Shown: one piece after another, positions 1 to 64,000 of the stretch
How positions within the stretch are numbered: position 1 is the first letter of the stretch
Layout: every line of letters begins with the position of its first letter
Source: Gloeocapsopsis dulcis
GTDB lineage: Bacteria > Cyanobacteriota > Cyanobacteriia > Cyanobacteriales > Chroococcidiopsidaceae
Direction: 5' to 3'
Assembly (NCBI RefSeq): GCF_032163395.1
Contig: NZ_CP119968.1
Coordinates: 3,684,001-3,748,000 of the forward strand
DNA: 64,000 bases
Notes under the pieces: model-generated
The model's input: only the letters and a program-made list of their open reading frames with translations
Databases searched by the model: none
Told to the model about the DNA's origin: nothing
Made by a program: the position numbers and the translations under genes

Positions 1-180
1 TTCTCCTTGGTAAACACTGAGAGAACATCCTTTGAGTGATTCTATTTTCTGATTTAACCAAAAGCCCGTACGATAAACTTTCCTAAGTTCATACGTTTGG
101 ATGACAGGCAAGGTTGATGTCGTTTCTCTTTCTTTTAAGGTAGATAATGGATTAAGCTTTATTTTTATTTCAGTATTCAT
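1..180 (-). CDS. ABC transporter ATP-binding protein, N-terminal fragment cut by window edge
   Basis: Reading the minus strand from the ATG at 180 to the window edge gives 60 open codons. After a short polar leader of about 24 residues comes YELRKVYRTGFW, then IESLKGCSLSVYQGE. This is the usual start of an ABC ATPase: a first strand with the A-loop region, then the 'sl..vs..v..Ge' stretch that precedes Walker A. Walker A itself lies beyond the edge. Such ATPases couple ATP hydrolysis to membrane transport; the substrate cannot be told from this piece. A short plus-strand frame over the same DNA is discarded as its shadow. Confidence 0.72.
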   Translation of the reverse strand, partial: MNTEIKIKLNPLSTLKERETTSTLPVIQTYELRKVYRTGFWLNQKIESLKGCSLSVYQGE

Positions 181-229
181 GGCGCTATCGTCGTATCCAA
201 AAACGCCTAGGAATTATGGCAAATTTAAC

Positions 230-742
230 TTATATTATGCTGCGATCGCCGTCAGCGTCTGTAAAATAACTTTGCCAAGTTGTAACTAATTCTCTAGCTG
301 CGCCTGTACCTTCTTGAGGAAAATCTAAGAATTCTTTATCTGTGCTAGGGTCATACGGTCCTTCTTTGAGTTCTAGTACTATAGTATCTGGAGCCAATGC
401 CACCAGGGTGTGATAAGTTCCCTCTGCAAGTTCCACACCCCGCGTATCACCCTGTGCACTAACTCGCTCTTGGTTGAGAATTTGACCTGTTTCATCCATA
501 ATAAGCATACCTAGTTCTCCTTGCAGTACTAGGAAAAACTCAAAACCATTAACTTCGGAATTTCTTCGATGTCGATGCGGGCGGACATAAGTACCAGGTT
601 GCAGAACATTCAGAAATCGTTGAACTTTTTCACCTAATTCGTGAAAGTTATAATTTTGCCGTAATCTCGGACTACTACGAGCTTTTTGAGTAATATCATC
701 TAACAAATCTTGAGTAAGACATTTATATTGAGAAGTTGTCAC
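230..742 (-). CDS. WbuC-family cupin-fold metalloprotein
   Basis: A 170-residue protein with one cupin barrel. The first metal-binding motif is PHRH near residues 55-58 with a Glu near 69, and a later His sits in GTYHTLV near 111. The layout, including the N-terminal 'Lxxxxx..AR.spR.R.NyNFH' stretch, fits the WbuC family, often found near O-antigen genes; its reaction is not established. The N-terminal basic/aromatic segment is part of the family rather than an extension. It is divergently placed from the acetyltransferase at 911, with about 170 AT-rich bases between that should hold both promoters. The family call is by motif; the function is unknown. Confidence 0.8.
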   Translation of the reverse strand: MTTSQYKCLTQDLLDDITQKARSSPRLRQNYNFHELGEKVQRFLNVLQPGTYVRPHRHRRNSEVNGFEFFLVLQGELGMLIMDETGQILNQERVSAQGDTRGVELAEGTYHTLVALAPDTIVLELKEGPYDPSTDKEFLDFPQEGTGAARELVTTWQSYFTDADGDRSII

Positions 743-910
743 GCAAGTATCCTATAAAGCTACAACCTAGTTATATCATTTTGTATTTATTATTAAGTTT
801 ATCTTTTTATCAGCGATCGTCAAGCTTTACCCAATAACTTTTACTTCTCTTTAATATATCTTTAAGTCACTTATTCGAGAAATATATTTAATTATCAGCA
901 CATAACTAAT

Positions 911-1522
911 ATGCAAGTTTTCCTGGAAACGCCGCGCTTACTTTTACGAGATTTTACTGAAAAGGATGCTGATATTTTATATGAACTTGACAGCGATCCT
1001 GATGTTATTCGCTTTGTCAATCTAGGAGTTATTAAAGGAGGAATTCCCAGTAATATAGATTATGAAACGATTAAAAACATAACTTTACCCAAGTGGCTTG
1101 ATTACTATGAACAGTATGAGACTTATGGATTTTGGGCAGCAATAGAAAAGTTAAGTAACGAGTTTATTGGTTGGTTTCACTTTCGACCTGCGTCAGACAA
1201 CTTATTTCATTTCAATTTAGGATTTTATGATAATTCAGAAATCGAATTGGGTTATCGCTTAAAAAGAGCTAAATGGAATCAAGGTTATGCAACAGAAGGT
1301 TCTAGAGCATTAATCCACAAAGGCTTTTCAGACTTAGATACACTAAAAGTTGTCTCAATGGCATTAGCAACTCATACAGCATCAATTCGGGTTATGGAAA
1401 AAGTAGGACTTAAGTTTGTCGGTAAATACTTTCACCCAGAAATTCAGCTAGAAGTCGTTAAATATGCATTGCACAGAAGTGAGTATATGATAACTTCTAA
1501 AGATAATATTACTAAGTACTGA
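911..1522 (+). CDS. GNAT-family N-acetyltransferase (RimJ/RimL type)
   Basis: A 203-residue protein opening LETPRLLLRDFTEKDAD, the standard N-terminus of RimJ/RimL-like acetyltransferases. The acetyl-CoA-binding motif A appears as ELGYRLKRAKWNQGYATEG around residues 112-130, followed by N/H..S.rvmeKvGlkfvG near 155-171. These enzymes move an acetyl group from acetyl-CoA to an amine, either a protein N-terminus or a small molecule. The target cannot be read from sequence. The downstream permease begins 20 bases later and may share the transcript. The last 20 or so residues are polar and unusual, so the C-terminal tail is probably lineage-specific. Confidence 0.85.
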   Translation: MQVFLETPRLLLRDFTEKDADILYELDSDPDVIRFVNLGVIKGGIPSNIDYETIKNITLPKWLDYYEQYETYGFWAAIEKLSNEFIGWFHFRPASDNLFHFNLGFYDNSEIELGYRLKRAKWNQGYATEGSRALIHKGFSDLDTLKVVSMALATHTASIRVMEKVGLKFVGKYFHPEIQLEVVKYALHRSEYMITSKDNITKY

Positions 1523-1541
1523 ATTAGTACAAAATTTAGCT

Positions 1542-2318
1542 GTGATTTTACCGAACTCGCTTACTTTATCTCTTGGCGGGCTAGTTGCTGGTATCCTGGC
1601 AGGCTTTTTAGGAATTGGCGGGGGAACTGTTCTAGTGCCACTAATGGTGGCATTAGGATATACCCCATTACAAGCCGTTGCAACAAGTAGCTTAGCCATC
1701 GCGATTACATCGATCTCCGGTAGTATCCAAAACTGGCGTATGGGGTATTTTGATAGTCACCGAGTGCTTTATCTAGGACTTCCAGCCTTATTCACAGCCC
1801 AGATTGGAGTTTATTTAGCTAGTAAATTTGCCTCATATCAACTGTTAATTGCTTTTGGCTTGTTACTACTAACTAATATTTATCTTGTAGATTTGAAAAA
1901 ACGCCTGATTAATCTAACAAATAGAGAACCAACTCACCGGATTAATCCAGCGATCGCTAGAGTTTGTACTGGAGGTGCGGCAGGACTCTTAGCAGGTTTA
2001 TTCGGTGTAGGGGGTGGTGTCATTATGGTACCAATGCAAATTCTACTACTAGGAGAACCAATTAAGATTGCAATTCAAACAAGCTTGGGTGTAATTATTC
2101 TCACAGCTATTTCTGCTTGTCTAGGGCATACTCTTAGTAATAATGTGCTTTTTATTCAAGGTACTCTTTTAGGAATTGGTGGATTATTAGGTGTTCAATT
2201 CAGTACTCGTATTCTACCAAAATTACCAGATAATACTGTTAGCATTGTCTTTCGTTTAACATTAGGACTACTATCGCTCTACGTGTTCTGGCAAGCTTGG
2301 CAAATTTTACACAGTTAA
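1542..2318 (+). CDS. TauE/SafE-family sulfite/anion exporter-like permease
   Basis: A 258-residue integral membrane protein built from two homologous halves. The first carries GFLGIGGGTVLVPLM followed by AVATSSLAIAITS; the second carries GLFGVGGGVIMVPM followed by AIQTSLGVIILTA. This internal duplication, with GxGGG in each half, is the signature of the TauE/SafE (former DUF81) family, whose members export sulfite, sulfoacetate or related anions or take up small organic acids. The start codon is GTG. It lies 20 bases after the acetyltransferase, so co-transcription is possible. The substrate cannot be assigned. Confidence 0.88.
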   Translation: MILPNSLTLSLGGLVAGILAGFLGIGGGTVLVPLMVALGYTPLQAVATSSLAIAITSISGSIQNWRMGYFDSHRVLYLGLPALFTAQIGVYLASKFASYQLLIAFGLLLLTNIYLVDLKKRLINLTNREPTHRINPAIARVCTGGAAGLLAGLFGVGGGVIMVPMQILLLGEPIKIAIQTSLGVIILTAISACLGHTLSNNVLFIQGTLLGIGGLLGVQFSTRILPKLPDNTVSIVFRLTLGLLSLYVFWQAWQILHS

Positions 2319-2612
2319 TAATTCCTCGTGTTGATAAAAAGCAATTACTAAAAAAAGAATTATTTAATCGATGTATTTGCGTAGTATTGAAACAACAATC
2401 AACAAGCTAAAAATCTAGAAAAAAATTGCTATAAATAATATAGTTAAAAGTAATTGTCTTTTAACTCCACAAAGTTTTTAGCTAAGTTTGAAGATAGGAA
2501 AGAGTAGCAAGAATAAACAATTGCGATTGCTAACTACAATTACCTGGGTTTGTAGCCAGATCATCTCAACTTATGTAAGTTGCGCTTTGCATTAGTAGCA
2601 GGATAAATCATA

Positions 2613-2927
2613 ATGCAGGATATTGCACTTGATAGAGATATTTTACCTACCATTTTAGCTGTAGATAGTAGCCAGATGATGCAAGAAGAAATTAAATCTA
2701 TACTGTCTGACTACTGCCGCATTTTAGTATCAAGTAATGCAGTAGACGCCTTGAGTTTAATTTACTAAGAAAAGGTTTTTTTACTGTTACTTGATATAAC
2801 TACGCCACAGCTTGATGGCATTGAACTGTGTCGTACAGTACGGAATATGTCACAATTTCACAGCTTGCCAATTATTATGCTGACAGCAAGCAATAAATTT
2901 GTTGATAAAGTTAAATATCAGGTCTAA
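2613..2927 (+). pseudogene. Response-regulator receiver-domain remnant with internal stop
   Basis: From the ATG at 2613 the frame reads ILAVDSSQMMQEEIKSIL, a CheY-like first strand with an acidic pocket, then a TAA at 2766-2768 after SLIY. In the same frame it continues EKVFLLLLDITTPQLDGIEL and LPIIMLTASNK, giving the phosphoacceptor Asp (LLLLDI) and the conserved Thr (MLTA). Family members usually have a Gln just before E-K/P here, so CAA to TAA is a plausible single change. The frame then stops at 2925-2927 before the conserved Lys (TKPF) region, so the C-terminus is also gone. With a nonsense codon and a missing end, it cannot make a working receiver domain. Confidence 0.8.
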
Positions 2928-2941
2928 GTTGATAAAAAAGC

Positions 2942-3958
2942 CTAGTCTGCGTTGGTTTTGGTAGCTCTATATGCTTGTTGCGGGCTATTCGGAGGTTTTT
3001 CTTGTTGCAGTTTTCCCAAGCGCACAAGTGGAGTTAGATATTGAGTTTGTACATAATCTTGATTGCGATCTAAAATGATGGCGATCGCAGAAGAAGATAA
3101 GCTTTTCCAAGTACAAAGCTCTATGATTGCAGTTTTTACCTCATCATGGCTTGAGCGTCTACCAAATCTTTCAATCTTAGTTCTTAATTGTTCAGGCATT
3201 TGTACTAGATAGTTTTGACGCTCATCACCCTTGGGATGGTACTCTTGTTCTCTCGAACGCAGACCCAGAACTAGCTGCTGATGATCTTGATATTGAGCGT
3301 TGGCTGTAGATGGACTCCCTAGATTAAACTTGTCTAGCTCGGTCAACTCCCCAGATAAGCTGTAATCTAGGAAGTTACTCCCTAGATTAGACTCCTCTGG
3401 CTTGGTCAACTCCCCAGATAAGCCATCGTCTACTAATGCTAAGGCGAGGGTGTAGCAGGTAGCTGATCCTTTGCCTTGTTGTTCGAGCAGTCCTAGATCT
3501 CGTAAGCGTCTCAGGTGTTGACTGGCAGTGAGAGTATCAACATCATTGGTGACACGATACACCAAATTATTAATACTTCCAGCCTTTCTCAGCACGACCA
3601 ATGCTTTAGCTTCATCATTGCTTAATCCGTAGTCTTTAAATCGTTTCAGCCATTCAATATCTTCTTGGTCAAGGAGATGATGGGTAAACAAGGTAACGTG
3701 AAAATAATCTCTATCTCGATTTGAATCAAACAGAGGTAGGGTCAAGTTTGCTTCTAACATCACCCTTCCTCCAGACCCTTTTGTTTCTGCAATGCCTATT
3801 TCATGGAGGACTGCGGCAATTTTTTTGTTACGAGTTTTTGAACCAGGTTGGTCAAGTTCATCTGTAGGTTTGAGAGAATAGCCAGGATTCCGAATTTCTA
3901 GACGATCAGAAAAGCGAATAATCTGGACAGGACTCCGTTCTCGATAGTTACGGTGCAT
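2942..3958 (-). pseudogene. C-terminal part of a frameshifted AlbA_2/RecG-like ATP-binding regulator
   Basis: The 338 codons open MHRNYRERSPVQI, which in intact RecG-like/AlbA_2 'ATP-binding' proteins directly follows NAL (consensus VNAL.HRdY). The preceding NAL ends the upstream frame at a TAATG overlap, so a 2-base gain (or equivalent) splits one gene in two. The GHKL-like part follows (IRNPGYSL, KGSGGRVML near residue 62), then a winged-helix region (SNDEAKALVVL..., LTASQHLRRLRDLGLL). A tandem repeat containing LSGELT...NLGS occurs twice around plus-strand 3318-3434. Re-initiation at the overlapping ATG could still yield a fragment. No working start signal of its own was seen. Confidence 0.75.
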
Positions 3959-4707
3959 TATAAGGCATTAACGATCGCCTCTCGAATAACTTTACGAGGA
4001 ATCAAGGGCGTTTCTCGGCGGTGAATGCCGTTTTCTGCAAGGTTGAAGGCTTTGGGGAGATCGTTAAGGACGAGGGTGGTTAATTTGGGAATGGCTAATA
4101 GTAGCGGTTCACGAATTTCGATACTTTGATAACGCTTATCTGGATCTGAAACCCACTCTTTACCTTCCACAAGGATGTAATCGATGCGGTGCATGGGAAA
4201 ATAACGTCGCAGGGCGATCGCTTTCCCAAACAATATTAATCCAGCGATGGTGGGGCAATATTCTCCTTTTTGGTTTGGGTGTCTGGCGATCGCATTGAAG
4301 CAATAGAGTAAATCTTGGTCGTTGTAGTTGAGTTCACTGGCATTGGGGTTTAGAGCAAGTCTTTCTCTGCGGTAAGCAACAATCGCTTCTGGATCTAAAT
4401 CATCGAGAGTGGTATCTAAGAGAATTGCTACCCGTCCCCTTGTTATTTCTTGCCCATACATTGCCATTAATAAAGTACCTTTTGGAAAAATCTTCGCAGA
4501 AGAGTTATCTAATCCTTCTTGTGTTATATGTTTTTCTTTTTCTTGTATTAAGTTGTAATTAACTTCTGTGGTTTTTACCCAAGGGATAGAGCCATTATTC
4601 CAATATTCTGTTTTTTCTCTATTTGGAGTTCCATCCGATTTTAATTTAGCGATTTCTCCAAGTTTCTGAACATTCCAACCTTCAGGAATAAGACTAATTT
4701 CCTTCAT
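3958..4707 (-). pseudogene. HsdS N-terminus fused to the middle of an ATP-binding regulator, frameshifted
   Basis: Residues 1-97 or so are a type I restriction specificity-subunit start: LIPEGWNVQKLGEIAKLKSDGTP, IPWVKTTEVNY, then FPKGTLLMAMYGQEITRGRVAIL. From about residue 98 the text switches to the central domain of an AlbA_2/RecG-like protein (LDDLDPEAIVAYRRER, TIAGLILFGK, REAIVNAL). The normal AlbA_2 N-terminus and the rest of HsdS are absent. This is what a deletion between two neighbouring genes of a type I restriction-modification operon would leave. The frame ends exactly where the next piece begins (see 2942-3958). A functional protein is very unlikely. Confidence 0.75.
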
Positions 4708-4760
4708 TTTTTGCGGCTTGCCACAATTTTCCTCAGTGAATAGTTTCCATTTTTAAAACC

Positions 4761-4786
4761 TCATTAATCGCTTCTGGTTCCTTCAT
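4761..4786 (-). repeat. Second copy of the hsdM 3'-end segment
   Basis: These 26 bases match 5751-5776 (inside the hsdM tail) with only a few differences. Read on the minus strand they encode KEPEAINEVLK, against EAEATNEALKK in the 5.7 kb copy. The two copies bracket the DUF29 pair and point the same way, so the DUF29 genes sit between direct repeats of the methylase end. This suggests insertion or duplication within the old restriction locus. Confidence 0.55.
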
Positions 4787-4795
4787 ACTTCATCT

Positions 4796-5253
4796 CTACC
4801 AAAACTTCTCAGTTAACAAAGCATCTACATCATTAGGAAAAGGTATGCCTTAGGAAAATTAATATCAAGAAAATTTTCTCTCATGGATTATAAAGCATCC
4901 TCATAAGATTCTATTAAAATCTCTAAAATAAAAGATTTAAGACTAGGAGAATCCTTAAATTCTTGTTTCAACTCCCTGCGAAAATTGCGAATTTCAATCT
5001 CCCAACTCTTATAACAGTCAGGAAAAGGAACATAGCATCGCTTTTACAAATGTTCCAATAAACGCACTAAAAAACTCCCTACTGCCCTATACTGACTTAT
5101 CCCCAAAGATTCAACTTCCTCAATCAAGTTCTCCCAGTCCAATTCCTCCGTATGTCTTGCCTTTAACTTATTCACAGTATCCTCAACCCAAAGAGCAAAA
5201 TCTCGATCATAGAGAGTTTTGACTTGTGTTTGTTTTATTGTTATAGTTTCCAA
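4796..5253 (-). pseudogene. DUF29 protein, decayed second copy
   Basis: The open part (5044-5253, 69 codons) is nearly identical to the neighbour over LWVEDTVNKLKAR and LDWENLIEEVESLG. It stops at EHL* where the intact copy reads EHALKRCYV. Beyond the TAA the same frame continues KRCYVPFPDCYKSWEIEI, then SPSLKSFILEIL and SYEDAL, before another stop. After a frame change it ends NDVDALLTEKFW, matching the intact copy's end (DVDSLLTEEFW). At least two in-frame stops and one shift make it a pseudogene over its full former length. Its 5' end overlaps the last bases of the intact copy. Confidence 0.8.
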
Positions 5254-5687
5254 AATTCTTCAGTTAGCAAACTATCCACATCCCTAGTAAACAGATAATC
5301 ATTTGGAAATTCTGCATCATACTCCTTACGCATATTTTTCAACGCATTCTGATAACATTCATCACTCACTTGTAAAAAATAATTTTGCAGACTCGGAGAA
5401 TCCCTAAGAATTCGGTTTAACTCTTGTTGAGTTCGAGAAATAGTTACCTCCCAACCCCGATAGCAATCAGATAACTGAACATAACACCGTTTCAAAGCAT
5501 GTTCAAATAAAGTCGTTAACCGCCTCTCTAATTCCCGTCTATCTCTCGCTCCCAAAGATTCAACCTCCTCAATCAAATTCTCCCAATCTAATTCCTCCGT
5601 ACTTCTTGCTTTTAACTTGTTCACAGTATCCTCAACCCAAAGAGCAAAATCTTTTTCATACATTGTTTTAGAGGTTTTTTGTGCCAT
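5241..5687 (-). CDS. DUF29 domain-containing protein
   Basis: A 148-residue cytosolic protein with the DUF29 layout: MYEKDFALWVEDTV at the start, LDWENLIEEVESLG near residues 34-47, then ALKRCYVQLSDCYRGWEVTI and a C-terminal PNDYLFTRDVDSLLTEEFW. DUF29 proteins are abundant and variable in copy number in cyanobacteria; no biochemical function is established. The gene is full length and overlaps the start of a decayed second copy. Both lie between pieces of a type I restriction locus, so the intact copy may be a passenger of that mobile region. Confidence 0.88.
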   Translation of the reverse strand: MAQKTSKTMYEKDFALWVEDTVNKLKARSTEELDWENLIEEVESLGARDRRELERRLTTLFEHALKRCYVQLSDCYRGWEVTISRTQQELNRILRDSPSLQNYFLQVSDECYQNALKNMRKEYDAEFPNDYLFTRDVDSLLTEEFWKL

Positions 5688-5716
5688 TAACCTTACCTCA
5701 AATAATTTTCCTTATC

Positions 5717-5920
5717 CTACCTAAACCGCCCCAAAACCTTTTTCAAAGCTTCATTAGTCGCTTCTGCTTCCTTCTCCAAAACCTCCAACTCTTCTAAAAT
5801 CTCAGCAGTTGGTCGAAACTCCTCTGGTTCTGCGACATGAATATAACGAGACGGCGAAATATTGTAATCATTACGGACAATCTCATCCGAGGTAGGTTGA
5901 AAGGAATGTCCCCTTTCCAA
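5717..5920 (-). pseudogene. C-terminal remnant of type I restriction methylase HsdM
   Basis: About 60 codons read DEIVRNDYNISPSRYIHV and then a helical acidic tail (EILEELEVLEKEAEATNEAL). NDYN[IL]SPSRY is the characteristic end of HsdM N6-adenine methylases. The catalytic NPPF/Y domain and SAM-binding region are absent, and a TAG lies two codons before the TTG that opens the frame, so there is no genuine start. It is the left-over 3' end of a type I methylase gene whose body has been lost. It fits with the hsdS piece at 3958-4707. Confidence 0.78.
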
Positions 5921-6056
5921 TTTCTAGTTTTGCAGAGACTGAATCAAAATTTAGGTTTGAGATTCAGGTTCCGCATATAGAGGTAAGATCGGTGTTGACA
6001 AGGACACGATGTCAACGCAGTCAAATAATTGGACACTCGACAGCTAGCAGCGTAAA

Positions 6057-6127
6057 GCGGGTGATGGGACTCGAACCCACGACGTTTACCTTGGGAAGGT
6101 AACATTCTACCACTGAATTACACCCGC
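6057..6127 (-). tRNA. tRNA-Gly (anticodon CCC)
   Basis: On the minus strand the 71 bases fold as a full cloverleaf. The acceptor is GCGGGTG with CACCCGC, the D arm ATTC/GAAT, and the anticodon stem TTACC/GGTAA around the loop TTCCCAA. The T arm is GTGGG-TTCGAGT-CCCAT. The anticodon is CCC. CCA is not encoded. Its 3' end faces the decayed restriction/DUF29 region, the side where tRNA-targeting elements usually insert. Confidence 0.95.
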
Positions 6128-6161
6128 GTTTGTATTAAGTAAAGTATTAAATATTATAAGA

Positions 6162-9100
6162 CTATTTACGTTGTAGTGTACTTTTTGGCTGCTCAGGAGT
6201 ATCAGATGAAGGCAAAGCTAATTGATCCTCAATGACATTTTGTCTGTGACGTTTACCAAATCCGTACTGTACTAATTTCATCAGCCGATGTTGGAAATTA
6301 TCGACATAGGTAAAAAGGACGGGTACTACCACTAACGTTAACAACGTCGAAGTTGTAAAACCACCTAACACGGCAATTCCCATAGGGCTGCGTACTTCAG
6401 CACCAGGACCAAAACCGAGGGCGAGGGGTAAAGTTCCCGCGATCGTAGATAACGAAGTCATTAAAATAGGACGCAGACGTGAGACACCAGCATTGATTAA
6501 TGCTTGTCTTTGTGAGTTTCCTTCTGCCTGATTAATGATTGTGTAATCCACCAAGAGAATCGAGTTTTTTGTCACGATGCCCAGCAGTAGCACAATACCA
6601 ATTAAGGCGTATAAACCTAAAGCTTTTTGGGCAAACATTAGTGCTAGCAGTGTACCACCCAAAGACAATGGCAACGCCACCATGATTGTGAATGGATGGA
6701 AGAAGTTGTTGTACAGCAGCACAAGAATTCCATAGATACACAGAATTGCTAGTGCTAAAGCTGTACCAAAGCGACCGAAAATTTCTTGCATAATTTCAGC
6801 ATCACCCGCTTGTTGCTGGACGACTCCTGGAGGTAGCGGATTTAACGCAGGAAGTCGATTAACAGCATCCACCGCATCTCCCAAGGCGATACCTTGTAAG
6901 TTTGCTTCTACGGAGACTTGACGCGAACGATCGTAACGGTTTATTTGTGCTGGACCACTACCAAAACGAATATCAGCAACAGCTTCTAAAGGAACCAACG
7001 AACCATTATTACTGGGAACTTGTAAATTTCTAAAAGTATTAATATCGTTGCGTGCTTCAGGGTTAATTTGAACGCGAATCGGAATTTGACGATCGCTCAA
7101 GTTAAATTTAGCCAAGTTCGCTTCGTTATCTCCTAGTGTCGCCAGTGATGCGGTGCGTGCGATCGCTTGTACCGTGACTCCTAAATCTGCTGCCCTCGCC
7201 GGATCTGGAATCACCAATATTTCTGGTTGTGCCAAACTAGCCGTCGAAGCAACTTCGACTAAGCCTGGAACTGTGCGCATTTGCCTTTCTAATTCAGCCG
7301 CAGTGCGATTTAATACTTCAGGGTTCTCACTTCTCAAAACAATCGAGAGATCTTTATTATTTCCTGCTGCACCTTGGCTTTGAAAACTAATTCTTGCTCC
7401 TGGAATTTGTGCAAATTGCGGACGAATTTGTTGTTCAAACTCGCTTTGAGAGATATCGCGATTTTGCTCAGGTTTCAGCTTAACCGTAAGTGTTGCACTA
7501 TTGACTTGCGGTGTTGCCAAAATTGTTTCCACTGCAGGATTTTGTTGAATTAAGGCTGTTGCGCGTTGTGCGACTTGCGTTGTGTCATCCAAAGTCGAAC
7601 CTGGAGGTAATTCCACCGAAACTGTAGAAATTCCCAAGTCGCCATTATCAATAAATCCTTTGGGAATCATTGGCACTAACATCAAGCTACCAATAAAGAA
7701 TGCCAAGGCAATCCCCAAGGTAGTTAAACGATGACGTAACGCCCACGTGAGCAATGATTTATAGGGCTGGAACGGTTTTTTTTGAGGTTTGATTTGAGTG
7801 TGGTGATTTCTCTTTGATTTCTTCTGCTGAAGCAAATGTGCTCCCATCATTGGCGTTACTGTCCGTGCTACCAGCGTAGAGAATATTGTAGCTACTGCAA
7901 CCGTGACACCAAAGGGTTGGAAAAATTGACCAGGAATACCCCCCATAAATGCCACAGGGAGAAACACCGCAATAATTGTTGCCGATGTCGCAATCACGGC
8001 TAAACCGACTTCCGAGGAAGAGTCAAAAGCTGCTTGACGCGCTGTTTTTCCCATCTTCATGTGTCGGTCGAGGTTTTCAATTTCTACAACAGCATCATCA
8101 ACTAAATTTCCGACAGCGAGTGCTAACGCTAACAAAGTCATGTTATTAAGCGTGTAGCCCAAACTTTGTTGAACAAAAAAGGTAGGAATAATCGATAAAG
8201 GTAAAGCTACCGCTGTAATTAACGTCGCCTGCCAATCGCGTAAAAACAGCAGAATTGTTAATACTGCTAACACGGATGCGAGAACCAAATCATGCATCGT
8301 GCTTTCATAAGACTCGCGGATAAAGTCACCCCGCGTAAAAATTAATTGCAAGTCAACATCAGCAGGTAATGTTGATTCTAATTGCGCTACCGCTTCTCTG
8401 ATGCCTTCTTCTACTGTAACGAGCGTACTACCACTACTACGCAATACTTCAAAAGCAACGACGGGTTCACTATTCAAAAAAGCAGCTTGTCGCGGTTCAG
8501 CAAAGCTGTCACTCACTTCCCCTAAACTCGACAAAGGCACATAACTGCCGTTTGGTAAGATAATTTGATAACTGCTTAAGACTTCGACACTCGCTGCACT
8601 ACCCAAAGTTCTAATTGTTTGTTCGCTGCCGCCGACTTCCGCCCGTCCTCCAGGTAAATTGGCATTGAAAGCGCGAATTTGGTCATTTACCTGCGTTGCG
8701 GTAATTCCTAAAGCTTGTAACTGTGATGGATTCAAATTAATCCGAATCTCGCGATCAACACCACCTACACGGCGAATTTGTGCTACCCCTTGCACCGCTA
8801 GTAAAGCACGGCTAATCGTTTGATCGACCAAGTTACTCAACTGTTCTACCGATTGCTGCGAAACGACAGCATAAGTCATAATTGGACCACCCGCGAATTC
8901 TAGTCGCTGGACAATCGGTTCGCTGATATCTTGCGGTAAATCTTGGCGAATTTGGGCAACTGAATTGCGGACATCATTTGTGGCGCGATCGCTATCAGTA
9001 CCCAACACAAAGTTAACAACCGTTGTAGAAACTCCGTCATTGACAGTTGAAATCATGCTGTCGATGTTTCCTAAACTCGCAACCGCATCTTCAATTTGCT

Positions 9101-9299
9101 TAGTAACTTGCGATTCGAGTTCCGCAGGTCCCGCCCCTGGCTGACTAACCCTAATTGAAACCGCAGGAATATCAATGTTGGGATTAGTATCAATTCCTAA
9201 TCGTGTAAACGAAAACCAACCCAGAATCGTCAACATCAAGAATAAAACGATTGTGGGAACCGGACGGCGAATTGACCAAGCAGAGACGTTGAAGGACAT
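6162..9299 (-). CDS. RND-family efflux pump inner-membrane transporter (HAE1/AcrB type)
   Basis: A 1045-residue transporter of normal RND length, starting SAWSIRRPVPTIVLFLMLT. It has two repeated halves of six membrane helices with large periplasmic loops. The proton-relay acidic pair is in GNLVDDAVVEIEN (TM4), and the TM10 Lys is in GIVTKNSILLVDY. Such pumps use the proton gradient to expel drugs, detergents or lipids through an adaptor and an outer-membrane channel. The adaptor gene lies 16 bases upstream, so the two form an operon. No TolC-like gene is in the window. Substrate is unknown; the linker around residues 495-515 is basic and His/Lys-rich. Confidence 0.94.
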   Translation of the reverse strand: MSFNVSAWSIRRPVPTIVLFLMLTILGWFSFTRLGIDTNPNIDIPAVSIRVSQPGAGPAELESQVTKQIEDAVASLGNIDSMISTVNDGVSTTVVNFVLGTDSDRATNDVRNSVAQIRQDLPQDISEPIVQRLEFAGGPIMTYAVVSQQSVEQLSNLVDQTISRALLAVQGVAQIRRVGGVDREIRINLNPSQLQALGITATQVNDQIRAFNANLPGGRAEVGGSEQTIRTLGSAASVEVLSSYQIILPNGSYVPLSSLGEVSDSFAEPRQAAFLNSEPVVAFEVLRSSGSTLVTVEEGIREAVAQLESTLPADVDLQLIFTRGDFIRESYESTMHDLVLASVLAVLTILLFLRDWQATLITAVALPLSIIPTFFVQQSLGYTLNNMTLLALALAVGNLVDDAVVEIENLDRHMKMGKTARQAAFDSSSEVGLAVIATSATIIAVFLPVAFMGGIPGQFFQPFGVTVAVATIFSTLVARTVTPMMGAHLLQQKKSKRNHHTQIKPQKKPFQPYKSLLTWALRHRLTTLGIALAFFIGSLMLVPMIPKGFIDNGDLGISTVSVELPPGSTLDDTTQVAQRATALIQQNPAVETILATPQVNSATLTVKLKPEQNRDISQSEFEQQIRPQFAQIPGARISFQSQGAAGNNKDLSIVLRSENPEVLNRTAAELERQMRTVPGLVEVASTASLAQPEILVIPDPARAADLGVTVQAIARTASLATLGDNEANLAKFNLSDRQIPIRVQINPEARNDINTFRNLQVPSNNGSLVPLEAVADIRFGSGPAQINRYDRSRQVSVEANLQGIALGDAVDAVNRLPALNPLPPGVVQQQAGDAEIMQEIFGRFGTALALAILCIYGILVLLYNNFFHPFTIMVALPLSLGGTLLALMFAQKALGLYALIGIVLLLGIVTKNSILLVDYTIINQAEGNSQRQALINAGVSRLRPILMTSLSTIAGTLPLALGFGPGAEVRSPMGIAVLGGFTTSTLLTLVVVPVLFTYVDNFQHRLMKLVQYGFGKRHRQNVIEDQLALPSSDTPEQPKSTLQRK

Positions 9300-9315
9300 A
9301 GTGAAAACTCCTCAA

Positions 9316-10617
9316 TTAACTGCCTTCTACTACGCGGACGCGATCGCCATCGGTGAGATAGCCCGCACCGGAGACGACGACGCGATCGCCTGGATTTAAG
9401 CCGCTGCTGATTTCGACGTTGCCATCGTTGAGAACTTCTCCGAGTTCAACAGATCGTGCTTGTACTGTATCTTCACCTTGCAGCACGAAAACAATTCCAT
9501 TACCATCAGGTTGTGGTACGACAGCTTTGGCAGGAACTGTGATTCCTGGGACGGTTGCTGAGGTAATTGCTGCACGGGCAAACATTCCTGGACGCAGCAA
9601 AGAAGTTGTCGGTAAATCAATGCGGACTGTGGCTTGGCGGCTTTGAGTATCGACTAACGGTGCAATTTCTCGGACTCGTCCTTGTAGCTGAACGCGGGAA
9701 TCTGCATCTGAAGTAACTGTGGCTGGTGCGCTGACTTGAACTTGTGGTAACTGAACTGCTGGCACTTGCGCTGCGAGTTCCAAAGCATTGTTTTGAATGA
9801 TGGAGAACAATTGCTGTGAACCACTGACGACATCTCCAATTTTGGCGATCGCTTCGGCAACTAAACCACTCGCGGGCGCACGGACTACGGTTTGTCCCAA
9901 CTGTGTTTGTAATTGTTGTAAACTAGCACGGCTACTACGCACATCAGCTTCGGCACTACTAATATTTGCTTGGGCAACGCGAACGGCTTCGCGGGCGGTG
10001 GCTGTTGCTGTGGCACGCGCATCTAATTCTTGGCGACTAATTGCCCCGTTACTCGCAAGTTGTTCGTATCGCTGTAAATTACGTTCTGCTTCGGCTAAAC
10101 TGGCACGCGCTTGTGCTAAAGCTGCTTGTCTTTGACCGACTACGGCTTGTGCAGACTCAATATTTGCTCGTGATTGGTCGATTTGGGCGCGAATCACCGC
10201 ATCATCTAAAATCGCCATTGCCTGCCCTTCTCGGACGCTTTCGCCTTCGCGGACTAAAATCTGCCTAATCTGTAGACCGTTTGTTTGTGGCAATACAGGA
10301 ATCAAGTCACGGGCAGCAACCGTACCAGTGACATTTAGCGATCGCGCTACCTGCGTGCTGCGTACTGGTTCCACTGTCACACTCATATTTGGAGGCGCTG
10401 CAGTTTGCTGTGGTGTTGCGTTTGGTGCTGTCGTTGGGCGTGAGAAAAAGCGCATTCCGCCCAAGGCGATCGCCACTCCTAACCCTGTGCCAACTATTAA
10501 TGAAATCAGCCAATTCTGACGCGATCGCCTTTGGGGAACCTTTTTGTAATTCGCATTGTCAACAACGATAACTTCTTTAGACTCAAGCTTATCGTCTGCT
10601 TCCACTTGTTGGGTCAT
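9316..10617 (-). CDS. RND efflux pump periplasmic adaptor subunit (HlyD/MFP family)
   Basis: The chosen start is MTQQVEADD at 10617, directly after a strong GGAGG; the longer frame upstream lacks such a site. A single N-terminal membrane helix (WLISLIVGTGLGVAIALGG) anchors the protein. A lipoyl half-domain follows (ILVREGESVREGQAMAILD), then a long alpha-helical hairpin rich in Ala/Gln/Arg (QSRANIESAQAVV to LQQLQTQLG). The second lipoyl half is VVRAPASGLVAEAIAKIGD, followed by barrel and membrane-proximal domains. It bridges the downstream RND pump to an outer-membrane channel. Length (433 residues) and order are normal for the family. Confidence 0.93.
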   Translation of the reverse strand: MTQQVEADDKLESKEVIVVDNANYKKVPQRRSRQNWLISLIVGTGLGVAIALGGMRFFSRPTTAPNATPQQTAAPPNMSVTVEPVRSTQVARSLNVTGTVAARDLIPVLPQTNGLQIRQILVREGESVREGQAMAILDDAVIRAQIDQSRANIESAQAVVGQRQAALAQARASLAEAERNLQRYEQLASNGAISRQELDARATATATAREAVRVAQANISSAEADVRSSRASLQQLQTQLGQTVVRAPASGLVAEAIAKIGDVVSGSQQLFSIIQNNALELAAQVPAVQLPQVQVSAPATVTSDADSRVQLQGRVREIAPLVDTQSRQATVRIDLPTTSLLRPGMFARAAITSATVPGITVPAKAVVPQPDGNGIVFVLQGEDTVQARSVELGEVLNDGNVEISSGLNPGDRVVVSGAGYLTDGDRVRVVEGS

Positions 10618-10739
10618 AGCCAAACCTCCCTCCACGTGATGCCAGTGCCAGCCACTTTGTTTAAGAAACATTGAAATTTATTGCTATATCTTAACTATGA
10701 CTCATTTAAGTAGCTTCTAACCAAAGAAGGGGTGAGGAG

Positions 10740-10908
10740 TGTTAGCGTTCACGAAGTGTAGCGAAGCGTCTAGCGTCTAGCGTCTAGCGTTTAGCGGGAC
10801 GAAGTCCGGGGTGAGGAGTGAGGGAGTTAAGCTAATTCTTTTAATAAATGTCTCCGGCACGCTGCGCTTTCCAAAACTCAAAACTCAAAACTCAAAACTC
10901 AAAACTTT
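10740..10908. repeat. Composite intergenic repeat (GTCTAGC tandem, GAGG-rich, AAAACTC tandem)
   Basis: The gap between the adaptor and the DppC gene is almost entirely repeats. It has a GTCTAGC run near 10768-10795, a GGGGTGAGGAGTGAGG block near 10809-10825, then a conserved core at 10834-10880 (TTTTAATAAATG, CCGGCACGCTGCGCTTTCC) and tandem AAAACTC units to 10908. The core recurs inverted at 30482-30537 and directly at 37016-37107. It is noncoding; no transposase was seen. Confidence 0.8.
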
Positions 10909-10973
10909 GAATCCCAACGTCTCGTCAGGCTAAAATTCAAACCATAGATGGTTACTTTAGGGCATGGTGGTTA

Positions 10974-12089
10974 ATGAACTGGTGGCATAGACTCAAGAAA
11001 AATCCTCTCGCCCGCTTTGGTGCTGTATTACTAATTGTTTTTTACCTTGCAGTCTTCGCGGCGGATTTTGTCGCCCCTTACGACCCCTATACATCGCAAA
11101 TCAACGGTTCGCTACTACCACCAACGCAGGTTTACTGGCGTAATGCCGCAGGGGAGTTTATTGGACCACACGTTTACCCAACAACGCAAGGGGAAACTGA
11201 TTTAGAAACGGGTGATCGCGAACTCATCGTAGACCGTAGCACTCCTGCTGGGTTACGCTTGTTTACTCGCGGCTATACCTACAACTTATTTCGCTTGAGT
11301 TTACCACTACCACCCACTTTTGAAGAAGTTGAAATTTTCAGTGGCATCCCCGCGAACATACACTTATTTGGTACGACTGGCGAAGCAAGATTTAATCTCT
11401 TAGGTACTGATGAACAAGGACGCGATCAATTTAGTCGCTTAGTGCATGGAGGTAGAATTAGCCTCAGTATTGGTTTAGTCGGTATTGCGATTACATTTCC
11501 TTTAGGTATGCTCATCGGTGGCATTTCAGGTTATTTTGGCGGATTGGTCGATAGCCTGCTGATGCGCATCGTCGAAGTTCTCATGACGATTCCCGGTCTT
11601 TATCTGTTAGTCGCTTTAGCTGCCGTTTTACCACCAGGATTAAGTAGTGCCCAGCGATTTGTCTTAATTGTTTTCATTACCTCGTTTGTTGGCTGGGCGG
11701 GATTAGCAAGAGTCATTCGCGGACAAGTTCTTTCGATTAAAGAGCGCGAATTTGTGCAAGCTGCAAAGTCAATGGGTGCAAATTCGTTTTACATTATTCT
11801 GCGCCACATTTTGCCGCAAACAGCTAGCTACATCATTATTTCAGCAACTTTAGCCGTACCAGGTTTTATTGTCGCTGAGTCCATTCTTAGTTTGATTGGG
11901 CTAGGAATTCAGCAACCCGATCCCTCGTGGGGAAATATGCTATCGCTAGCGACAAATGCTTCTATTTTGGTGCTACAACCTTGGTTAATTTGGCCTCCAG
12001 CACTACTGATTATTCTCACCGTACTAGCATTCAACTTACTCGGTGATGGCTTACGCGATGCGCTCGATCCTCGCAGTTTACGACGGTAA
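10974..12089 (+). CDS. Peptide/nickel-type ABC transporter permease, DppC/OppC family
   Basis: A 371-residue permease starting NWWHRLKKNPLARFGAVLLIVFY, the typical DppC N-terminus with its first helix. The rest has FNLLGTDEQGRDQFSRLVHGGRISL, then five more helices with the EAA loop (AAKSMGANSFYIILRHILPQ). About 90 extra residues sit between helix 1 and the LGTDEQGRD motif; ordinary DppC proteins of about 290 residues have a much shorter segment, so this is an enlarged periplasmic domain. It should pair with a DppB permease. The only one here is at 35909-36955, with a binding protein beside it, so the transporter genes are dispersed. Confidence 0.9.
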   Translation: MNWWHRLKKNPLARFGAVLLIVFYLAVFAADFVAPYDPYTSQINGSLLPPTQVYWRNAAGEFIGPHVYPTTQGETDLETGDRELIVDRSTPAGLRLFTRGYTYNLFRLSLPLPPTFEEVEIFSGIPANIHLFGTTGEARFNLLGTDEQGRDQFSRLVHGGRISLSIGLVGIAITFPLGMLIGGISGYFGGLVDSLLMRIVEVLMTIPGLYLLVALAAVLPPGLSSAQRFVLIVFITSFVGWAGLARVIRGQVLSIKEREFVQAAKSMGANSFYIILRHILPQTASYIIISATLAVPGFIVAESILSLIGLGIQQPDPSWGNMLSLATNASILVLQPWLIWPPALLIILTVLAFNLLGDGLRDALDPRSLRR

Positions 12090-12129
12090 GAAGTTAGCCT
12101 AGAAGCGATTAGCATTTAGCGATTAGCGA

Positions 12130-12410
12130 ATTTACTTCTGAGTGAATCTACCTATAGAGTGACTCCGGTTCTGCCCTGCGAACGACAGAATATGTTTCTC
12201 AAGTTGGTATTCTGGTAAACAACAAATGCATTGGATAGGGGTTGCGCCACTGTGACCTATAGCCATCTACCGAAGGAGGGCGGCGTCAGGTAGTTGAACA
12301 ATGCGTAAAATATAGATAAATAAAGCGGTGTGGAGTTTTTGTCGCCTCCTCCACTTTATCGCTACCGAAGAGAGATTAAAGTCTCTGCAAAGTGGTCTTA
12401 GGTAGCGATC
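12130..12410. ncRNA. Candidate structured noncoding RNA
   Basis: The 437-base gap between dppC and tsaB holds no credible ORF but has clean inverted repeats. These are CAGAATA/TATTCTG (12186-12214), CTACC/GGTAG (12267-12293), GTGGAG/CTCCAC (12330-12354) and GCTACC/GGTAGC (12361-12406), the last enclosing AGAGA/TCTCT (12371-12386). Two stems share the same opening, CTACCGAAG, and close on GGTAG, so a module seems repeated. An imperfect hairpin at 12448-12479 could end the transcript. It does not match the conserved cores of RNase P RNA, tmRNA or SRP RNA as I know them. Strand is undetermined, and it could instead be the 3' region of dppC. Confidence 0.4.
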
Positions 12411-12526
12411 GCCTCGTTATTCTGATCGTGCTAATGTACGTTAACTGAAGCTTTAGTTAGTACTAACTAGCTAAGGCTTATTTACTATACCACAAAGCCA
12501 AATTTTATACAATAGCGCGCTCAGCT

Positions 12527-13171
12527 TTACACAGGATGTTGACCATAAAAAGGCAACGCTTCTGACCAATTAGGACGCTTTCCTTGCTGCCAATCAAAAT
12601 AAGCAAGTTCTAATAAGCTACCAACTGAAGTTCCAAGCTGGTTTGGTGCATGAATCAACTTATATCCATCACAGCTATCTAGTTTTGTTTGCCATGCCTC
12701 AGCAGTCAATACGGTATCTGGGAGTAAAGGAACCAAACCATTGCCCTCTGGGTTAGCTTGATAAATTGCAGTATGCAGTTGACCGCGTTGTGCAGGAAGT
12801 TGAACAGCATATACTAATGTTGGTTCAGTGGTATGGTACGACCAAGCGACAGCAGCTAAACTCGAAATTGCAAACACAGGAATATCTAACTGTTGCGCTA
12901 AAGTCCGCGCAGTTACTACGCCAATCCGAGTTCCCGTAAAACCACCTGGTCCTTTGGCTACAGCAATGAACGCTAAATCTCTCCAAGCTTGGGGTTGAAT
13001 AAACTCAATTAAGTACTGATGCAATAAGTTAGATATATCGCGTCCTAAATCCCAAGTTGCTGTGCGAGAGTCATCAGCAAAGTTACTCAACGCAAATCCT
13101 AATTCTGGACTACTTGTATGAATTGCAAGTCCATACTTATGCGGCTGAAGGCGAACACTATGCATTGGCAT
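12527..13171 (-). CDS. tsaB: tRNA threonylcarbamoyladenosine biosynthesis protein TsaB
   Basis: About 214 residues with the TsaB pattern: GLAIHTSSPELGFAL at the start (the ASKHA phosphate-1 region), then FIAVAKGPGGFTGTRIGVVTARTLAQ, the hallmark GPGSFTGLRIG-type motif, and a shortened C-terminus without the metal site of TsaD. TsaB is the scaffold partner of TsaD in making t6A37 in ANN-decoding tRNAs. The TTG at 13183 lies in the T-tract of the ycf34 terminator, so the ATG at 13171 (or 13165) is preferred. A CCA-adding tRNA enzyme lies nearby on the other strand. Confidence 0.9.
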   Translation of the reverse strand: MPMHSVRLQPHKYGLAIHTSSPELGFALSNFADDSRTATWDLGRDISNLLHQYLIEFIQPQAWRDLAFIAVAKGPGGFTGTRIGVVTARTLAQQLDIPVFAISSLAAVAWSYHTTEPTLVYAVQLPAQRGQLHTAIYQANPEGNGLVPLLPDTVLTAEAWQTKLDSCDGYKLIHAPNQLGTSVGSLLELAYFDWQQGKRPNWSEALPFYGQHPV

Positions 13172-13177
13172 TTGATG

Positions 13178-13213
13178 AAACAAAAGCAGCTACCAATGTC
13201 AATAGTAGCTGCC
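13178..13213 (-). terminator. Intrinsic terminator of ycf34
   Basis: On the minus strand GCAGCTAC, 11 loop bases and GTAGCTGC form a perfect 8-bp stem (13186-13212), followed at once by TTTTGTTT. It lies about 60 bases past the ycf34 stop and ends at the start region of tsaB, so ycf34 and tsaB are probably separate transcripts. Confidence 0.75.
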
Positions 13214-13274
13214 ACACGCATTCTAGTAGCGATTAGCAATTAGCTATAGTCAAGGGTGCTTTAACTACAATCTT

Positions 13275-13523
13275 CTAGGTAGGTACAAGTTCACCTGGGC
13301 GCAGTTTTGCCCACTTGCCCATTTCACATTTAAAGCTAACGCAACCAACAACATCGTATTCCATTTCAATGATATCTTCATGGGTACGAATGTTAACGTT
13401 GATTGAGGGTTCAATCGGTTCAAAATTGGGATCTTCAGTTAAGTGAGGTTGTTCGTGCTGAGTTTCAACCGCGTGGTATGTGATGCAGCGATCGACATAG
13501 TGGCAGTTCACGCAAATACACAT
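13275..13523 (-). CDS. ycf34: Ycf34 family protein
   Basis: An 82-residue protein beginning MCICVNCHYVDRCITYHAVE and ending with VVGCVSFKCEMGKWAKLRPGE. Six cysteines in CxCxxC..C and C....C spacing match Ycf34, a small protein conserved in cyanobacteria and red-lineage plastids. In Synechocystis it has been reported to bind an iron-sulfur cluster and affect photosynthetic electron flow. The length is typical. A strong intrinsic terminator follows. This is one of the clearest phylum markers in the window. Confidence 0.93.
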   Translation of the reverse strand: MCICVNCHYVDRCITYHAVETQHEQPHLTEDPNFEPIEPSINVNIRTHEDIIEMEYDVVGCVSFKCEMGKWAKLRPGELVPT

Positions 13524-13653
13524 AAAACGAACTCCAGGCTAATGTCTTGTTCAAGTCCTAAACAGGATTAGTTATTGCCTCTATCTTAACCGAGGTAGAT
13601 AATAACATCTTACGCCAAGTCATAAAACTGTACTGGCAGCTCAATTAGTTGAT

Positions 13654-14895
13654 ATGGCAATGTGCCGTAATTTGTCTAGATTATCTCCCGAAAAGTGGTG
13701 TTTTAGCTTGGAACTGCTACCACAGCCAATTTACTTGGTTGGTGGTGCGGTGCGCGATGCTTTATTAGGGCGTAGTGCTGAGTATTTAGATTTAGATTTT
13801 GTTTTACCAGCAAATGCGATCGCCACTGCGCGATCGCTGGCGCATCATTACAAAGCAGGTTTTGTGATTCTCGACGCCGAACGTCAAATTGCGCGTGTTG
13901 TCTTTCCTCAAGCAACTGTGGATTTTGCCCTACAAGAAGGTTCTAGCTTAGAAACCGATTTGCAACGGCGAGACTTTACTGTCAATGCGATCGCCTACAA
14001 CCCTCACACGCAAGAAATTATCGATCCTCTCCACGGCTGTATTGATTTACAACAGCAACGCTTGCGGATGGTATCACTGCAAAATTTGCAAGATGATCCC
14101 TTACGGTTACTACGCGCTTATCGTCAAGCTGCACAGCTTGGTTTTACGATTGAGTCAGATACTCACTTAGCAATTCGTAATTTAGCACCTCATATCAAAC
14201 ACGTTGCCGCTGAACGAGTGCGGGTAGAACTAGGATATCTTCTCGCCCATTCTCAAGGGACTCCGTGGTTAAAGAGTGCTGCGGAAGATGGCTTAATTGA
14301 ATATTGGTTTCCCAACGCCAACGTTGAAGATGTAGCCGCCGTTGATATTGCAGTGGTAAAACTTACTAAAAATTGGTCACAACTCAATATCGAACTTTTT
14401 CAAAGTGTGCGCGACACGGTAAAAACAACTTGGTTAAGTATTGCCAAACTCGCGTGTCTTGTTACTCCACAACCAGAAACCGCTGAAGCTGAATTAGTGC
14501 AACTTACCTACAGTCGGGCAGAAATTCGCGGTGTCACTACACTACTCAAGTTACTACCACAGTTACAAACACATCCAATGTCTGTACGCGAACAGTATTT
14601 TTTCTTTCAAGAAGCTGGGAGAGTATTTCCGGCGATCGCACTTTTAGCCGTCGCCAAAGGAACTACAGTTGATGCGATCGCACCTTTAATGACTCGCTAC
14701 CTCAATCCTAACGATCCAGTAGCCCATCCTACGCCACTAGTTACAGGTAAGGACTTGATGCAAGCACTCAAAATCAAACCAAGTCCTTTGGTGGGAAAAC
14801 TACTGACAGCGATCGCCCTCGCCCAAGCTGAAGGCAAGATTACCACATTTGATGAAGCGCTAGAATTCGCCGCAGCAATACTTGACAATCAGTAG
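13654..14895 (+). CDS. cca: CCA tRNA nucleotidyltransferase / poly(A) polymerase family
   Basis: A 413-residue class II nucleotidyltransferase. The head domain has YLVGGAVRDALLGR (residues 27-40), then the metal-binding DLDF near residue 48. The neck has RRDFTVNAIAYNP (near 109-121) and DDPLRLLRAYRQAAQLGF (near 147-164), which bind ATP/CTP and the primer. It adds or repairs the 3'-CCA end of tRNAs, needed here because the tRNA-Gly gene at 6057-6127 does not encode CCA. Some cyanobacteria split CCA addition between enzymes, so an A-adding role cannot be excluded. It is divergent from ycf34 and convergent with pyk. Confidence 0.92.
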   Translation: MAMCRNLSRLSPEKWCFSLELLPQPIYLVGGAVRDALLGRSAEYLDLDFVLPANAIATARSLAHHYKAGFVILDAERQIARVVFPQATVDFALQEGSSLETDLQRRDFTVNAIAYNPHTQEIIDPLHGCIDLQQQRLRMVSLQNLQDDPLRLLRAYRQAAQLGFTIESDTHLAIRNLAPHIKHVAAERVRVELGYLLAHSQGTPWLKSAAEDGLIEYWFPNANVEDVAAVDIAVVKLTKNWSQLNIELFQSVRDTVKTTWLSIAKLACLVTPQPETAEAELVQLTYSRAEIRGVTTLLKLLPQLQTHPMSVREQYFFFQEAGRVFPAIALLAVAKGTTVDAIAPLMTRYLNPNDPVAHPTPLVTGKDLMQALKIKPSPLVGKLLTAIALAQAEGKITTFDEALEFAAAILDNQ

Positions 14896-14935
14896 CTTTT
14901 ATGACCTACTAGACGCGATCGCCATTTTAAAAAAA

Positions 14936-16357
14936 TCAAAAGGCGGCTGTTTCGCCAACTTTATGGGCCTTAATCAAGTTAGTCACGCCTGTAATTGCTA
15001 AAGGTAAGCCAGCGGTAATCACAACCATGTCTCCCATACTAACGAAACCATGCTCAACAGCGACCTTTTCCACTTGAGAGATCATCTCATCAGTATTAGC
15101 AACCTCCTGCAATTGAAGAGATTTGACACCCCAATACAAACTTAATCGCCGTTGCACAGCTTCGCTAGGCGTCACTGCAATAATCAGAATCGACTGACGA
15201 TATTTAGAAAGAATTCTGGCAGTAAATCCATTCTGCGTAAAGCAAATGATTGCCTTAGCTTTGAGATTTTCTGCTAACTGACAAGCTGCATGACCGACAG
15301 CATTAGGAATGTGATGTTCTTTAACGCCACCATCAATAAAATGAGAAAATGACATTAAATCAGCTTCCACAGTCTCCGCAATTTGTGCCATTGTCTTCAC
15401 CGCTGGTACTGGGTAGCGACCAATTGCGGTTTCTCCCGAAAGCATCAAGGCATCTGTACCATCCAAGATTGCATTGGCAATATCAGAGACTTCAGCACGG
15501 CTAGGTCGTGGATTTTGCATCATCGACTCCAGCATTTGGGTAGCAGTGATGACTGGTTTGAGATGATGATGACACTTTTGTATCAAAGACTTTTGAATTA
15601 AGGGGACTTTTTCTAAAGGAACTTCTACACCCAAATCTCCCCGCGCTACCATAATCACATCAAAAGCCGCCACAATTGCTTCTAAATCATCTAAGGCTTC
15701 GTGGCGTTCAACTTTTGCAACAATATGGGCTGACTTATCACTCGCCATAACATCTCTTAAGCGCTGAATATCTGCTGCTTTCCGCACAAAAGAGAGCGCA
15801 ATATAATCAACTGCTTGTGCTAAGCCTAATTGTAAGTCTTCGATGTCTTTTTCAGTTACTGTTGGTGTAGAGACAGAAGACTGGCTGAGATTAATACCTT
15901 TGTGACTTTTTAGCGCACCACCATGAACCACTGTGCCATAAATATTTGTGTCGTCTACTCGATCGACTTTAATTTCAATCAGACCATCATTAATCAGAAT
16001 CGGGTCTCCCGCTTTGACATCGTTGACTAAGTTCTTATAAGTAGACGTAAATCGTGCGGCTGTGCCTTGGACATCCTGCATTGTAATCACAGTTTCCTCA
16101 CCAGCCTGTAAGACCACACCATCGACCATCTCGCCGACACGAATTTTTGGACCTTGTAAGTCTTGCAACAAGGCAATTGGGCGGTTTAGTTCCGCAGCCA
16201 CCTGGCGGACAAGATGAATTCTTTTGAGGTGTGTTTCATGGTCTTCATGCGAGAAATTCAGCCTGGCGACATCCATACCCGCCTCGACCATTGCTTTAAT
16301 CGTGTCGTAATCAGAACAAACAGGACCAAGCGTGCAAACAATCTTGGTTTTTCGCAT
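14936..16357 (-). CDS. pyk: Pyruvate kinase
   Basis: 473 residues, standard length. TKIVCTLGPVCSDYDTI opens the protein, with substrate-binding MDVARLNFSHEDHE near residue 28. LLQDLQGPKIRVGE follows, then the active-site DVIMVARGDLGVEVP and the domain-B junction TATQMLESM. The C-terminal allosteric domain is complete (VVITAGLPLAITGVTN). It makes pyruvate and ATP from phosphoenolpyruvate and ADP. It is the last gene of the eight-gene glycogen/sugar catabolic cluster, only 2 bases after gpmA, so the two are surely co-transcribed. Confidence 0.97.
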   Translation of the reverse strand: MRKTKIVCTLGPVCSDYDTIKAMVEAGMDVARLNFSHEDHETHLKRIHLVRQVAAELNRPIALLQDLQGPKIRVGEMVDGVVLQAGEETVITMQDVQGTAARFTSTYKNLVNDVKAGDPILINDGLIEIKVDRVDDTNIYGTVVHGGALKSHKGINLSQSSVSTPTVTEKDIEDLQLGLAQAVDYIALSFVRKAADIQRLRDVMASDKSAHIVAKVERHEALDDLEAIVAAFDVIMVARGDLGVEVPLEKVPLIQKSLIQKCHHHLKPVITATQMLESMMQNPRPSRAEVSDIANAILDGTDALMLSGETAIGRYPVPAVKTMAQIAETVEADLMSFSHFIDGGVKEHHIPNAVGHAACQLAENLKAKAIICFTQNGFTARILSKYRQSILIIAVTPSEAVQRRLSLYWGVKSLQLQEVANTDEMISQVEKVAVEHGFVSMGDMVVITAGLPLAITGVTNLIKAHKVGETAAF

Positions 16358-16359
16358 AA

Positions 16360-17052
16360 TTATAAAATCACTTTGTTAGTAATGTTTGCCTCAGCATCGA
16401 TTTTGTAAACAATCGGGATGCCAGTTGCAAGTTCTAGGTGTGGCACTTCTTCTGGGCTGAGATGATCTAAATGCATCAAAATTGATCGTAAAGAGTTGCC
16501 GTGCGCAGAAACCAGAACGTTATCACCGTTTTTGAGATGCGTTAAGATTCGGTTTTGAAAGAAGGGAATTGTTCTGGCAGCCGTGTCTTTTAAACTTTCA
16601 CCGCCTGGGGGTCGAGTATCCAACGATCGCCGCCATTGATGCACAATATGTTTACCGACTTTCTCTGCCATTTTCGCTTTGTTGAATCCTTGCAAATCAC
16701 CGTAGTAGCGTTCGTCCAAAGCTGGATTTATAAAGATCGGAATTTCTTGTTCAATGTAGCCTTCGTACTTGTCCCAACCATGCCAATCGGAGTCATCAAA
16801 ATCGTGTTTAAATACGGGGCTTTTGTCATGACAAGCCCCAGTACCTTCGGTCAGACAAATGGCAGTTGTTTCTATAGCACGTACTAGCTTGCTAGTAAAA
16901 CACACATCAATGCAATAAGAACTAATTTTTTTTGCTGCTTGCATCGCCTCTTGGCGACCAACACGATTGAGGGGAACATCAACCCAACCACTAAAGCGGT
17001 TAGCAGCGTTCCAGGTACTTTGACCGTGACGAACTAAGATCAGTGTTGCCAT
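16360..17052 (-). CDS. gpmA: 2,3-bisphosphoglycerate-dependent phosphoglycerate mutase
   Basis: Start taken at MATLILVRHGQSTWNA (17052); the longer frame runs into gap and its extra residues have no family match. The catalytic phospho-His lies in LVRHGQSTWN near residue 9, followed by RFSGWVDVPLNRVGRQEA. The second half has ERYYGDLQGFNKAKMAEK and the second active-site His in SAHGNSLRSILMHLD. It interconverts 3- and 2-phosphoglycerate. It lies between gap and pyk, placing three lower-glycolysis steps side by side. Many cyanobacteria also have cofactor-independent mutases; this one is the dPGM type. Confidence 0.94.
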   Translation of the reverse strand: MATLILVRHGQSTWNAANRFSGWVDVPLNRVGRQEAMQAAKKISSYCIDVCFTSKLVRAIETTAICLTEGTGACHDKSPVFKHDFDDSDWHGWDKYEGYIEQEIPIFINPALDERYYGDLQGFNKAKMAEKVGKHIVHQWRRSLDTRPPGGESLKDTAARTIPFFQNRILTHLKNGDNVLVSAHGNSLRSILMHLDHLSPEEVPHLELATGIPIVYKIDAEANITNKVIL

Positions 17053-17072
17053 TTGGGTGATGAAGTATTTGA

Positions 17073-18068
17073 CTAACTTTTGAATACACTCATAGCTGTG
17101 CGTACCATCTGACTGGCATAACCCCACTCGTTGTCGTACCAACTCATGACCTTAACCAAGTCACCATCAACAACTTGAGTCATGGTTAAATCGACAATTG
17201 AGGCGTGGGGGTCGCTGATAATATCGGAAGAGACAATTTCTTCATTGGATACCGCTAAAATGCCCTTGTAGCGATCGCTAGCGGCTTCTTCTTGGAAAAT
17301 ATTGTTAACTTCTTCTACATTTGTCGGGCGTTCGGTAACAAAATTGATGTCTGAAATTGAACCAACGGGAATTGGGGCGCGGACTGCTACGCCATCAAAC
17401 TTCCCATTGTATTGTGGTAATACTTTAGTTGTGGCGATCGCAGCACCTGTCGAAGTCGGAACAAAATTCGCTGCGGCTGCCCTGCCTCGACGCCATTTTT
17501 TACTAGGTCCATCGACGATTTCTTGTGAAGACGTGTAGGCATGAATTGTCGTCATAATTGCTTTTTTCACGCCAATTCTTCTTCCGATAATTTCGACTAC
17601 TGGAGTGATACAGTTCGTCGTACAGCTAGCACAAGAAAAAATTGGTTCTGATTCAGGTGCTTGGTTAACACCATAAACTACAGTTGCCACATCTTCACTT
17701 TTGGTGGGGGCAGAGAGAATACTATACTTTGCTCCTGCTTTGATGTGCTTTTCTAAACCTTCCTTCTTCGTGAAAATTCCTGTACATTCAAACACAGCAT
17801 CAATTTCTAAACTTTTCCATGGAAGCTGTTCGGGATCTTTTTCACTAAAAACTTTGTACTCTTTACCATCAATAATCAGGCTATTTTCACTACTTTCTAC
17901 CTGTTTTTTATATTTGCCATAAGCCGTATCATACTTAAGTAGATAAGCAAGATTATCAGCAGGAACTAAATCATTAACAGCAACCAATTCTAATTCTGGT
18001 TGATCGAGAACAAGCTTCAACACTGCTCTCCCAATTCTTCCTAAACCATTAATTGCAATACGAGCCAT
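17073..18068 (-). CDS. gap1: Type I glyceraldehyde-3-phosphate dehydrogenase, NAD-type
   Basis: 331 residues. NAD-binding INGLGRIGR is at residues 7-15, and Asp33 in AVNDL is the residue linked to NAD rather than NADP preference. The catalytic Cys149 is in SCASCTTNCITP. The C-terminal half has TGAAIATTKVLPQ and SWYDNEWGYASQM. With Asp33 and a position among catabolic genes, it is most like the glycolytic Gap1 of cyanobacteria rather than the Calvin-cycle Gap2; the coenzyme inference rests on that residue. It runs 20 bases ahead of gpmA and 35 bases after the lactate-dehydrogenase-like gene. Confidence 0.93.
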   Translation of the reverse strand: MARIAINGLGRIGRAVLKLVLDQPELELVAVNDLVPADNLAYLLKYDTAYGKYKKQVESSENSLIIDGKEYKVFSEKDPEQLPWKSLEIDAVFECTGIFTKKEGLEKHIKAGAKYSILSAPTKSEDVATVVYGVNQAPESEPIFSCASCTTNCITPVVEIIGRRIGVKKAIMTTIHAYTSSQEIVDGPSKKWRRGRAAAANFVPTSTGAAIATTKVLPQYNGKFDGVAVRAPIPVGSISDINFVTERPTNVEEVNNIFQEEAASDRYKGILAVSNEEIVSSDIISDPHASIVDLTMTQVVDGDLVKVMSWYDNEWGYASQMVRTAMSVFKS

Positions 18069-18103
18069 ACTTATCTCCCAACGACTATTTTGTATTGAAA
18101 AAG

Positions 18104-19153
18104 TTATCTCACACCTACTTCTTGCTCCCTAGCATTTAAATTAGTGCCTATGATCGCGTTTTCGAGTTTGCCTTGCAGAAAACCCGTAATGTTATCAGCA
18201 GTAGTTTGCAGAATTCGCTCTCTTGCCTCACGAGTATTAAAAGCATTATGCGGCGTGACAATCACATTAGGTAGACGCAACAAAAGTTGATTAGCAAACA
18301 GAATTTCTAGCAACGTTCCAGCCTTATCCGGTTGGCGTTCAACTGCGTGTAATAATTCCTCTTCTTGACGTAAGATAATTTCCTGCGGTAATACATCCAA
18401 ACAAGCAGATATCTTACCCACTTGCAAAACATCAAATAAGGCAAGGATATCCACAACATTACCTCTAGCTGCATTAATTAAAACCGCACCATCCTTCATC
18501 AAAGCTAACTCTTCTTGACCAATCAAATGATAAGTTTTTGGGTTAGCAGGAACTTGCAGCGTCACAATATCAGCCGTTTTTAAAACCGTTTCCATTTCGG
18601 CATATTCAAAGCCCAACCTATCGGCTAATTTGCGATTTGGGTTGACATCAAACGCGATAACTTCCATACGGAAGCCTTTAGCAATTTCAATTACACACTG
18701 CCCGATACTACCAGTACCAATAACACCCAAAGTTTTGCCACGTAAGTCAAAACCTTGCAACCCTTTAAAGGAAAAATCTCCTTGACGAGTACGTTCAATG
18801 CTGGCAAAAATTTTGCGACTGTGCGTTAGCAGTAAGCCAAAAACGTGTTCGGCGATCGTATGTTCGCCATAGCTTGGAACATTACAAACCGCTATCCCTT
18901 TTTCTTGGCAATACTCTGTATCGATATGATCGTAGCCTGTTGAGCGAGTTGCAATTAACTTCAGATGATGGAATTGTTCGAGAACGCGGCGATTAAGTCG
19001 GGAATAGATAAAGGTAGAAATAATCTCAGCATTGGCGTAGTTGCTAGCATTTTCTATTGTTAGTTCGGGGAAAAATTTAATATTTTGTTTTCCCATAAAC
19101 TCGCTGCATACTTGTTGTTCCCACGGTTCAGCTTCAAAAACAATTATTCTCAT
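18104..19153 (-). CDS. D-2-hydroxyacid dehydrogenase, D-lactate dehydrogenase-like
   Basis: Start taken at MRIIVFEAEPWEQQV (19153), which has GGAG just upstream; an earlier ATG at 19186 has none. The Rossmann motif is GVIGTGSIGQCV, with catalytic Arg in INAARGNVVD, Glu/Asp region in ACLDVLPQE and His in TPHNAFNT. The neighbourhood of the His and the YDHIDTEYC stretch resemble D-lactate dehydrogenases more than phosphoglycerate or formate dehydrogenases. It would reduce pyruvate to D-lactate with NADH in the dark. Position between gnd and gap supports a fermentative role. Another 2-oxoacid substrate is possible. Confidence 0.8.
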   Translation of the reverse strand: MRIIVFEAEPWEQQVCSEFMGKQNIKFFPELTIENASNYANAEIISTFIYSRLNRRVLEQFHHLKLIATRSTGYDHIDTEYCQEKGIAVCNVPSYGEHTIAEHVFGLLLTHSRKIFASIERTRQGDFSFKGLQGFDLRGKTLGVIGTGSIGQCVIEIAKGFRMEVIAFDVNPNRKLADRLGFEYAEMETVLKTADIVTLQVPANPKTYHLIGQEELALMKDGAVLINAARGNVVDILALFDVLQVGKISACLDVLPQEIILRQEEELLHAVERQPDKAGTLLEILFANQLLLRLPNVIVTPHNAFNTREARERILQTTADNITGFLQGKLENAIIGTNLNAREQEVGVR

Positions 19154-19200
19154 AATCATCTCCAGAAAGACAATGCGCGATCGCACAGAAAGTAGTGAAT

Positions 19201-20634
19201 TTAATCTGCCGTACCTGTTTGCAGCGACGCGGCATCAACTGGCGTCCATTCGGTGTGGAAAGTGCCTGGTTGGTCGATGCGGTGATAAGTATGCGAACCG
19301 AAGTAATCACGCTGGGCTTGGGTTAAGTTTTGGGGAAGGCGATCGCGACGGTAGCTATTGAAGTAAGCTAGCGAAGCACTCATTGCAGGTACGGAAATAT
19401 CTAACTGGGTTGCTGTTGCAATGACTTCTCGCCAAGCCGCAAGACGGCTCAAAATTGCTTGTTTAAAATGAGGAGCTAACAGCATCGATAAATTGGGCTG
19501 TTCGTGAAAAATCTGCTGCATCGATTTCAAACTCTCGGCGCGAATAATGCAGCCTCCTTTCCAAATCCGCGCAACTTCGCTTAAATTCAAATGGTATTGC
19601 CGTACTTGCGATGCTGCTTTTAACAGCGTCATCCCCTCAGCATACGCACATATTTGAGCACAATAAAGTGCATCCCGAACTTTATCAACAAAACCTTCGC
19701 CTTGATATCTACCACTCACCCCATCAAAGACTTGAGACGCTTTGACGCGCTCTTCTTTATACGCCGACATAATCCGCGCATTCACCGCAGTCAAAATTGT
19801 CGGTACAGGTACACCTAAATCCATCGCACTAATGACTGTCCAGTTTCCAGTTCCCTTTTGTTCCGCTGCATCGAGAATCATTTCTACAAGCGGAGTGTTC
19901 GTTTCTGGATCGATGTACTGGAAAATATCAGCGGTAATTTCCATCAAGTACGAGTTGAGTTCTGGAGATGCATTCCATGCAGAAAACACCTCGTGTAACT
20001 GTTGATGGTTGAATCCTAATCCTGTTTTGAGTAAGTCATAAGCTTCAGCAATAAGTTGCATGATGCCATACTCAATGCCGTTGTGTACCATTTTGACGTA
20101 GTGACCCGCACAACCAGAACCAAGGTAAGTGACACAAGGACCATCCTCGACCTGCGCTGCAACTTTAGTCAAAACTGGCTTGACCGCTTCGTAAGCATCC
20201 TTATTGCCCCCAGGCATCAGACTCGGCCCAAGTAACGCTCCAACTTCACCACCACTAACGCCCATACCGATAAAATTGACTTTACTTGCTTGCAATTCTC
20301 GGCTGCGACGCGCGGTATCTTCGTAGTAAGAGTTACCACCATCAATGATGATGTCATCGTCTTCTAGTAATGGTCGGAGTTGTTTAATAACTGCATCAAC
20401 AGGAGCACCCGATTTGATCATGAGTAAGATCTTGCGAGGACGCTCTAAAGCAGCAACTAATTCTTTGGGACTGTAGGTAGCTACAATATTTTTACTATCT
20501 GCGCGATGAGCGATAAAACTATCGGTCTTTTCTGCGGTACGGTTATAGACAGCAACCGAAAATCCCTGACGCTCGACATTTAGCGCGAGGTTCTCACCCA
20601 TTACCGCCAAGCCAATTAAACCAAATTGTGCCAT
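19201..20634 (-). CDS. gnd: 6-phosphogluconate dehydrogenase, decarboxylating
   Basis: 477 residues, standard. The N-terminal GLAVMGENLALN binds NADP (Asn-Arg in VYNRTAEK). The substrate site shows GMGVSGGEVGALLGPSLMPGG and the catalytic Lys in GHYVKMVHNGIEYGIMQ. The C-terminal helical domain ends with FGSHTYHRIDQPGTFHTEW. It oxidises 6-phosphogluconate to ribulose 5-phosphate, CO2 and NADPH in the oxidative pentose phosphate pathway, the main route of night-time glycogen breakdown in cyanobacteria. Here it follows an NDH-2-like gene and precedes the lactate-dehydrogenase-like gene. No zwf is in the window. Confidence 0.96.
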   Translation of the reverse strand: MAQFGLIGLAVMGENLALNVERQGFSVAVYNRTAEKTDSFIAHRADSKNIVATYSPKELVAALERPRKILLMIKSGAPVDAVIKQLRPLLEDDDIIIDGGNSYYEDTARRSRELQASKVNFIGMGVSGGEVGALLGPSLMPGGNKDAYEAVKPVLTKVAAQVEDGPCVTYLGSGCAGHYVKMVHNGIEYGIMQLIAEAYDLLKTGLGFNHQQLHEVFSAWNASPELNSYLMEITADIFQYIDPETNTPLVEMILDAAEQKGTGNWTVISAMDLGVPVPTILTAVNARIMSAYKEERVKASQVFDGVSGRYQGEGFVDKVRDALYCAQICAYAEGMTLLKAASQVRQYHLNLSEVARIWKGGCIIRAESLKSMQQIFHEQPNLSMLLAPHFKQAILSRLAAWREVIATATQLDISVPAMSASLAYFNSYRRDRLPQNLTQAQRDYFGSHTYHRIDQPGTFHTEWTPVDAASLQTGTAD

Positions 20635-20649
20635 TGTTGATGTACCCTT

Positions 20650-21942
20650 TTACTCCTTAGATGCTGTACCCGCGAGGTTAGCAGGATGGCAGTGGCGGTC
20701 AAAGATTTCATCAACTAACCACTGTGTCGCTGCTTGGAAATTGTGTATTGGTGTAGGTAACAGCGATAAATAAGTCGCCTGGCGAATGGCGTGACCAGCT
20801 TTACCTGTCACTTCAAAGCGATTGAAAATACTAGCGGCACTTTCACCCAGTCCTAGTTTCAAAAGAATGCCACGCAGATTAACTTCTCCAGGAACGAGTT
20901 CTGCTCCTTGAGTCAGCGCCCGCAGATTTCGGGCAATTGTCGCGCCCTGTTGGTAAGCAACTTGTGCAGTAGGTGGCATAGGATGTTCGATATTCGCGGC
21001 ACAATCGCCACCCGCAAACACTTCTGGATGTTCGATCAGTTGTAAAGTTGAGCTTACGTACAAACGACCGTGACTATCGTGGTTTTCTTCGGAAATTGGT
21101 AACTGTTGAATCAATGGATTTGTTGTTGTTCCAGCTGTCCAAACGACTGTAGTCGCGGCTAAGGTTTCGGTTTTATCATTTCGCTGAAATTCAACTGATT
21201 CTGGGCGTACCGCCGTGACTGTCGCACCTAACAATAATTCAACTGGTACATTTCGCTGTCCTAGTGCGGCTTGCGCAGTATCGTGAAGTTCACTTTTGAA
21301 GCCGCCTTTGGCTCCACCTGCGAGTAACTTGGGTTCTCTGTCTATGAGTACAACACATACTTCTTGGGCATTACCACCGAGTTCGGCGTACCAATTAGGT
21401 AGTAAATCGGCTAAGGTAGCAGCAAGTTCGACTCCTGAAGGACCAGCACCCACGATCGCAACTGTGAGTAATTTTTGTCGCTGTGATGCATCTGCGGTTT
21501 GTGTTGCTTGTTGCAGGCGATCGCGTAGTTGTCTTGCGAGTTGAATCGCATCTTGACCGTTGCGAAAACAAAAGCAATGCTCTTTAGCACCTTCAATACC
21601 AAAATAAGACGGAACGCAACCCAAAGCCAAAACTAAATAGCTGTAGCAGTAATGCGTATCTGAAGCTAATTGCACTCGGCGATCGAGCAAGTCGATTGAT
21701 TGAACGGTATCTTGAACGAAGGCAATGTTTTTCCCTGCAAGTAACTCCTCGTAGCGCGGATACACTTGGGTTTCTTCCATCTCACCGCTGAGGAACTCAT
21801 ACAATAAGGGATTAAAGGTAAAGCGATCGCAGCGATCAATTAAAATAACAGAATCATTGTGATGACTGAGGTGGAGGGCGGTAAATAGCCCTGTAAAGCC
21901 ACCACCGAGAATAACTATTGTTGGATTTGCGGTCGAACTCAT
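20650..21942 (-). CDS. Type II NADH dehydrogenase-like FAD oxidoreductase (NDH-2)
   Basis: 430 residues of the two-dinucleotide-fold type. FAD-binding IVILGGGFTGLFTALHLS is at residues 9-26, NADH-binding VAIVGAGPSGVELAATLADLL near 162-182, and the FAD-closing motif is VFAGGDCAAN. NDH-2 enzymes pass electrons from NADH to quinone without pumping protons and are often redox sensors in cyanobacteria. The C-terminal part (LPTPIHNFQAATQWLVDEIF) may bind the membrane surface. It sits inside the sugar-catabolic cluster, 15 bases before gnd, a sensible place for an enzyme that re-oxidises NADH. Confidence 0.86.
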   Translation of the reverse strand: MSSTANPTIVILGGGFTGLFTALHLSHHNDSVILIDRCDRFTFNPLLYEFLSGEMEETQVYPRYEELLAGKNIAFVQDTVQSIDLLDRRVQLASDTHYCYSYLVLALGCVPSYFGIEGAKEHCFCFRNGQDAIQLARQLRDRLQQATQTADASQRQKLLTVAIVGAGPSGVELAATLADLLPNWYAELGGNAQEVCVVLIDREPKLLAGGAKGGFKSELHDTAQAALGQRNVPVELLLGATVTAVRPESVEFQRNDKTETLAATTVVWTAGTTTNPLIQQLPISEENHDSHGRLYVSSTLQLIEHPEVFAGGDCAANIEHPMPPTAQVAYQQGATIARNLRALTQGAELVPGEVNLRGILLKLGLGESAASIFNRFEVTGKAGHAIRQATYLSLLPTPIHNFQAATQWLVDEIFDRHCHPANLAGTASKE

Positions 21943-21981
21943 AGAAATATCAGCCTAGAATTAACGACAATGAGCAAGTAG

Positions 21982-23385
21982 CTACTTGCTGGCAGCAATT
22001 AAGTTATCTACTGCTGCGGTAATCTGTTGCTTTTTGGCTGGTACTGTCTCTATATAAACACGCATCACAGGTTCCGTCCCTGATGGTCGCAGTAATACCC
22101 AGCTACTATCTTCTAAGTAAAGTTTGATACCAGATTCATAACTTGTCTCTTTAACTTTGATACCAGCGATTTCCTGGGGCGGGTTCTGTTTGAGTGCATC
22201 CAATACTGCGGTTTTATCTACTTCGGGTAATTCCAAGTCTTGGCGCTGATTGTAGAGTGGTCCTCCTACTTCTTGAGTCGCGATCGCTACCAACTCTGAC
22301 AATGGCGTTCCTGCATAGGCGATCGCTTCGGTAACGAGTAAATTTGCCATCATTCCGTCTTTTTCAGGGATATGACCCGCAATGCTCAAACCTCCTGATT
22401 CTTCCCCACCAATGAGAACATCAATTTGTCGCATTTTCTCGCCGATGTGCTTGAATCCTACGGGTGTTTCGTAAATTTTGAGTCCGTGCTGCGCTGCAAA
22501 ATTATCTAACAAATGAGTTGTCGCAACACTACGGATGATTGCCCCCGTTTTATGTTTATTGAGGAGCAAATGACGCGCTAGTACAAGCAGAATTACATGA
22601 GGCGAGAGGAAATTTCCTTGTTCGTCAATAATGCCAAAGCGATCGCCATCACCATCGGTTGCCATCCCTACATCGGCTTGGTGCTTGACTTTTGCGGCTA
22701 ATTCTGACATGTGTTTTTGGTCAGGTTGTGGCATTCCTCCACCAAACAAGACATCGCGGTTGGTGTGAAAGGCTTCGACTTCGCAGCCACAGTGTCTTAA
22801 CGCTGTATCAAGATACCCTTGCGTTGTTGAGTAGAGTGCGTCATACTTGATTTTGAGTTTCGCTGCACGCATCCGCTCGACATCAAGTTGCGCGTAGATG
22901 AATTTAAGATAATCAGGCTTAGGGTCAAACTGAGAAATCGCAGAATCTACAGGATGATCTGGCGGCGCACTATCTGCATCGGAAAGCTGCGCGATGATCG
23001 CATCGGTAATATCTGCGGTAGCAGGTCCAGCATAATCAGGGATAAATTTGATGCCACAATAATTTGCAGGATTATGACTCGCAGTGAACATTAACGCGCC
23101 TACGGCATGGCGATGACGTACATTGTAAGCGATCGCTGGAGTTGGGCAATATTCGCTCGCAATTTGTACTTGCCAGCCTAATTCTGTTAATACTTCCGCT
23201 GCAGTTTGTGCAAATTGATCGGCTAGAAAGCGCGTATCATAGCCAATTAACAGCGGTTGGTGTTGACGTGTTTGCAAATAAGCGGCGATCGCCCGCGTCA
23301 CTTTCCGAACATTGGCAAAGGTAAAATCATCGGCAATACTCCCGCGCCAACCATCAGTCCCAAATTTAATCTTGCTATCACTCAT
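21982..23385 (-). CDS. Phosphoglucomutase/phosphomannomutase family protein
   Basis: 467 residues with the four alpha-D-phosphohexomutase signatures in order. They are the phosphoserine loop TASHNPANYCGIKF, the metal loop DGDGDRFGIID, the sugar loop GGEESGG and the phosphate-binding RPSGTEPVMRVYIE. The start KFGTDGWRGSIADDFTF is typical. It probably turns glucose 1-phosphate from GlgP into glucose 6-phosphate. It is 2 bases downstream of glgP, which supports that role, although mannose substrates are possible for this subgroup. Confidence 0.9.
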   Translation of the reverse strand: MSDSKIKFGTDGWRGSIADDFTFANVRKVTRAIAAYLQTRQHQPLLIGYDTRFLADQFAQTAAEVLTELGWQVQIASEYCPTPAIAYNVRHRHAVGALMFTASHNPANYCGIKFIPDYAGPATADITDAIIAQLSDADSAPPDHPVDSAISQFDPKPDYLKFIYAQLDVERMRAAKLKIKYDALYSTTQGYLDTALRHCGCEVEAFHTNRDVLFGGGMPQPDQKHMSELAAKVKHQADVGMATDGDGDRFGIIDEQGNFLSPHVILLVLARHLLLNKHKTGAIIRSVATTHLLDNFAAQHGLKIYETPVGFKHIGEKMRQIDVLIGGEESGGLSIAGHIPEKDGMMANLLVTEAIAYAGTPLSELVAIATQEVGGPLYNQRQDLELPEVDKTAVLDALKQNPPQEIAGIKVKETSYESGIKLYLEDSSWVLLRPSGTEPVMRVYIETVPAKKQQITAAVDNLIAASK

Positions 23386-23387
23386 GA

Positions 23388-25574
23388 TTAGTGCATTTCT
23401 ACTTTTGCGCGTTTTGATACTTCGTGTTTGGGCAAATACATTTGATTCACGTAATCTGCCACCATGCGATCCGTATTAAAGAAAGGTGCAATTGTTCTCA
23501 TCGAAGCCTTCATCATTTGCACCCAGCGGTGGGGAATTCCTGCGGTTTGGTCGTAATAACAAGGAATAATTTCGGTTTCTAGGAGTTCGTACAGTGATTC
23601 TGCATCGGCGCGGTCTTGGATTTCTGTATCATCGTTGTCAGCGGTATCGCCAATCGCCCAGCCGTTAACACCCTCCTGGTAAGCTTCACACCACCAACCG
23701 TCTAAGATGCTGCAATTAATTCCTCCGTTGAAGGCAACTTTTTGCCCACTTGTTCCTGATGCTTCATGCGGACGGCGCGGCGTATTTAACCACACATCAA
23801 CGCCTTGCACTAACTTTTGGGCAATATGCATATCGTAGTCTTCAACAAAGACCAAGCGATTGCGGACATCAGAATGATGACTCCACTTGATCAGCCGTTG
23901 GATAATTCGCTTGCTTTCTTCATCAGCAGGGTGCGCTTTACCTGCAACGATCATTTGTACAGGTCGTTCAGGATTGCTAAAAATTGCCCGCGCCCGTTCA
24001 GGATCGTAGGTAATCAAATCACCACGCTTGTAGGAACTAAACCGTCGCGCAAAGCCAATCGTTAAAATATTGGGGTCGAGTAATTGTTCTGCTGCGGCGA
24101 TCGCTTCTGTAGGTTCACCCCGCCGTTCTCTTGCTTGTTTAATTTGCAAACGAGTATATGCAATTAATGCTGCTTGTAAACGTTGATGTCGCCACCACAG
24201 TTCGTCATCTGGAATTGCATCAACTTTTGCCCACATTTGCGCATCGGTGACATGAGTCGCCCAATCTGGATGTAGATATTGTTTGTACAAGTCTGCAATT
24301 AAAGGCGCTGTCCAAGTTCGATGATGAACGCCGTTGGTAATCTGTCCGATGGGTACTTCTTCTACAGGGACATTAGAGTACAAACACGACCACATCTGAC
24401 GACAAGTTTTACCGTTAAGTTGACTGACACCATTCGCTGATCTTGACATTTTCAACGCCAAAGCAGTCATGTTAAAGGGTTCCCAACCATCTTTTCCTGG
24501 ATGGCGGTTTCCTAAATCGAGGAAGGCTTCTTTTGAAAGTCCAAGTTGCTGCCAATAGTGCGTAAAATAAGGCGCGATTTGGTCGCGGGGGAAGATGTCG
24601 TGTCCTGCTGGTACGGGAGTATGAGTGGTAAATACACAGCGATCACGCACTAAGGGACGAACTTCATCAAACGTCCCTGTACTTTCCATCAGTTGACGCG
24701 CGATTTCTAACGTTGCGAATGCTGCATGACCTTCATTAAGGTGATAAAGTTGCGGTTTAATGCCTAAAAGTTGCAACGCTCTTACGCCACCAATACCCAA
24801 TAGATATTCTTGCGCCAAGCGTGTATCTTGACCGCCGCCATAAAGCTGTCCCGTAATCCAGCGGTCAATTTGTTCGTTGTCTTCGCGATGTGTATCGAGT
24901 AAATAAAGATTAATGCGCCCAATTTGGACTTGCCAAATTTGTGCTCTTACTTGGCGATCGCGAATCTGCAATGTCACGGTTAATGCTTCGCCTTGTGCAT
25001 CGCGGCAAAGTTCTATTGGTAATTCTTCAAAACGATAATCTGGATAAATTTCTTGTTGCCAACCTGTAAAATCAAGCTGTTGTTTAAAATAACCTTGACG
25101 ATACAATAAACCAATCCCGACAATAGGTAAGCCTAAATCTGATGCCGACTTTAAATGATCGGCAGCTAAAATTCCTAAACCTCCCGAATACGTCGGTAAG
25201 CAGCGAACAATTCCATATTCAATGGAAAAATAAGCTATTGGTTTTTGTAGTTGATCCGGCGGTAAATTCCTACTTGCCCAAGTATCTTGTGTAACTAAAT
25301 ACTGCTCAAACTGTGCGACTAACTCTAAAACTCGCTGACAGTACTCTGGATCGGCAGCCAACTGTGCTAATCGCTCTGAAGGAACAGTTTCTAACAGTTC
25401 CACTGGGTTGTGTTGACACTGTTCCCACTTCTCAAAATCAATATTCCGAAAAATTGACAAATGCTCTGAAGACCAACTCCACCAACAGTTAAATGCTAAT
25501 TTTGCTAATCCTTGAAGTGGATAAGCAATCTTATCTTGCAAGTGTTGAATATGAGCAATTGCAGTCTGGCTTTG
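23388..25574 (-). CDS. glgP: Alpha-glucan (glycogen) phosphorylase
   Basis: Start taken at the ATG giving MQSQTAIAHIQ (25574); a TTG 51 bases upstream extends the frame but has no clear ribosome site. About 728 residues. The N-terminal LAKLAFNCWWSWSSEHLSIFRNID is the DUF3417 domain of the short GT35 phosphorylases. Then come YFSIEYGI, YSGGLGILAADHLKSASDLG, HLNEGHAAFATLE, and the PLP-Lys region EASGTSGQKVAFNGG. It releases glucose 1-phosphate from glycogen. It is first in the eight-gene cluster, so its promoter probably drives the whole catabolic set. Confidence 0.92.
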   Translation of the reverse strand, partial: QSQTAIAHIQHLQDKIAYPLQGLAKLAFNCWWSWSSEHLSIFRNIDFEKWEQCQHNPVELLETVPSERLAQLAADPEYCQRVLELVAQFEQYLVTQDTWASRNLPPDQLQKPIAYFSIEYGIVRCLPTYSGGLGILAADHLKSASDLGLPIVGIGLLYRQGYFKQQLDFTGWQQEIYPDYRFEELPIELCRDAQGEALTVTLQIRDRQVRAQIWQVQIGRINLYLLDTHREDNEQIDRWITGQLYGGGQDTRLAQEYLLGIGGVRALQLLGIKPQLYHLNEGHAAFATLEIARQLMESTGTFDEVRPLVRDRCVFTTHTPVPAGHDIFPRDQIAPYFTHYWQQLGLSKEAFLDLGNRHPGKDGWEPFNMTALALKMSRSANGVSQLNGKTCRQMWSCLYSNVPVEEVPIGQITNGVHHRTWTAPLIADLYKQYLHPDWATHVTDAQMWAKVDAIPDDELWWRHQRLQAALIAYTRLQIKQARERRGEPTEAIAAAEQLLDPNILTIGFARRFSSYKRGDLITYDPERARAIFSNPERPVQMIVAGKAHPADEESKRIIQRLIKWSHHSDVRNRLVFVEDYDMHIAQKLVQGVDVWLNTPRRPHEASGTSGQKVAFNGGINCSILDGWWCEAYQEGVNGWAIGDTADNDDTEIQDRADAESLYELLETEIIPCYYDQTAGIPHRWVQMMKASMRTIAPFFNTDRMVADYVNQMYLPKHEVSKRAKVEMH

Positions 25575-26107
25575 CATGAGTTTTAATTGATTAACTGCAA
25601 TATTCCGTGCATCTACTTTTTTCAAACTTACTTACTAAGGTTAAGTTCACTTAAAGATAACTTTATTATTCGTTTAATAAATATATATCTTCTCCAAGTA
25701 ACATTCTAAAGACAGAAAATTACCCTATCAAAACCTTTATTATATCTATCATTAGGAAGAAAAATAATGTTAAGGTCTTCTGTAATCTTGTTACTAAAAT
25801 CTTTTTTAAAACCTAACTGTGTTAGAAAATTTTAAATCAGAAATAGTAAGTTTTTAAAGTCAATTCGTATTGTCTGTAACAAAAAAGATAGACCATATTT
25901 TCAGCAATTTTCAAAAAGATTGAAGCGTTATCTAAAGTAATCTCGGTCTATATCAATTATGACTAGTAATGACTATAAGGTTGAAGAAAACCTGGATTTA
26001 GATTTTTCAGGTTTGCTCAGAGACTTGGAGCTTTACATTCTTGGATTTAACTAATTTGTATGGATTTAGCTACTAAATGAACCCTTATTTTTGATTGAGG
26101 TTAGATA
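25575..26107. promoter_or_regulatory. Divergent promoter region of the glgP cluster and pstCAB
   Basis: About 530 very AT-rich noncoding bases lie between two long divergent operons. On the minus strand near 25637-25677 there are 8-base units at 11-base spacing (CTTAACCT, CTTTAAGT, AATAAAGT, ATTAAACG). The first equals the cyanobacterial Pho-box half-site and the rest are weaker. It sits on the glgP side, not near pstC. No clear -10/-35 pair could be fixed by eye, and no ORF is credible. Confidence 0.4.
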
Positions 26108-27061
26108 ATGACAGCTGTAACCAGTGATGACCAAAGAGAACAAGATGCAGAACGTTCTGACATAGAAAAAACCGCAGACCAAAGTTTTATTTGGGGTACG
26201 CGCATTCTCGCTATAGCGGTTGCAGCAGTCTTACTCTGGATAGCGATACAAGTTGCGATAGAAGCGATGCCCGCTATTCAAGAGATAGGAATTGAATTCC
26301 TGACACAGAGTACCTGGGACCCTGTTGAGGATATCTATGGAATTTTACCAGCAGTGTACGGTACGCTTGTCAGCTCTTTAATTGCAATTTTGTTAGCTGT
26401 ACCCGTTGGTTTAGCGTGTGCGATCGTCCTCAGTGAGAACTTTTTACCGATATCTATCCGAACTCCCCTGGTTTTTTTAATCGAACTTCTAGCAGCGATT
26501 CCTAGTATTGTCTATGGTTTGTGGGGAATTTACGTTCTGATTCCTTTTATTGAACCGCTTGGTGATTGGCTGCACAACAACTTGGATTGGTTTCCTTTAT
26601 TTTCTACACCCTATCAAGGACCAGGAATGCTACCAGCAGGGATAATTTTATCAATTATGATTTTACCAATTCTTACAGTCATTGCTCGCGATTCGCTCGC
26701 GGCTCTACCAACTAAGTTACGCTGGGGTTCCTACGGTGTAGGCGCAACGCGCTGGCGAACAATTTTTAGTGTTCTGATTCCAGCAGCATTTTCGGGAATT
26801 GTTGGTGGAATCATGCTAGCGCTAGGTCGAGCATTGGGAGAGACGATGGCTGTCACACTCGTAATTGGTAACAGTAACGATTTAAACTTTTCCGTACTCG
26901 CACCATCTGTCACTATCTCTTCTTTGTTAGCTAGTCAATTTGCAGAAGCGAGTGGTTTACAAGAGGATGCGTTATTTTACGCAGGGCTAATTTTGTTTGC
27001 TATTACGCTCGTTGTGAATATCCTTGCTGAAATAATTGTGCTTCGAATCAAGAAGTATTAG
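26108..27061 (+). CDS. pstC: Phosphate ABC transporter permease PstC
   Basis: 317 residues with a cytosolic polar start of about 25 residues, then six membrane helices. Family marks are LAAIPSIVYGLWGIYVLIPF, the EAA loop region (LRWGSYGVGATRWRTIFSVLIPAAFSGIVGGIMLALGRALGETMA) and the C-terminal LVVNILAEIIVLRIKK. PstC and PstA form the channel of the high-affinity phosphate importer. The order pstC-pstA-pstB is normal, but no periplasmic pstS lies upstream, where it is usually found. The adjacent gene is glgP on the other strand. Confidence 0.95.
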   Translation: MTAVTSDDQREQDAERSDIEKTADQSFIWGTRILAIAVAAVLLWIAIQVAIEAMPAIQEIGIEFLTQSTWDPVEDIYGILPAVYGTLVSSLIAILLAVPVGLACAIVLSENFLPISIRTPLVFLIELLAAIPSIVYGLWGIYVLIPFIEPLGDWLHNNLDWFPLFSTPYQGPGMLPAGIILSIMILPILTVIARDSLAALPTKLRWGSYGVGATRWRTIFSVLIPAAFSGIVGGIMLALGRALGETMAVTLVIGNSNDLNFSVLAPSVTISSLLASQFAEASGLQEDALFYAGLILFAITLVVNILAEIIVLRIKKY

Positions 27062-27107
27062 TAACAAGAATTGTGTTGTCAGTCTTTATATTAAGAAGAA
27101 TTTAGTT

Positions 27108-28001
27108 ATGACCTCTAGTACTCAAGATTGGCGCTCTGATGAGTTTGACGATCAAGACATGGAGCGCTCTTATTCAACGCAGAGAACCGCTATTGATTTA
27201 GGGTTAACAATATTAGCATTTATCCTGCTAGGCGTTGCGCTGCTTCCTTTGGGTTTAGTACTTGCTTTCGTCATTATCAAGGGAGGTAGTCAATTAAATC
27301 TGGACTTATTCACTGGGCAAATACCCGCAGCGGGATTAGAGGAAGGAGGGATTGCACCTGCGATTGTTGGCACTCTAATAGTAGTAGGAATTGCCGCTGC
27401 TATTAGCCTTCCTTTTGGAGTTCTTGCCGGAATTTACTTATCCGAGTTTAGTTCGGGCAGAATTGCAAGGTGGATTCGCTTTTTTACGAATGTCCTCAGT
27501 GGTGTTCCGTCAATTATTATGGGTATCTTTGCTTATGGAGTCGTTGTTTTGGCAACCGATACTTTTTCAGCCTTTGCGGGCGGATTTGCGCTGGCAATTT
27601 TAATGTTACCCATCGTAGTGCGAACAACAGACGAATCTTTACAGCTAGTACCGAAACAAGTCCGTTGGGCATCTACAGGAGTCGGAGCTTCTGATTTTCA
27701 GACAGTTTTAAAGGTAGTGTTACCAGCTGCACTAGGAGCAATTCTTACTGGAGTGACGTTAGCAATCGCCCGTGCTGCCGGAGAAACCGCACCCTTAATT
27801 TTTACAGCTTTATTTTCTCAGTTCTGGCCTACAGGGATCTGGCAACCCATTCCCACATTATCAGTGTTAGTGTACAATTTCGCCGCTGTTCCCTACGAAA
27901 AACAGCAAGAACTTGCTTGGGCAGCTTCGCTCATTTTAGTCCTTTTAATTCTGCTGACTAGCATTAGTGCTCGGATCGCAGTCCGTAAAAGTATTTATTA
28001 A
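27108..28001 (+). CDS. pstA: Phosphate ABC transporter permease PstA
   Basis: Start taken at [15 protein letters not shown] (27108); the frame extends upstream into the end of pstC but that part is not PstA-like. 297 residues. Marks are [32 protein letters not shown], the EAA loop [33 protein letters not shown] and [18 protein letters not shown]. It is the second membrane subunit of the phosphate importer. It begins 46 bases after pstC and 43 bases before pstB, all on one strand. Confidence 0.94.
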
Positions 28002-28044
28002 AGCATTTGAGTCACGACTAATTCAGATTGCCACTGGAGTTATT

Positions 28045-28881
28045 ATGCCTACTCACCGCAAACAGCAAGAAGAAGCACAAAACCAACACCGCGTTGCAGA
28101 CGAAGGTGAAGCCGTTTTACGTACAGAAAATGTCAAGGTAACTTACGGTGATACTTTAGCTTTGCGTGATGTTTCGATGGATGTACCACAACACCAGATT
28201 ACTGCCTTAATTGGTCCATCTGGTTGCGGAAAAAGTACCTTACTGCGGTGCTTCAATCGTCTCAACGATTTAATCGATGGGTGTAAAGTCGAGGGCAAAG
28301 TGTTTTACCGCGATAAAAACTTCTACTCTTCCAAAATTGACCCTGTATCGGTGCGGCGGCGAATTGGTATGGTATTTCAAAAGCCAAACCCATTTCCTAA
28401 ATCGATTTATAACAATATTGCTTATGGAGCTAAAGTCAATGGCTTTAAAGGCGATATGGATGAACTCGTTGAGCGATCGCTACAACGGGCGGCTTTGTGG
28501 GGTGAAGTCAAAGATAAACTCAAGGAAAATGGTCTATCGCTTTCAGGTGGTCAACAACAACGTTTATGCATTGCGCGGGCGATCGCACTAAAACCACAAG
28601 TTGTCTTAATGGACGAACCTTGTTCCTCGCTCGATCCTGTATCTACTGAGCGAGTTGAAGATTTAATCCACGAACTCAAGGAAGATTACACAATTATTAT
28701 TGTCACTCACAATATGCATCAAGCTACACGCGTGTCAGATTTCACTGCCTTTTTTAATGCAGAGGAGTCAGACGACGGTAGCCGATTTGGTTACTTGGTG
28801 GAATACGATAGAACCGAACGCGTTTTTGAAGATCCTCAAGAGGAAGCAACTCAAAAGTATGTCAGCGGCAAATTTGGCTAA
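28045..28881 (+). CDS. pstB: Phosphate ABC transporter ATP-binding protein PstB
   Basis: Start taken at [12 protein letters not shown] (28045), which follows a GGAG; the upstream part of the frame overlaps pstA. 278 residues. Walker A is [21 protein letters not shown]-loop [11 protein letters not shown], signature [16 protein letters not shown], Walker [16 protein letters not shown], and the H-loop is [20 protein letters not shown] is diagnostic of PstB. An extra acidic segment (EESDDGSR) lies in the C-terminal region before the usual [21 protein letters not shown] end. It powers phosphate uptake through PstCA. Confidence 0.96.
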
Positions 28882-28976
28882 GAAGCAGATGCAGGGGAGC
28901 AAAGTATTGCAGCATTCGCGCCAGAAGTCTATTTAGTAATCTACTATTAGCAAATTGCGCTTTGCGCTACTCTATA

Positions 28977-29005
28977 ATCTCCAGTTCACTACTGGAGATA
29001 TTTTA
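28977..29005 (+). terminator. Intrinsic terminator of the pst operon
   Basis: ATCTCCAGT (28977-28985), a 5-base loop and ACTGGAGAT (28991-28999) form a perfect 9-bp stem followed by ATTTTAT. It lies about 95 bases past the pstB stop and ahead of the next gene. The stem has modest GC and the T-tract is short, so it may be leaky. Confidence 0.6.
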
Positions 29006-29061
29006 TGATTAGAACTAGCAGAGTCATTATTATAGCGATCGCACAGGAACAATATTAATTC

Positions 29062-30405
29062 ATGTCATATAACTTTGATCTATTTATCATTGGGGCTGGT
29101 CCTGGAGGAATAGCCGCTGCTAAGCAAGCAGCAAACTATGGTAAGCGTGTTGCCATTGCTGAACAAGAAGCAATTGGTGGAACCTGTGTCAATCGCGGTT
29201 GTGTTCCTAAAAAACTGATTGTCTATGCAGCTGATATCGCACTGCAAGACAAAATAGCACCCAGCTACGGCTGGAGTGAGTGCCAAAGACACTTTAACTG
29301 GTCAAAATTTATAGCAAAAGTTTACCAACACGTTGAGAGTATTCAAAAATCGTATCTGGAAACTTTACAGAAAAATGGTGTGGAACTGATTCGCCAACGC
29401 GCAACGTTTATCGATCCGCATACAGTCGAAATTGGTAATCGCAAAATCACTGCTGATAAAATCTTAATCGCTGTCGGCGGACACCCCAACAAACCTGATA
29501 TCCCTGGAATCGAACACGCCATCACTTCCCGTGAGATGTTTCAGTTACAGCAATTACCACAAAAGTTAGCAATTGTTGGTGGCGGTTACATTGGCATTGA
29601 ATTCGCCAGTATGATGAATGCTTTTGGTGTTGAAGTCACTTTAATGGATACCAATGAGTTGATTCTCGATGGCTTTGACAATGATATTCGTTCCTCGGTA
29701 CAAAAAGGTTTAATCCAACGCGGAATTCAGTTTCTTAGCAAAACTACTGTTAAGGAAATTAAGCAAAGCACTCAAGGATTGCAACTCACATTATCAGGTG
29801 ATACTGAAGAAACAATTACCGCAGACACAATCTTAGTTGCGACGGGACGCGTTCCTAATACTAAGCATCTTGGTTTAGAAAATGCAGGTGTGGAACTTGG
29901 GGAAAAAGGCGCAATTCAAGTTGATGACTATAACCGCACAACTCAAGACAACATTTTTGCCGTAGGTGACTGCATCAGCCGCGTACCCTTAACCCCAGTA
30001 GCGCGAACCGAAGGTGAAGCTGTTGCTAAAACTGCGTTTGGCGACAACCCCCAACAAATAAATTACGATTATGTAACTTCCGCAGTATTTGCCCGTCCTG
30101 AAGCTGCAACCGTAGGAATGACCGAAGAGGAAGCACGAGAAAAATACAATGCGGTGCAATGCTACCAAACTGAATTTGAACCATTACTTTACAGCATAGT
30201 AGAACAAAAAGAGCCAACGACAATGAAATTAGTCGTCGATAGTCCTACTGATCGGGTACTAGGGGCGCACATGGTGGGCGAACGCGCCGCAGATATTATT
30301 CAGAGTCTTGCTGTTGCAATCCGTAAAGGTATCACTAAAGAAGATTTTGATGCCACAATTGGTATCCATCCCACCACTGGAGAAGAGTTTCTCACGTTAG
30401 ATTAA
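29062..30405 (+). CDS. Glutathione-disulfide reductase-like flavoprotein, first tandem copy
   Basis: 447 residues of the class I pyridine nucleotide-disulfide oxidoreductase type. FAD-binding is FIIGAGPGGIAAAKQAANYG and the redox disulfide GGTCVNRGCVPKKL. NAD(P)-binding is IVGGGYIGIEFASMM, and FAVGDCISR precedes the dimerisation domain, which ends in the active-site GIHPTTGEEFLTL. This fits glutathione reductase, which keeps glutathione reduced with NADPH. Arg residues usual for NADPH preference after the GxGxxG are not obvious here (MDTNELILDGFD), unlike the second copy, so coenzyme use may differ. The second gene lies 220 bases downstream on the same strand. Confidence 0.85.
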   Translation: MSYNFDLFIIGAGPGGIAAAKQAANYGKRVAIAEQEAIGGTCVNRGCVPKKLIVYAADIALQDKIAPSYGWSECQRHFNWSKFIAKVYQHVESIQKSYLETLQKNGVELIRQRATFIDPHTVEIGNRKITADKILIAVGGHPNKPDIPGIEHAITSREMFQLQQLPQKLAIVGGGYIGIEFASMMNAFGVEVTLMDTNELILDGFDNDIRSSVQKGLIQRGIQFLSKTTVKEIKQSTQGLQLTLSGDTEETITADTILVATGRVPNTKHLGLENAGVELGEKGAIQVDDYNRTTQDNIFAVGDCISRVPLTPVARTEGEAVAKTAFGDNPQQINYDYVTSAVFARPEAATVGMTEEEAREKYNAVQCYQTEFEPLLYSIVEQKEPTTMKLVVDSPTDRVLGAHMVGERAADIIQSLAVAIRKGITKEDFDATIGIHPTTGEEFLTLD

Positions 30406-30450
30406 ATCAGGCAAGAAAGTTTTAAATTTTGAATTTTGAGTCCTAAAGAG

Positions 30451-30537
30451 TTTTGTTCGCGCAGTGTGCCGGATGGCACTATTTTAAGTTTTGAGTTTTG
30501 GAAAGCGCAGCGTGCCGGAGGCATTTATTAAAAGAAC
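30451..30537. repeat. Inverted copy of the dispersed CCGGCACGCTGCG repeat
   Basis: Within the 220-base gap between the two reductase genes, 30482-30537 is the reverse complement of the core at 10834-10880 with only minor differences. It runs from AGTTTTGAGTTTTGG to CATTTATTAAAAG. A degraded partial copy lies just before it at about 30451-30480. It is noncoding. Confidence 0.8.
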
Positions 30538-30625
30538 TTGCTTAACTCAACACTTCACGACTCCCGATTACCAATTACCACTATCTTTGATGTGATACTC
30601 AATTGTTGCGTAAGGAACCGAATTT

Positions 30626-31999
30626 ATGAATTTTGATTATGACTTATTTGTTATTGGTGCGGGATCTGGGGGTTTAGCCGCTTCTAAACGGGCGGCGAGT
30701 TATGGGGCAAAAGTGGCGATCGCCGAACAAGATCTCGTCGGTGGAACCTGTGTCATCCGTGGTTGTATTCCCAAAAAACTGATGGTTTACGGTTCGCGCT
30801 TTCCTCAGCTATTTCGCAATGCTGCAAGTTATGGCTGGCGTGTGGGTGAAACTGAACTTGATTGGGAGTATTTTGTAACGACAATTGATAAAGAAGTCCG
30901 ACGACTATCACAGTTGCATATTGGATTTCTCGAAAAAGCGGGTGTCGAACTCATTCCTAACCGTGCCACACTTGTCGATCCACACACCGTCGAAGTTGGC
31001 GATCGCAAAGTTACTGCGAATAAGATTTTAATTGCGGTTGGCGGGCGTCCGGTGAAACCAGATCTCCCAGGAATGGAATATGCAATCACCTCGAATGAGA
31101 TGTTTCACCTTCCAGTACAACCAAAACACATCGCCATTCTGGGTGCGGGTTACATTGGTGTCGAATTTGCCTCGATTATGTCTGGGTTAGGCTGTCAAGT
31201 CACGCAAATTCTCCGCAGAGATTTGATTTTACGTGGATTTGATCGCGATATTCGTATCGGAATTCAAGACGGGATGACGCATCATGGCGTGAAGTTTATC
31301 ACCAACGCTGAAGTGGAAAAAATTGAGCGCGTCTCTGAAGGTTTGAAAATAAAGCTATCAGAAGAACATCAACCAATAATTGCCGATACATTCTTAGCAG
31401 CAACAGGGAGAATACCTAATATTGATAGTTTGGGTTTAGAAAACGCAGGAGTTGAGATTGTTCCGACTAATGAAGAAGGACTAGGATATACTACTAATCC
31501 TGCGATCGCCATTGATGACTACAGCCAAACCTCCCAACCTAACATTTTTGCTGTCGGTGATTGCACTGATAAAATCAACTTAACACCAGTAGCAATTGCT
31601 GAAGGACGTGCGTTTGCTGATACGGAATTTGGCAACCATCGCCGCCAAATGAGTCACGAAAATGTTCCATCTGCTGTATTTTCGCACCCTGAAGCCGCTA
31701 CAGTAGGTTTAACGGAAGAACAGGCAAAAGAAAACTACGGAGATGCAGTGCAAACCTATCGCGCGAGATTCCGACCGTTATTTCACTCACTGACGGGAGA
31801 CGACGAGAAAACTATCGTTAAATTAGTCATTGATGGCAATACTGATAAAGTTGTAGGCGCACACATGGTAGGAGAATACGCGGCTGAAGTGATTCAAGGG
31901 ATCGCGATTACTATTAAAATGGGTGCTACCAAAAAAGACTTTAATGCCACCGTTGGCATTCACCCCTCGACCGCTGAAGAATTCGTTACCCTCCGTTAA
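30626..31999 (+). CDS. gor: Glutathione-disulfide reductase
   Basis: 457 residues; AAGGA lies upstream of the ATG. FAD-binding is FVIGAGSGGLAASKRAASYG and the redox motif GGTCVIRGCIPKKLMVYGS, the classic Gor form. NADPH-binding ILGAGYIGVEFASIMSG is followed by the basic ILRRDLILRGFDRD, consistent with NADPH. FAVGDCTDKINLTPVAIAEGRAFAD and the C-terminal GIHPSTAEEFVTLR complete the family set. It reduces oxidised glutathione. It is clearly paralogous to the gene at 29062-30405 but longer near residues 278-290 (VPTNEEGLGYT insert). The more standard of the pair, it is the better candidate for the housekeeping enzyme. Confidence 0.92.
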   Translation: MNFDYDLFVIGAGSGGLAASKRAASYGAKVAIAEQDLVGGTCVIRGCIPKKLMVYGSRFPQLFRNAASYGWRVGETELDWEYFVTTIDKEVRRLSQLHIGFLEKAGVELIPNRATLVDPHTVEVGDRKVTANKILIAVGGRPVKPDLPGMEYAITSNEMFHLPVQPKHIAILGAGYIGVEFASIMSGLGCQVTQILRRDLILRGFDRDIRIGIQDGMTHHGVKFITNAEVEKIERVSEGLKIKLSEEHQPIIADTFLAATGRIPNIDSLGLENAGVEIVPTNEEGLGYTTNPAIAIDDYSQTSQPNIFAVGDCTDKINLTPVAIAEGRAFADTEFGNHRRQMSHENVPSAVFSHPEAATVGLTEEQAKENYGDAVQTYRARFRPLFHSLTGDDEKTIVKLVIDGNTDKVVGAHMVGEYAAEVIQGIAITIKMGATKKDFNATVGIHPSTAEEFVTLR

Positions 32000-32003
32000 G
32001 AAG

Positions 32004-32636
32004 TTGCAATTCATTTATCTCCACGGCTTTGCGTCGAGTCCCCAATCCGCCAAAGCGATCTATCTCCGCGATCGCTTTGCAGCGGTACACCATACATTGC
32101 AAATTCCTGATTTAAACCAAGGTGATTTTACACAACTAACACTCACGCGCCAATTACAGCAAATATCAGCACAACTACCGGCCGATGAACCTGTCACCTT
32201 AATTGGTTCAAGTTTTGGTGGTTTAACCGCTGCTTGGTTGGCTGAACAACATCCGCAAGTCCAACAGTTAGTTCTACTCGCCCCAGCTTTTGCTTTTCTT
32301 TCGCACTGGTTACCACAATTAGGAACTGAAAAAATCCAACAATGGCAACAACAACGGTATTTAATGGTTTATCATTACGGCGAAAAGCGATCGCTACCTT
32401 TAAGTTACGAGTTCGCCCGTGACGTGCCGCAATACAATGACGATCATCTGTTACGCCCCGTTCCCACCTTAATTATTCACGGAATTCACGATGAAGTTAT
32501 TCCGATTCAAGTCAGCCGCGATTTTGCCAAAAAACGTTCTTGGGTACAATTGATCGAAGTTGATAGCGATCATGCTTTAAGCAACGTTATGCCAGAAACC
32601 TGGCAAGCTATTCAAACTTTCTGTCAACTACAATAA
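32004..32636 (+). CDS. YqiA/YcfP-family alpha/beta hydrolase
   Basis: The fold starts at LQFIYLHGFASSPQSAKA. A TTG at 32004, five bases after the reductase stop, fits this exactly; ATGs further upstream lie inside gor and add residues with no family match. About 210 residues. The nucleophile elbow is LIGSSFGGLTAAWLAE (GxSxG with Ser), and the acid and His are expected in IHGIHDEVIP and SDHALSNV. It resembles the YqiA/YcfP esterase family found widely in cyanobacteria. The physiological ester is unknown. It probably shares the gor transcript. Confidence 0.82.
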   Translation: MQFIYLHGFASSPQSAKAIYLRDRFAAVHHTLQIPDLNQGDFTQLTLTRQLQQISAQLPADEPVTLIGSSFGGLTAAWLAEQHPQVQQLVLLAPAFAFLSHWLPQLGTEKIQQWQQQRYLMVYHYGEKRSLPLSYEFARDVPQYNDDHLLRPVPTLIIHGIHDEVIPIQVSRDFAKKRSWVQLIEVDSDHALSNVMPETWQAIQTFCQLQ

Positions 32637-32713
32637 GCCCTCATACACCCTCTACAACTACAATATAGAGAATATACCCCTCACCTCTAGCCCCTCGCTC
32701 CTCGCTCCTGATA

Positions 32714-33856
32714 ATGCTGCCATTCATCCGATCAGATTTAGCTCAACTTACCGCGTATACACCCCATCCGAACAGTACCGACGGTAAACCGATTGAGTCA
32801 GTCATTGATCGGTTAGATACAAATGAAAGTCCGTTTGACTTACCAAGTGAGTTAAAGCAAAAGCTAGCTTTGGTTTATCAAGAAACTATCGAGACAAATC
32901 GCTATCCTGATGGCGGACACGCAACCCTAAAAGAGGCGATCGCCGAATATGTCAATGAATCTGCAAATTTAACACAAGGCGCAATCGCACCCAATCAAAT
33001 TTCTGTTGGTAATGGTTCTGACGAACTCATTCGCTCATTATTAATCGCAACTTGTCTTCGCGGCGAAGGTTCCATTTTAGTTGCCAATCCTACATTCTCG
33101 ATGTATGGCATTTTGGCACAAACGTTAGGAATTCCCGTAGTCACTGTTGGGCGCACTTCAGAATTTGAAATTGATTCGGTTGCAGCCCAAACAGCAATTG
33201 AAACAACACGCACTCCACCAATTCGTGTTGTGTTTGTCGTCCATCCTAATTCGCCCACAGGCAATGCTTTAACAACGGCTGAGATTGCGTGGCTGCGCAG
33301 TTTACCCCAAGATATATTAGTTGTCATTGATGAAGCGTATTTTGAGTTTAGTCAAACATCAGTTGTCGGTGAGTTATCACAAAAACCTAATTGGGTAGTG
33401 TTGCGAACATTTTCTAAGGCTTTTCGCCTTGCAGCTTTACGTGTCGGATATGCGATCGCTTCTCCAGAAATCACTACAGTTCTCGAAAAAGTTCGCTTAC
33501 CCTATAACCTTCCAAGTTTCTCCCAAGCTGCTGCAATTCTCGCTTTACAACAACGTCATTTATTACTGCAACTCATTGCGCTAATTTGTGAAGAACGTAC
33601 CAAATTAACTCAAGCATTAACTCAGTATTCCGTCCTTAAAGTTAATGAAAGCGCTGCAAATTTTATCTACATTCAAACTAGTCATCAAGCACAACACAGT
33701 GAATTACTGCCTAAGTTAGCTCAACAACTGCGATGTAGTGGTACGATCATTCGTTCGCTCAACGGTGGATTGCGTATTACTGTTGGTAGCCCTGCAGAAA
33801 ATTTACGTACCTTGGAGAGGTTACAGGTTGCTTTCGTGAAATGGAACGAGAGATAA
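32714..33856 (+). CDS. hisC: Histidinol-phosphate aminotransferase
   Basis: 380 residues of fold-type I PLP enzyme. The N-terminal [18 protein letters not shown] and [19 protein letters not shown] bind substrate phosphate. [11 protein letters not shown] and [11 protein letters not shown] follow, with the PLP Asp in [10 protein letters not shown] and the Schiff-base Lys in [19 protein letters not shown]. The C-terminal [21 protein letters not shown] is typical of HisC. It converts imidazole-acetol phosphate and glutamate to histidinol phosphate. A short stretch of GCTCCTCGC-type intergenic repeats lies just before its start. Confidence 0.92.
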
Positions 33857-33921
33857 GATCTGCTTGCCCCTCGTTACTGAGTGAAATATGGAGTCCAAAA
33901 ATTAGCCGCACAAATTTTAAC

Positions 33922-34482
33922 TTAAACTTCCTCTATGCTGCTTGCGACACTACGCGCTATATTTGCGGTTTGTGGTAAAACACCGATTAATCGCGCAAAT
34001 GCCTCATTGGGTATTTGCGATACAGTCTGGGAATCAAAATATTGCTCAAATTGCTCTAGAATCTTTTGTACGCGCTGTTGAGGTTGTGATTTTTCTGTAA
34101 TTTGTTTCATCAGGCGAATCCATTGCCGCCTGATTAAATAAGCCTTTTGCCGTTCTTCATGCGATTCTGGAGTGAGTAGGGAGAGATTGCCTACTGGCAA
34201 AGCCCAGTCACAATCGCGATCGTAAAAACTGCCTACTGCTGCACCTGGTCCCGCAAACTCGGCATGAAACCCTTTATAAAGGATTAATCCATTACGACGA
34301 CGACTATTCACCATCAACACTTGACCACTACGCAGTAGTTTGAGAATTTCTGAGGCGCTGTGGTCACCACTGTCGTTTCTAGTGGTACACTGGTCACGGC
34401 AACCTGAGAGATAAACATTATCGATAGGTAAGCAAGCTAATGCTATAGCAGTTTGGTAGCGCTGCTGATTTTCGCTATCCAT
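33922..34482 (-). CDS. Hypothetical protein, function not recognised
   Basis: Start taken at MDSENQQRYQTAIALACL (34482) because AGGA lies six bases ahead; an earlier frame start adds 21 less convincing residues. 186 residues. Visible features: IDNVYLSGCRDQC with two close cysteines, a central LLRSGQVLMVNSRRRNGLILYKG, FAGPGAAVGSFYDRDCDWALP, and a basic helical region RQKAYLIRRQWIRLMKQI. No membrane helix, signal peptide or repeat. The well-formed hydrophobic core suggests a real cytosolic protein, possibly cyanobacteria-specific. I can name no family. Confidence 0.6.
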   Translation of the reverse strand: MDSENQQRYQTAIALACLPIDNVYLSGCRDQCTTRNDSGDHSASEILKLLRSGQVLMVNSRRRNGLILYKGFHAEFAGPGAAVGSFYDRDCDWALPVGNLSLLTPESHEERQKAYLIRRQWIRLMKQITEKSQPQQRVQKILEQFEQYFDSQTVSQIPNEAFARLIGVLPQTANIARSVASSIEEV

Positions 34483-34863
34483 CTGGTTTCCTAAATACAG
34501 GTTTCTTGTAATTGGCACGCTCAATAACATCAAGGAAGAACACAAAGTGGTAGCTTCCTAAGAATGAATAATTATGGCTGAATTACCAAATGCAAAATAA
34601 ATATTTATTTATCGTTTATTTTATTCTATACAATTGCATCCTACATCCGCAGAATGCAATATACGCTTAAAGTCTTAGTAAAGTTTGGCAAGACTCTCGT
34701 AAATTTTCTGTAAAGCTGGTCTAGATAAAGTCGAAAAATACTTTCTAATGATAGTATCTCACAGGATCTGACACATTTCTACTGAGCAACAATCTCAGTA
34801 TGATTTTAGGTGATTGTGTAAAAGTAGCTGATAAAAATGTAATTCAAAACTCAAAACTCTCCA
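34483..34863. other. Noncoding gap
   Basis: About 380 bases between two minus-strand genes. AT-rich, with one short AAAACTC run near 34844-34858 and no credible ORF. It probably holds the promoter of the hypothetical gene; no motif could be fixed. Confidence 0.5.
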
Positions 34864-35484
34864 TTACTTAGCTGCTAGGTTTTTGTGTAGCAAGATCTGG
34901 CGTGGTCGTCCTAGTAGCCAAGTGCCCCAGCTAAAGTCAACTTGATGCCGTTGGTACCCCAGCTTACGATACAGTTGATGTGCTTGATAGTTATTTTCCA
35001 GGACGTGAAGATAGAGATCTTGAAAGCCCCATGATAGGGCAATTTGTTCGCATTTCAAGAGCAACTCCTGTGCGACTCCATGGCGACGATAGTTACGGCA
35101 AACCGCTAAATTTGAGATATAGAGAACCCGTTCGCTGGTGAAAGGATTTTTGGAACGTAGTGACAACTCGACAATTGCAGCTAAGCGATCGCTGTTTTTA
35201 GAATCCTTCATTGCTAATTTAGCAGTACAATCGGCAGCAATTAAGCAAATATGATGTTGTGTCGTTGTTCGCAGTCGATTGCGCAGATCCTCGTAAATCC
35301 CCAGCTTTAAAAAAGGATAAGCCCAACCTAGTAAGCCTTCTTGCGAGTGAAAACTATCGGCAAGAATCTCGGTCAAACCAGGGACATCTTCAATTTGCGC
35401 CGCACGAATTTCAAATTGGTAGTTCTGATCGGAGGTAAAATTTGCTGGTAGCTGCAAGTTAGTTGAGAAAGACAATGTTGTCAA
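34864..35484 (-). CDS. GNAT-family N-acetyltransferase
   Basis: 206 residues. After FEIRAAQIEDVPGLTEILADSF (GNAT motif C region), motif A appears as YISNLAVCRNYRRHGVAQELLLKCEQIA (acetyl-CoA pyrophosphate loop RRHGVA near residue 137). Motif B is LYLHVLENNYQAHQLYRKLGY. The C-terminal SWGTWLLGRPRQILLHK resembles cyanobacterial and plant plastid GNATs, which acetylate protein termini or lysines; that link is an inference. It is not similar to the acetyltransferase at 911. Neighbours give no substrate hint. Confidence 0.86.
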   Translation of the reverse strand: MTTLSFSTNLQLPANFTSDQNYQFEIRAAQIEDVPGLTEILADSFHSQEGLLGWAYPFLKLGIYEDLRNRLRTTTQHHICLIAADCTAKLAMKDSKNSDRLAAIVELSLRSKNPFTSERVLYISNLAVCRNYRRHGVAQELLLKCEQIALSWGFQDLYLHVLENNYQAHQLYRKLGYQRHQVDFSWGTWLLGRPRQILLHKNLAAK

Positions 35485-35654
35485 AAATCACAATAAGACC
35501 TTATCGTTCACAATCGTAAACGATTAATCGGTCTAACGTCAGAATTAACTAGGGTTTCTAGAGTTAAGTTAAGTGGCTTAAAACAGAAATACACTCAGTC
35601 ATGAGTAATGTTTTACCATCAATTTTGATAAGCTGCTAGTCAATCACCACTTTA

Positions 35655-35843
35655 TCAATCATTTTCATGAAAGCTACTGAATACGCTGGAGATCATAGCA
35701 ACAGGTAGTCGATCCAGTTGGCTTTGAGGTGCGGGTAGCATTTCACCGCGAAAATCTATGATTTGGACAATGACAAGATAGGCGATCGCCAGAAAGAGGG
35801 AAATTGCACCTGTGATAATTGCAATCAGCTTTGAACGATTCAT
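35655..35843 (-). CDS. Small single-span membrane protein
   Basis: Start taken at MNRSKLIAIITGAISLFLAIAY (35843), giving 62 residues; the longer frame upstream overlaps the DppB region and is not membrane-like. One N-terminal helix (residues 5-27) is followed by a short soluble tail (IIDFRGEMLPAPQSQ). It has the look of a conserved small cyanobacterial membrane protein. It is the next minus-strand gene after the DppB permease, 65 bases downstream, and may be co-transcribed. Function unknown. Confidence 0.6.
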   Translation of the reverse strand: MNRSKLIAIITGAISLFLAIAYLVIVQIIDFRGEMLPAPQSQLDRLPVAMISSVFSSFHEND

Positions 35844-35908
35844 TTTCTGTAATTCAAGCGGTAGTAGACATCTATATCCACTGTGCCACGATTTTAAATT
35901 CAGTACGA

Positions 35909-36955
35909 TCAATATCGAATTCGCGGATCAATGTAAGCATTCAAAATGTCGATCGCAATACTCGCAATGACTACCAATACGGCAAAAAAGACGAGTATAC
36001 CTTGCACTGTAGGATAATCTCGCAGCGAAATAGCATCGTAAAGTCGATTAGCAAGTCCTGGCCAAGAAAATGTGACTTCGGTTAAAATTGCCCCACCAAG
36101 TAAAGACGCAAATGTCAGTCCCAAAATTGTAATGACTGGAATCATGGCATTTTTCAGCGCATGAGATACCAAGATTCGCCGTTCAGGAATTCCCCTGGCA
36201 CGTGCGGCTTCCACATAGTCGGAACGCAGTGTTTGCTTAAGATTGACGCGCACAATTCGCTCAAAAATACCGCTTAACAGTAAACCCAGTGTCAAACTTG
36301 GCAGGAAAAGATAGTAAATCGCCGTGAAGAAACTATGCAAATCTCCAGCAAGCAGGCTATCTATTGTATACAGCCCTGTAGGACCTGGAGGAGGAAACAA
36401 AGATGCAGGAAAGCGATCGCCAATCGGAAACCAGCCTAACTGTACCGCAAACAGCAATTGCATCAACATTCCCATCCAAAACATTGGTAGGGCATAAGTA
36501 ATAATTCCAAACAAGCGTCCACCAACATCAAGCCAAGAATTAGGGCGGGACGCCGCTAGCATCCCTACCGTGATTCCAATTAACAAGGCGATCGCCATGC
36601 TACACACTGCAAGTTCCACTGTCGCCGGAAAATGTCGTCCAATCGTATCCCAGACAGCTTCGCCTTGACTCGTTAATGAGGAACCCAAATCAAAGCGAAG
36701 TAAACTGCCAAGATAACGCAAGTACTGCACCCACAATGGATCAGCTAATCCTAAGCGCTGGCGATATTCTTCCTTAACACTCTCAGGGGCGCGATTTCCT
36801 AAGACTGCATCAACGGGATCGCCAATAGTAGATTGAAGTAACCAGGGAAGTACGCGCAGCAGAAAAAACACCACTGTCACAATCGTCCAGATCATGAGTG
36901 GTGCCAGGAGCAACCGTGCCAGAATGTAATATTGAAGTGCTTTGATGCGAGACAT
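35909..36955 (-). CDS. Peptide/nickel-type ABC transporter permease, DppB family
   Basis: 348 residues, six membrane helices. The N-terminal helix is followed by a periplasmic region with GDPVDAVLGNRAPESV and RLGLADPLWVQYLRYLGSLLRFDLGSSL, the DppB signature. The core has ITYALPMFWMGMLMQLLFAV and the EAA loop YVEAARARGIPERRILVSHALKNAMIPVI. With DppC it would form the channel of a peptide, glutathione or nickel importer. The binding-protein gene lies upstream on the same strand; the only DppC gene is 24 kb away at 10974-12089. No dedicated DppD/F ATPase is in the window. Confidence 0.92.
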   Translation of the reverse strand: MSRIKALQYYILARLLLAPLMIWTIVTVVFFLLRVLPWLLQSTIGDPVDAVLGNRAPESVKEEYRQRLGLADPLWVQYLRYLGSLLRFDLGSSLTSQGEAVWDTIGRHFPATVELAVCSMAIALLIGITVGMLAASRPNSWLDVGGRLFGIITYALPMFWMGMLMQLLFAVQLGWFPIGDRFPASLFPPPGPTGLYTIDSLLAGDLHSFFTAIYYLFLPSLTLGLLLSGIFERIVRVNLKQTLRSDYVEAARARGIPERRILVSHALKNAMIPVITILGLTFASLLGGAILTEVTFSWPGLANRLYDAISLRDYPTVQGILVFFAVLVVIASIAIDILNAYIDPRIRY

Positions 36956-36956
36956 G

Positions 36957-37108
36957 ATGAGGGGTGAGGGGCGAGGGGTGAGGGGAGTTATGAGTGTTGA
37001 GTTATGAGTTAAGAAAATTCTTTTAATAAATGCCTACGGCACCTTTCTTCGCTTTCCAAAACTCTGAGGATTCAAAACTCAAAACTCAAAACTCAAAACT
37101 CAAAACTA
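36957..37108. repeat. Composite intergenic repeat, third copy
   Basis: The whole gap between the binding-protein and permease genes is repetitive. It has GGGGTGAGGGGCGAGGGG at 36961-36985, a GAGTTATGAGTT block, the TTTTAATAAATGCC...CGGCAC...CGCTTTCC core at 37016-37063, and tandem AAAACTC units to 37107. The order of parts matches 10801-10908. The core is more diverged here, and a short insert splits it from the tandem units. Confidence 0.8.
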
Positions 37109-37112
37109 ATCA

Positions 37113-38771
37113 CTAACTACTTGCTCCTTTTTCGATATCCCATAAGGGGAGTTTGAGGATTGGGTCTACTTGTAAGCCTTGAACAGTTTGTTGACCGAAA
37201 GCATAATCTTTGTTTTGAACTAAGGGAATTGCGGGGACATCTTGGGCAATCAACTCTTGAATTTGGACAAATAGTTGCTGACGAGTTTGGGGATTCTGTT
37301 CTTGGCGTTGTTGTTCGATCAGTTGATTCATGCGATCGCTGTAATAAAACAACCCTTGGCTTTGACTTGCGCCTTGTTCGCAACCTGTCGCACTTCCTTC
37401 GGTACAACTTAAAAACGGGTGAATATAGTTGTCAGGATCGCCGAAATCAGGATACCAGTCGAGTAAAACAGCTTGATAAATTCCTTTAGGGATATTAGCG
37501 AAAAATGTCGCTCCTTCTTCGGCTTTCGTTTGAATCTGCACAACACCATCAAGTCGCTGTGAACCATACTCTTGCAGCGTACTTGCTACTTGTTCGCGTG
37601 TCAGTGAGTATGCCGGATAAGCAATCTCTAAAGTTAAGGGATTTTCTCTCGTAAATCCTGCTTGGGCTAACAGTGCTTTTGCTTGGTCAACATTACCGTC
37701 ACCGTAGCTTGATTGAAAAACTGGTTGATAACTATCGAATGTATTAGGAATCATGCTATAGAGTGGTTCTGCTTGCTCTTGATAAACCCGCTTTGTAATC
37801 AGTGGGCGATCAATCATCGCGGCGATCGCTTGTCTGACTATTGGGTTATCTAAAGGCTGCTGTTTAGCATTAAGTCCCAGATGGGTAACTACGTTGCTTT
37901 GTTCTTCTAATGCTTGCCAACCTTGAGACTCGGCTTGCTGTTTCAAACTCTGTACTTGTTCTGGATCGAAGGTTTGATAAGCAATATCAACTTGACCTGT
38001 ACGGAAGGAATTAAATAAGTTGGCAGAACTCGATAAAATCTGGAAGTCAATACCTTGATTTGCCGGTTTTTCACCCCAGTATTCATCAAATACATCCATC
38101 CGAATCAAGTTTGGCGTGAACTGTACTAATCGATAGGGACCTGTTCCTACAAATTCTCGCGGCTTAAATTTTCCTGTGCCAATTTCGTAGGCTTGCGGTG
38201 ATACAGCACACATTCCCGAAAAAGCTAGTAAAGAAGGAAACGCGGCAAAAGCATTTTTGAGTCGAATTGTGAGTTCGTATTCTCCAGATGCTTGTACCGA
38301 ATCGACGACATCTGATAACAAAGATGCTGGTTTTCCACCGTTTTGAATAAAACGATTCAGGGAAAATGCCATTGCTTCGGCATTAAACGCAGTACCGTCG
38401 TGGAATACAACTCCTTGACGCACAGGAATCGTGTATGTTAATCCATCTGCACTAACTTGTGGTAAAGCTGTTGCGAGTTGAGGTTCTAATTCGCCCGTAC
38501 CAGTCGCATAAGTATACAGGCGATCGCTCAAGCTCGTCATAATATTAGAACCTGCAAGTTCGTAATTATCTGCTGGGTCGAGGGTACGTGGTCTTAGGGT
38601 TGTACCGACAACTAAGCGGGCGCTATTGCCAGCGCTTGTTGTATTAACTGTTGAAGAACCTGTTCTTGACTGCGGATTGTTACAACTCACAACCAGGATG
38701 CAACACAACAGCGACAACCCAATAAATTTTCCCAATGACCACAAGCGTTTGCGAGATACCAACCAATTCAT
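37113..38771 (-). CDS. ABC transporter substrate-binding lipoprotein, peptide family (SBP_bac_5)
   Basis: Start taken at MNWLVSRKRLWSLGK (38771), which gives a normal lipoprotein signal ending LLCCILVVSC, with lipidation at the last Cys; nine more residues are possible upstream. About 552 residues. Family marks are RTLDPADNYELAGSNIMTSLSDRLY, PQVSADGLTYTIPVRQGVVFHDGTAFNAEAMAF and the C-terminal LIAQDVPAIPLVQNKDYAF. It captures a ligand, probably a peptide, for the DppB/DppC channel. The downstream DppB gene is on the same strand with about 150 repeat bases between. Confidence 0.9.
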   Translation of the reverse strand: MNWLVSRKRLWSLGKFIGLSLLCCILVVSCNNPQSRTGSSTVNTTSAGNSARLVVGTTLRPRTLDPADNYELAGSNIMTSLSDRLYTYATGTGELEPQLATALPQVSADGLTYTIPVRQGVVFHDGTAFNAEAMAFSLNRFIQNGGKPASLLSDVVDSVQASGEYELTIRLKNAFAAFPSLLAFSGMCAVSPQAYEIGTGKFKPREFVGTGPYRLVQFTPNLIRMDVFDEYWGEKPANQGIDFQILSSSANLFNSFRTGQVDIAYQTFDPEQVQSLKQQAESQGWQALEEQSNVVTHLGLNAKQQPLDNPIVRQAIAAMIDRPLITKRVYQEQAEPLYSMIPNTFDSYQPVFQSSYGDGNVDQAKALLAQAGFTRENPLTLEIAYPAYSLTREQVASTLQEYGSQRLDGVVQIQTKAEEGATFFANIPKGIYQAVLLDWYPDFGDPDNYIHPFLSCTEGSATGCEQGASQSQGLFYYSDRMNQLIEQQRQEQNPQTRQQLFVQIQELIAQDVPAIPLVQNKDYAFGQQTVQGLQVDPILKLPLWDIEKGASS

Positions 38772-38857
38772 AACGTTCGAGTATCCTAGAGCAACCATTA
38801 GCTATGAGTCGCAAGCTGTAACTTGGTTCCCCGTACGGATAAGCTAACGGCTAGTAA

Positions 38858-39874
38858 CTAAATTGAATAGTATAGCGGAAACGACCTAGCATCTTTGGGT
38901 TTAACGTAAACTTTTTCTTGCGGTTGGAGTTGCAATTCATCAAAGCGATCGCGACTGAGGTGTGCTGTCACTACCTGTCCATCATCTAACGTTAATTCAG
39001 CTTGAATCTCCCATCCAAGGTGAATAATCCGGCTGACTCTTGCGGATACTGTAGTTCCATTTTGTTCGCGTTGTACAATCACATCCTGCGGACGTAAAAA
39101 CATCTCTGGATGCGTAGACTCGAACCCATTACCTTGAAAAATATTCGATGTACTTGGTAGCACATTCACTGGACCAATAAAGCTCATCACAAACGCAGTC
39201 GCTGGATGGTCATATATCTGTGCTGGTGTACCGATTTGTTCTACGCGACCTTTGTTCATTACTACGATTTCGTCCGCCACTTCCATTGCTTCTTCTTGGT
39301 CGTGCGTTACAAATACAGTTGTGACGTGAACTTCGTCATGCAGTTTCCGCAACCAAGCCCGCAAATCTTTACGAACTTTGGCATCGAGTGCGCCGAAGGG
39401 TTCATCTAGCAGAAGTACCTGCGGTTGCACTGCTAACGCCCTTGCTAAAGCAACTCGTTGTCTTTGACCGCCAGAAAGTTGCGAGGGATAGCGATTTCCT
39501 AAAGCACTGAGTTGCACTAATTCAAGTAATTCGTCTACCCGTGCTTTAATTTTGGCTTTAGGTGTTTTACGAATCTGTAAGGCAAAAGCAATATTTTGGC
39601 GCACACTCATGTGCTTGAACAAAGCATAGTGCTGAAATACAAACCCAATATTGCGTTCTTGCACACTTTGATAGGTCGCATCCTGGCCTGTCAGCCAAAT
39701 TTTGCCATTGTTGGGTAACTCTAAACCTGCAATCAACCGCAATAACGTAGACTTACCTGAACCGGATGGTCCTAGTAATGCTACTAACGAACCCGATTTA
39801 ATTTCTAAACTTACTTCGTCAACAGCTCTAAAACTACCAAACTGCTTCGATACGTTTTCAACTACAATACCCAC
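38858..39874 (-). CDS. cysA: Sulfate/thiosulfate-type ABC transporter ATP-binding protein
   Basis: 338 residues from a GTG start. Walker A is [19 protein letters not shown]-loop [12 protein letters not shown], signature [16 protein letters not shown], Walker [19 protein letters not shown]-loop [13 protein letters not shown]. The C-terminal TOBE-like domain has [13 protein letters not shown] and [17 protein letters not shown], the CysA form. It would energise sulfate uptake with CysT/CysW, none of which is here, so this is an isolated ATPase gene. Other anion roles such as molybdate are possible but the FIGPVNVLP stretch favours CysA. Confidence 0.9.
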
Positions 39875-40317
39875 GATGAGCGACCTCTGGAGGAAATATA
39901 CGGTGATGATGCAATAATCTGGGAAGTTTCTACTTAATGTCTATAAGGCTAAATTCAGCGTTTGAACTTAGAGAGTTTAAATCTCCAGTTTTTTGATGGG
40001 GTTACTGTAGTTTTATATCATATAAAGCTTTGCTTGTTGCGTTTTGTATCTTCACAAGATCTTAGTGTTACTGTAAAGATTTTATGTTAATCAGAACTTT
40101 TGTTATATAAACTACAGATTTTAAAAAATAGAAGTGGATGCGTGGATTCATGAACTATCAACGAACTTAACTCAAAATTCAAAACTCAAAACTTTTCTTA
40201 AGTGTCAAAATATTAAGGTCTATTGCATTTCAGTCACATCTTGTTGCTAAGTCGCAGAGGAAGCTAAAAGACCGTGATACTATGCTTCTCTAGCTCTTGA
40301 AGATTGGGAGAAGTCCT
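39875..40317. promoter_or_regulatory. Divergent intergenic region of cysA and chlP
   Basis: About 440 AT-rich noncoding bases. A short AAAATTCAAAACTCAAAAC repeat lies near 40171-40192. GTTACTGTA occurs twice (near 40001 and 40067), a possible regulator site but unproven. Both promoters should be here. Confidence 0.4.
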
Positions 40318-41538
40318 TTGACACTACGGGTTGCTGTTGTAGGCTCAGGCCCAGCTGGTTCTTCAGCCGCCGAAACCTTGGCAAAAGCTGGAATTGAAAC
40401 ATATTTGTTTGAACGCAAGCTAGACAATGCCAAACCATGTGGCGGAGCAATTCCGCTGTGTATGGTGAGTGAGTTCGATCTACCGCCGCAGATTATTGAC
40501 CGTCAGGTGCGGAAGATGAAGATGATTTCCCCCTCAAATCGCGAGGTGGATATCAATCTAGACAATGAAGACGAATACATTGGCATGTGCCGTCGCGAAG
40601 TTCTCGATGGTTTTTTACGCGATCGCGCGGCAAAATTAGGCGCAACTTTAATCAATGCGACGGTTCATAAACTCGATATTCCGCAAAATAATACAGACCC
40701 TTATACGATTCGCTACGTAGATCACTCAGAAGGTGGCGCGCAAGGAATCGCTAAATCCTTAAAAGTTGATGCCATTATTGGTGCTGATGGGGCAAACTCC
40801 CGTATCGCTAAGGAGATTGATGCTGGAGATTATAACTATGCGATCGCTTTTCAAGAGCGAATTCGCTTACCTGAAGCGCAAATGGCGTACTACAATGACC
40901 TCGCGGAAATGTATGTCGGTAACGACGTTTCTACTGATTTCTACGCTTGGGTGTTCCCGAAATATGACCACGTTGCTGTCGGTACAGGCACAATGCAGGT
41001 TAACAAAGCTAGCATTAAACAATTGCAAGCAGGTATTCGGGCGCGGGCAGCAAGAAAACTTGTCGGCGGTCAAATCATTAAAGTAGAAGCCCATCCAATT
41101 CCGGAACATCCTCGCCCTCGGCGTGTTGTTGGTCGCGTAGCGCTTGTCGGCGATGCCGCAGGTTACGTCACGAAGTCTTCTGGTGAAGGGATTTACTTTG
41201 CCGCAAAATCAGGTCGGATGTGCGCTGAAACTCTTGTTGAGGTTTCCCAAGGTGGAACTAAGATTCCAACAGAGAATGAACTGAAAGTTTACCTCAAGCG
41301 TTGGGATAGAAAATATGGCATAACCTACAAAGTCTTGGATCTGCTCCAAACTGTCTTTTACCGCAGTGATGCAACTCGCGAAGCTTTTGTAGAGATGTGT
41401 GCAGATCGGGATGTACAACGACTGACTTTTGATAGCTATCTTTACAAAACAGTTGTACCAGCAAACCCATTTACCCAAATGAAGATCACGGCTAAAACTC
41501 TTGGTAGCTTAATTCGTGGTAATGCACTTGCTCCTTAA
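40318..41538 (+). CDS. chlP: Geranylgeranyl reductase (chlorophyll/tocopherol side chain)
   Basis: Start chosen at the TTG giving MTLRVAVVGSGPAGSSAAE (40318): GGGAGAAG lies just ahead and 406 residues is the usual length. A TTG 21 bases upstream is the alternative. FAD-binding is VVGSGPAGSSAAETLAKAG and the ChlP marks are FERKLDNAKPCGGAIPLCMVSEF, IGADGANSRIAKEI, WVFPKYDHVAVGTGT and VALVGDAAGYVTKSSGEGIYFA. It reduces geranylgeranyl groups to phytyl with NADPH for chlorophyll a and tocopherol, at the thylakoid membrane. It is convergent with rpaA. Confidence 0.96.
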   Translation: MTLRVAVVGSGPAGSSAAETLAKAGIETYLFERKLDNAKPCGGAIPLCMVSEFDLPPQIIDRQVRKMKMISPSNREVDINLDNEDEYIGMCRREVLDGFLRDRAAKLGATLINATVHKLDIPQNNTDPYTIRYVDHSEGGAQGIAKSLKVDAIIGADGANSRIAKEIDAGDYNYAIAFQERIRLPEAQMAYYNDLAEMYVGNDVSTDFYAWVFPKYDHVAVGTGTMQVNKASIKQLQAGIRARAARKLVGGQIIKVEAHPIPEHPRPRRVVGRVALVGDAAGYVTKSSGEGIYFAAKSGRMCAETLVEVSQGGTKIPTENELKVYLKRWDRKYGITYKVLDLLQTVFYRSDATREAFVEMCADRDVQRLTFDSYLYKTVVPANPFTQMKITAKTLGSLIRGNALAP

Positions 41539-41557
41539 CAACTGATTCTTTCAAGAC

Positions 41558-41592
41558 AAGGCGATCGCATATGCTTAATGGCGATCGCTTTA
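41558..41592 (+). terminator. HIP1-pair hairpin after chlP
   Basis: Two GCGATCGC octamers (41561-41568 and 41581-41588) flank a 12-base loop and can pair with each other. Adding AAG/TTT at the base gives an 11-bp stem with one G-T pair. TTTATTTATA follows. It lies in the chlP/rpaA convergent gap and could end either transcript. Each octamer is itself a palindrome, so other folds compete. Confidence 0.45.
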
Positions 41593-41688
41593 TTTATACC
41601 TTTGATACATAAGTAAGATAGAATTTTTAACGAACCACAGAGGACGTAGAGGAAAATGTAGATACACCGGCTTCACCTAACTAAAGAA

Positions 41689-42456
41689 TTAGTTGGGAGC
41701 TTTTTCTGGAATTATGGCACTCGTAGGTATACCACTACTATCACTACCTTGCTCTTCACCTGGAAGTTCTAAGCAATAACCTGCACCGTACACTGTTTTG
41801 ATATAACGAGGATGACGGGGATCTGGTTCTAACTTGGTACGCAAATGGCGAATATGCACGCGGATCGTTTCAATATCGTCATCAGGATCGTAACCCCATA
41901 CTTCTTTAAGGATATCGCTGGGAGAAACTGTTTGTCCGTGACGTTGCAATAAACAATGAAGTAATTCAAATTCTAAATGAGTTAGTTTAACCGTTTCGCC
42001 AAACCAAATTACCTCAAATCTTTCTGGTACTAATGTTAGAGCACTATAGTTAAGAATCTCGCTGTGCTTTGCTGCTTGCGGAATGCGATCTGTACGTCGC
42101 AACAACGCACGCACGCGGGCTAGCATTTCTTCGATTTCAAAGGGCTTTGTTAGGTAATCATCTGCACCAGCATTAAATCCTTCTACTTTGTCTTGAGTTT
42201 GGCTCAACGCTGTCAGCATCACTACGGGAATCTCTGCTGTACGCTCATCGCGACGCAACCGCTGGCAAACAGTAAAGCCATCAACCCTGGGTAGCATGAG
42301 ATCGAGCATAATCAAATCTGGTTGTAGCTGAATAGCTAGCGCTTGTCCCTTGATGCCATCTTCGGCTTGGCTAACGTCATATCCAGCCATTTCGAGATTA
42401 ACCGCAACTAACTCAGAGATTGCAGGGTCATCATCTATAACGAGTATCCGAGGCAT
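41689..42456 (-). CDS. rpaA: Response regulator RpaA, circadian output regulator
   Basis: 255 residues, OmpR family. The receiver domain has [14 protein letters not shown], the phosphoacceptor Asp in [15 protein letters not shown] (near residue 53) and the Lys in [13 protein letters not shown]. The DNA-binding winged helix has [19 protein letters not shown] and [20 protein letters not shown] with the terminal [12 protein letters not shown]. The near-verbatim [31 protein letters not shown] and [15 protein letters not shown] segments identify RpaA rather than RpaB. It is phosphorylated by SasA, binds night-gene promoters and controls glycogen breakdown genes in other cyanobacteria. The glgP cluster of this window is a natural candidate target (inference). 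Confidence 0.95.
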
Positions 42457-42663
42457 TCTAAAAAGTGTTACTAGTTATTAAAGTTAAATAAGAACCTTTG
42501 AGTAGATACAAAGATTTCTGTACTGATTATAAGGAGGATTATAAAAATTTGCTAAAGATTAAAGTGTCAACCAGCTAACATAAAAGCGCAAAGTGACAAA
42601 CAAAATCGCTTAAGCTGGATGCTAAATTGCTTTGTGATTGCTGCAAGGAAAAGCTACTAGAAA

Positions 42664-43764
42664 TTGATAAACACTTATACTCCGCCGTGGTGGTTAGCTA
42701 ATGGTCTTACTATGACGCTTTACACAGCATTATGGGCTAGTCGTCATTGGGAAGATACGATTGATCCAGAGCCACCATACCGAGAGAAAATTTTTACAGG
42801 AGCGCAAGGAGTACCGATTTTTGGCTGGGTAGCTATTCCTAAAAATGCGCGAGGCACAATTGTTGGCACATATGGTATTACAGGATCTCTAGAAAATCAA
42901 TGGTTTCTCAGACTTTTGGGGCGCAAGGCATTTGCTCAAGGTTATGCCGTTGTCTTATTTGATTGGCGCGCGCATGGTAAAACGGCTTTATTGTCGCCAA
43001 CGTTAACATCTGATGGTTTGTACGAAGGAGAAGATTTCGTTCAAATTGCGGCTCAAGCTAAAGCAATGGGATGTCCTGCTAAATTTTGGTTTACAGGATT
43101 TTCTTTAGGTGGACAATTGGCCTTATGGGCGGTAAAAGCAGTCAATGAGAGGTCAGAGGTTAGGGATCGCAGGTCAGGAAAAATGCCCAGATCCGCTGAC
43201 TCTATTCAAGAAGAACAAAGCCTTACTTGCCTCACTTTTGAAGATATTGGGGGTGCGGCGGTCATTTGTCCGAGTTTAGACTCGAATCGATCGCTCTCAT
43301 ACTTAGTTAAAGATCCATTAGGAAAATATTTAGAGCAAGCGATCGCTCAAGAACTAAAAAGACTCGCTTGGCGGGTTTACGAAGCACATCCAGACGCAAT
43401 TGATTCTGCCGCGATTGAACGCGCAAATAGTATTTGGGGTTTTGACAACGAACTTGTGATCGAACGCCTGGGTTTTCCCTCCGTAGAGGCGTATTACGAA
43501 GCAAGCAGTGGCTTAAAAATCTTACCAAGCTTGAATAAACCAACCTTAATTATCTACGCTGCAGACGATCCGATGTTCGATCCTGCGATTGTGCCAGACT
43601 TGAAAACAGCGTGCGATCGCAACTCTGATATAGACTTAATTCTCACACCTCGTGGCGGTCATGTCGGCTATTTTAGTAGCAAGAAATGTCAAGCCCAAGC
43701 AGGAGATCCTGATCCGTGGTGGGCGTGGAATCGAGTATTAGAGTGGTGCCAGATCAGGGGATAG
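42664..43764 (+). CDS. Alpha/beta-fold hydrolase
   Basis: 366 residues from a TTG start; an ATG 48 bases in is possible but would lose the YTPPWWLANGL stretch that looks conserved. The nucleophile elbow is FTGFSLGGQLALW (Ser near residue 147). The acid is probably in IIYAADDPMFDP and the His in TPRGGHVGYF. An early GTYGITGSLENQWFL supplies the oxyanion region. The layout matches YheT-like esterases, widespread in bacteria with unknown natural substrates. Shortly after the elbow, residues about 161-187 are a charged insert with intergenic-repeat-like DNA (43147-43178), probably a surface loop. Upstream is a 207-base gap after the divergent rpaA. Confidence 0.82.
   Translation: MINTYTPPWWLANGLTMTLYTALWASRHWEDTIDPEPPYREKIFTGAQGVPIFGWVAIPKNARGTIVGTYGITGSLENQWFLRLLGRKAFAQGYAVVLFDWRAHGKTALLSPTLTSDGLYEGEDFVQIAAQAKAMGCPAKFWFTGFSLGGQLALWAVKAVNERSEVRDRRSGKMPRSADSIQEEQSLTCLTFEDIGGAAVICPSLDSNRSLSYLVKDPLGKYLEQAIAQELKRLAWRVYEAHPDAIDSAAIERANSIWGFDNELVIERLGFPSVEAYYEASSGLKILPSLNKPTLIIYAADDPMFDPAIVPDLKTACDRNSDIDLILTPRGGHVGYFSSKKCQAQAGDPDPWWAWNRVLEWCQIRG
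43147..43181 (+). repeat. Intergenic-type repeat inserted in frame within the hydrolase gene
   Basis: The bases GAGGTCAGAGGTTAGGG and GCAGGTCAGG resemble the short AGGTCAGAGG-type repeats found between genes here (for example, inverted, near 56468-56496). They encode the polar run RSEVRDRRSG in an otherwise regular fold, and the frame is kept. Confidence 0.5.
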
Positions 43765-43771
43765 AAGAGCA

Positions 43772-44329
43772 TTAATTTGTGAACAAAATTTGTACCGAAC
43801 CTACTGCTAATTGAATCAAAGGCCAACCGATTAAGCAAATTACTGCAGCCCAAACGTTGCTGATATCTAAACCTTGGCGTACTGCAACAATAACAGCAAG
43901 CAAACTCCAGACAGCTAGCACTAGCTGAATCGGAATTCCGATCAAAGGAATTAGTGTTAAGAAGTTGAACACTTGTGGCGCATAAGCAAAACCAATAGGA
44001 ACGAGTAGCTCTTGATACGTAACATGGCGTGGTTTAAAGCGATCGCCAATTTTCCAAATCGTGAAAGTCCAGAAATAGTAGCCCAGAATTACACTAATAA
44101 CATTAAGTATTAATGCGAAGACAAACGCCGTAATACCAACACGGTTAATTAATAAAATAAAGGCATTACCTAGTGCATAAGAGATTGCTGCCACAATCAC
44201 GATGGTTTTAGCTACTCGGCGAGTTTTACGGGTATTAGGAGCATCTTCATAGAAGTGAGCATCTAGAGTTAAAGCTTCTCTCAAAGTTGTTCTAAACTTC
44301 CATTGGTCTTTCCTGGCACTCACATTCAA
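43772..44329 (-). CDS. Yip1-like multi-span membrane protein
   Basis: 185 residues. A basic cytosolic start (WKFRTTLREALTLDAHFYED) is followed by four or five hydrophobic helices, the first being VAKTIVIVAAISYALGNAF. The spacing and the LTLIPLIGIPIQLVLAVWSLLAVIVAVRQGLDIS ending match the Yip1-type family of small membrane proteins found in many bacteria. Function is unknown. It is convergent with the hydrolase at 42664 and separated from it by only a few bases. Confidence 0.7.
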   Translation of the reverse strand: MNVSARKDQWKFRTTLREALTLDAHFYEDAPNTRKTRRVAKTIVIVAAISYALGNAFILLINRVGITAFVFALILNVISVILGYYFWTFTIWKIGDRFKPRHVTYQELLVPIGFAYAPQVFNFLTLIPLIGIPIQLVLAVWSLLAVIVAVRQGLDISNVWAAVICLIGWPLIQLAVGSVQILFTN

Positions 44330-44456
44330 TCTCTCCTCTTGCTAGATAATTCTGACTTGAGAATCAGGTATTTTTATCATATAACTATGTATAAAAAATA
44401 ATAGTACTGATTGTTGATTTTACATAGTTACAAAGCTACATGACAGGATCGGCTGG

Positions 44457-45494
44457 ATGAAACGGGTTTTTGATTGGCTGCATGGTACTACGTTTAAGCT
44501 GTTAGGATTAGCAGTCTTCATATTTCTAATTTGGGGAACGCTAGCACCATTAGAAACAATAGTATGGTGGCTATCACAAGATGAGGAGAGTATAAATCCT
44601 GATGTGAGTCAACCAGACGCAACATCAGATGATGACTCAAGTTCTGATATTGATTGTTATGTGATTTTTTTACCAGGAGTCGGGAGCTATGATGCAGATA
44701 ACTTAACTCATAGAGAATCCAACTTTGTTAACCGCGTTGTTGAAGAACGCCCCAATTGTGTGTCAGTAGAAGATATTTTCCCATTCTCTGAAGCAAATGA
44801 AGGGTTAGTCGGAGAACGGATATTAGCTCCAGTATGGGATTGGCTTAGTCAATCAGATGGCGCTGCTTATGCATTAATTAATATTCGTAACATCTGGCGA
44901 ATCGCAATTTCTGCCGATAATCGCTATGGACCAGTTTATAACCGAGGAATTGCCAATACGATTGTAGAGCGGATGAATGCTGCCAGTTCTTTACCGCCCG
45001 CCAATCAAAGATTGAATGTTGTTTTAATGAGTACCAGTGGAGGCGCACAAGTTGCATTAGGTGCAGTGCCCTATCTAGAAGACCGGATTAATGCTCAAAT
45101 CAATGTGATTTCTCTTGGTGGCGTATTTTCTGGGAGTGATGGTTTTGATGAAGCCGATGGCGTGTACCATCTCTATGGCACAAATGACTGGATTGATAAT
45201 ATCGGTAGTATAATGTTTCCCTCGCGTTGGCGATGGGTTTTTGCCTCTCCTTTCAATCGCGCGCGTCGTCAAGGACGCTATCAAGCGATTGAAACTGGTC
45301 CTCACGAACATGATGGCGAACAAGGTTATTTCGGTGAAGCAACTATTGCAGAAGGTACTACTTATCTAGATTTAACGCTTGAAGTCGTTGACCAACTACC
45401 AATTTGGTCGGTTGAAAATCGTAGCGACGATGAAGCTAGGAAAACATGGCTTGAATACGTGATGTATAAAAAATTTCAAAGTTTGTATTATTAG
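44457..45494 (+). CDS. Membrane-anchored hydrolase-like protein, tandem copy 1
   Basis: 345 residues. One N-terminal helix (FKLLGLAVFIFLIWGTLAP, residues 13-31) is followed by an acidic linker and a globular domain. CYVIFLPGVGSYD looks like the first strand and oxyanion turn of an alpha/beta hydrolase, and VVLMSTSGGAQVALGA like a nucleophile elbow (Ser194). A GTNDWID acid and a GPHEHDGEQGYFG histidine could complete a triad. The region between (IRNIWRIAISADNRYGPVYNRGIAN) is shared with the next gene. No named family is recognised; the fold is inferred. It is clearly paralogous to 45559-46575, 65 bases downstream. Confidence 0.68.
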   Translation: MKRVFDWLHGTTFKLLGLAVFIFLIWGTLAPLETIVWWLSQDEESINPDVSQPDATSDDDSSSDIDCYVIFLPGVGSYDADNLTHRESNFVNRVVEERPNCVSVEDIFPFSEANEGLVGERILAPVWDWLSQSDGAAYALINIRNIWRIAISADNRYGPVYNRGIANTIVERMNAASSLPPANQRLNVVLMSTSGGAQVALGAVPYLEDRINAQINVISLGGVFSGSDGFDEADGVYHLYGTNDWIDNIGSIMFPSRWRWVFASPFNRARRQGRYQAIETGPHEHDGEQGYFGEATIAEGTTYLDLTLEVVDQLPIWSVENRSDDEARKTWLEYVMYKKFQSLYY

Positions 45495-45558
45495 CTGTAT
45501 CCTGAGCAGGCAAACTATAGACATCAATAGCAAGTGTTGCCTAAATAATTGATACGCA

Positions 45559-46575
45559 ATGTTGAAGTTAATTGAAAGGATACTTGAGTGGCTGCGTGGT
45601 GGTACTTTAAGGCTACTCATTCTGGCAGGAGTCATCTTAGCAATTTGGGGAACACTTTCGCCATTAGGAACTTTGGTGTGGTGGCTGACACAATCGGAGA
45701 CGCTGGGTTTCAAGCGACAGTCTCCACAACTTCCTTCGAGAAATGACTCAAAAGCTACTGGTAATCCAGCGAATTTAAATTGTTATATCGTTTTTCTTAC
45801 CGGAGTGGGGGATTTTTCCACGAATGAATTAACTGAGGGCGAAGAAGTTTTTCTTAAAGGTTTAGCACAGACGCATCAAAACTGTGCAGTCGTTAAAGAT
45901 GTTTTTCCCTACTCCGCAGCGAACGAAGACTTGGGAGGAGAGCGATTATTAGCTCCAGTGTGGCACTTCGCTAACGAAGCCGAAGGCTGGTTTGGTATCG
46001 CTGATGTCCTAATTAAAATTCGCAATCTGTGGCGCTTTGCGATTTCTGCCGACGAGAGGTATGGACCAGTTTATAACCAAGGAATTGCAAATGCGATCGT
46101 CGATCAGATGAATGCAGCCAATCCTTTACCACCTGCTTCGCGCCGTCAACCACTGAAAATCGTTCTGATTGGCACGAGTGGCGGCGCACAAGTTGCTTTA
46201 GGGGCGACTCAGTATCTCGACCAATGGCTGATGAATACTCGAATTATTGTCGTTTCTGTAGGTGGTGTGTTTGGTGGTATTAATGGTTTTGACCAAGCTG
46301 AGCGTGTTTTCCACTTGCGTGGCACTCAAGATTGGGTAGAAGATATTGGCGGGATTATTTTTCCCTCACGTTGGGTATTAACAGTCACTTCTCCCTTTAG
46401 CCGCGCTCGTCAGCAGGGTCGTTACCGATCGGTACTGAGTGGACCACACGAGCATGATGGTTCACAAGGATATTTTGGCAGAGATCAACTACCAGAAAGC
46501 AACACAACTTATGTCAATTTGACACTCGAAGCAATTAATCAACTGCCAATTTGGCAGCGTAGCGAAAATAAGTAA
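45559..46575 (+). CDS. Membrane-anchored hydrolase-like protein, tandem copy 2
   Basis: 338 residues with the same plan as its neighbour: helix LRLLILAGVILAIWGTLSP, linker, CYIVFLTGVGDFS, then IVLIGTSGGAQVALGATQYLD, where GTSGG is a full GxSxG. GTQDWVED and GPHEHDGSQGYFG are the likely acid and His sites. Shared blocks include VFPYSAANEDLGGERLLAPVW and FAISADERYGPVYNQGIAN. The variable region is the linker (residues 47-72). Because every candidate catalytic residue is kept in both copies, both are probably active. The substrate is unknown; an envelope lipid or ester is a reasonable guess. Confidence 0.68.
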   Translation: MLKLIERILEWLRGGTLRLLILAGVILAIWGTLSPLGTLVWWLTQSETLGFKRQSPQLPSRNDSKATGNPANLNCYIVFLTGVGDFSTNELTEGEEVFLKGLAQTHQNCAVVKDVFPYSAANEDLGGERLLAPVWHFANEAEGWFGIADVLIKIRNLWRFAISADERYGPVYNQGIANAIVDQMNAANPLPPASRRQPLKIVLIGTSGGAQVALGATQYLDQWLMNTRIIVVSVGGVFGGINGFDQAERVFHLRGTQDWVEDIGGIIFPSRWVLTVTSPFSRARQQGRYRSVLSGPHEHDGSQGYFGRDQLPESNTTYVNLTLEAINQLPIWQRSENK

Positions 46576-46614
46576 TCTTGTCTAGGTAGCTATTTCGTGC
46601 TAAAATTCTCTGCT

Positions 46615-47934
46615 TTATTGTGCCTTAAGTACCTTTAGCACCGCAAAATATCGTTCTTGAATATCTTTTTTATCGAGTTCTTCAGATACTGCCTCATGGC
46701 TACCGCGTTCGATCATTTGTGCTTGACGCAGTAGTGCTGCGCGTTGTTCTTTGCTGTGGGTACATTCACTAATGCGGGAGATCGCCTCCAATAACCGAAT
46801 CGTTACTCCGACACTCGATTGTCCATACTGTCGAACTTGGTTAAATGCAGCATCAACCATATCCGCAAAACTAACTGATTCTGCAATGACACGCAAATTT
46901 TTATTGTCGTCGTAGCGGTAAGAAGACGGAATATTTCTTTGAGCTAAGTAACACAATGCTGCACTGAGTTGATCGACACACTGAATTGCCGTAAACGGAT
47001 CGTTAATTCCTGGAGACAGGGCGCGTACAGCAATTTCGACTAGCTGATTCACCGAAAATTCTACATCTTGCTGCGGAGTGCGCTGATTGCCTACAACAAA
47101 AATGCCGTTAATCTTTTCCGCAAGTTTTTTATTAGCCCGCTTTCCAGGTAAAACCGCCACCAGATCGCTGCCTTTCACAATAAAATCTCCTGGGCGATAA
47201 TTGAGACGCACCAAAAGATCGTTTTCCATCGCAAGTTTCATTAACTCTTCGTCATCAACTCCCTGAATATAACCACCAACAGTTGACTTAATTGACTCTG
47301 CTTCACGCTCAAAATCTCCTGGAATTGCCATGATTTCTCGATCTGTAGATCCACTCTGTCCCAGCTTTTTGGGAAATAGGCGGTCAATAGTTTGATCGAG
47401 ATCCTCGCCGACTTGCGCGATCACATGCTGTGCTTGAATTGATGTTGCAGCGTGATGCAAAAAATAAATGAGTACCGCAACACCGATCGCCGCCAATACA
47501 ATGCTGCAAGTTACTGAAATATGCGGTACAAACTCTTCATTATCTTGACTATTAATCGTGCGTAGCACTAACAAGCAGTAAATAAACGTTGAAATAAATG
47601 TGCCTAGCACAATTTGATTGCCAGTATCGCGCATGAAATTTCGCAGCAAGCGCGGTCCAAATTGCCCAGAGGCGAGTTGCAGCGCCACAATCACAATTGA
47701 AAAAGCAGTGGTAGCCACTGAAACCATCGAGCCAGAAACCGTAGAGAGAATTTCTCTAGCGCCATCAGGTCCACGCGTGTAGGTCAATGGTAAGGTTCCC
47801 ACTAAGTCATACTCTTGGTGGTCGAGAGTGAGTGTAGCGAATGCTAGGAAGATTGCACCGAGTACCATCAGTGACGGAACAAACCAAAAACTCGTATGCA
47901 GCGATTCCCAAATTTTGCCGAGTTTAGTTTTCAT
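46615..47934 (-). CDS. DUF2254 family membrane protein
   Basis: 439 residues. The N-terminus has two helices around MVLGAIFLAFATLTLD and SGSMVSVATTAFSIVIVALQLASGQFGPRLLRNFMRDTGNQ, the family mark, then two more helices (IVLGTFISTFIYCLLVLRTI and TCSIVLAAIGVAVLIYFLHHAATSIQ). A soluble C-terminal half follows (GYIQGVDDEELMKLA, VRALSPGINDPFTAIQCVDQL). DUF2254 proteins are uncharacterised; a channel or transporter role has been supposed. It overlaps the end of the MscS gene by 4 bases, so the two are translationally coupled. Confidence 0.9.
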   Translation of the reverse strand: MKTKLGKIWESLHTSFWFVPSLMVLGAIFLAFATLTLDHQEYDLVGTLPLTYTRGPDGAREILSTVSGSMVSVATTAFSIVIVALQLASGQFGPRLLRNFMRDTGNQIVLGTFISTFIYCLLVLRTINSQDNEEFVPHISVTCSIVLAAIGVAVLIYFLHHAATSIQAQHVIAQVGEDLDQTIDRLFPKKLGQSGSTDREIMAIPGDFEREAESIKSTVGGYIQGVDDEELMKLAMENDLLVRLNYRPGDFIVKGSDLVAVLPGKRANKKLAEKINGIFVVGNQRTPQQDVEFSVNQLVEIAVRALSPGINDPFTAIQCVDQLSAALCYLAQRNIPSSYRYDDNKNLRVIAESVSFADMVDAAFNQVRQYGQSSVGVTIRLLEAISRISECTHSKEQRAALLRQAQMIERGSHEAVSEELDKKDIQERYFAVLKVLKAQ

Positions 47935-49007
47935 TCCTCACCTTCGCGGTTTGCAGCGCTAGTTACCTCGCGATCGCGGCGATTACCATTTTGCGATCGC
48001 ATTTCTGCCAGCTTGCTAATCGAGGTGCTGATGCTGCGGGTTTTGGGGACTTTTTTATTTCCTGCGGGCCATCCTTCGCGCTGACGAGTGCGATCGCCAT
48101 CGGTTTCCTCGGTTTGGTCGTGAAACAAAATTTGCTGCGTGGGAAAGGGCATATCGATGCCATTTTTCGTCAGTGTTTTCTTGATTGCTGTTAGAACCCC
48201 ATCCCGCATTTGCAATGTTTCCAATCTTCGCGGTGGCTTGATCCACCAACGGGCGCGAATATTAACTGTGCTTTCTGCCAAGTCCACTACAAGTACATCA
48301 GCCGCAGGATCGCTTAATACTCCTTCTGCACTGTGAATTGCTTCTAAAATTAGTTCTTTTGCTCGATCGATATCGTCTCCATAGCCAATACCGATATCGT
48401 ATTCCAAACGGCGATTTTCAAATGCGGTGTTGACAGTAACCGAATTGGTGAATAGCTCAGAGTTAGGAATAACAATCCGCCGCCCATCATAGGTTCTGAT
48501 TGTTGTTGCTCGGATTTGAATATCTTCTACAGTTCCTTCAAAGCTTTTAAACACGATTTGGTCGTCGATGCGGAATGGTTCAGTTAAGAGAATGAGAATT
48601 CCAGCCAAAAAGTTTTGCAGAATATCGCGGAAAGCAAAACCAATTGCCACACCGCTAATTCCGAGCAATTGCACCAAATCTCCAGCCTGGAAAGTCGGTA
48701 CAACTATCGATAAAGCAACAAATAAGCCAATTAAGATCACAGTTCCCTGGGTTAAACGTCCCAGTACCATTCCTAAATTCCGTGCCTGGCGATGTCTGCG
48801 TGTCAGCTTTTTGACTAACAGTTTGAACGATCGCGCCGCAAAAAAGAATATTGCGAAGACGATTAATGCTACTACTACATTAGGCAGTAAAATAATTATT
48901 CCGTTAATCATGCCTTGGATTCTTTCCCAGGCTGCTAATGCTGATGCTTCGAGATTCATAAACTTGGTACTACTTAAAAATTGTGAGTTATCAATGCCGT
49001 TTGACAA
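47931..49007 (-). CDS. MscS-family mechanosensitive ion channel
   Basis: 358 residues. Three helices near the start include IIILLPNVVVALIVFAIFFFA and VILIGLFVALSIVVPTF. The pore-lining helix is LLGISGVAIGFAFRDILQNFLAGILIL, the MscS hallmark. The beta domain follows (FRIDDQIVFKSFEGTVEDIQIRATTIRTYDGRRIVIPNSELFT) and the mixed domain ends DMPFPTQQILFHDQT. An extra hydrophilic tail of about 65 residues (KKVPKTRSISTSISKLAEMRSQNGN...) is not part of the core. These channels open on membrane tension to release solutes in hypo-osmotic shock. It overlaps the DUF2254 gene. Confidence 0.93.
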   Translation of the reverse strand: MSNGIDNSQFLSSTKFMNLEASALAAWERIQGMINGIIILLPNVVVALIVFAIFFFAARSFKLLVKKLTRRHRQARNLGMVLGRLTQGTVILIGLFVALSIVVPTFQAGDLVQLLGISGVAIGFAFRDILQNFLAGILILLTEPFRIDDQIVFKSFEGTVEDIQIRATTIRTYDGRRIVIPNSELFTNSVTVNTAFENRRLEYDIGIGYGDDIDRAKELILEAIHSAEGVLSDPAADVLVVDLAESTVNIRARWWIKPPRRLETLQMRDGVLTAIKKTLTKNGIDMPFPTQQILFHDQTEETDGDRTRQREGWPAGNKKVPKTRSISTSISKLAEMRSQNGNRRDREVTSAANREGEE

Positions 49008-49200
49008 AAATCATTCATTTTCATCAGTTGAATAATGTAGTGCAGAGTTTAACTGCAACGTGCCGAAATCAACTTGGCAAGTCATCATCAGAGGAGATGA
49101 CGTTTTTTTGCTACTCAGTGATAATACTTGAATGAGAAATTGCTGCGCAACATCCTAACTCATATTTTGGTCTTCTTTACTGGTGTTCAAGGAGAGTTTT

Positions 49201-50217
49201 GTGCTGTATGGTATTCGCCGACGATTTAACTTTTTGCACAAGCGGAGAGTTGCAACTCACGATTTACAATCCATGCATGAAGGACTACTAGAAGAATCAT
49301 CCTTAGAGAGGATTTACATCATCTTAATTGTTGGCTCATGTGTCATTGCTACCTTTGGGTTGCTGTCCAATAGCGCCGCAGTTATTATTGGAGCGATGAT
49401 TGTGGCTCCTTTAATGTTGCCCATTCGGGGAATGGCATTTGGTGCTTTAGAAGGTAATTTCCGGTTATTTCGCACAGGCTTAATTTCCATTATTGCGGGA
49501 ACACTGCTAGCAATTACGATCTCTTGGTTAATTGGGATGTCCGTCGGGTTAGCGGAATTTGGTGGTGAGATTGTGTCGCGATCGCGTCCGACTTTGCTTG
49601 ATTTAGGAATTGCTGTCGCGGCAGGTGGAGTTAGTGGTTTTGCCAAAGTTGAACCAAAGATATCTCCAACGTTAGCAGGAACTGCGATTTCTGTTGCTTT
49701 GATGCCACCTATTTGTGTAATTGGCTTAGGACTTTCACAAGCCAATTGGTCGCTGAGTTTCGGTGCAACTATTTTGTATTTCACCAATTTGCTAGGGATT
49801 ACACTTTCCTGTATGCTGATTTTTTTAGCTACAGGCTATACTCCACTCTACCGTGCTAAAAAAGCCCTCACCTGGACGATTGCACTAACTGTGGTACTGC
49901 TTGTACCTTTGGGGATAAGCTTTTTTCAATTGACAAGGCAAGCTCGGCTCGAAGTTAGTCTCCAACGAGCGCTCCTGAACCGAACTATTACCTTTCAAAG
50001 ATTGGTATTTATTAACAGTAATGTTAATTGGTTGAGTAATCCACCTGTGGTGCGCTTAAATGTCCGTTCTAGAGATCCTGTTACACCAAGACAAGTAGAG
50101 CTTTTAGAAGAATTTCTGGCTAGAGAAATGGGGCAACGTTTTACTTTAATTTTTGAAGTTGGTCAAATTGAAGAAGTAAGGCGTGAAGGTGTCAATGGTT
50201 CTTCTTTTGATGAGTAA
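49201..50217 (+). CDS. DUF389 family membrane protein, first copy
   Basis: Start taken at the GTG giving MLYGIRRRFNFLHKRRV (49201): AAGGAG lies six bases before it, while an upstream GTG would overlap that site. 338 residues. The core is SLERIYIILIVGSCVIATFGLLSNSAAVIIGAMIVAPLMLPIRGMAFG, the DUF389 mark, then further helices with AVAAGGVSGFAKVEPKISPTLAGTAISVALMPPICVIGLGL. The C-terminal soluble part (VRLNVRSRDPVTPRQVELLEEFL) resembles the periplasmic or cytosolic tail of the family. Function unknown. It is 19 bases before the antiporter gene, so the pair is probably an operon. Confidence 0.87.
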   Translation: MLYGIRRRFNFLHKRRVATHDLQSMHEGLLEESSLERIYIILIVGSCVIATFGLLSNSAAVIIGAMIVAPLMLPIRGMAFGALEGNFRLFRTGLISIIAGTLLAITISWLIGMSVGLAEFGGEIVSRSRPTLLDLGIAVAAGGVSGFAKVEPKISPTLAGTAISVALMPPICVIGLGLSQANWSLSFGATILYFTNLLGITLSCMLIFLATGYTPLYRAKKALTWTIALTVVLLVPLGISFFQLTRQARLEVSLQRALLNRTITFQRLVFINSNVNWLSNPPVVRLNVRSRDPVTPRQVELLEEFLAREMGQRFTLIFEVGQIEEVRREGVNGSSFDE

Positions 50218-50235
50218 ACTTAAGTTTTAGCTAAT

Positions 50236-51807
50236 ATGACAACCGAAACACTTGCTGAAGCAGCTATTGAACAAAATATTAAACAATTCCTTTTAGTACT
50301 GTCGGTTTCCTTAAGTATCGCCACACTACCACAGTTTTTTAGTTGGTTTCGCCAAATTCCCTATACACTTCTTTTAGTCATTGTCGGGTTGGGTTTAGCA
50401 TTTGTTGATGTCAGATTAGTCAATCTTTCACCGCAACTAATTTTAACTATATTTCTGCCACCGCTATTATTTGAAGCTGCCTGGAATATGGAATGGACTA
50501 AGCTCAAACGCGACTTAGTACCCATTACGCTTTTTGCAATTTTAGGGGTAGTGATTTCAGTTATTGGTGTGGGTTTTGCACTCAATCAAGCCGCAGGAGT
50601 GACAATCGGAATTGCTTTACTTTTAGGTGCTTGTGTCGCCGCCACCGATCCAGTTTCTGTAATTGCTTTATTTCGCGAACTTGGTGTAGAAAAACGGCTG
50701 ACAATTCTCATGGAAGGCGAAAGCTTATTCAATGATGGAATTGCCGTTGTTGCGTTTAGTTTTGTGGTTGGGTTTGCCCTAGGAACTGATACTTTAGAAA
50801 TCCAAGAACTTATTGCACGATTTTTTACCGTTGTTGGGATCGGAATTGGCTGTGGTTGTATTGTAGGTTTTGGAATTTCTTATCTTACCCAGCGGTTTGA
50901 TTTACCTTTAGTTGAACAATCCCTCACTTTGGTTTCCGCATATGGTACTTACATCATCACTGAAGATTTAGGTGGTTCTGGCGTTATCGGAGTTGTTACC
51001 ACAGGTTTAGTTTTAGGAAATTTTGGCTCGCGGATCGGGATGCAGCCTAGTACCCGATTAGCTGTAACCCAGTTTTGGGACTTTCTCGCGTTTTTTGTCA
51101 ACTCAATTGTGTTTCTCCTCATCGGCGATCAAATTAAGTTTGAGGACTTAGGAGCTAACTTAGGACTAATTGCGATTACGCTCGCTGCAATGAGCGTTAC
51201 AAGAGCGATCGCTATTTATGGTTTGAGTTGGTTGAGTAATCTGCTCGCTAAATCAGACATCTCTCTATCTGATGGAACGATTCTGTGGTGGGGAGGCTTG
51301 CGGGGTTCTGTCGCGATCGCGCTGGCGTTAAGCGTGCCTGTAACTTTACCACAACGGACACAAATTATTGCTGTCGTTTTCGGTGTGGTACTATTCACAC
51401 TTTTGGTACAAGGATTAACTACTAAACCATTAGTAACAAAGCTCACACCTTTAGGCGATCAAGCAGTACGTCAAGAATATCTAGAAGCGATCGCCCGTTG
51501 GGTAGCCATGAATCGAGTTTTAAACTATCTGACGCAAGCAAATGGTCGTCCTGAAATCGATCCTGAATTTTATCGTTACCAAAAAGCATTAGTAGAAGGG
51601 CAGTTAGATGACGTGCAACAGGATATGGACAAGCTACGCAATGAACATCCTCAACTCCGAGAATTTGCAGTAGAACAACTGCAAGAAGAACTCCTTGCGA
51701 TCGAAGCTGATACTTATTCTGAGTTAGTTCGCGGTGGACGCCTGAGTGACAAACTGCCACCTATGCTAGAAGAAGTCTTTAAACAAATGAATAAACAAAC
51801 TACTTAA
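50236..51807 (+). CDS. CPA1-family Na+(K+)/H+ antiporter
   Basis: 523 residues, about 12 helices. CPA1 marks: LSPQLILTIFLPPLLFEAAWNMEW, CVAATDPVSVIALFRELGVEKRLTILMEGESLFNDGIAVVAFSF (the ion-binding Asp in FND) and ILWWGGLRGSVAIALALSVP. The cytosolic C-terminus (about 120 residues, AIARWVAMNRVLNYLTQAN...) is helical and probably regulatory. It exchanges protons for Na+ or K+ to hold pH and salt balance. Cyanobacteria carry several NhaS paralogues; which one this is cannot be said. It follows the DUF389 gene closely. Confidence 0.93.
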   Translation: MTTETLAEAAIEQNIKQFLLVLSVSLSIATLPQFFSWFRQIPYTLLLVIVGLGLAFVDVRLVNLSPQLILTIFLPPLLFEAAWNMEWTKLKRDLVPITLFAILGVVISVIGVGFALNQAAGVTIGIALLLGACVAATDPVSVIALFRELGVEKRLTILMEGESLFNDGIAVVAFSFVVGFALGTDTLEIQELIARFFTVVGIGIGCGCIVGFGISYLTQRFDLPLVEQSLTLVSAYGTYIITEDLGGSGVIGVVTTGLVLGNFGSRIGMQPSTRLAVTQFWDFLAFFVNSIVFLLIGDQIKFEDLGANLGLIAITLAAMSVTRAIAIYGLSWLSNLLAKSDISLSDGTILWWGGLRGSVAIALALSVPVTLPQRTQIIAVVFGVVLFTLLVQGLTTKPLVTKLTPLGDQAVRQEYLEAIARWVAMNRVLNYLTQANGRPEIDPEFYRYQKALVEGQLDDVQQDMDKLRNEHPQLREFAVEQLQEELLAIEADTYSELVRGGRLSDKLPPMLEEVFKQMNKQTT

Positions 51808-51844
51808 TGCGGATATTTAACCGACATGATTCCAAAAAATCTTG

Positions 51845-52768
51845 TCAACTTGCAGCTTGAAGCGTAAACAGCGTAACTTCCGGTGGACAGTTAATTCTGA
51901 TTGGTGCAATGCTAAAACCTATACCTCGATTCACATACAGGTGATTTCCTGGCTGTCCAAAACTTACTTCTATCCAGCCATCAGTATGAACTTGATCTTC
52001 CCTCACAAAAGTCATCCAAGACCATTCTGGCAAAAATGGCAAACGCACTTGTCCGCCATGAGTATGTCCTGCTACCGATAAAGGCGCGGTGTTAGCAGGT
52101 AGTTTCTCAAACGAGTCTGGATGATGCATCAATACTAACCTTGGTGCTGTTTTTGGTACTTGAGAAAGTGCGATCGCTGGATTATCTTTGTTTGCCCACC
52201 GCGATCCGATACCAACAAGATACAGTGAAGTTTCTCCTGTCGGTTGTTGATCCCCTGGCGCTACTAAGGCCACTGCCTCGTTTTGTAACATATCTACACC
52301 CACTTGTTCCAACGCTGCATACAGTTCGCCTGCCAACTGTTCATTCGGTGGCGCAGTTTTTGCATCCATCGCATAATCATGATTGCCAAGTACCCCATAA
52401 GTAGGAATACCTGCTGCTACCAACGGGCGAACCAATTCTACCGCCTTGCCAATTTCGTTATCTTCTCCCTGATCCGCGTGATAAATAAAGTCTCCAGCAA
52501 TTAGTACAAGTGCTGGACGTTCTCGAATTAATTGATCGACTATACGTTTAATTGCGCTAGTGTTGCCTAGCCACATTCCAATTTGCCAATCGGCAATAAC
52601 TGCAACTCGTTGTCCATCCCAGGAATTAGGAAGATTAGGGATTTCTGCTACTTCTTCTTCTGTATCAATAATGTAAGGTTCTAGTAAGCCCCAAATCGCT
52701 AGTAGTGAAACGACTCCCAGTAGACTTAGCAATATGTACTTAAGCGATTTCATTGTGGTGTTGAACAA
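51845..52768 (-). CDS. Membrane-anchored metallophosphoesterase
   Basis: 307 residues. One N-terminal helix (YILLSLLGVVSLLAIWGLLEPYI) places the domain outside or at the membrane. The dinuclear metal site is complete: VAVIADWQIGMW (first Asp, here D-W-Q rather than D-x-H), LIAGDFIYH, TYGVLGNHDYAMD and VAGHTHGGQVRLPFL. The usual D-x-H of block I is D-W-Q, as in some YaeI/YkuE-like enzymes. It would hydrolyse phosphoesters such as phospholipid head groups. It is convergent with the antiporter gene and followed by a long empty region on its 5' side. Confidence 0.88.
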   Translation of the reverse strand: MFNTTMKSLKYILLSLLGVVSLLAIWGLLEPYIIDTEEEVAEIPNLPNSWDGQRVAVIADWQIGMWLGNTSAIKRIVDQLIRERPALVLIAGDFIYHADQGEDNEIGKAVELVRPLVAAGIPTYGVLGNHDYAMDAKTAPPNEQLAGELYAALEQVGVDMLQNEAVALVAPGDQQPTGETSLYLVGIGSRWANKDNPAIALSQVPKTAPRLVLMHHPDSFEKLPANTAPLSVAGHTHGGQVRLPFLPEWSWMTFVREDQVHTDGWIEVSFGQPGNHLYVNRGIGFSIAPIRINCPPEVTLFTLQAAS

Positions 52769-53640
52769 ATACAGCTTTTCTAATTCCTGACGTCGGTGGA
52801 ATAAGCTTTACGCGCTACCTCTACTTGTTGCTTGTGATAACGAGTACTCTGAGCAGCTATTGATACAACAATACAACAAAAAAATACTGAAAATCAATCG
52901 CGCCGAAGGAAGATATTTGACTTAATTCCTTAGTATTTGTAAATTAATTAATCTATTAGTTAAATGATTTTTGTCGAGGTAATTCCAAAAAGTCAGCTTG
53001 TTCTACTAATTGTCGAGATTAATAAAAAATTTTCAACTATAAATAAAATTAATGTTAATAGATTTGTGCCAATATCGCGAATGATAATATTACTTAGAAC
53101 GCCGAGCGCTCATCTTCAAACTACTTAAAACATAGCAGCTTATCATGAACTCTTTTATTTGAATTCAACTTAATTTGAGAACACCAAAGTATGTCTTAAG
53201 TAGCAAATTAGATAAAACTATGACTGCAACATTCTATCTCAAAGTAGATACTTTATTGATATTCTCCTGCCTATAATGTGTTCAATGATACAAAAAAACA
53301 AATTTTAAAACTGAAGTCTAAAATTGCAAAACCTAGCTCAAAAGTAGGTTGAGGAGCGACGAGAAAGATTAATAGTTGTGCCTTCATATATTTCTAATGG
53401 ATTTTTTCATTGTTAGAAAAAATGCAAGTTTAGATGTTGGTTGAGTTAATAATAAACTGGGATGCAACGAGTAATAATTTCTAGAATAAAGCATAAATTT
53501 ACTTGTTGCAATTTGAGTAACAGCATAGATATAGTTTAAGGAATTAAACTAATATTTTAGGGCACACAGACAAATTTGTAATCAGTTGAAACCTGACAAA
53601 TTACATTAGATAGATTTATCTAGTTGAGGAGATTGTAAAA
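52769..53640. other. Long AT-rich noncoding region
   Basis: About 870 bases with low GC, many stops in every frame and no credible ORF longer than a few dozen codons. A short inverted repeat AGTTTA/TAAACT lies at 53533-53550, before the lipoprotein gene. It probably holds the promoters of the metallophosphoesterase and of the lipoprotein gene. No tandem array, tRNA or transposase trace was seen. Confidence 0.5.
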
Positions 53641-54447
53641 GTGATAAATAACTTACAAGGATTGTGGAATAAGAAGGGAGCGATCGCCCTAATAGCCTCG
53701 ATGGCATTACTAGCAGCCTGCGAAACTAATCAGCCACAAGCAACAACCCCTACAAGCCCAGGAAATGTCACCACAGAACAAGTAGCAAATCAGACTGAAG
53801 CGCTGCTCGGCAAAACTGTAACTGTAAGAAGCGAACCAGTTCAAAAGATTAGTGATAGTGCATTTACTATCAGCGACGAACAGTTTTTTAGTAACGAAAA
53901 TATTTTAGTAGTCAATACTTCAGGAAAACCTTTTGCTCTGCCTGAGAATACAGAAGTGCAAGTAACCGGTCAAGTCGCTAAGTTAGTTGTTGCTGACGTT
54001 AACCGAGAGTACAACTTAGGTTTAGAGCCAAACTTGTACGTAGAGTATGAAGGTAGACCAGTCATCTATGCTCAGTCAATAGCTTTGGCGCCTGAACCTG
54101 GTGAGATTACACAAAATCCTAGCCGATATTATGGTCAAACTCTTGCAGTTACAGGTGAAGTCGAAGATATTGTAGATGCAAATTCCTTTACTTTAGATGA
54201 AGATCAGCTACTCGGTGCTGAAGATCTGTTAGTCATTAATGCAAATCCCACAGCAGCAGTTACCGACGGTGAAACCGTTGCAGTTACTGGGGTACTCCGC
54301 CCATTTGTGGTTGCGGATATTGAGCGAGAATATGACTTAACGTGGGATTTGGATCTTCAAAGAAAGCTAGAAGCAGAATACAGCCAAAAGCCTGTACTCG
54401 TTGCCGATGGCGTGTATCCCTCAGCAATTCCTGAAGCCGCAAAGTAG
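53641..54447 (+). CDS. Two-repeat lipoprotein, function unknown
   Basis: 268 residues from a GTG start with GAGGAG nearby. A lipoprotein signal ends MALLAAC (Cys27). After a Thr/Pro/Gln linker come two homologous domains, about residues 56-150 and 155-260. Each has L/Y-GKTVxV or GQTLAV, an acidic SFTLDED or AFTISDE segment, NILVVN or DLLVIN, VTGxVxxxVVADxxREY, and a closing RPVIYA or KPVLVA. They look like small beta-barrel (OB-like) domains. No enzyme motif. It faces the periplasm or outer surface. It lies between ion-transport and DUF389 genes, so an envelope-stress role is conceivable (inference). Confidence 0.72.
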   Translation: MINNLQGLWNKKGAIALIASMALLAACETNQPQATTPTSPGNVTTEQVANQTEALLGKTVTVRSEPVQKISDSAFTISDEQFFSNENILVVNTSGKPFALPENTEVQVTGQVAKLVVADVNREYNLGLEPNLYVEYEGRPVIYAQSIALAPEPGEITQNPSRYYGQTLAVTGEVEDIVDANSFTLDEDQLLGAEDLLVINANPTAAVTDGETVAVTGVLRPFVVADIEREYDLTWDLDLQRKLEAEYSQKPVLVADGVYPSAIPEAAK

Positions 54448-54472
54448 ATAGAATTAAAATTCAATCGAAGTA

Positions 54473-54504
54473 GGTAGCAGTTATGGCTGCTGCCTAATTT
54501 TGAG
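54473..54504 (+). terminator. Hairpin between the lipoprotein and DUF389 genes
   Basis: GGTAGCAG (54473-54480), loop TTATGG and CTGCTGCC (54487-54494) form an 8-bp stem with one G-T pair, followed by TAATTTTGA. It lies 25 bases after the lipoprotein stop and touches the end of the convergent DUF389 gene, so it may serve both strands. Confidence 0.6.
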
Positions 54505-55780
54505 TATCTGGTGCAGAGAGTACATTGACACTAACTAGTGGCGTAACATTGAAGCCTTGATTCCTTAATCTAGTTTGAACTGCTTGGGTGAGGCGATCGC
54601 TAATTACCTCTGTCGATGCTGTCACGCCTGCACGTCGCTGCACGTACATCACGATTAGCAGTGTATTTTGTTCAGGAATATTCGGCGTCGGGAATCGGAC
54701 ATTTACCTCTACAAGTTCCACCAAATTGATATCTTCTACCACCTGCTGAATTGTCTGATTAGCACTTTGTTCGCGGCTACTGCGTTGTAGATCGGGAGAA
54801 ACAGCAAACTGCCAAGTCAACAATGCCAAAAGCGCCACAAATGTTACTGCCAATACAGCAGGAAACAGCCCTTTTTTACCACGCTGATATCGTGCCCCTT
54901 TAGGAGTTAAACCATAACTCCTAAACACCAACGAGGCAGACAAATTAATTCCGACAAGTTGCAGCAATAGGACAAATACACCGTTAATTGCCAAATCCCA
55001 GCGTCCCATAGCGCTTGCCATACCGATTAAGCCCGCAGGTGGTGCCAAGGAAGCTGCTACAAGCATTCCCACCGCTGCACCAGAAACAAGACTACTGCGT
55101 TCCGATTGCACGAGGTTAATCGCCCCCGCCGCCCCAGCAACGAGTGGTAAAAGTACAGCAACCGAAGATATTTTACTGGTATCGCTCATCATACTCGTCA
55201 CTACTTCTTGCTGAAGAATGAAACTAAGTGTACCAGCGACAACAATTGTGACTGCTAGCGCCACAAAGTAGCGTAACAATGTGCGTTTCAGGAGTTGAGC
55301 ATCACCACGCGATGTTGCGATCGCGACATTCATTGCTGGACCTGCAAATGGCGCAATCAACATTGCTGCTACGAGTAGATAACTCGTGTTTGTGTACAAA
55401 CCAATCCACACCACCACACCCGCTGCGGCTGCATACCCGAGAAAAGCTTTCCAAGAACCGACACTTTGTAAACCTGCCAGAAAAATTTCAATAGGGCTAC
55501 GAGCTTTAACATCAGTCACCTGCTGAGGTGCTTGATCTGCTGGTGGCTGCATCGCAATCACCCCACGTGGAATCAATGTCACTTGCAAGTTTGGTAACGA
55601 TTCCAAATCTCCTAAAAATCCCTCAACTTTCTGGTTAGAAACATGAACGATAATTAGCTCAAGAGGTTCGTCATTACCCATCGCTTCAACTCTTGCTGTA
55701 TTCGTAGCATCATAAGCTTGAGCAATGTCTAGAACTTCCTTTCCATAACCGTGTGGTACTTGAATCAATAGTTGCCGCAT
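54494..55780 (-). CDS. DUF389 family membrane protein, second copy
   Basis: 428 residues. The N-terminal 80 or so residues form a cytosolic ferredoxin-like domain (MRQLLIQVPHGYGKEVLDIAQAY... LIIVHVSNQKVEGFL). The membrane core has NTSYLLVAAMLIAPFAGPAMNVAIATSRGDAQLLKRTLLRYF and ASLAPPAGLIGMASAMGRWDLAINGVFVLLLQLVGINLSASLVF, with a C-terminal soluble domain (LVEVNVRFPTPNIPEQNTLLIVMYV). The family is uncharacterised. It differs strongly from the copy at 49201, so this is not a recent duplication. It is convergent with the lipoprotein gene. Confidence 0.85.
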   Translation of the reverse strand: MRQLLIQVPHGYGKEVLDIAQAYDATNTARVEAMGNDEPLELIIVHVSNQKVEGFLGDLESLPNLQVTLIPRGVIAMQPPADQAPQQVTDVKARSPIEIFLAGLQSVGSWKAFLGYAAAAGVVVWIGLYTNTSYLLVAAMLIAPFAGPAMNVAIATSRGDAQLLKRTLLRYFVALAVTIVVAGTLSFILQQEVVTSMMSDTSKISSVAVLLPLVAGAAGAINLVQSERSSLVSGAAVGMLVAASLAPPAGLIGMASAMGRWDLAINGVFVLLLQLVGINLSASLVFRSYGLTPKGARYQRGKKGLFPAVLAVTFVALLALLTWQFAVSPDLQRSSREQSANQTIQQVVEDINLVELVEVNVRFPTPNIPEQNTLLIVMYVQRRAGVTASTEVISDRLTQAVQTRLRNQGFNVTPLVSVNVLSAPDTQN

Positions 55781-55884
55781 GAATATTTCCTACACCTTAC
55801 TTTTATGATGCGATAAACTGAAATCAGGAACGAGCACAAAATGAGTTCGTTCTGAAAACTTCTTGGAAAATATCATTTCGCAGG

Positions 55885-55910
55885 AAGTGGGTACCAACCC
55901 ACTTTTTTAT
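55885..55910 (+). terminator. Terminator-like hairpin in the rimP leader (possible attenuator)
   Basis: AAGTGGGT (55885-55892), loop ACCA and ACCCACTT (55897-55904) form a perfect 8-bp stem followed by a T-tract (TTTTAT; six T in a row counting the stem end). It lies only 14 bases before the rimP ATG. A full terminator directly before a start codon and on the coding strand is best read as an attenuator of rimP-nusA, though it could end transcription arriving from upstream. Confidence 0.7.
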
Positions 55911-55918
55911 TTTGGAAA

Positions 55919-56380
55919 ATGACTCATCCCCTGATTCCACAAATCATTGAATTAGCAACACCAGTAGCAGAGGAACTCGGCTTGGAATTGGTCGGAGTAG
56001 TTTTTCACACTAACCAAAGCCCGCCTGTGTTGCGTGTGGACATACGTAACCCACAGCAAGATACTGGTTTAGATGATTGCGAACGAATGAGTCGTGCATT
56101 AGAAGCCCAAATCGATCAGGCAGATATTGTTCCAGATGCCTATGTGTTAGAAATTTCTAGCCCAGGAATTTCGCGGCAATTAAGCACCGACAGAGACTTC
56201 ATTTCCTTTAAAGGATTTGCGGTGCTTGTTAGTAGTTCTCAACCGTACGAAGGTCAACAGGAATGGGCAGGAAAACTAATTCGTCGGGATGAAACGGCAG
56301 TGTACTTGAACCAAAAAGGTCGTGTAATCGCTATTCCTCGCGCTCTCATTACTAAAGTACTGATCGACGAACGGCGTTAG
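55919..56380 (+). CDS. rimP: Ribosome maturation factor RimP
   Basis: 153 residues of normal length. The N-terminal domain has [28 protein letters not shown] and [17 protein letters not shown]. The hinge [18 protein letters not shown] is the family hallmark, followed by the Sm-like C-terminal domain ([23 protein letters not shown]). RimP assists 30S ribosome assembly. It is the first gene of the rimP-nusA-ylxR-infB operon, with a hairpin just upstream. A run of GAGGAGCGAGGAG repeats lies between it and nusA. Confidence 0.95.
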
Positions 56381-56521
56381 AACAGGGGCGAGGGCGAGGA
56401 GCGAGGAGTGAGTAAATTGTACAGGCATCTTGCCTGCGGTGGAATAGTGAAATACATCTTATCTCTCCTGACTTCTGATCCCCGACCTCTGATCCCTATT
56501 TTCTTTATTGAGGATTTTATT

Positions 56522-57793
56522 ATGTCAATGGTGAGTTTGCCTGGACTGAAAGATTTAATTGAAAATATTAGTCGCGAGCGTAATTTACCTCGCGTTGCCG
56601 TACAGTCAGCACTCCGCGAAGCGCTATTAAAAGGTTACGAGCGTTATCGTCGCGCGCAAAATTTAGATAAGCGGCATTTTGACGAAGAATTTTTTGAGAA
56701 TTTTGAAGTTGAACTTGATGTAGAAGAAGAAGGCTTTCGCGTTCTTGCAACTAAAACAATTGTGGAAGAAATCAGCGATCCCGACCATCAGATTTCCTTG
56801 CGCGAAGTTCAAGAAGTTGCAGAGGAAGCGCAACTTGGTAGTGAAGTTGTACTAGATGTAACTCCTGAACAAAAAGAGTTTGGTCGGATGGCAGCAATGC
56901 AAACTAAGCAAGTGCTGGCGCAAAAACTCCGCGACCAACAACGGCAAATGATTCAAGAAGAGTTTCAAGATTTAGAAGGTACTGTGCTGCAAGCGAGGGT
57001 TCTGCGCTTTGAACGACAGTCAGTTATTATGGCAGTCAGCAGTGGTTTTAGTCAGCCCGAAGTCGAAGCAGAACTACCCAAGCGCGAACAATTGCCTAAC
57101 GATAACTACCGTGCGAATGCTACGTTCAAAGTTTACTTAAAAAAAGTTTCGCAAGGTCAGCAACGCGGTCCTCAACTCGTCGTTTCGCGAGCTGATGCTG
57201 GTTTGGTAGTCTATCTTTTTGCTAACGAAGTCCCAGAAATAGAAGATGAAGTTGTGCGAATTGTCGCAGTGGCACGTGAAGCAAATCCACCATCGCGCTA
57301 TGTTGGTCCTCGCACGAAAATTGCTGTTGATACTTTAGAACGAGATGTCGATCCCGTGGGTGCGTGTATTGGAGCGCGGGGATCGCGGATTCAAGTAGTT
57401 GTCAATGAACTACGTGGCGAAAAAATTGACGTCATTCGTTGGTCTCCAGATCCAGCAACCTATATTGCTAATGCACTGAGTCCTGCTCGCGTAGATGAGG
57501 TTCGCTTGATGGATCCAGAGTTACGTCAAACACACGTACTTGTTGCAGAAGACCAGCTAAGCTTGGCTATTGGTAAAGAAGGGCAAAATGTCCGCTTAGC
57601 TGCACGCTTAACAGGTTGGAAAATAGACATCAAAGACCGCGCGAAGTATGATTATGCAGCAGAAGATGCCAAGTTTGCCGCAGCAGCAGCAGAGTATCAA
57701 GCCCAGCAAGCTCAGATGGAGCAAGAAGAAGATTATGATGATGAATTAGAAGAATTTACAGAAACTATGGAAGTCAGTGATGCTCCAGCTTGA
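56522..57793 (+). CDS. nusA: Transcription termination/antitermination factor NusA
   Basis: Start taken at [24 protein letters not shown] (56522) with GAGGA ahead; the frame extends about 38 codons further through repeat DNA, which is not NusA-like. 423 residues. Domains in order: N-terminal RNA-polymerase-binding domain, S1 ([22 protein letters not shown]), KH1 ([29 protein letters not shown]) and KH2 ([27 protein letters not shown]). The end is a short acidic tail ([11 protein letters not shown]) in place of the E. coli AR repeats. It controls pausing, termination and antitermination. Confidence 0.95.
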
Positions 57794-57863
57794 GCAGAAA
57801 AGAAAGACAGGCAATTCCAAATTAAATCTATTGTCCCTATTCTCTGACCCCTGACCCTAGTGT

Positions 57864-58169
57864 ATGAAACCTAACTACCGACGCTGTATTAGTTGTCGTA
57901 AGGTTGCTTTAAAACATGAGTTCTGGCAAATTGTCCGCGTCTATCCTTCTGGGGAGTTACAATTAGATCAGGGTATGGGGCGTTCCGCATATCTTTGTCC
58001 GCAAGCAAGCTGTTTGCAAACAGCTCAGAAGAAAAATCTGTTGCGGCGATCGCTGCGGACGTCTGTACCCGAAGCCATTTATCAAGCCTTATGGCAACGT
58101 TTATTAACAAACCAACTTGTCAGCGATCAGAAAATTGAAACTACAGCACCTGTTCCAAATAAAAATTAA
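57864..58169 (+). CDS. ylxR: YlxR family RNA-binding protein
   Basis: 101 residues. RRCISCRKVALKHEFWQIVRVYPSGELQLDQGMGRSAYLCPQASCLQTAQKKNLLRRSLRT matches the YlxR family (R.Ci.cR......l.R.v....g.....d..gRgaY.C....C...a.....l.r.l). These small proteins sit between nusA and infB in many bacteria and have been linked to nucleic-acid binding. Four cysteines (C8, C11, C54, C59) may hold structure or metal. The usual next gene, a ribosomal L7Ae-like protein, is absent; a 480-base leader to infB follows instead. Confidence 0.92.
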   Translation: MKPNYRRCISCRKVALKHEFWQIVRVYPSGELQLDQGMGRSAYLCPQASCLQTAQKKNLLRRSLRTSVPEAIYQALWQRLLTNQLVSDQKIETTAPVPNKN

Positions 58170-58650
58170 GTGCCATTTTCCAGTTATCTCAGTCAAGCAC
58201 TGCGTCTTGGCGCTATAACTAGCTGAGAATGACTGACAATAAACTCTGTCAAACTGAGTTAATGGCAAAATAATAAAGAAAATGAAATTTACCTAAATAG
58301 CTCGGTACGATAAATTAGAACTTTCACACAATATTTTCGTAGGTTAATGCAAGATTAAATAAAGAAGTTACACAAATATATGGCAAGCAGTTAGTACGGA
58401 TGCGTACCCTGAAGAGAAAGGGTCCGCAATTCTTCAAGGATAAAATTGCGGTAAAAGCGCAGGGCAGGTCTATTAACCGTCGCGATGATAAAAAAATACC
58501 TTTCTCAGACAAGAAAATCTCTCTTTACTTTGTTGGAGGCACGGGCAGCAAATTGAACGGCAACCAATAAAACAGGACTCACAGGATGGAGATGCTAACA
58601 AAACTCAGGCAACCATCCGTATACAACTGGTAGGTAAAGGGGAAGAGTGG
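58170..58650 (+). promoter_or_regulatory. Structured infB leader
   Basis: The 480-base gap before infB contains clear stems. They are ACCCT/AGGGT (58406-58423), immediately followed by CCGCAATT/AATTGCGG (58424-58451), and GGATGG/CCATCC (58584-58618). The first two abut and could stack. This suggests a folded 5' untranslated region and perhaps an infB promoter. A 56-codon open frame at 58400-58570 was seen but lacks a ribosome site or family resemblance. Confidence 0.45.
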
Positions 58651-61600
58651 ATGAATAACGGCAAAGTAAGGATATACGATTTGTCAAAGGAATTGAATTT
58701 AGATAACAAAGATCTACTAGCAATTTGTGACCAGCTTAACATTGCGGTTAAAAGTCACAGCAGCACAATTAGTGAAATTGAGGCGGAACGAATTCGCGCC
58801 TTAGCAGAAAAATACGTCGCTGAGCGTTCGGCTTCGCGACGAGAATCAACAACCCAAGCACATCACCCTAACAAAACTAAACCCAGACCTAACTTGCCAC
58901 CAAAGCAGCAAATTTTAGAAATTCGGAAACCAAAGACTCCCCCTCGTCCCAACCAAAATTTGGCAGAGTCTCAAGTCACCTCAACTTCTTCACAGTCGCA
59001 GGAAGAGTCTCCTCTGGCACCACGTCCTTTTGCATCACCATCAACACAGCCTAAGCCCATGACACCACCGCCTCGACCAGTACGTGCGGTATCGGACGGT
59101 GCAAAAGAGGCGGTATCTGACAATCGAGACGAGCATAGAACAAATCAGGTAGAAGTTCAGAAAAAAGAACCTCAAAAACCACAACTAGTTGAACCTCCAG
59201 CAAGACCTGCTGCACCGACAACATCACAGCTTAATTTACCTGAGCGACCAATTCTGAAACGCGATCAAACTCAGAATCGCAACCGTCCAGCTACAGTAGA
59301 AGCACGCGCTGATAGTGGCGGGGAAAAACCTGCACGCCGTTTTGTTCAAAAACCTGAGCAAATTGCCAAAGGCGAACCTGTTCCAGAACTGCAAAGACCC
59401 AAGGTATCGCGGTATAACGAACCAGCAACGACCAATCGCCCCAAACTAGCAGGAGCAGGTAGTGTAGAAGCAGATGAGGCAGCGACAGATCAACCAGCTG
59501 CGCTTTTAGAACTAGAAGATCCAGAAAAGCTCCTCAAGCGACCAACACCTCCTCGACCACAAAAAGGCGGGAAGAAGTGGCAAGAGGAAGAAATTGACGA
59601 AGGACAAGACTCAGGTTCTAAAGCTGGGAAAGCTGGCACAAAAGCTAAGCGCATGAAACCCATCATCGATCTTGATGATGAAGAGGATATTGATGATGCC
59701 GATTTAGACATTGAAGCTCCCATCAAAGTTAGCCTTTCCATTGCACGTCCACCTAAACAAAAAGCTGCGCGTCCTGGACAAGCAGCAAGTGCAGCTGTGA
59801 GTGCTGTCAGTGCGATTAAAAGCAAAAAGATGGCTCCGCCACGCGAACAAAATCGTCGTCGCGAACCAGAGCAGAAAGAGGAACGCCCAGAAAAGATCGT
59901 TATTACAGGCACAATGACGGTTCAGGAATTAGCTCAAGCCTTGGTTACTCCTGATACAGAAATTGTCAAGATCTTGTTCCTCAAAGGTATTGCGGTTAAT
60001 ATCACGCAAAACTTAGACATTCCCACACTCACAATGGTGGCAAATGAGTTAGGCGTGGAAGTAGAAACTGCTGAACCTGAAGCTGAAGCTCGTAAAGTGA
60101 CTGAAATGCTGGATGTGGAAGATCTGGAAAATCTCCAGCGTCGCCCGCCAGTAGTGACTATTATGGGTCACGTAGACCACGGTAAAACTACTTTACTTGA
60201 CTCGATTCGCAAAACTAAGGTGGCGCAAGGAGAAGCTGGCGGTATTACCCAGCACATTGGTGCGTACCACGTTGATGTGGAACACAATGGGCAAATGCAG
60301 CAGGTTGTCTTCCTAGATACCCCTGGTCACGAAGCGTTTACGGCTATGCGGGCACGTGGAGCGCGGGTGACAGACATTGCCATTCTTGTTGTTGCTGCTG
60401 ACGATGGGGTACGCCCACAAACTATCGAAGCAATCAGTCATGCTCAAGCGGCAGAAGTCCCAATTATTGTCGCTATCAACAAAATTGACAAAGAAGGCGC
60501 ACAACCAGATCGTGTCAAACAAGAACTTACGCAGTATGGGCTAACCTCAGAAGAATGGGGTGGCGAAACCATCATGGTACCTGTCAGTGCAATCAAGGGA
60601 GAAAACTTAGATACACTCCTAGAAATGATTCTTTTGGTCGCCGAAGTAGAAGAACTTTCGGCTAACCCAGATCGTCTTGCCAAAGGCACAGTAATTGAAG
60701 CACATCTCGATAAAGCGAAAGGACCTGTTGCGACTTTATTAGTCCAAAACGGAACTTTAAAAGTGGGTTCTGTTTTAGTTGCTGGCTCGGCATTTGGTAA
60801 AGTTCGGGCAATGGTTGACGATCACGGACGGAGAGTAGACGTCGCTTCACCCTCGTTTGCAGTAGAAGTATTAGGCTTGAGCGATGTGCCAGCCGCTGGC
60901 GATGATTTTGAAATCTTCTCTCAAGAGAAAGAAGCTCGTGTGCTCGCAGAAGCCCGCGCCAGCAAACAACGGCAATCGCGCCTGATGCAGGGACGTGCGA
61001 CACTAACTAGCGTTTCGGCACAAGCACAAGAAGGCGAGCTGAAAGAACTCAATTTGATCTTGAAAGCCGATGTCCAAGGTTCGGTAGAAGCAATTATTGG
61101 TTCGCTCAAACAACTGCCACAAAACGAAGTGCAAATTCGCTTGTTGCTGGCTGCCCCAGGAGAGGTGACAGAAACTGATATTGACTTGGCTGCTGCGAGT
61201 AATGCTGTCATTATTGGCTTCAATACAACGCTAGCTAGTGGTGCTCGACAAGCTGCCGATGAAGCAGGCGTGGATGTTCGAGAATACAATATCATCTACA
61301 AACTGCTAGAAGATATTGAAGGCGCATTAGAAGGTCTATTAGAACCAGAACTTGTTGAGGAATCACTCGGTCAAGCTGAAGTACGTGCTGTTTTCCCTGT
61401 GGGTCGTGGCGCTGTTGCTGGTTGCTATGTGCTCTCAGGTAAGCTGATTCGTAACTGTAAAGTACGAGTTCGTCGTGGCAGTAAGGTCGTCTATGAAGGC
61501 ACGCTTGACTCCTTGAAACGGATGAAAGAAGACGTGCGCGAAGTCAATGCTGGATATGAATGCGGTATTGGCATTGATCGATTCAACGATTGGGCTGAAG

Positions 61601-61665
61601 GAGATATCCTTGAAGCCTTCCAAATGGTGACTAAACGCCGTACCCTAGGAGGGTCTAGGAGCTAA
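58651..61665 (+). CDS. infB: Translation initiation factor IF-2
   Basis: 1004 residues. The N-terminus has the IF2N fold ([24 protein letters not shown]), then about 400 residues of Pro/Gln/Lys/Glu-rich low-complexity linker, long as usual in cyanobacteria. A second IF2N region ([26 protein letters not shown]) precedes the GTPase: G1 [10 protein letters not shown]3 DTPGHEAF, G4 NKID, G5 in [12 protein letters not shown]. Domains II-IV end with the fMet-tRNA-binding C2 part ([13 protein letters not shown] ... [23 protein letters not shown]). It brings fMet-tRNA to the 30S subunit. Last core gene of the rimP operon. Confidence 0.97.
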
Positions 61666-61739
61666 GTGCTACTAGGGGCTAGAGATTCATTCTTTAGCCC
61701 ATTAATTCCATTGATTCTTGATACTTCACCACACACCCT

Positions 61740-62342
61740 ATGTCTTTCCGCTCAGAACCCATGTTATGGATTCATCTTTCTGGGTTAGCTGTTGTACCAA
61801 TTTGTTTAGAATTATGCTTATTGGGATTGGCACTAGGAGATCCGATATTTCCTGTATGGTTAGAAGTATCTTTAGTTGCTGCTATTGGCGTTGTCCCCGT
61901 GCTGTGGATGCAGCTGCAGCGTCCATTCTACATTTTTGCGATTTTGGCGATCGCACTCAAACAAGAAAAACTGACTACGCAGCAGTGCCAAATCCTAAGT
62001 TTAATTAATACTCGCGTTAATAAGATACTAGCTCTTGTAGCTGCAGTATTATTGGTAACAGTACTGTGGCAGTTGTACCAGATCGCACCAGTTGCTGCAT
62101 TGGATTTATTTCCCAGCAAATGGCGTGTTTTAGGTTTGCTGCTGGCTGGCTGTAGCTTTGCACTTGGGAACTTATTTTTTCAAATTCCTTTAAGTGTGGT
62201 GCGGGTGCTTGTTACTAGTGATGCAGAATTTGCTGCAACAAAACCTTATTCTCAAGAAAAGATAGCACCGGATTTTACAATTTTAGGTTTGCAGGTAAAT
62301 CAACTTATACCCAAGTTCGCAAACACTCACACGGAAAACTGA
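61740..62342 (+). CDS. Low-complexity tail membrane protein, cyanobacterial
   Basis: 200 residues with four hydrophobic segments: MLWIHLSGLAVVPICLELCLLGLALG, FPVWLEVSLVAAIGVVPVLWM, KILALVAAVLLVTVLWQLYQI and WRVLGLLLAGCSFALGNLFFQI. A short polar C-terminus (ATKPYSQEKIAPDFTILGLQVNQL) follows. It looks like the conserved cyanobacterial membrane protein named for a low-complexity tail, which often follows infB; here the tail is short. Function unknown. It begins 75 bases after infB on the same strand, past a GGGCTA/TAGCCC inverted repeat at 61676-61700. Confidence 0.78.
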   Translation: MSFRSEPMLWIHLSGLAVVPICLELCLLGLALGDPIFPVWLEVSLVAAIGVVPVLWMQLQRPFYIFAILAIALKQEKLTTQQCQILSLINTRVNKILALVAAVLLVTVLWQLYQIAPVAALDLFPSKWRVLGLLLAGCSFALGNLFFQIPLSVVRVLVTSDAEFAATKPYSQEKIAPDFTILGLQVNQLIPKFANTHTEN

Positions 62343-62348
62343 GGAAAT

Positions 62349-62552
62349 ATGGCTATTATCCCTGCTTCTCGCCATTCTCAATCAGATCAAAATCAAATTT
62401 GGGATCATCTCAAACAAGCGATCGCAGCAACTTCTGGATTTCGCCGCTGGCAACTTGAGCGATCGCCACAAGATGCCCAGATTAAAAATCTGAGTTTAGA
62501 CCACCAAGTAAAACTCTATTTGCGGGAAACTTTAGAAACTTTAGCGTATTAA
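62349..62552 (+). CDS. Small conserved hypothetical protein
   Basis: 67 residues, six bases after the preceding membrane-protein gene, with GAGGAA at its ribosome site. IWDHLKQAIAATSGFRRWQLERSP and a C-terminal helix LSLDHQVKLYLRETLETLAY give a compact helical protein. The pattern is that of small cyanobacterial proteins found near infB. No function is known to me. The tight spacing suggests co-transcription with the gene at 61740, and a hairpin follows. Confidence 0.7.
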   Translation: MAIIPASRHSQSDQNQIWDHLKQAIAATSGFRRWQLERSPQDAQIKNLSLDHQVKLYLRETLETLAY

Positions 62553-62572
62553 AGTGCAAATGGGAAGCATGA

Positions 62573-62632
62573 AAGGACTCAAGCGCAAACAAAAAGCAAT
62601 TCTATCTACGCTGCTTATCCTGCGGAGTCCTT
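62573..62632. terminator. Inverted repeat between convergent genes
   Basis: AAGGACTC (62573-62580) and GAGTCCTT (62625-62632) are perfect 8-base complements 44 bases apart, in the gap between the small gene and the convergent DUF1400 gene. The T-tract is only TT followed by C residues, so it is weak as an intrinsic terminator. It could close a longer RNA fold. Confidence 0.35.
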
Positions 62633-62657
62633 CCCCCCTATTAGATTGTGGCTAGTG

Positions 62658-63239
62658 TTAGCTTATTTGATTGAGTAAGTCTCGAACACGTCCCCCGCGA
62701 TTGAGGATATCTTGAATATTTCCACTTAAGCGACGTAACTGACGATAAGCAACTTCTAGGCGATCGCCATCTACTTGTACTTCCCGTGTTGGATAGTTTT
62801 GCAGCACCTCAATCAGAGAAACTTGTCCATCACGAGCAGAAAGAACTAATGCAGCACGTAATGCTTGTCTATCAGCTCGTCGTGAAGGTGTATAGATGAC
62901 TTGACTAACTTCGTCAAGCAAAGTATTGCCTACAGGACTATTTAACAAACGATCCAAGAAGATAGGATTGACTTTGACAGGTTCAGTTAAATAACGACGT
63001 ACTGTTGCTGGATCTTGTCCTGCTCTGGCAAGATTAGAGCGTAGCGATCTCGAAAGTTCTCCAGTCTCAGCAAAGCGAGAAAGTTCGGCGACAGAGACTG
63101 ATTGTCGAAAAATCCGGTACCTAAGTACCACTCGCTCAGCAGCATTAGCTACAGGAATCTCAAAAATACCATGACTACTAAAGAAAATACCTGTACTTGC
63201 CACTACTGCAGCAGCAAGATGTAAAAATCTCAAACGCAT
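62658..63239 (-). CDS. DUF1400 domain exported protein
   Basis: Start taken at MRLRFLHLAAAVVASTGIFFSSHG (63239), which begins a good signal peptide ending VANAAE; 16 residues upstream are polar and less likely. About 193 residues. The mature part (ERVVLRYRIFRQSVSVAELSRFAETGELSRSLRSNLARAGQDPATVRRYLTEPV) is the DUF1400 domain of cyanobacterial secreted proteins, which often precedes an alpha/beta hydrolase domain. Here only the DUF1400 part is present, so it is a stand-alone form. It probably acts in the periplasm. Function unknown. Confidence 0.82.
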   Translation of the reverse strand: MRLRFLHLAAAVVASTGIFFSSHGIFEIPVANAAERVVLRYRIFRQSVSVAELSRFAETGELSRSLRSNLARAGQDPATVRRYLTEPVKVNPIFLDRLLNSPVGNTLLDEVSQVIYTPSRRADRQALRAALVLSARDGQVSLIEVLQNYPTREVQVDGDRLEVAYRQLRRLSGNIQDILNRGGRVRDLLNQIS

Positions 63240-63807
63240 TTTTCTGTTGATTTTAAATCGTTCTTTATTAATTCTTTTGACGAGCAATCGGTATGTTAAG
63301 TTGCACTATCCTAAGCACTGAGTGCAATATCTCTCTCGAGAGGTAAGCCACTGTCGTTTGACACCCTCAAGAGGATTAATCCACCTAACTTTCTTTTTAT
63401 ACTAGTTTGATTGCTTGATTGTACTGATAATCTTCTCCTCACTGCCTAGTTTTTTGTTCCTTTACGCTTTTTTGTTCAACAAAGCCTGTTACTGTCGTAT
63501 CTTGGCACTCTTACGTAAGTCCTATTTTTGATAAAAAACTTAGGGAACTTGGCTACAAATGTCTTTGTCTTCCGCTATAGTTTTGCATGGGTTTTATAAC
63601 TTTTCAGCTAATAGCGTATTTGGTCAAATACTCATAAACTGGTGTAGTTATCATGCAGATTGCAATGGGGCAATGCTAGTAAGCCCTCAAAGTGACCCCA
63701 GATAAGGCACAAGCAATAATGTACGTGTTCTTATCTCATGAATAAAGTTTTTGCGTTTGTAGGCAATCGCCTTACCTTAGTTCAAGAATTCAAGAGATGC
63801 AGACAGT
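63240..63807. other. Noncoding region between divergent genes
   Basis: About 570 bases, AT-rich, no credible ORF. A CTCTCTCGAGAGG palindrome lies near 63331-63343, and an AGGC/GCCT hairpin near 63761-63772 is close to the last gene's start. Promoters of both flanking exported proteins should be here. No known riboswitch core was recognised. Confidence 0.4.
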
Positions 63808-64000
63808 ATGACAAACCACGGTTCAGACAACCACAAATCAAATATTTTTAGAGTTATTTCTACTAAAAGGCGTGCGCCACATCTATCTTTAGGTGCAAAA
63901 GCGAGTGCATTATTATTTGTGGCTACAGGTGCAATTTTGGCTGACACAGCGATTACGCAAAGTGTAGCGCCCAAGGCAATCGCATCTTCTAAAAAGCTTG
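63808..64000 (+). CDS. Exported protein, N-terminal fragment cut by window edge
   Basis: From the ATG at 63808 the frame stays open to the window end (64 codons). A basic stretch (FRVISTKRRAPHLSLG) is followed by a hydrophobic segment ASALLFVATGAILADTA and a likely cleavage region near VAPKAIAS. This is a signal peptide with a long n-region. A minus-strand frame over the same bases is discarded. The mature protein lies outside the window, so no function can be given. Confidence 0.6.
   Translation, partial: MTNHGSDNHKSNIFRVISTKRRAPHLSLGAKASALLFVATGAILADTAITQSVAPKAIASSKKL

Follow-up and report, generated by a model that had tools for sequence, protein, structure and literature searches.

The window, a stretch of 64,000 nucleotides from the Gloeocapsopsis dulcis genome, contains a segment (12228-12412, plus strand) that is predicted to encode a structured RNA of about 190 nt made of two modules, in the gap between a permease gene and a convergent tsaB gene (Table 1). 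The tsaB gene is identified by a match over cut-off to TIGR03725, as an earlier note on this DNA had named it; the upstream gene, which that note called dppC, encodes a permease of OppC/DppC type (Pfam OppC_N and BPD_transp_1), and the exact name is not settled because no NCBIfam equivalog model reaches its cut-off. No listed open reading frame of at least 60 aa lies between 12116 and 12526, in agreement with the view that no ORF explains the region, and because tsaB is convergent in the window, the RNA is not a leader of tsaB. In six of the eight genomes of the same family that have a match to the RNA, it sits between the same two genes; outside the family its surroundings vary, apart from a recurrent upstream membrane protein gene. 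This gene, whose uncharacterised product of ~230 aa has YTRIDQ and QWDMR motifs recognised by eye (for example upstream of L077, L097 and L107) and no Pfam or NCBIfam match in the two members searched, precedes the RNA on the same strand by 103-304 nt in 18 of 70 matches (19 counting one at about 600 nt). It is present in 38 of 53 RNA-bearing genomes versus 22 of 95 others, a comparison in which kinship is not controlled, and it is missing from the window's own genome; it is not taken as a required partner of the RNA. At another locus (L007), the RNA is flanked on both sides by near-identical ORFs of ~145 aa.

The 5' half of the RNA (module A) is CyVA-1 (RF02965), matched over all 77 positions of the Rfam model (1-77) at 68.4 bits against a cut-off of 41.4. 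CyVA-1, typed by Rfam as an sRNA, was reportedly described originally by Weinberg et al. in 2017. The available part of one article (PMC7002113) reports it at low abundance among the transcripts of halite cyanobacteria, and in the literature on cyanobacterial small RNAs, kissing and tandem arrangements, nothing on this RNA appears in titles and the opening parts of abstracts. Apart from CyVA-1 and one tRNA, the window has no Rfam match over cut-off, which holds also for RNase P, tmRNA and SRP RNA, the cores of which had been judged absent by inspection, and a permissive search of 12060-12540 returned noise beyond CyVA-1 (including tmRNA at 7.6 bits). The Rfam search that had been proposed therefore divides the region: 12228-12304 is a known family, so that the label "undescribed" fails there, and it holds for the 3' module (module B, 12325-12412), without a match in either scan, and for the contacts between modules, which correspond to no Rfam family. 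The label "cyanobacterial" is too narrow, the RNA being found also in records titled Acidobacteria and relatives. In the window's own genome there is a single full copy, plus a weak CyVA-1 match (L002, C1:49305-49377, 36.3 bits, below cut-off) with P1-like and hairpin-2-like arms and no module B, possibly a decayed copy. An intrinsic terminator or interspersed repeat was rejected as an explanation of the region, there being no T run after either module and only these two matches in the genome, and no other terminator or repeat family accounts for it.

Table 1. Features of the permease-tsaB region (window positions). Paired stem arms are separated by a slash; "both-side changes" are base pairs with changes on both sides in the alignment of related sequences, and percentages are cells paired.
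Feature	Position	Strand	Observations
OppC/DppC-type permease gene	10974-12089	+	
Shared upstream element GAACGACAG	12180-12188	+	~20 nt before the -10-like element; recognised by eye
-10-like TATTCT	12208-12213	+	10-30 nt upstream of P1A
Module A (CyVA-1)	12228-12304	+	68.4 bits, RF02965
P1A	12228-12233/12299-12304	+	6/6 both-side changes; 78.1%
Hairpin 1 of A	12236-12259, stem 12236-12239/12256-12259	+	4/4 both-side changes; 84.0%
Loop helix A1:B2	12246-12251 GCCACU with 12391-12396 AGUGGU	+	5/6 both-side changes; 93.8%
Hairpin 2 of A	12264-12296, stem 12264-12271/12289-12296	+	8/8 both-side changes; 90.8%
Loop helix A2:B1	12279-12284 GGCGGC with 12341-12346 GUCGCC	+	4/6 both-side changes, 2 never vary; 97.1%
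Module B match region	12317-12427	+	Model R1, 102.4 bits; window sequence among those from which R1 was built
Module B core	12325-12412	+	Closed by P1B; downstream of module A
P1B	12325-12327/12410-12412	+	3/3 both-side changes; 90.6%
Hairpin 1 of B	12330-12354, stem 12330-12335/12349-12354	+	5/6 both-side changes; 98.7%
Hairpin 2 of B	12361-12406, stem 12361-12366/12401-12406	+	6/6 both-side changes
Nested stem in hairpin 2 of B	12371-12375/12382-12386	+	5/5 both-side changes
Terminator-like hairpin	12448-12479	+	One site, 0.6 expected by chance; weak
tsaB	12527-13183	-	

Of 148 genomes in the window's order, 53 have CyVA-1 (51 over cut-off), and its absence from the other 95 indicates that the RNA is not essential for the group. 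The order scan gave 77 places, of which seven, in as many other genomes, are weak matches of the CyVA-1 model to module B (29.3-40.2 bits, below cut-off), which support a shared origin of the two modules; the other 70 are RNA matches, and the 69 loci used below are these minus one second copy in L091 that does not form a separate row. By anchor search, alignment and the covariance model R1, module B was found downstream of CyVA-1 in 67 of the 69 loci, the exceptions being L002 and L100; in L098 it is broken (22.4 bits with R1). Among 292 sampled genomes of the phylum (cyanobacteria, as inferred from named records), all 20 that exceed the CyVA-1 cut-off have an R1 match to module B; the sample is not independent, since 14 of the 20 contributed sequences to R1. 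In the six that did not (G167, G217, G239, G275, G281 and G315), module B adjoins module A in every case. A weak CyVA-1 match in G361 (26.8 bits) has no module B, and R1 matches one further genome, G140, in which module A is missing; there (L357) the sequence preceding the lone module B reads by eye as the end of a coding region. Complete two-module RNAs also occur in tandem, ~730 nt apart in G217 (L359) and ~230 nt apart in G026 (L091). From these sequence comparisons, module B is best described as a diverged tandem partner of module A that is missing from Rfam.

Each module is predicted to form a three-way junction of a closing stem (P1) and two hairpins, module A having the same P1, P2 and P3 stems as CyVA-1, the Rfam model of which includes neither module B nor the loop-loop helices. 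In an alignment of 64 related sequences, 46 of the 50 base pairs in nine helices have changes on both sides, as do 18 of 18 pairs in the CyVA-1 P1, P2 and P3 stems; 92.0% of cells are paired, versus 73.7% in shuffled alignments and 39-45% when strands are slid by 1-3 columns, and the covariation score is 0.628, compared with 0.282 after shuffling and no more than 0.140 after sliding. Relatedness was addressed only by deduplication, a draw of one locus per genus, slides and within-genome contrasts. The earlier note's reading of a modular structured noncoding RNA with a duplicated module is thus borne out by covariation, the lack of which had been named as evidence against it: both copies of the repeated CTACCGAAG...GGTAG module are real and constitute hairpin 2 of their respective modules, and four of its five stems have compensatory changes (12267-12293, which is now delimited as 12264-12271/12289-12296; 12330-12354; 12361-12406; and 12371-12386). 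The fifth (12186-12214, CAGAATA...TATTCTG) falls in the putative promoter region ahead of the conserved RNA, its right arm holding the -10-like TATTCT. P1A, P1B, the stem of hairpin 1 of A and both loop-loop helices are additional to the stems noticed before. RNAalifold applied to module B alone recovered both hairpins with the nested stem and missed P1B. Folding energy is uninformative here: 12130-12420 folds no better than shuffled sequences (z 0.13), module A has a z of -0.08, and 12320-12412 has -2.22 on the plus strand and -4.78 on the minus strand, so that the strand cannot be told from folding energy. Structure is therefore supported by covariation and not by stability.

The hairpin loops of the two modules match reciprocally, loop 1 of A with loop 2 of B (A1:B2) and loop 2 of A (GAAGGAG-GGCGGC-GUCA) with loop 1 of B (UUUUU-GUCGCC-UC; A2:B1). 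Loop statistics were computed for 66 loci, without L002 and L100 (no module B) and L091 (anchor mis-set, though module B was found there twice); alignment A1 contains 64 sequences (L098 and L113 also left out) and alignment A2 contains 65 (L098 left out), and the tests by type and genus also exclude L098. All six pairs of A1:B2 can form in 44 of the 66 loci (shuffle mean 25.9; best of 5000 shuffles, 34) and all six of A2:B1 in 55 (shuffle mean 25.6; best of 5000, 35), with some of the 11 failures of A2:B1 perhaps being misreadings because the fixed columns skip a base inserted in loop A2 of L016, L019, L022 and L023. Full pairing within modules is rarer (A1xA2 in 15 of 66; B1xB2 in 18 of 66, below the shuffle mean of 25.1). 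Among 47 unique loop sets, 32 have a full A1:B2 and 37 a full A2:B1, counts that no shuffle reached, and with one locus per genus (30 loci) the counts are 21 and 24, neither reached in 5000 shuffles. A1:B2 is the weaker contact, with fewer than six pairs in 22 of the 66 loci, 13 of these having an A-A mismatch at the last pair.

The loop sets fall into type I (33 unique sets), in which both cross-module helices exceed all shuffles, and type II (13 unique sets, with a longer linker and an A2 that starts AACG), in which A2:B1 exceeds all shuffles and A1:B2 is marginal (71 of 5000 shuffles reach its pairing and 155 of 5000 its number of full helices). When all loci are pooled, percentage pairing within module A (A1xA2) is above all 5000 shuffles and that within module B (B1xB2) nearly so (78 of 5000 reach it); there is no such excess inside type I or type II, and the pooled excess is accordingly read as a reflection of the difference between types. 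Within 12 multi-copy genomes, a full A2:B1 can form in 26 of 27 combinations in cis versus 17 of 36 in trans, and both helices are full in 14 of 27 cis versus 6 of 36 trans, contrasts that hold the genome constant. The architecture itself (two modules, three-way junctions and reciprocal loop-loop helices) is considered very probable from these alignments. Of all this, Rfam covers the 5' half; it has neither the second half, nor the reciprocal kissing arrangement, nor the reduced relatives described below.

Of 67 loci (the set without L002 and L113), 45 have a TANNNT sequence 10-30 nt ahead of P1A, versus 24.6 expected from control windows further upstream, and a sigma-70 consensus scan of the region found no full promoter. 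By eye, the element GAACGACAG was also seen in L028, L031, L089, L093 and L094 of the same family and in L086 and L087 of another, but not in most other loci among those listed; it may possibly be a -35 region or a factor site. No strong terminator was found after the RNA; the weak terminator-like hairpin at 12448-12479 is a possible 3' end.

An exact pattern scan of genome contigs of 84,980 species returned 45 stretches, of which R1 matches 16, nine in cyanobacterial records (including Oscillatoria CS-180, Baaleninema simplex PCC 7105, Westiellopsis, two Fischerella, Pelatocladus and Lyngbya confervoides) and seven in records titled Acidobacteria, Acidobacteriaceae or Bryobacter-type, and no module B was seen in the remaining 29. 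In six of the seven acidobacterial loci, module B lies 47-54 nt downstream of the hairpin-2 pattern of module A. Module A itself exceeds the CyVA-1 cut-off in two of the six (L038 and L070) and scores lower in three (32.7-39.4 bits); in L067 the pattern is its only mark. The A2:B1 helix of these loci is GACGGC:GCCGUC in L032, L038, L048 and L070 and AACGGC:GCCGUU in L067, and is one pair short in L045. The seventh locus (L118, the same as L052) is a single module of ~75 nt that scores 52.8 bits with CyVA-1 and 30.8 bits with R1, and the two loops of this module match each other (GUCGUU:AACGGC). A second single module in the same phylum (L123; CyVA-1 47.6 bits, no R1 match) has different loops that pair at five of six positions (ACGGUC:AACCGU) and is predicted to fold as a three-way junction, which L118 is not; two single modules with self-matching loops are a small number of cases. 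Under strict filters, two of 347 genomes of the phylum of L052 have a match; in the phylum of L053 (an Opitutae record, presumably Verrucomicrobiota) one of 240 does, below cut-off.

Scans of IMG/VR, with patterns that fixed most loop letters and left one position of the loop pair free to vary, identified 12 viral contigs, representing about eight distinct sequences (L209; L287/L316/L328; L292; L293/L305/L311; L295; L309; L326; L336), in which loop-1 and loop-2 motifs with matching hexamers lie within 150 nt. L339, L347 and L353, matched only by a loose alternative pattern, were discounted. Among seven of the 12 that were aligned, five have AACGGC:GCCGUU and two (L293 and L305) have AACGAC:GUCGUU, which amounts to one compensatory change. 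The viral form looks like a reduced one with a single loop pair. None of nine viral contigs scanned exceeds the CyVA-1 cut-off (L326, scanned permissively, has a partial match of 23.8 bits), and R1 found no convincing full module B in 80 of the 103 viral stretches of one IMG/VR scan (best 20.7 bits) or in 26 further stretches (best 18.1 bits), the loci of the later IMG/VR scans being checked by motif alone. Plasmid and phage record collections gave no match to the window RNA, and phage records none to two viral forms. Predicted viral folds are mixed, hairpins being formed by L326 and not by L209 (z 0.48). LAGLIDADG endonuclease-like genes lie upstream of the element in L326 and L287 (by Pfam; below cut-off in L287) and in L293 and L295 (by eye); the latter two contigs each have, at another place, a match to a group I intron. 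Downstream of the element, L326 has a podophage fibre gene at some distance, and L209 has two small ORFs followed by a small-terminase gene.

The best overall explanation, to which a probability of roughly 0.7 may be assigned, is a free-standing two-module RNA docked by kissing loops, with a scaffold-type role. A transcript of ~200-260 nt would start near 12220 from its own promoter, with the -10 at 12208-12213, and docking of its modules through the two kissing helices A1:B2 and A2:B1 would give a compact particle of almost two-fold symmetry. Three features speak for a free-standing, compactly folded RNA of this kind: the way the modules dock, the variety of its genomic surroundings and a promoter of its own. 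Since docking would occupy the conserved loops, an antisense sRNA seems less likely than a rigid RNA that acts as a protein-binding scaffold or by sequestration, a functional assignment that is tentative and carries a little less than even odds. That module A works alone as an ordinary CyVA-1 sRNA, the downstream stems being chance or a terminator, would suit the Rfam model of only 77 nt and the two loci of 69 (L002 and L100) with a match to A and none to B, but is highly improbable given module B in the other 67 loci, in 20 of 20 genomes over cut-off and in six acidobacterial loci, the covarying helices of module B itself, and the weakness of L002. An antisense sRNA that opens through its loops on meeting targets, for which the Rfam typing as sRNA and the resemblance by eye of the purine-rich loop GAAGGAG to a Shine-Dalgarno sequence might speak, is improbable as well, in that the six-base loop strands covary with each other and so are constrained inside the RNA.

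Docking in trans, with A of one molecule kissing B of the next in dimers or chains, shares much of the evidence, since covariation and cis matching fit dimers as well as intramolecular contact, a homodimer also matching itself. Tolerated linkers range from ~1 to 86 nt among 65 loci, with ~250 nt in L041 and L059, and the single-module relatives could close only within themselves or as dimers. According to the available part of PMC12286853, kissing loops stabilise the structured bacterial RNAs GOLLD, ROOL and OLE, whose copies make conserved contacts with one another, so that homo-oligomeric RNAs partly held in this way exist; they are larger, and the window RNA differs from them in having its matched loops on two modules of a single RNA. 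Intermolecular pairing is nonetheless held to be unlikely, because the linker is 10-18 nt in 37 of the 65 loci, which favours contact within one molecule. A cis-acting leader, such as a transcription-control or antitermination RNA, is suggested by the viral form, which stands just before phage genes: in six of the eight viral contigs, out of 12, whose neighbours were read (L209, L287, L293, L295, L309 and L326), a same-strand frame starts within ~0-60 nt of the element end, a distance that depends on the start codon taken (the longest frame of L293 starts inside the element), and in L209 this frame leads into terminase genes. The HK022 put antiterminator RNA, a short element of two hairpins, lies close to where a phage operon begins, and the L209 element, compared by layout alone, has a similar position. 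Among 67 cyanobacterial loci, the first ORF downstream (picked by length only) shares the strand of the RNA in 29 and lies on the opposite strand in 38; L292 and L336 have no same-strand gene at once downstream, and the next gene in the window is convergent, which leaves a leader quite unlikely.

The RNA also invites comparison with the purine-type riboswitch fold, a three-way junction in which two hairpin loops kiss. The single-module forms would resemble it if self-folded, their same-junction loops matching by sequence in L118 and nearly so (five of six pairs) in L123, whereas the covarying contacts of the two-module RNAs run between modules, with no excess of same-junction kissing inside type I or type II; none of the loci scanned with Rfam has a riboswitch match over cut-off. 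It is conjectured, as a proposal more apt to fail than to hold, that CyVA-1 is one form of a wider RNA class, defined by the loop pair GUUUUU-NYCGYU with GAAGNAG-ARCGRY-GUCAG, in which tandem duplication of an ancestral self-matching module went along with a swap of loop partners between the copies, the phage form being a reduced one with one lock. If so, the RNA would be domain-swapped within one chain, each module locking the other, and the phage form before late or tail genes would be either a regulator of its own transcription or a mimic of the host RNA. The 77-nt CyVA-1 of Rfam appears to be half of a larger RNA, so that tests of function on the Rfam segment would use a truncated molecule, and the reciprocal covarying kissing loops offer a precise and cheap mutational test. 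The differing loop sets that occur side by side in one genome, together with the single-module and reduced phage forms, may illustrate a route by which multi-domain RNAs evolve through duplication and swapped contacts.
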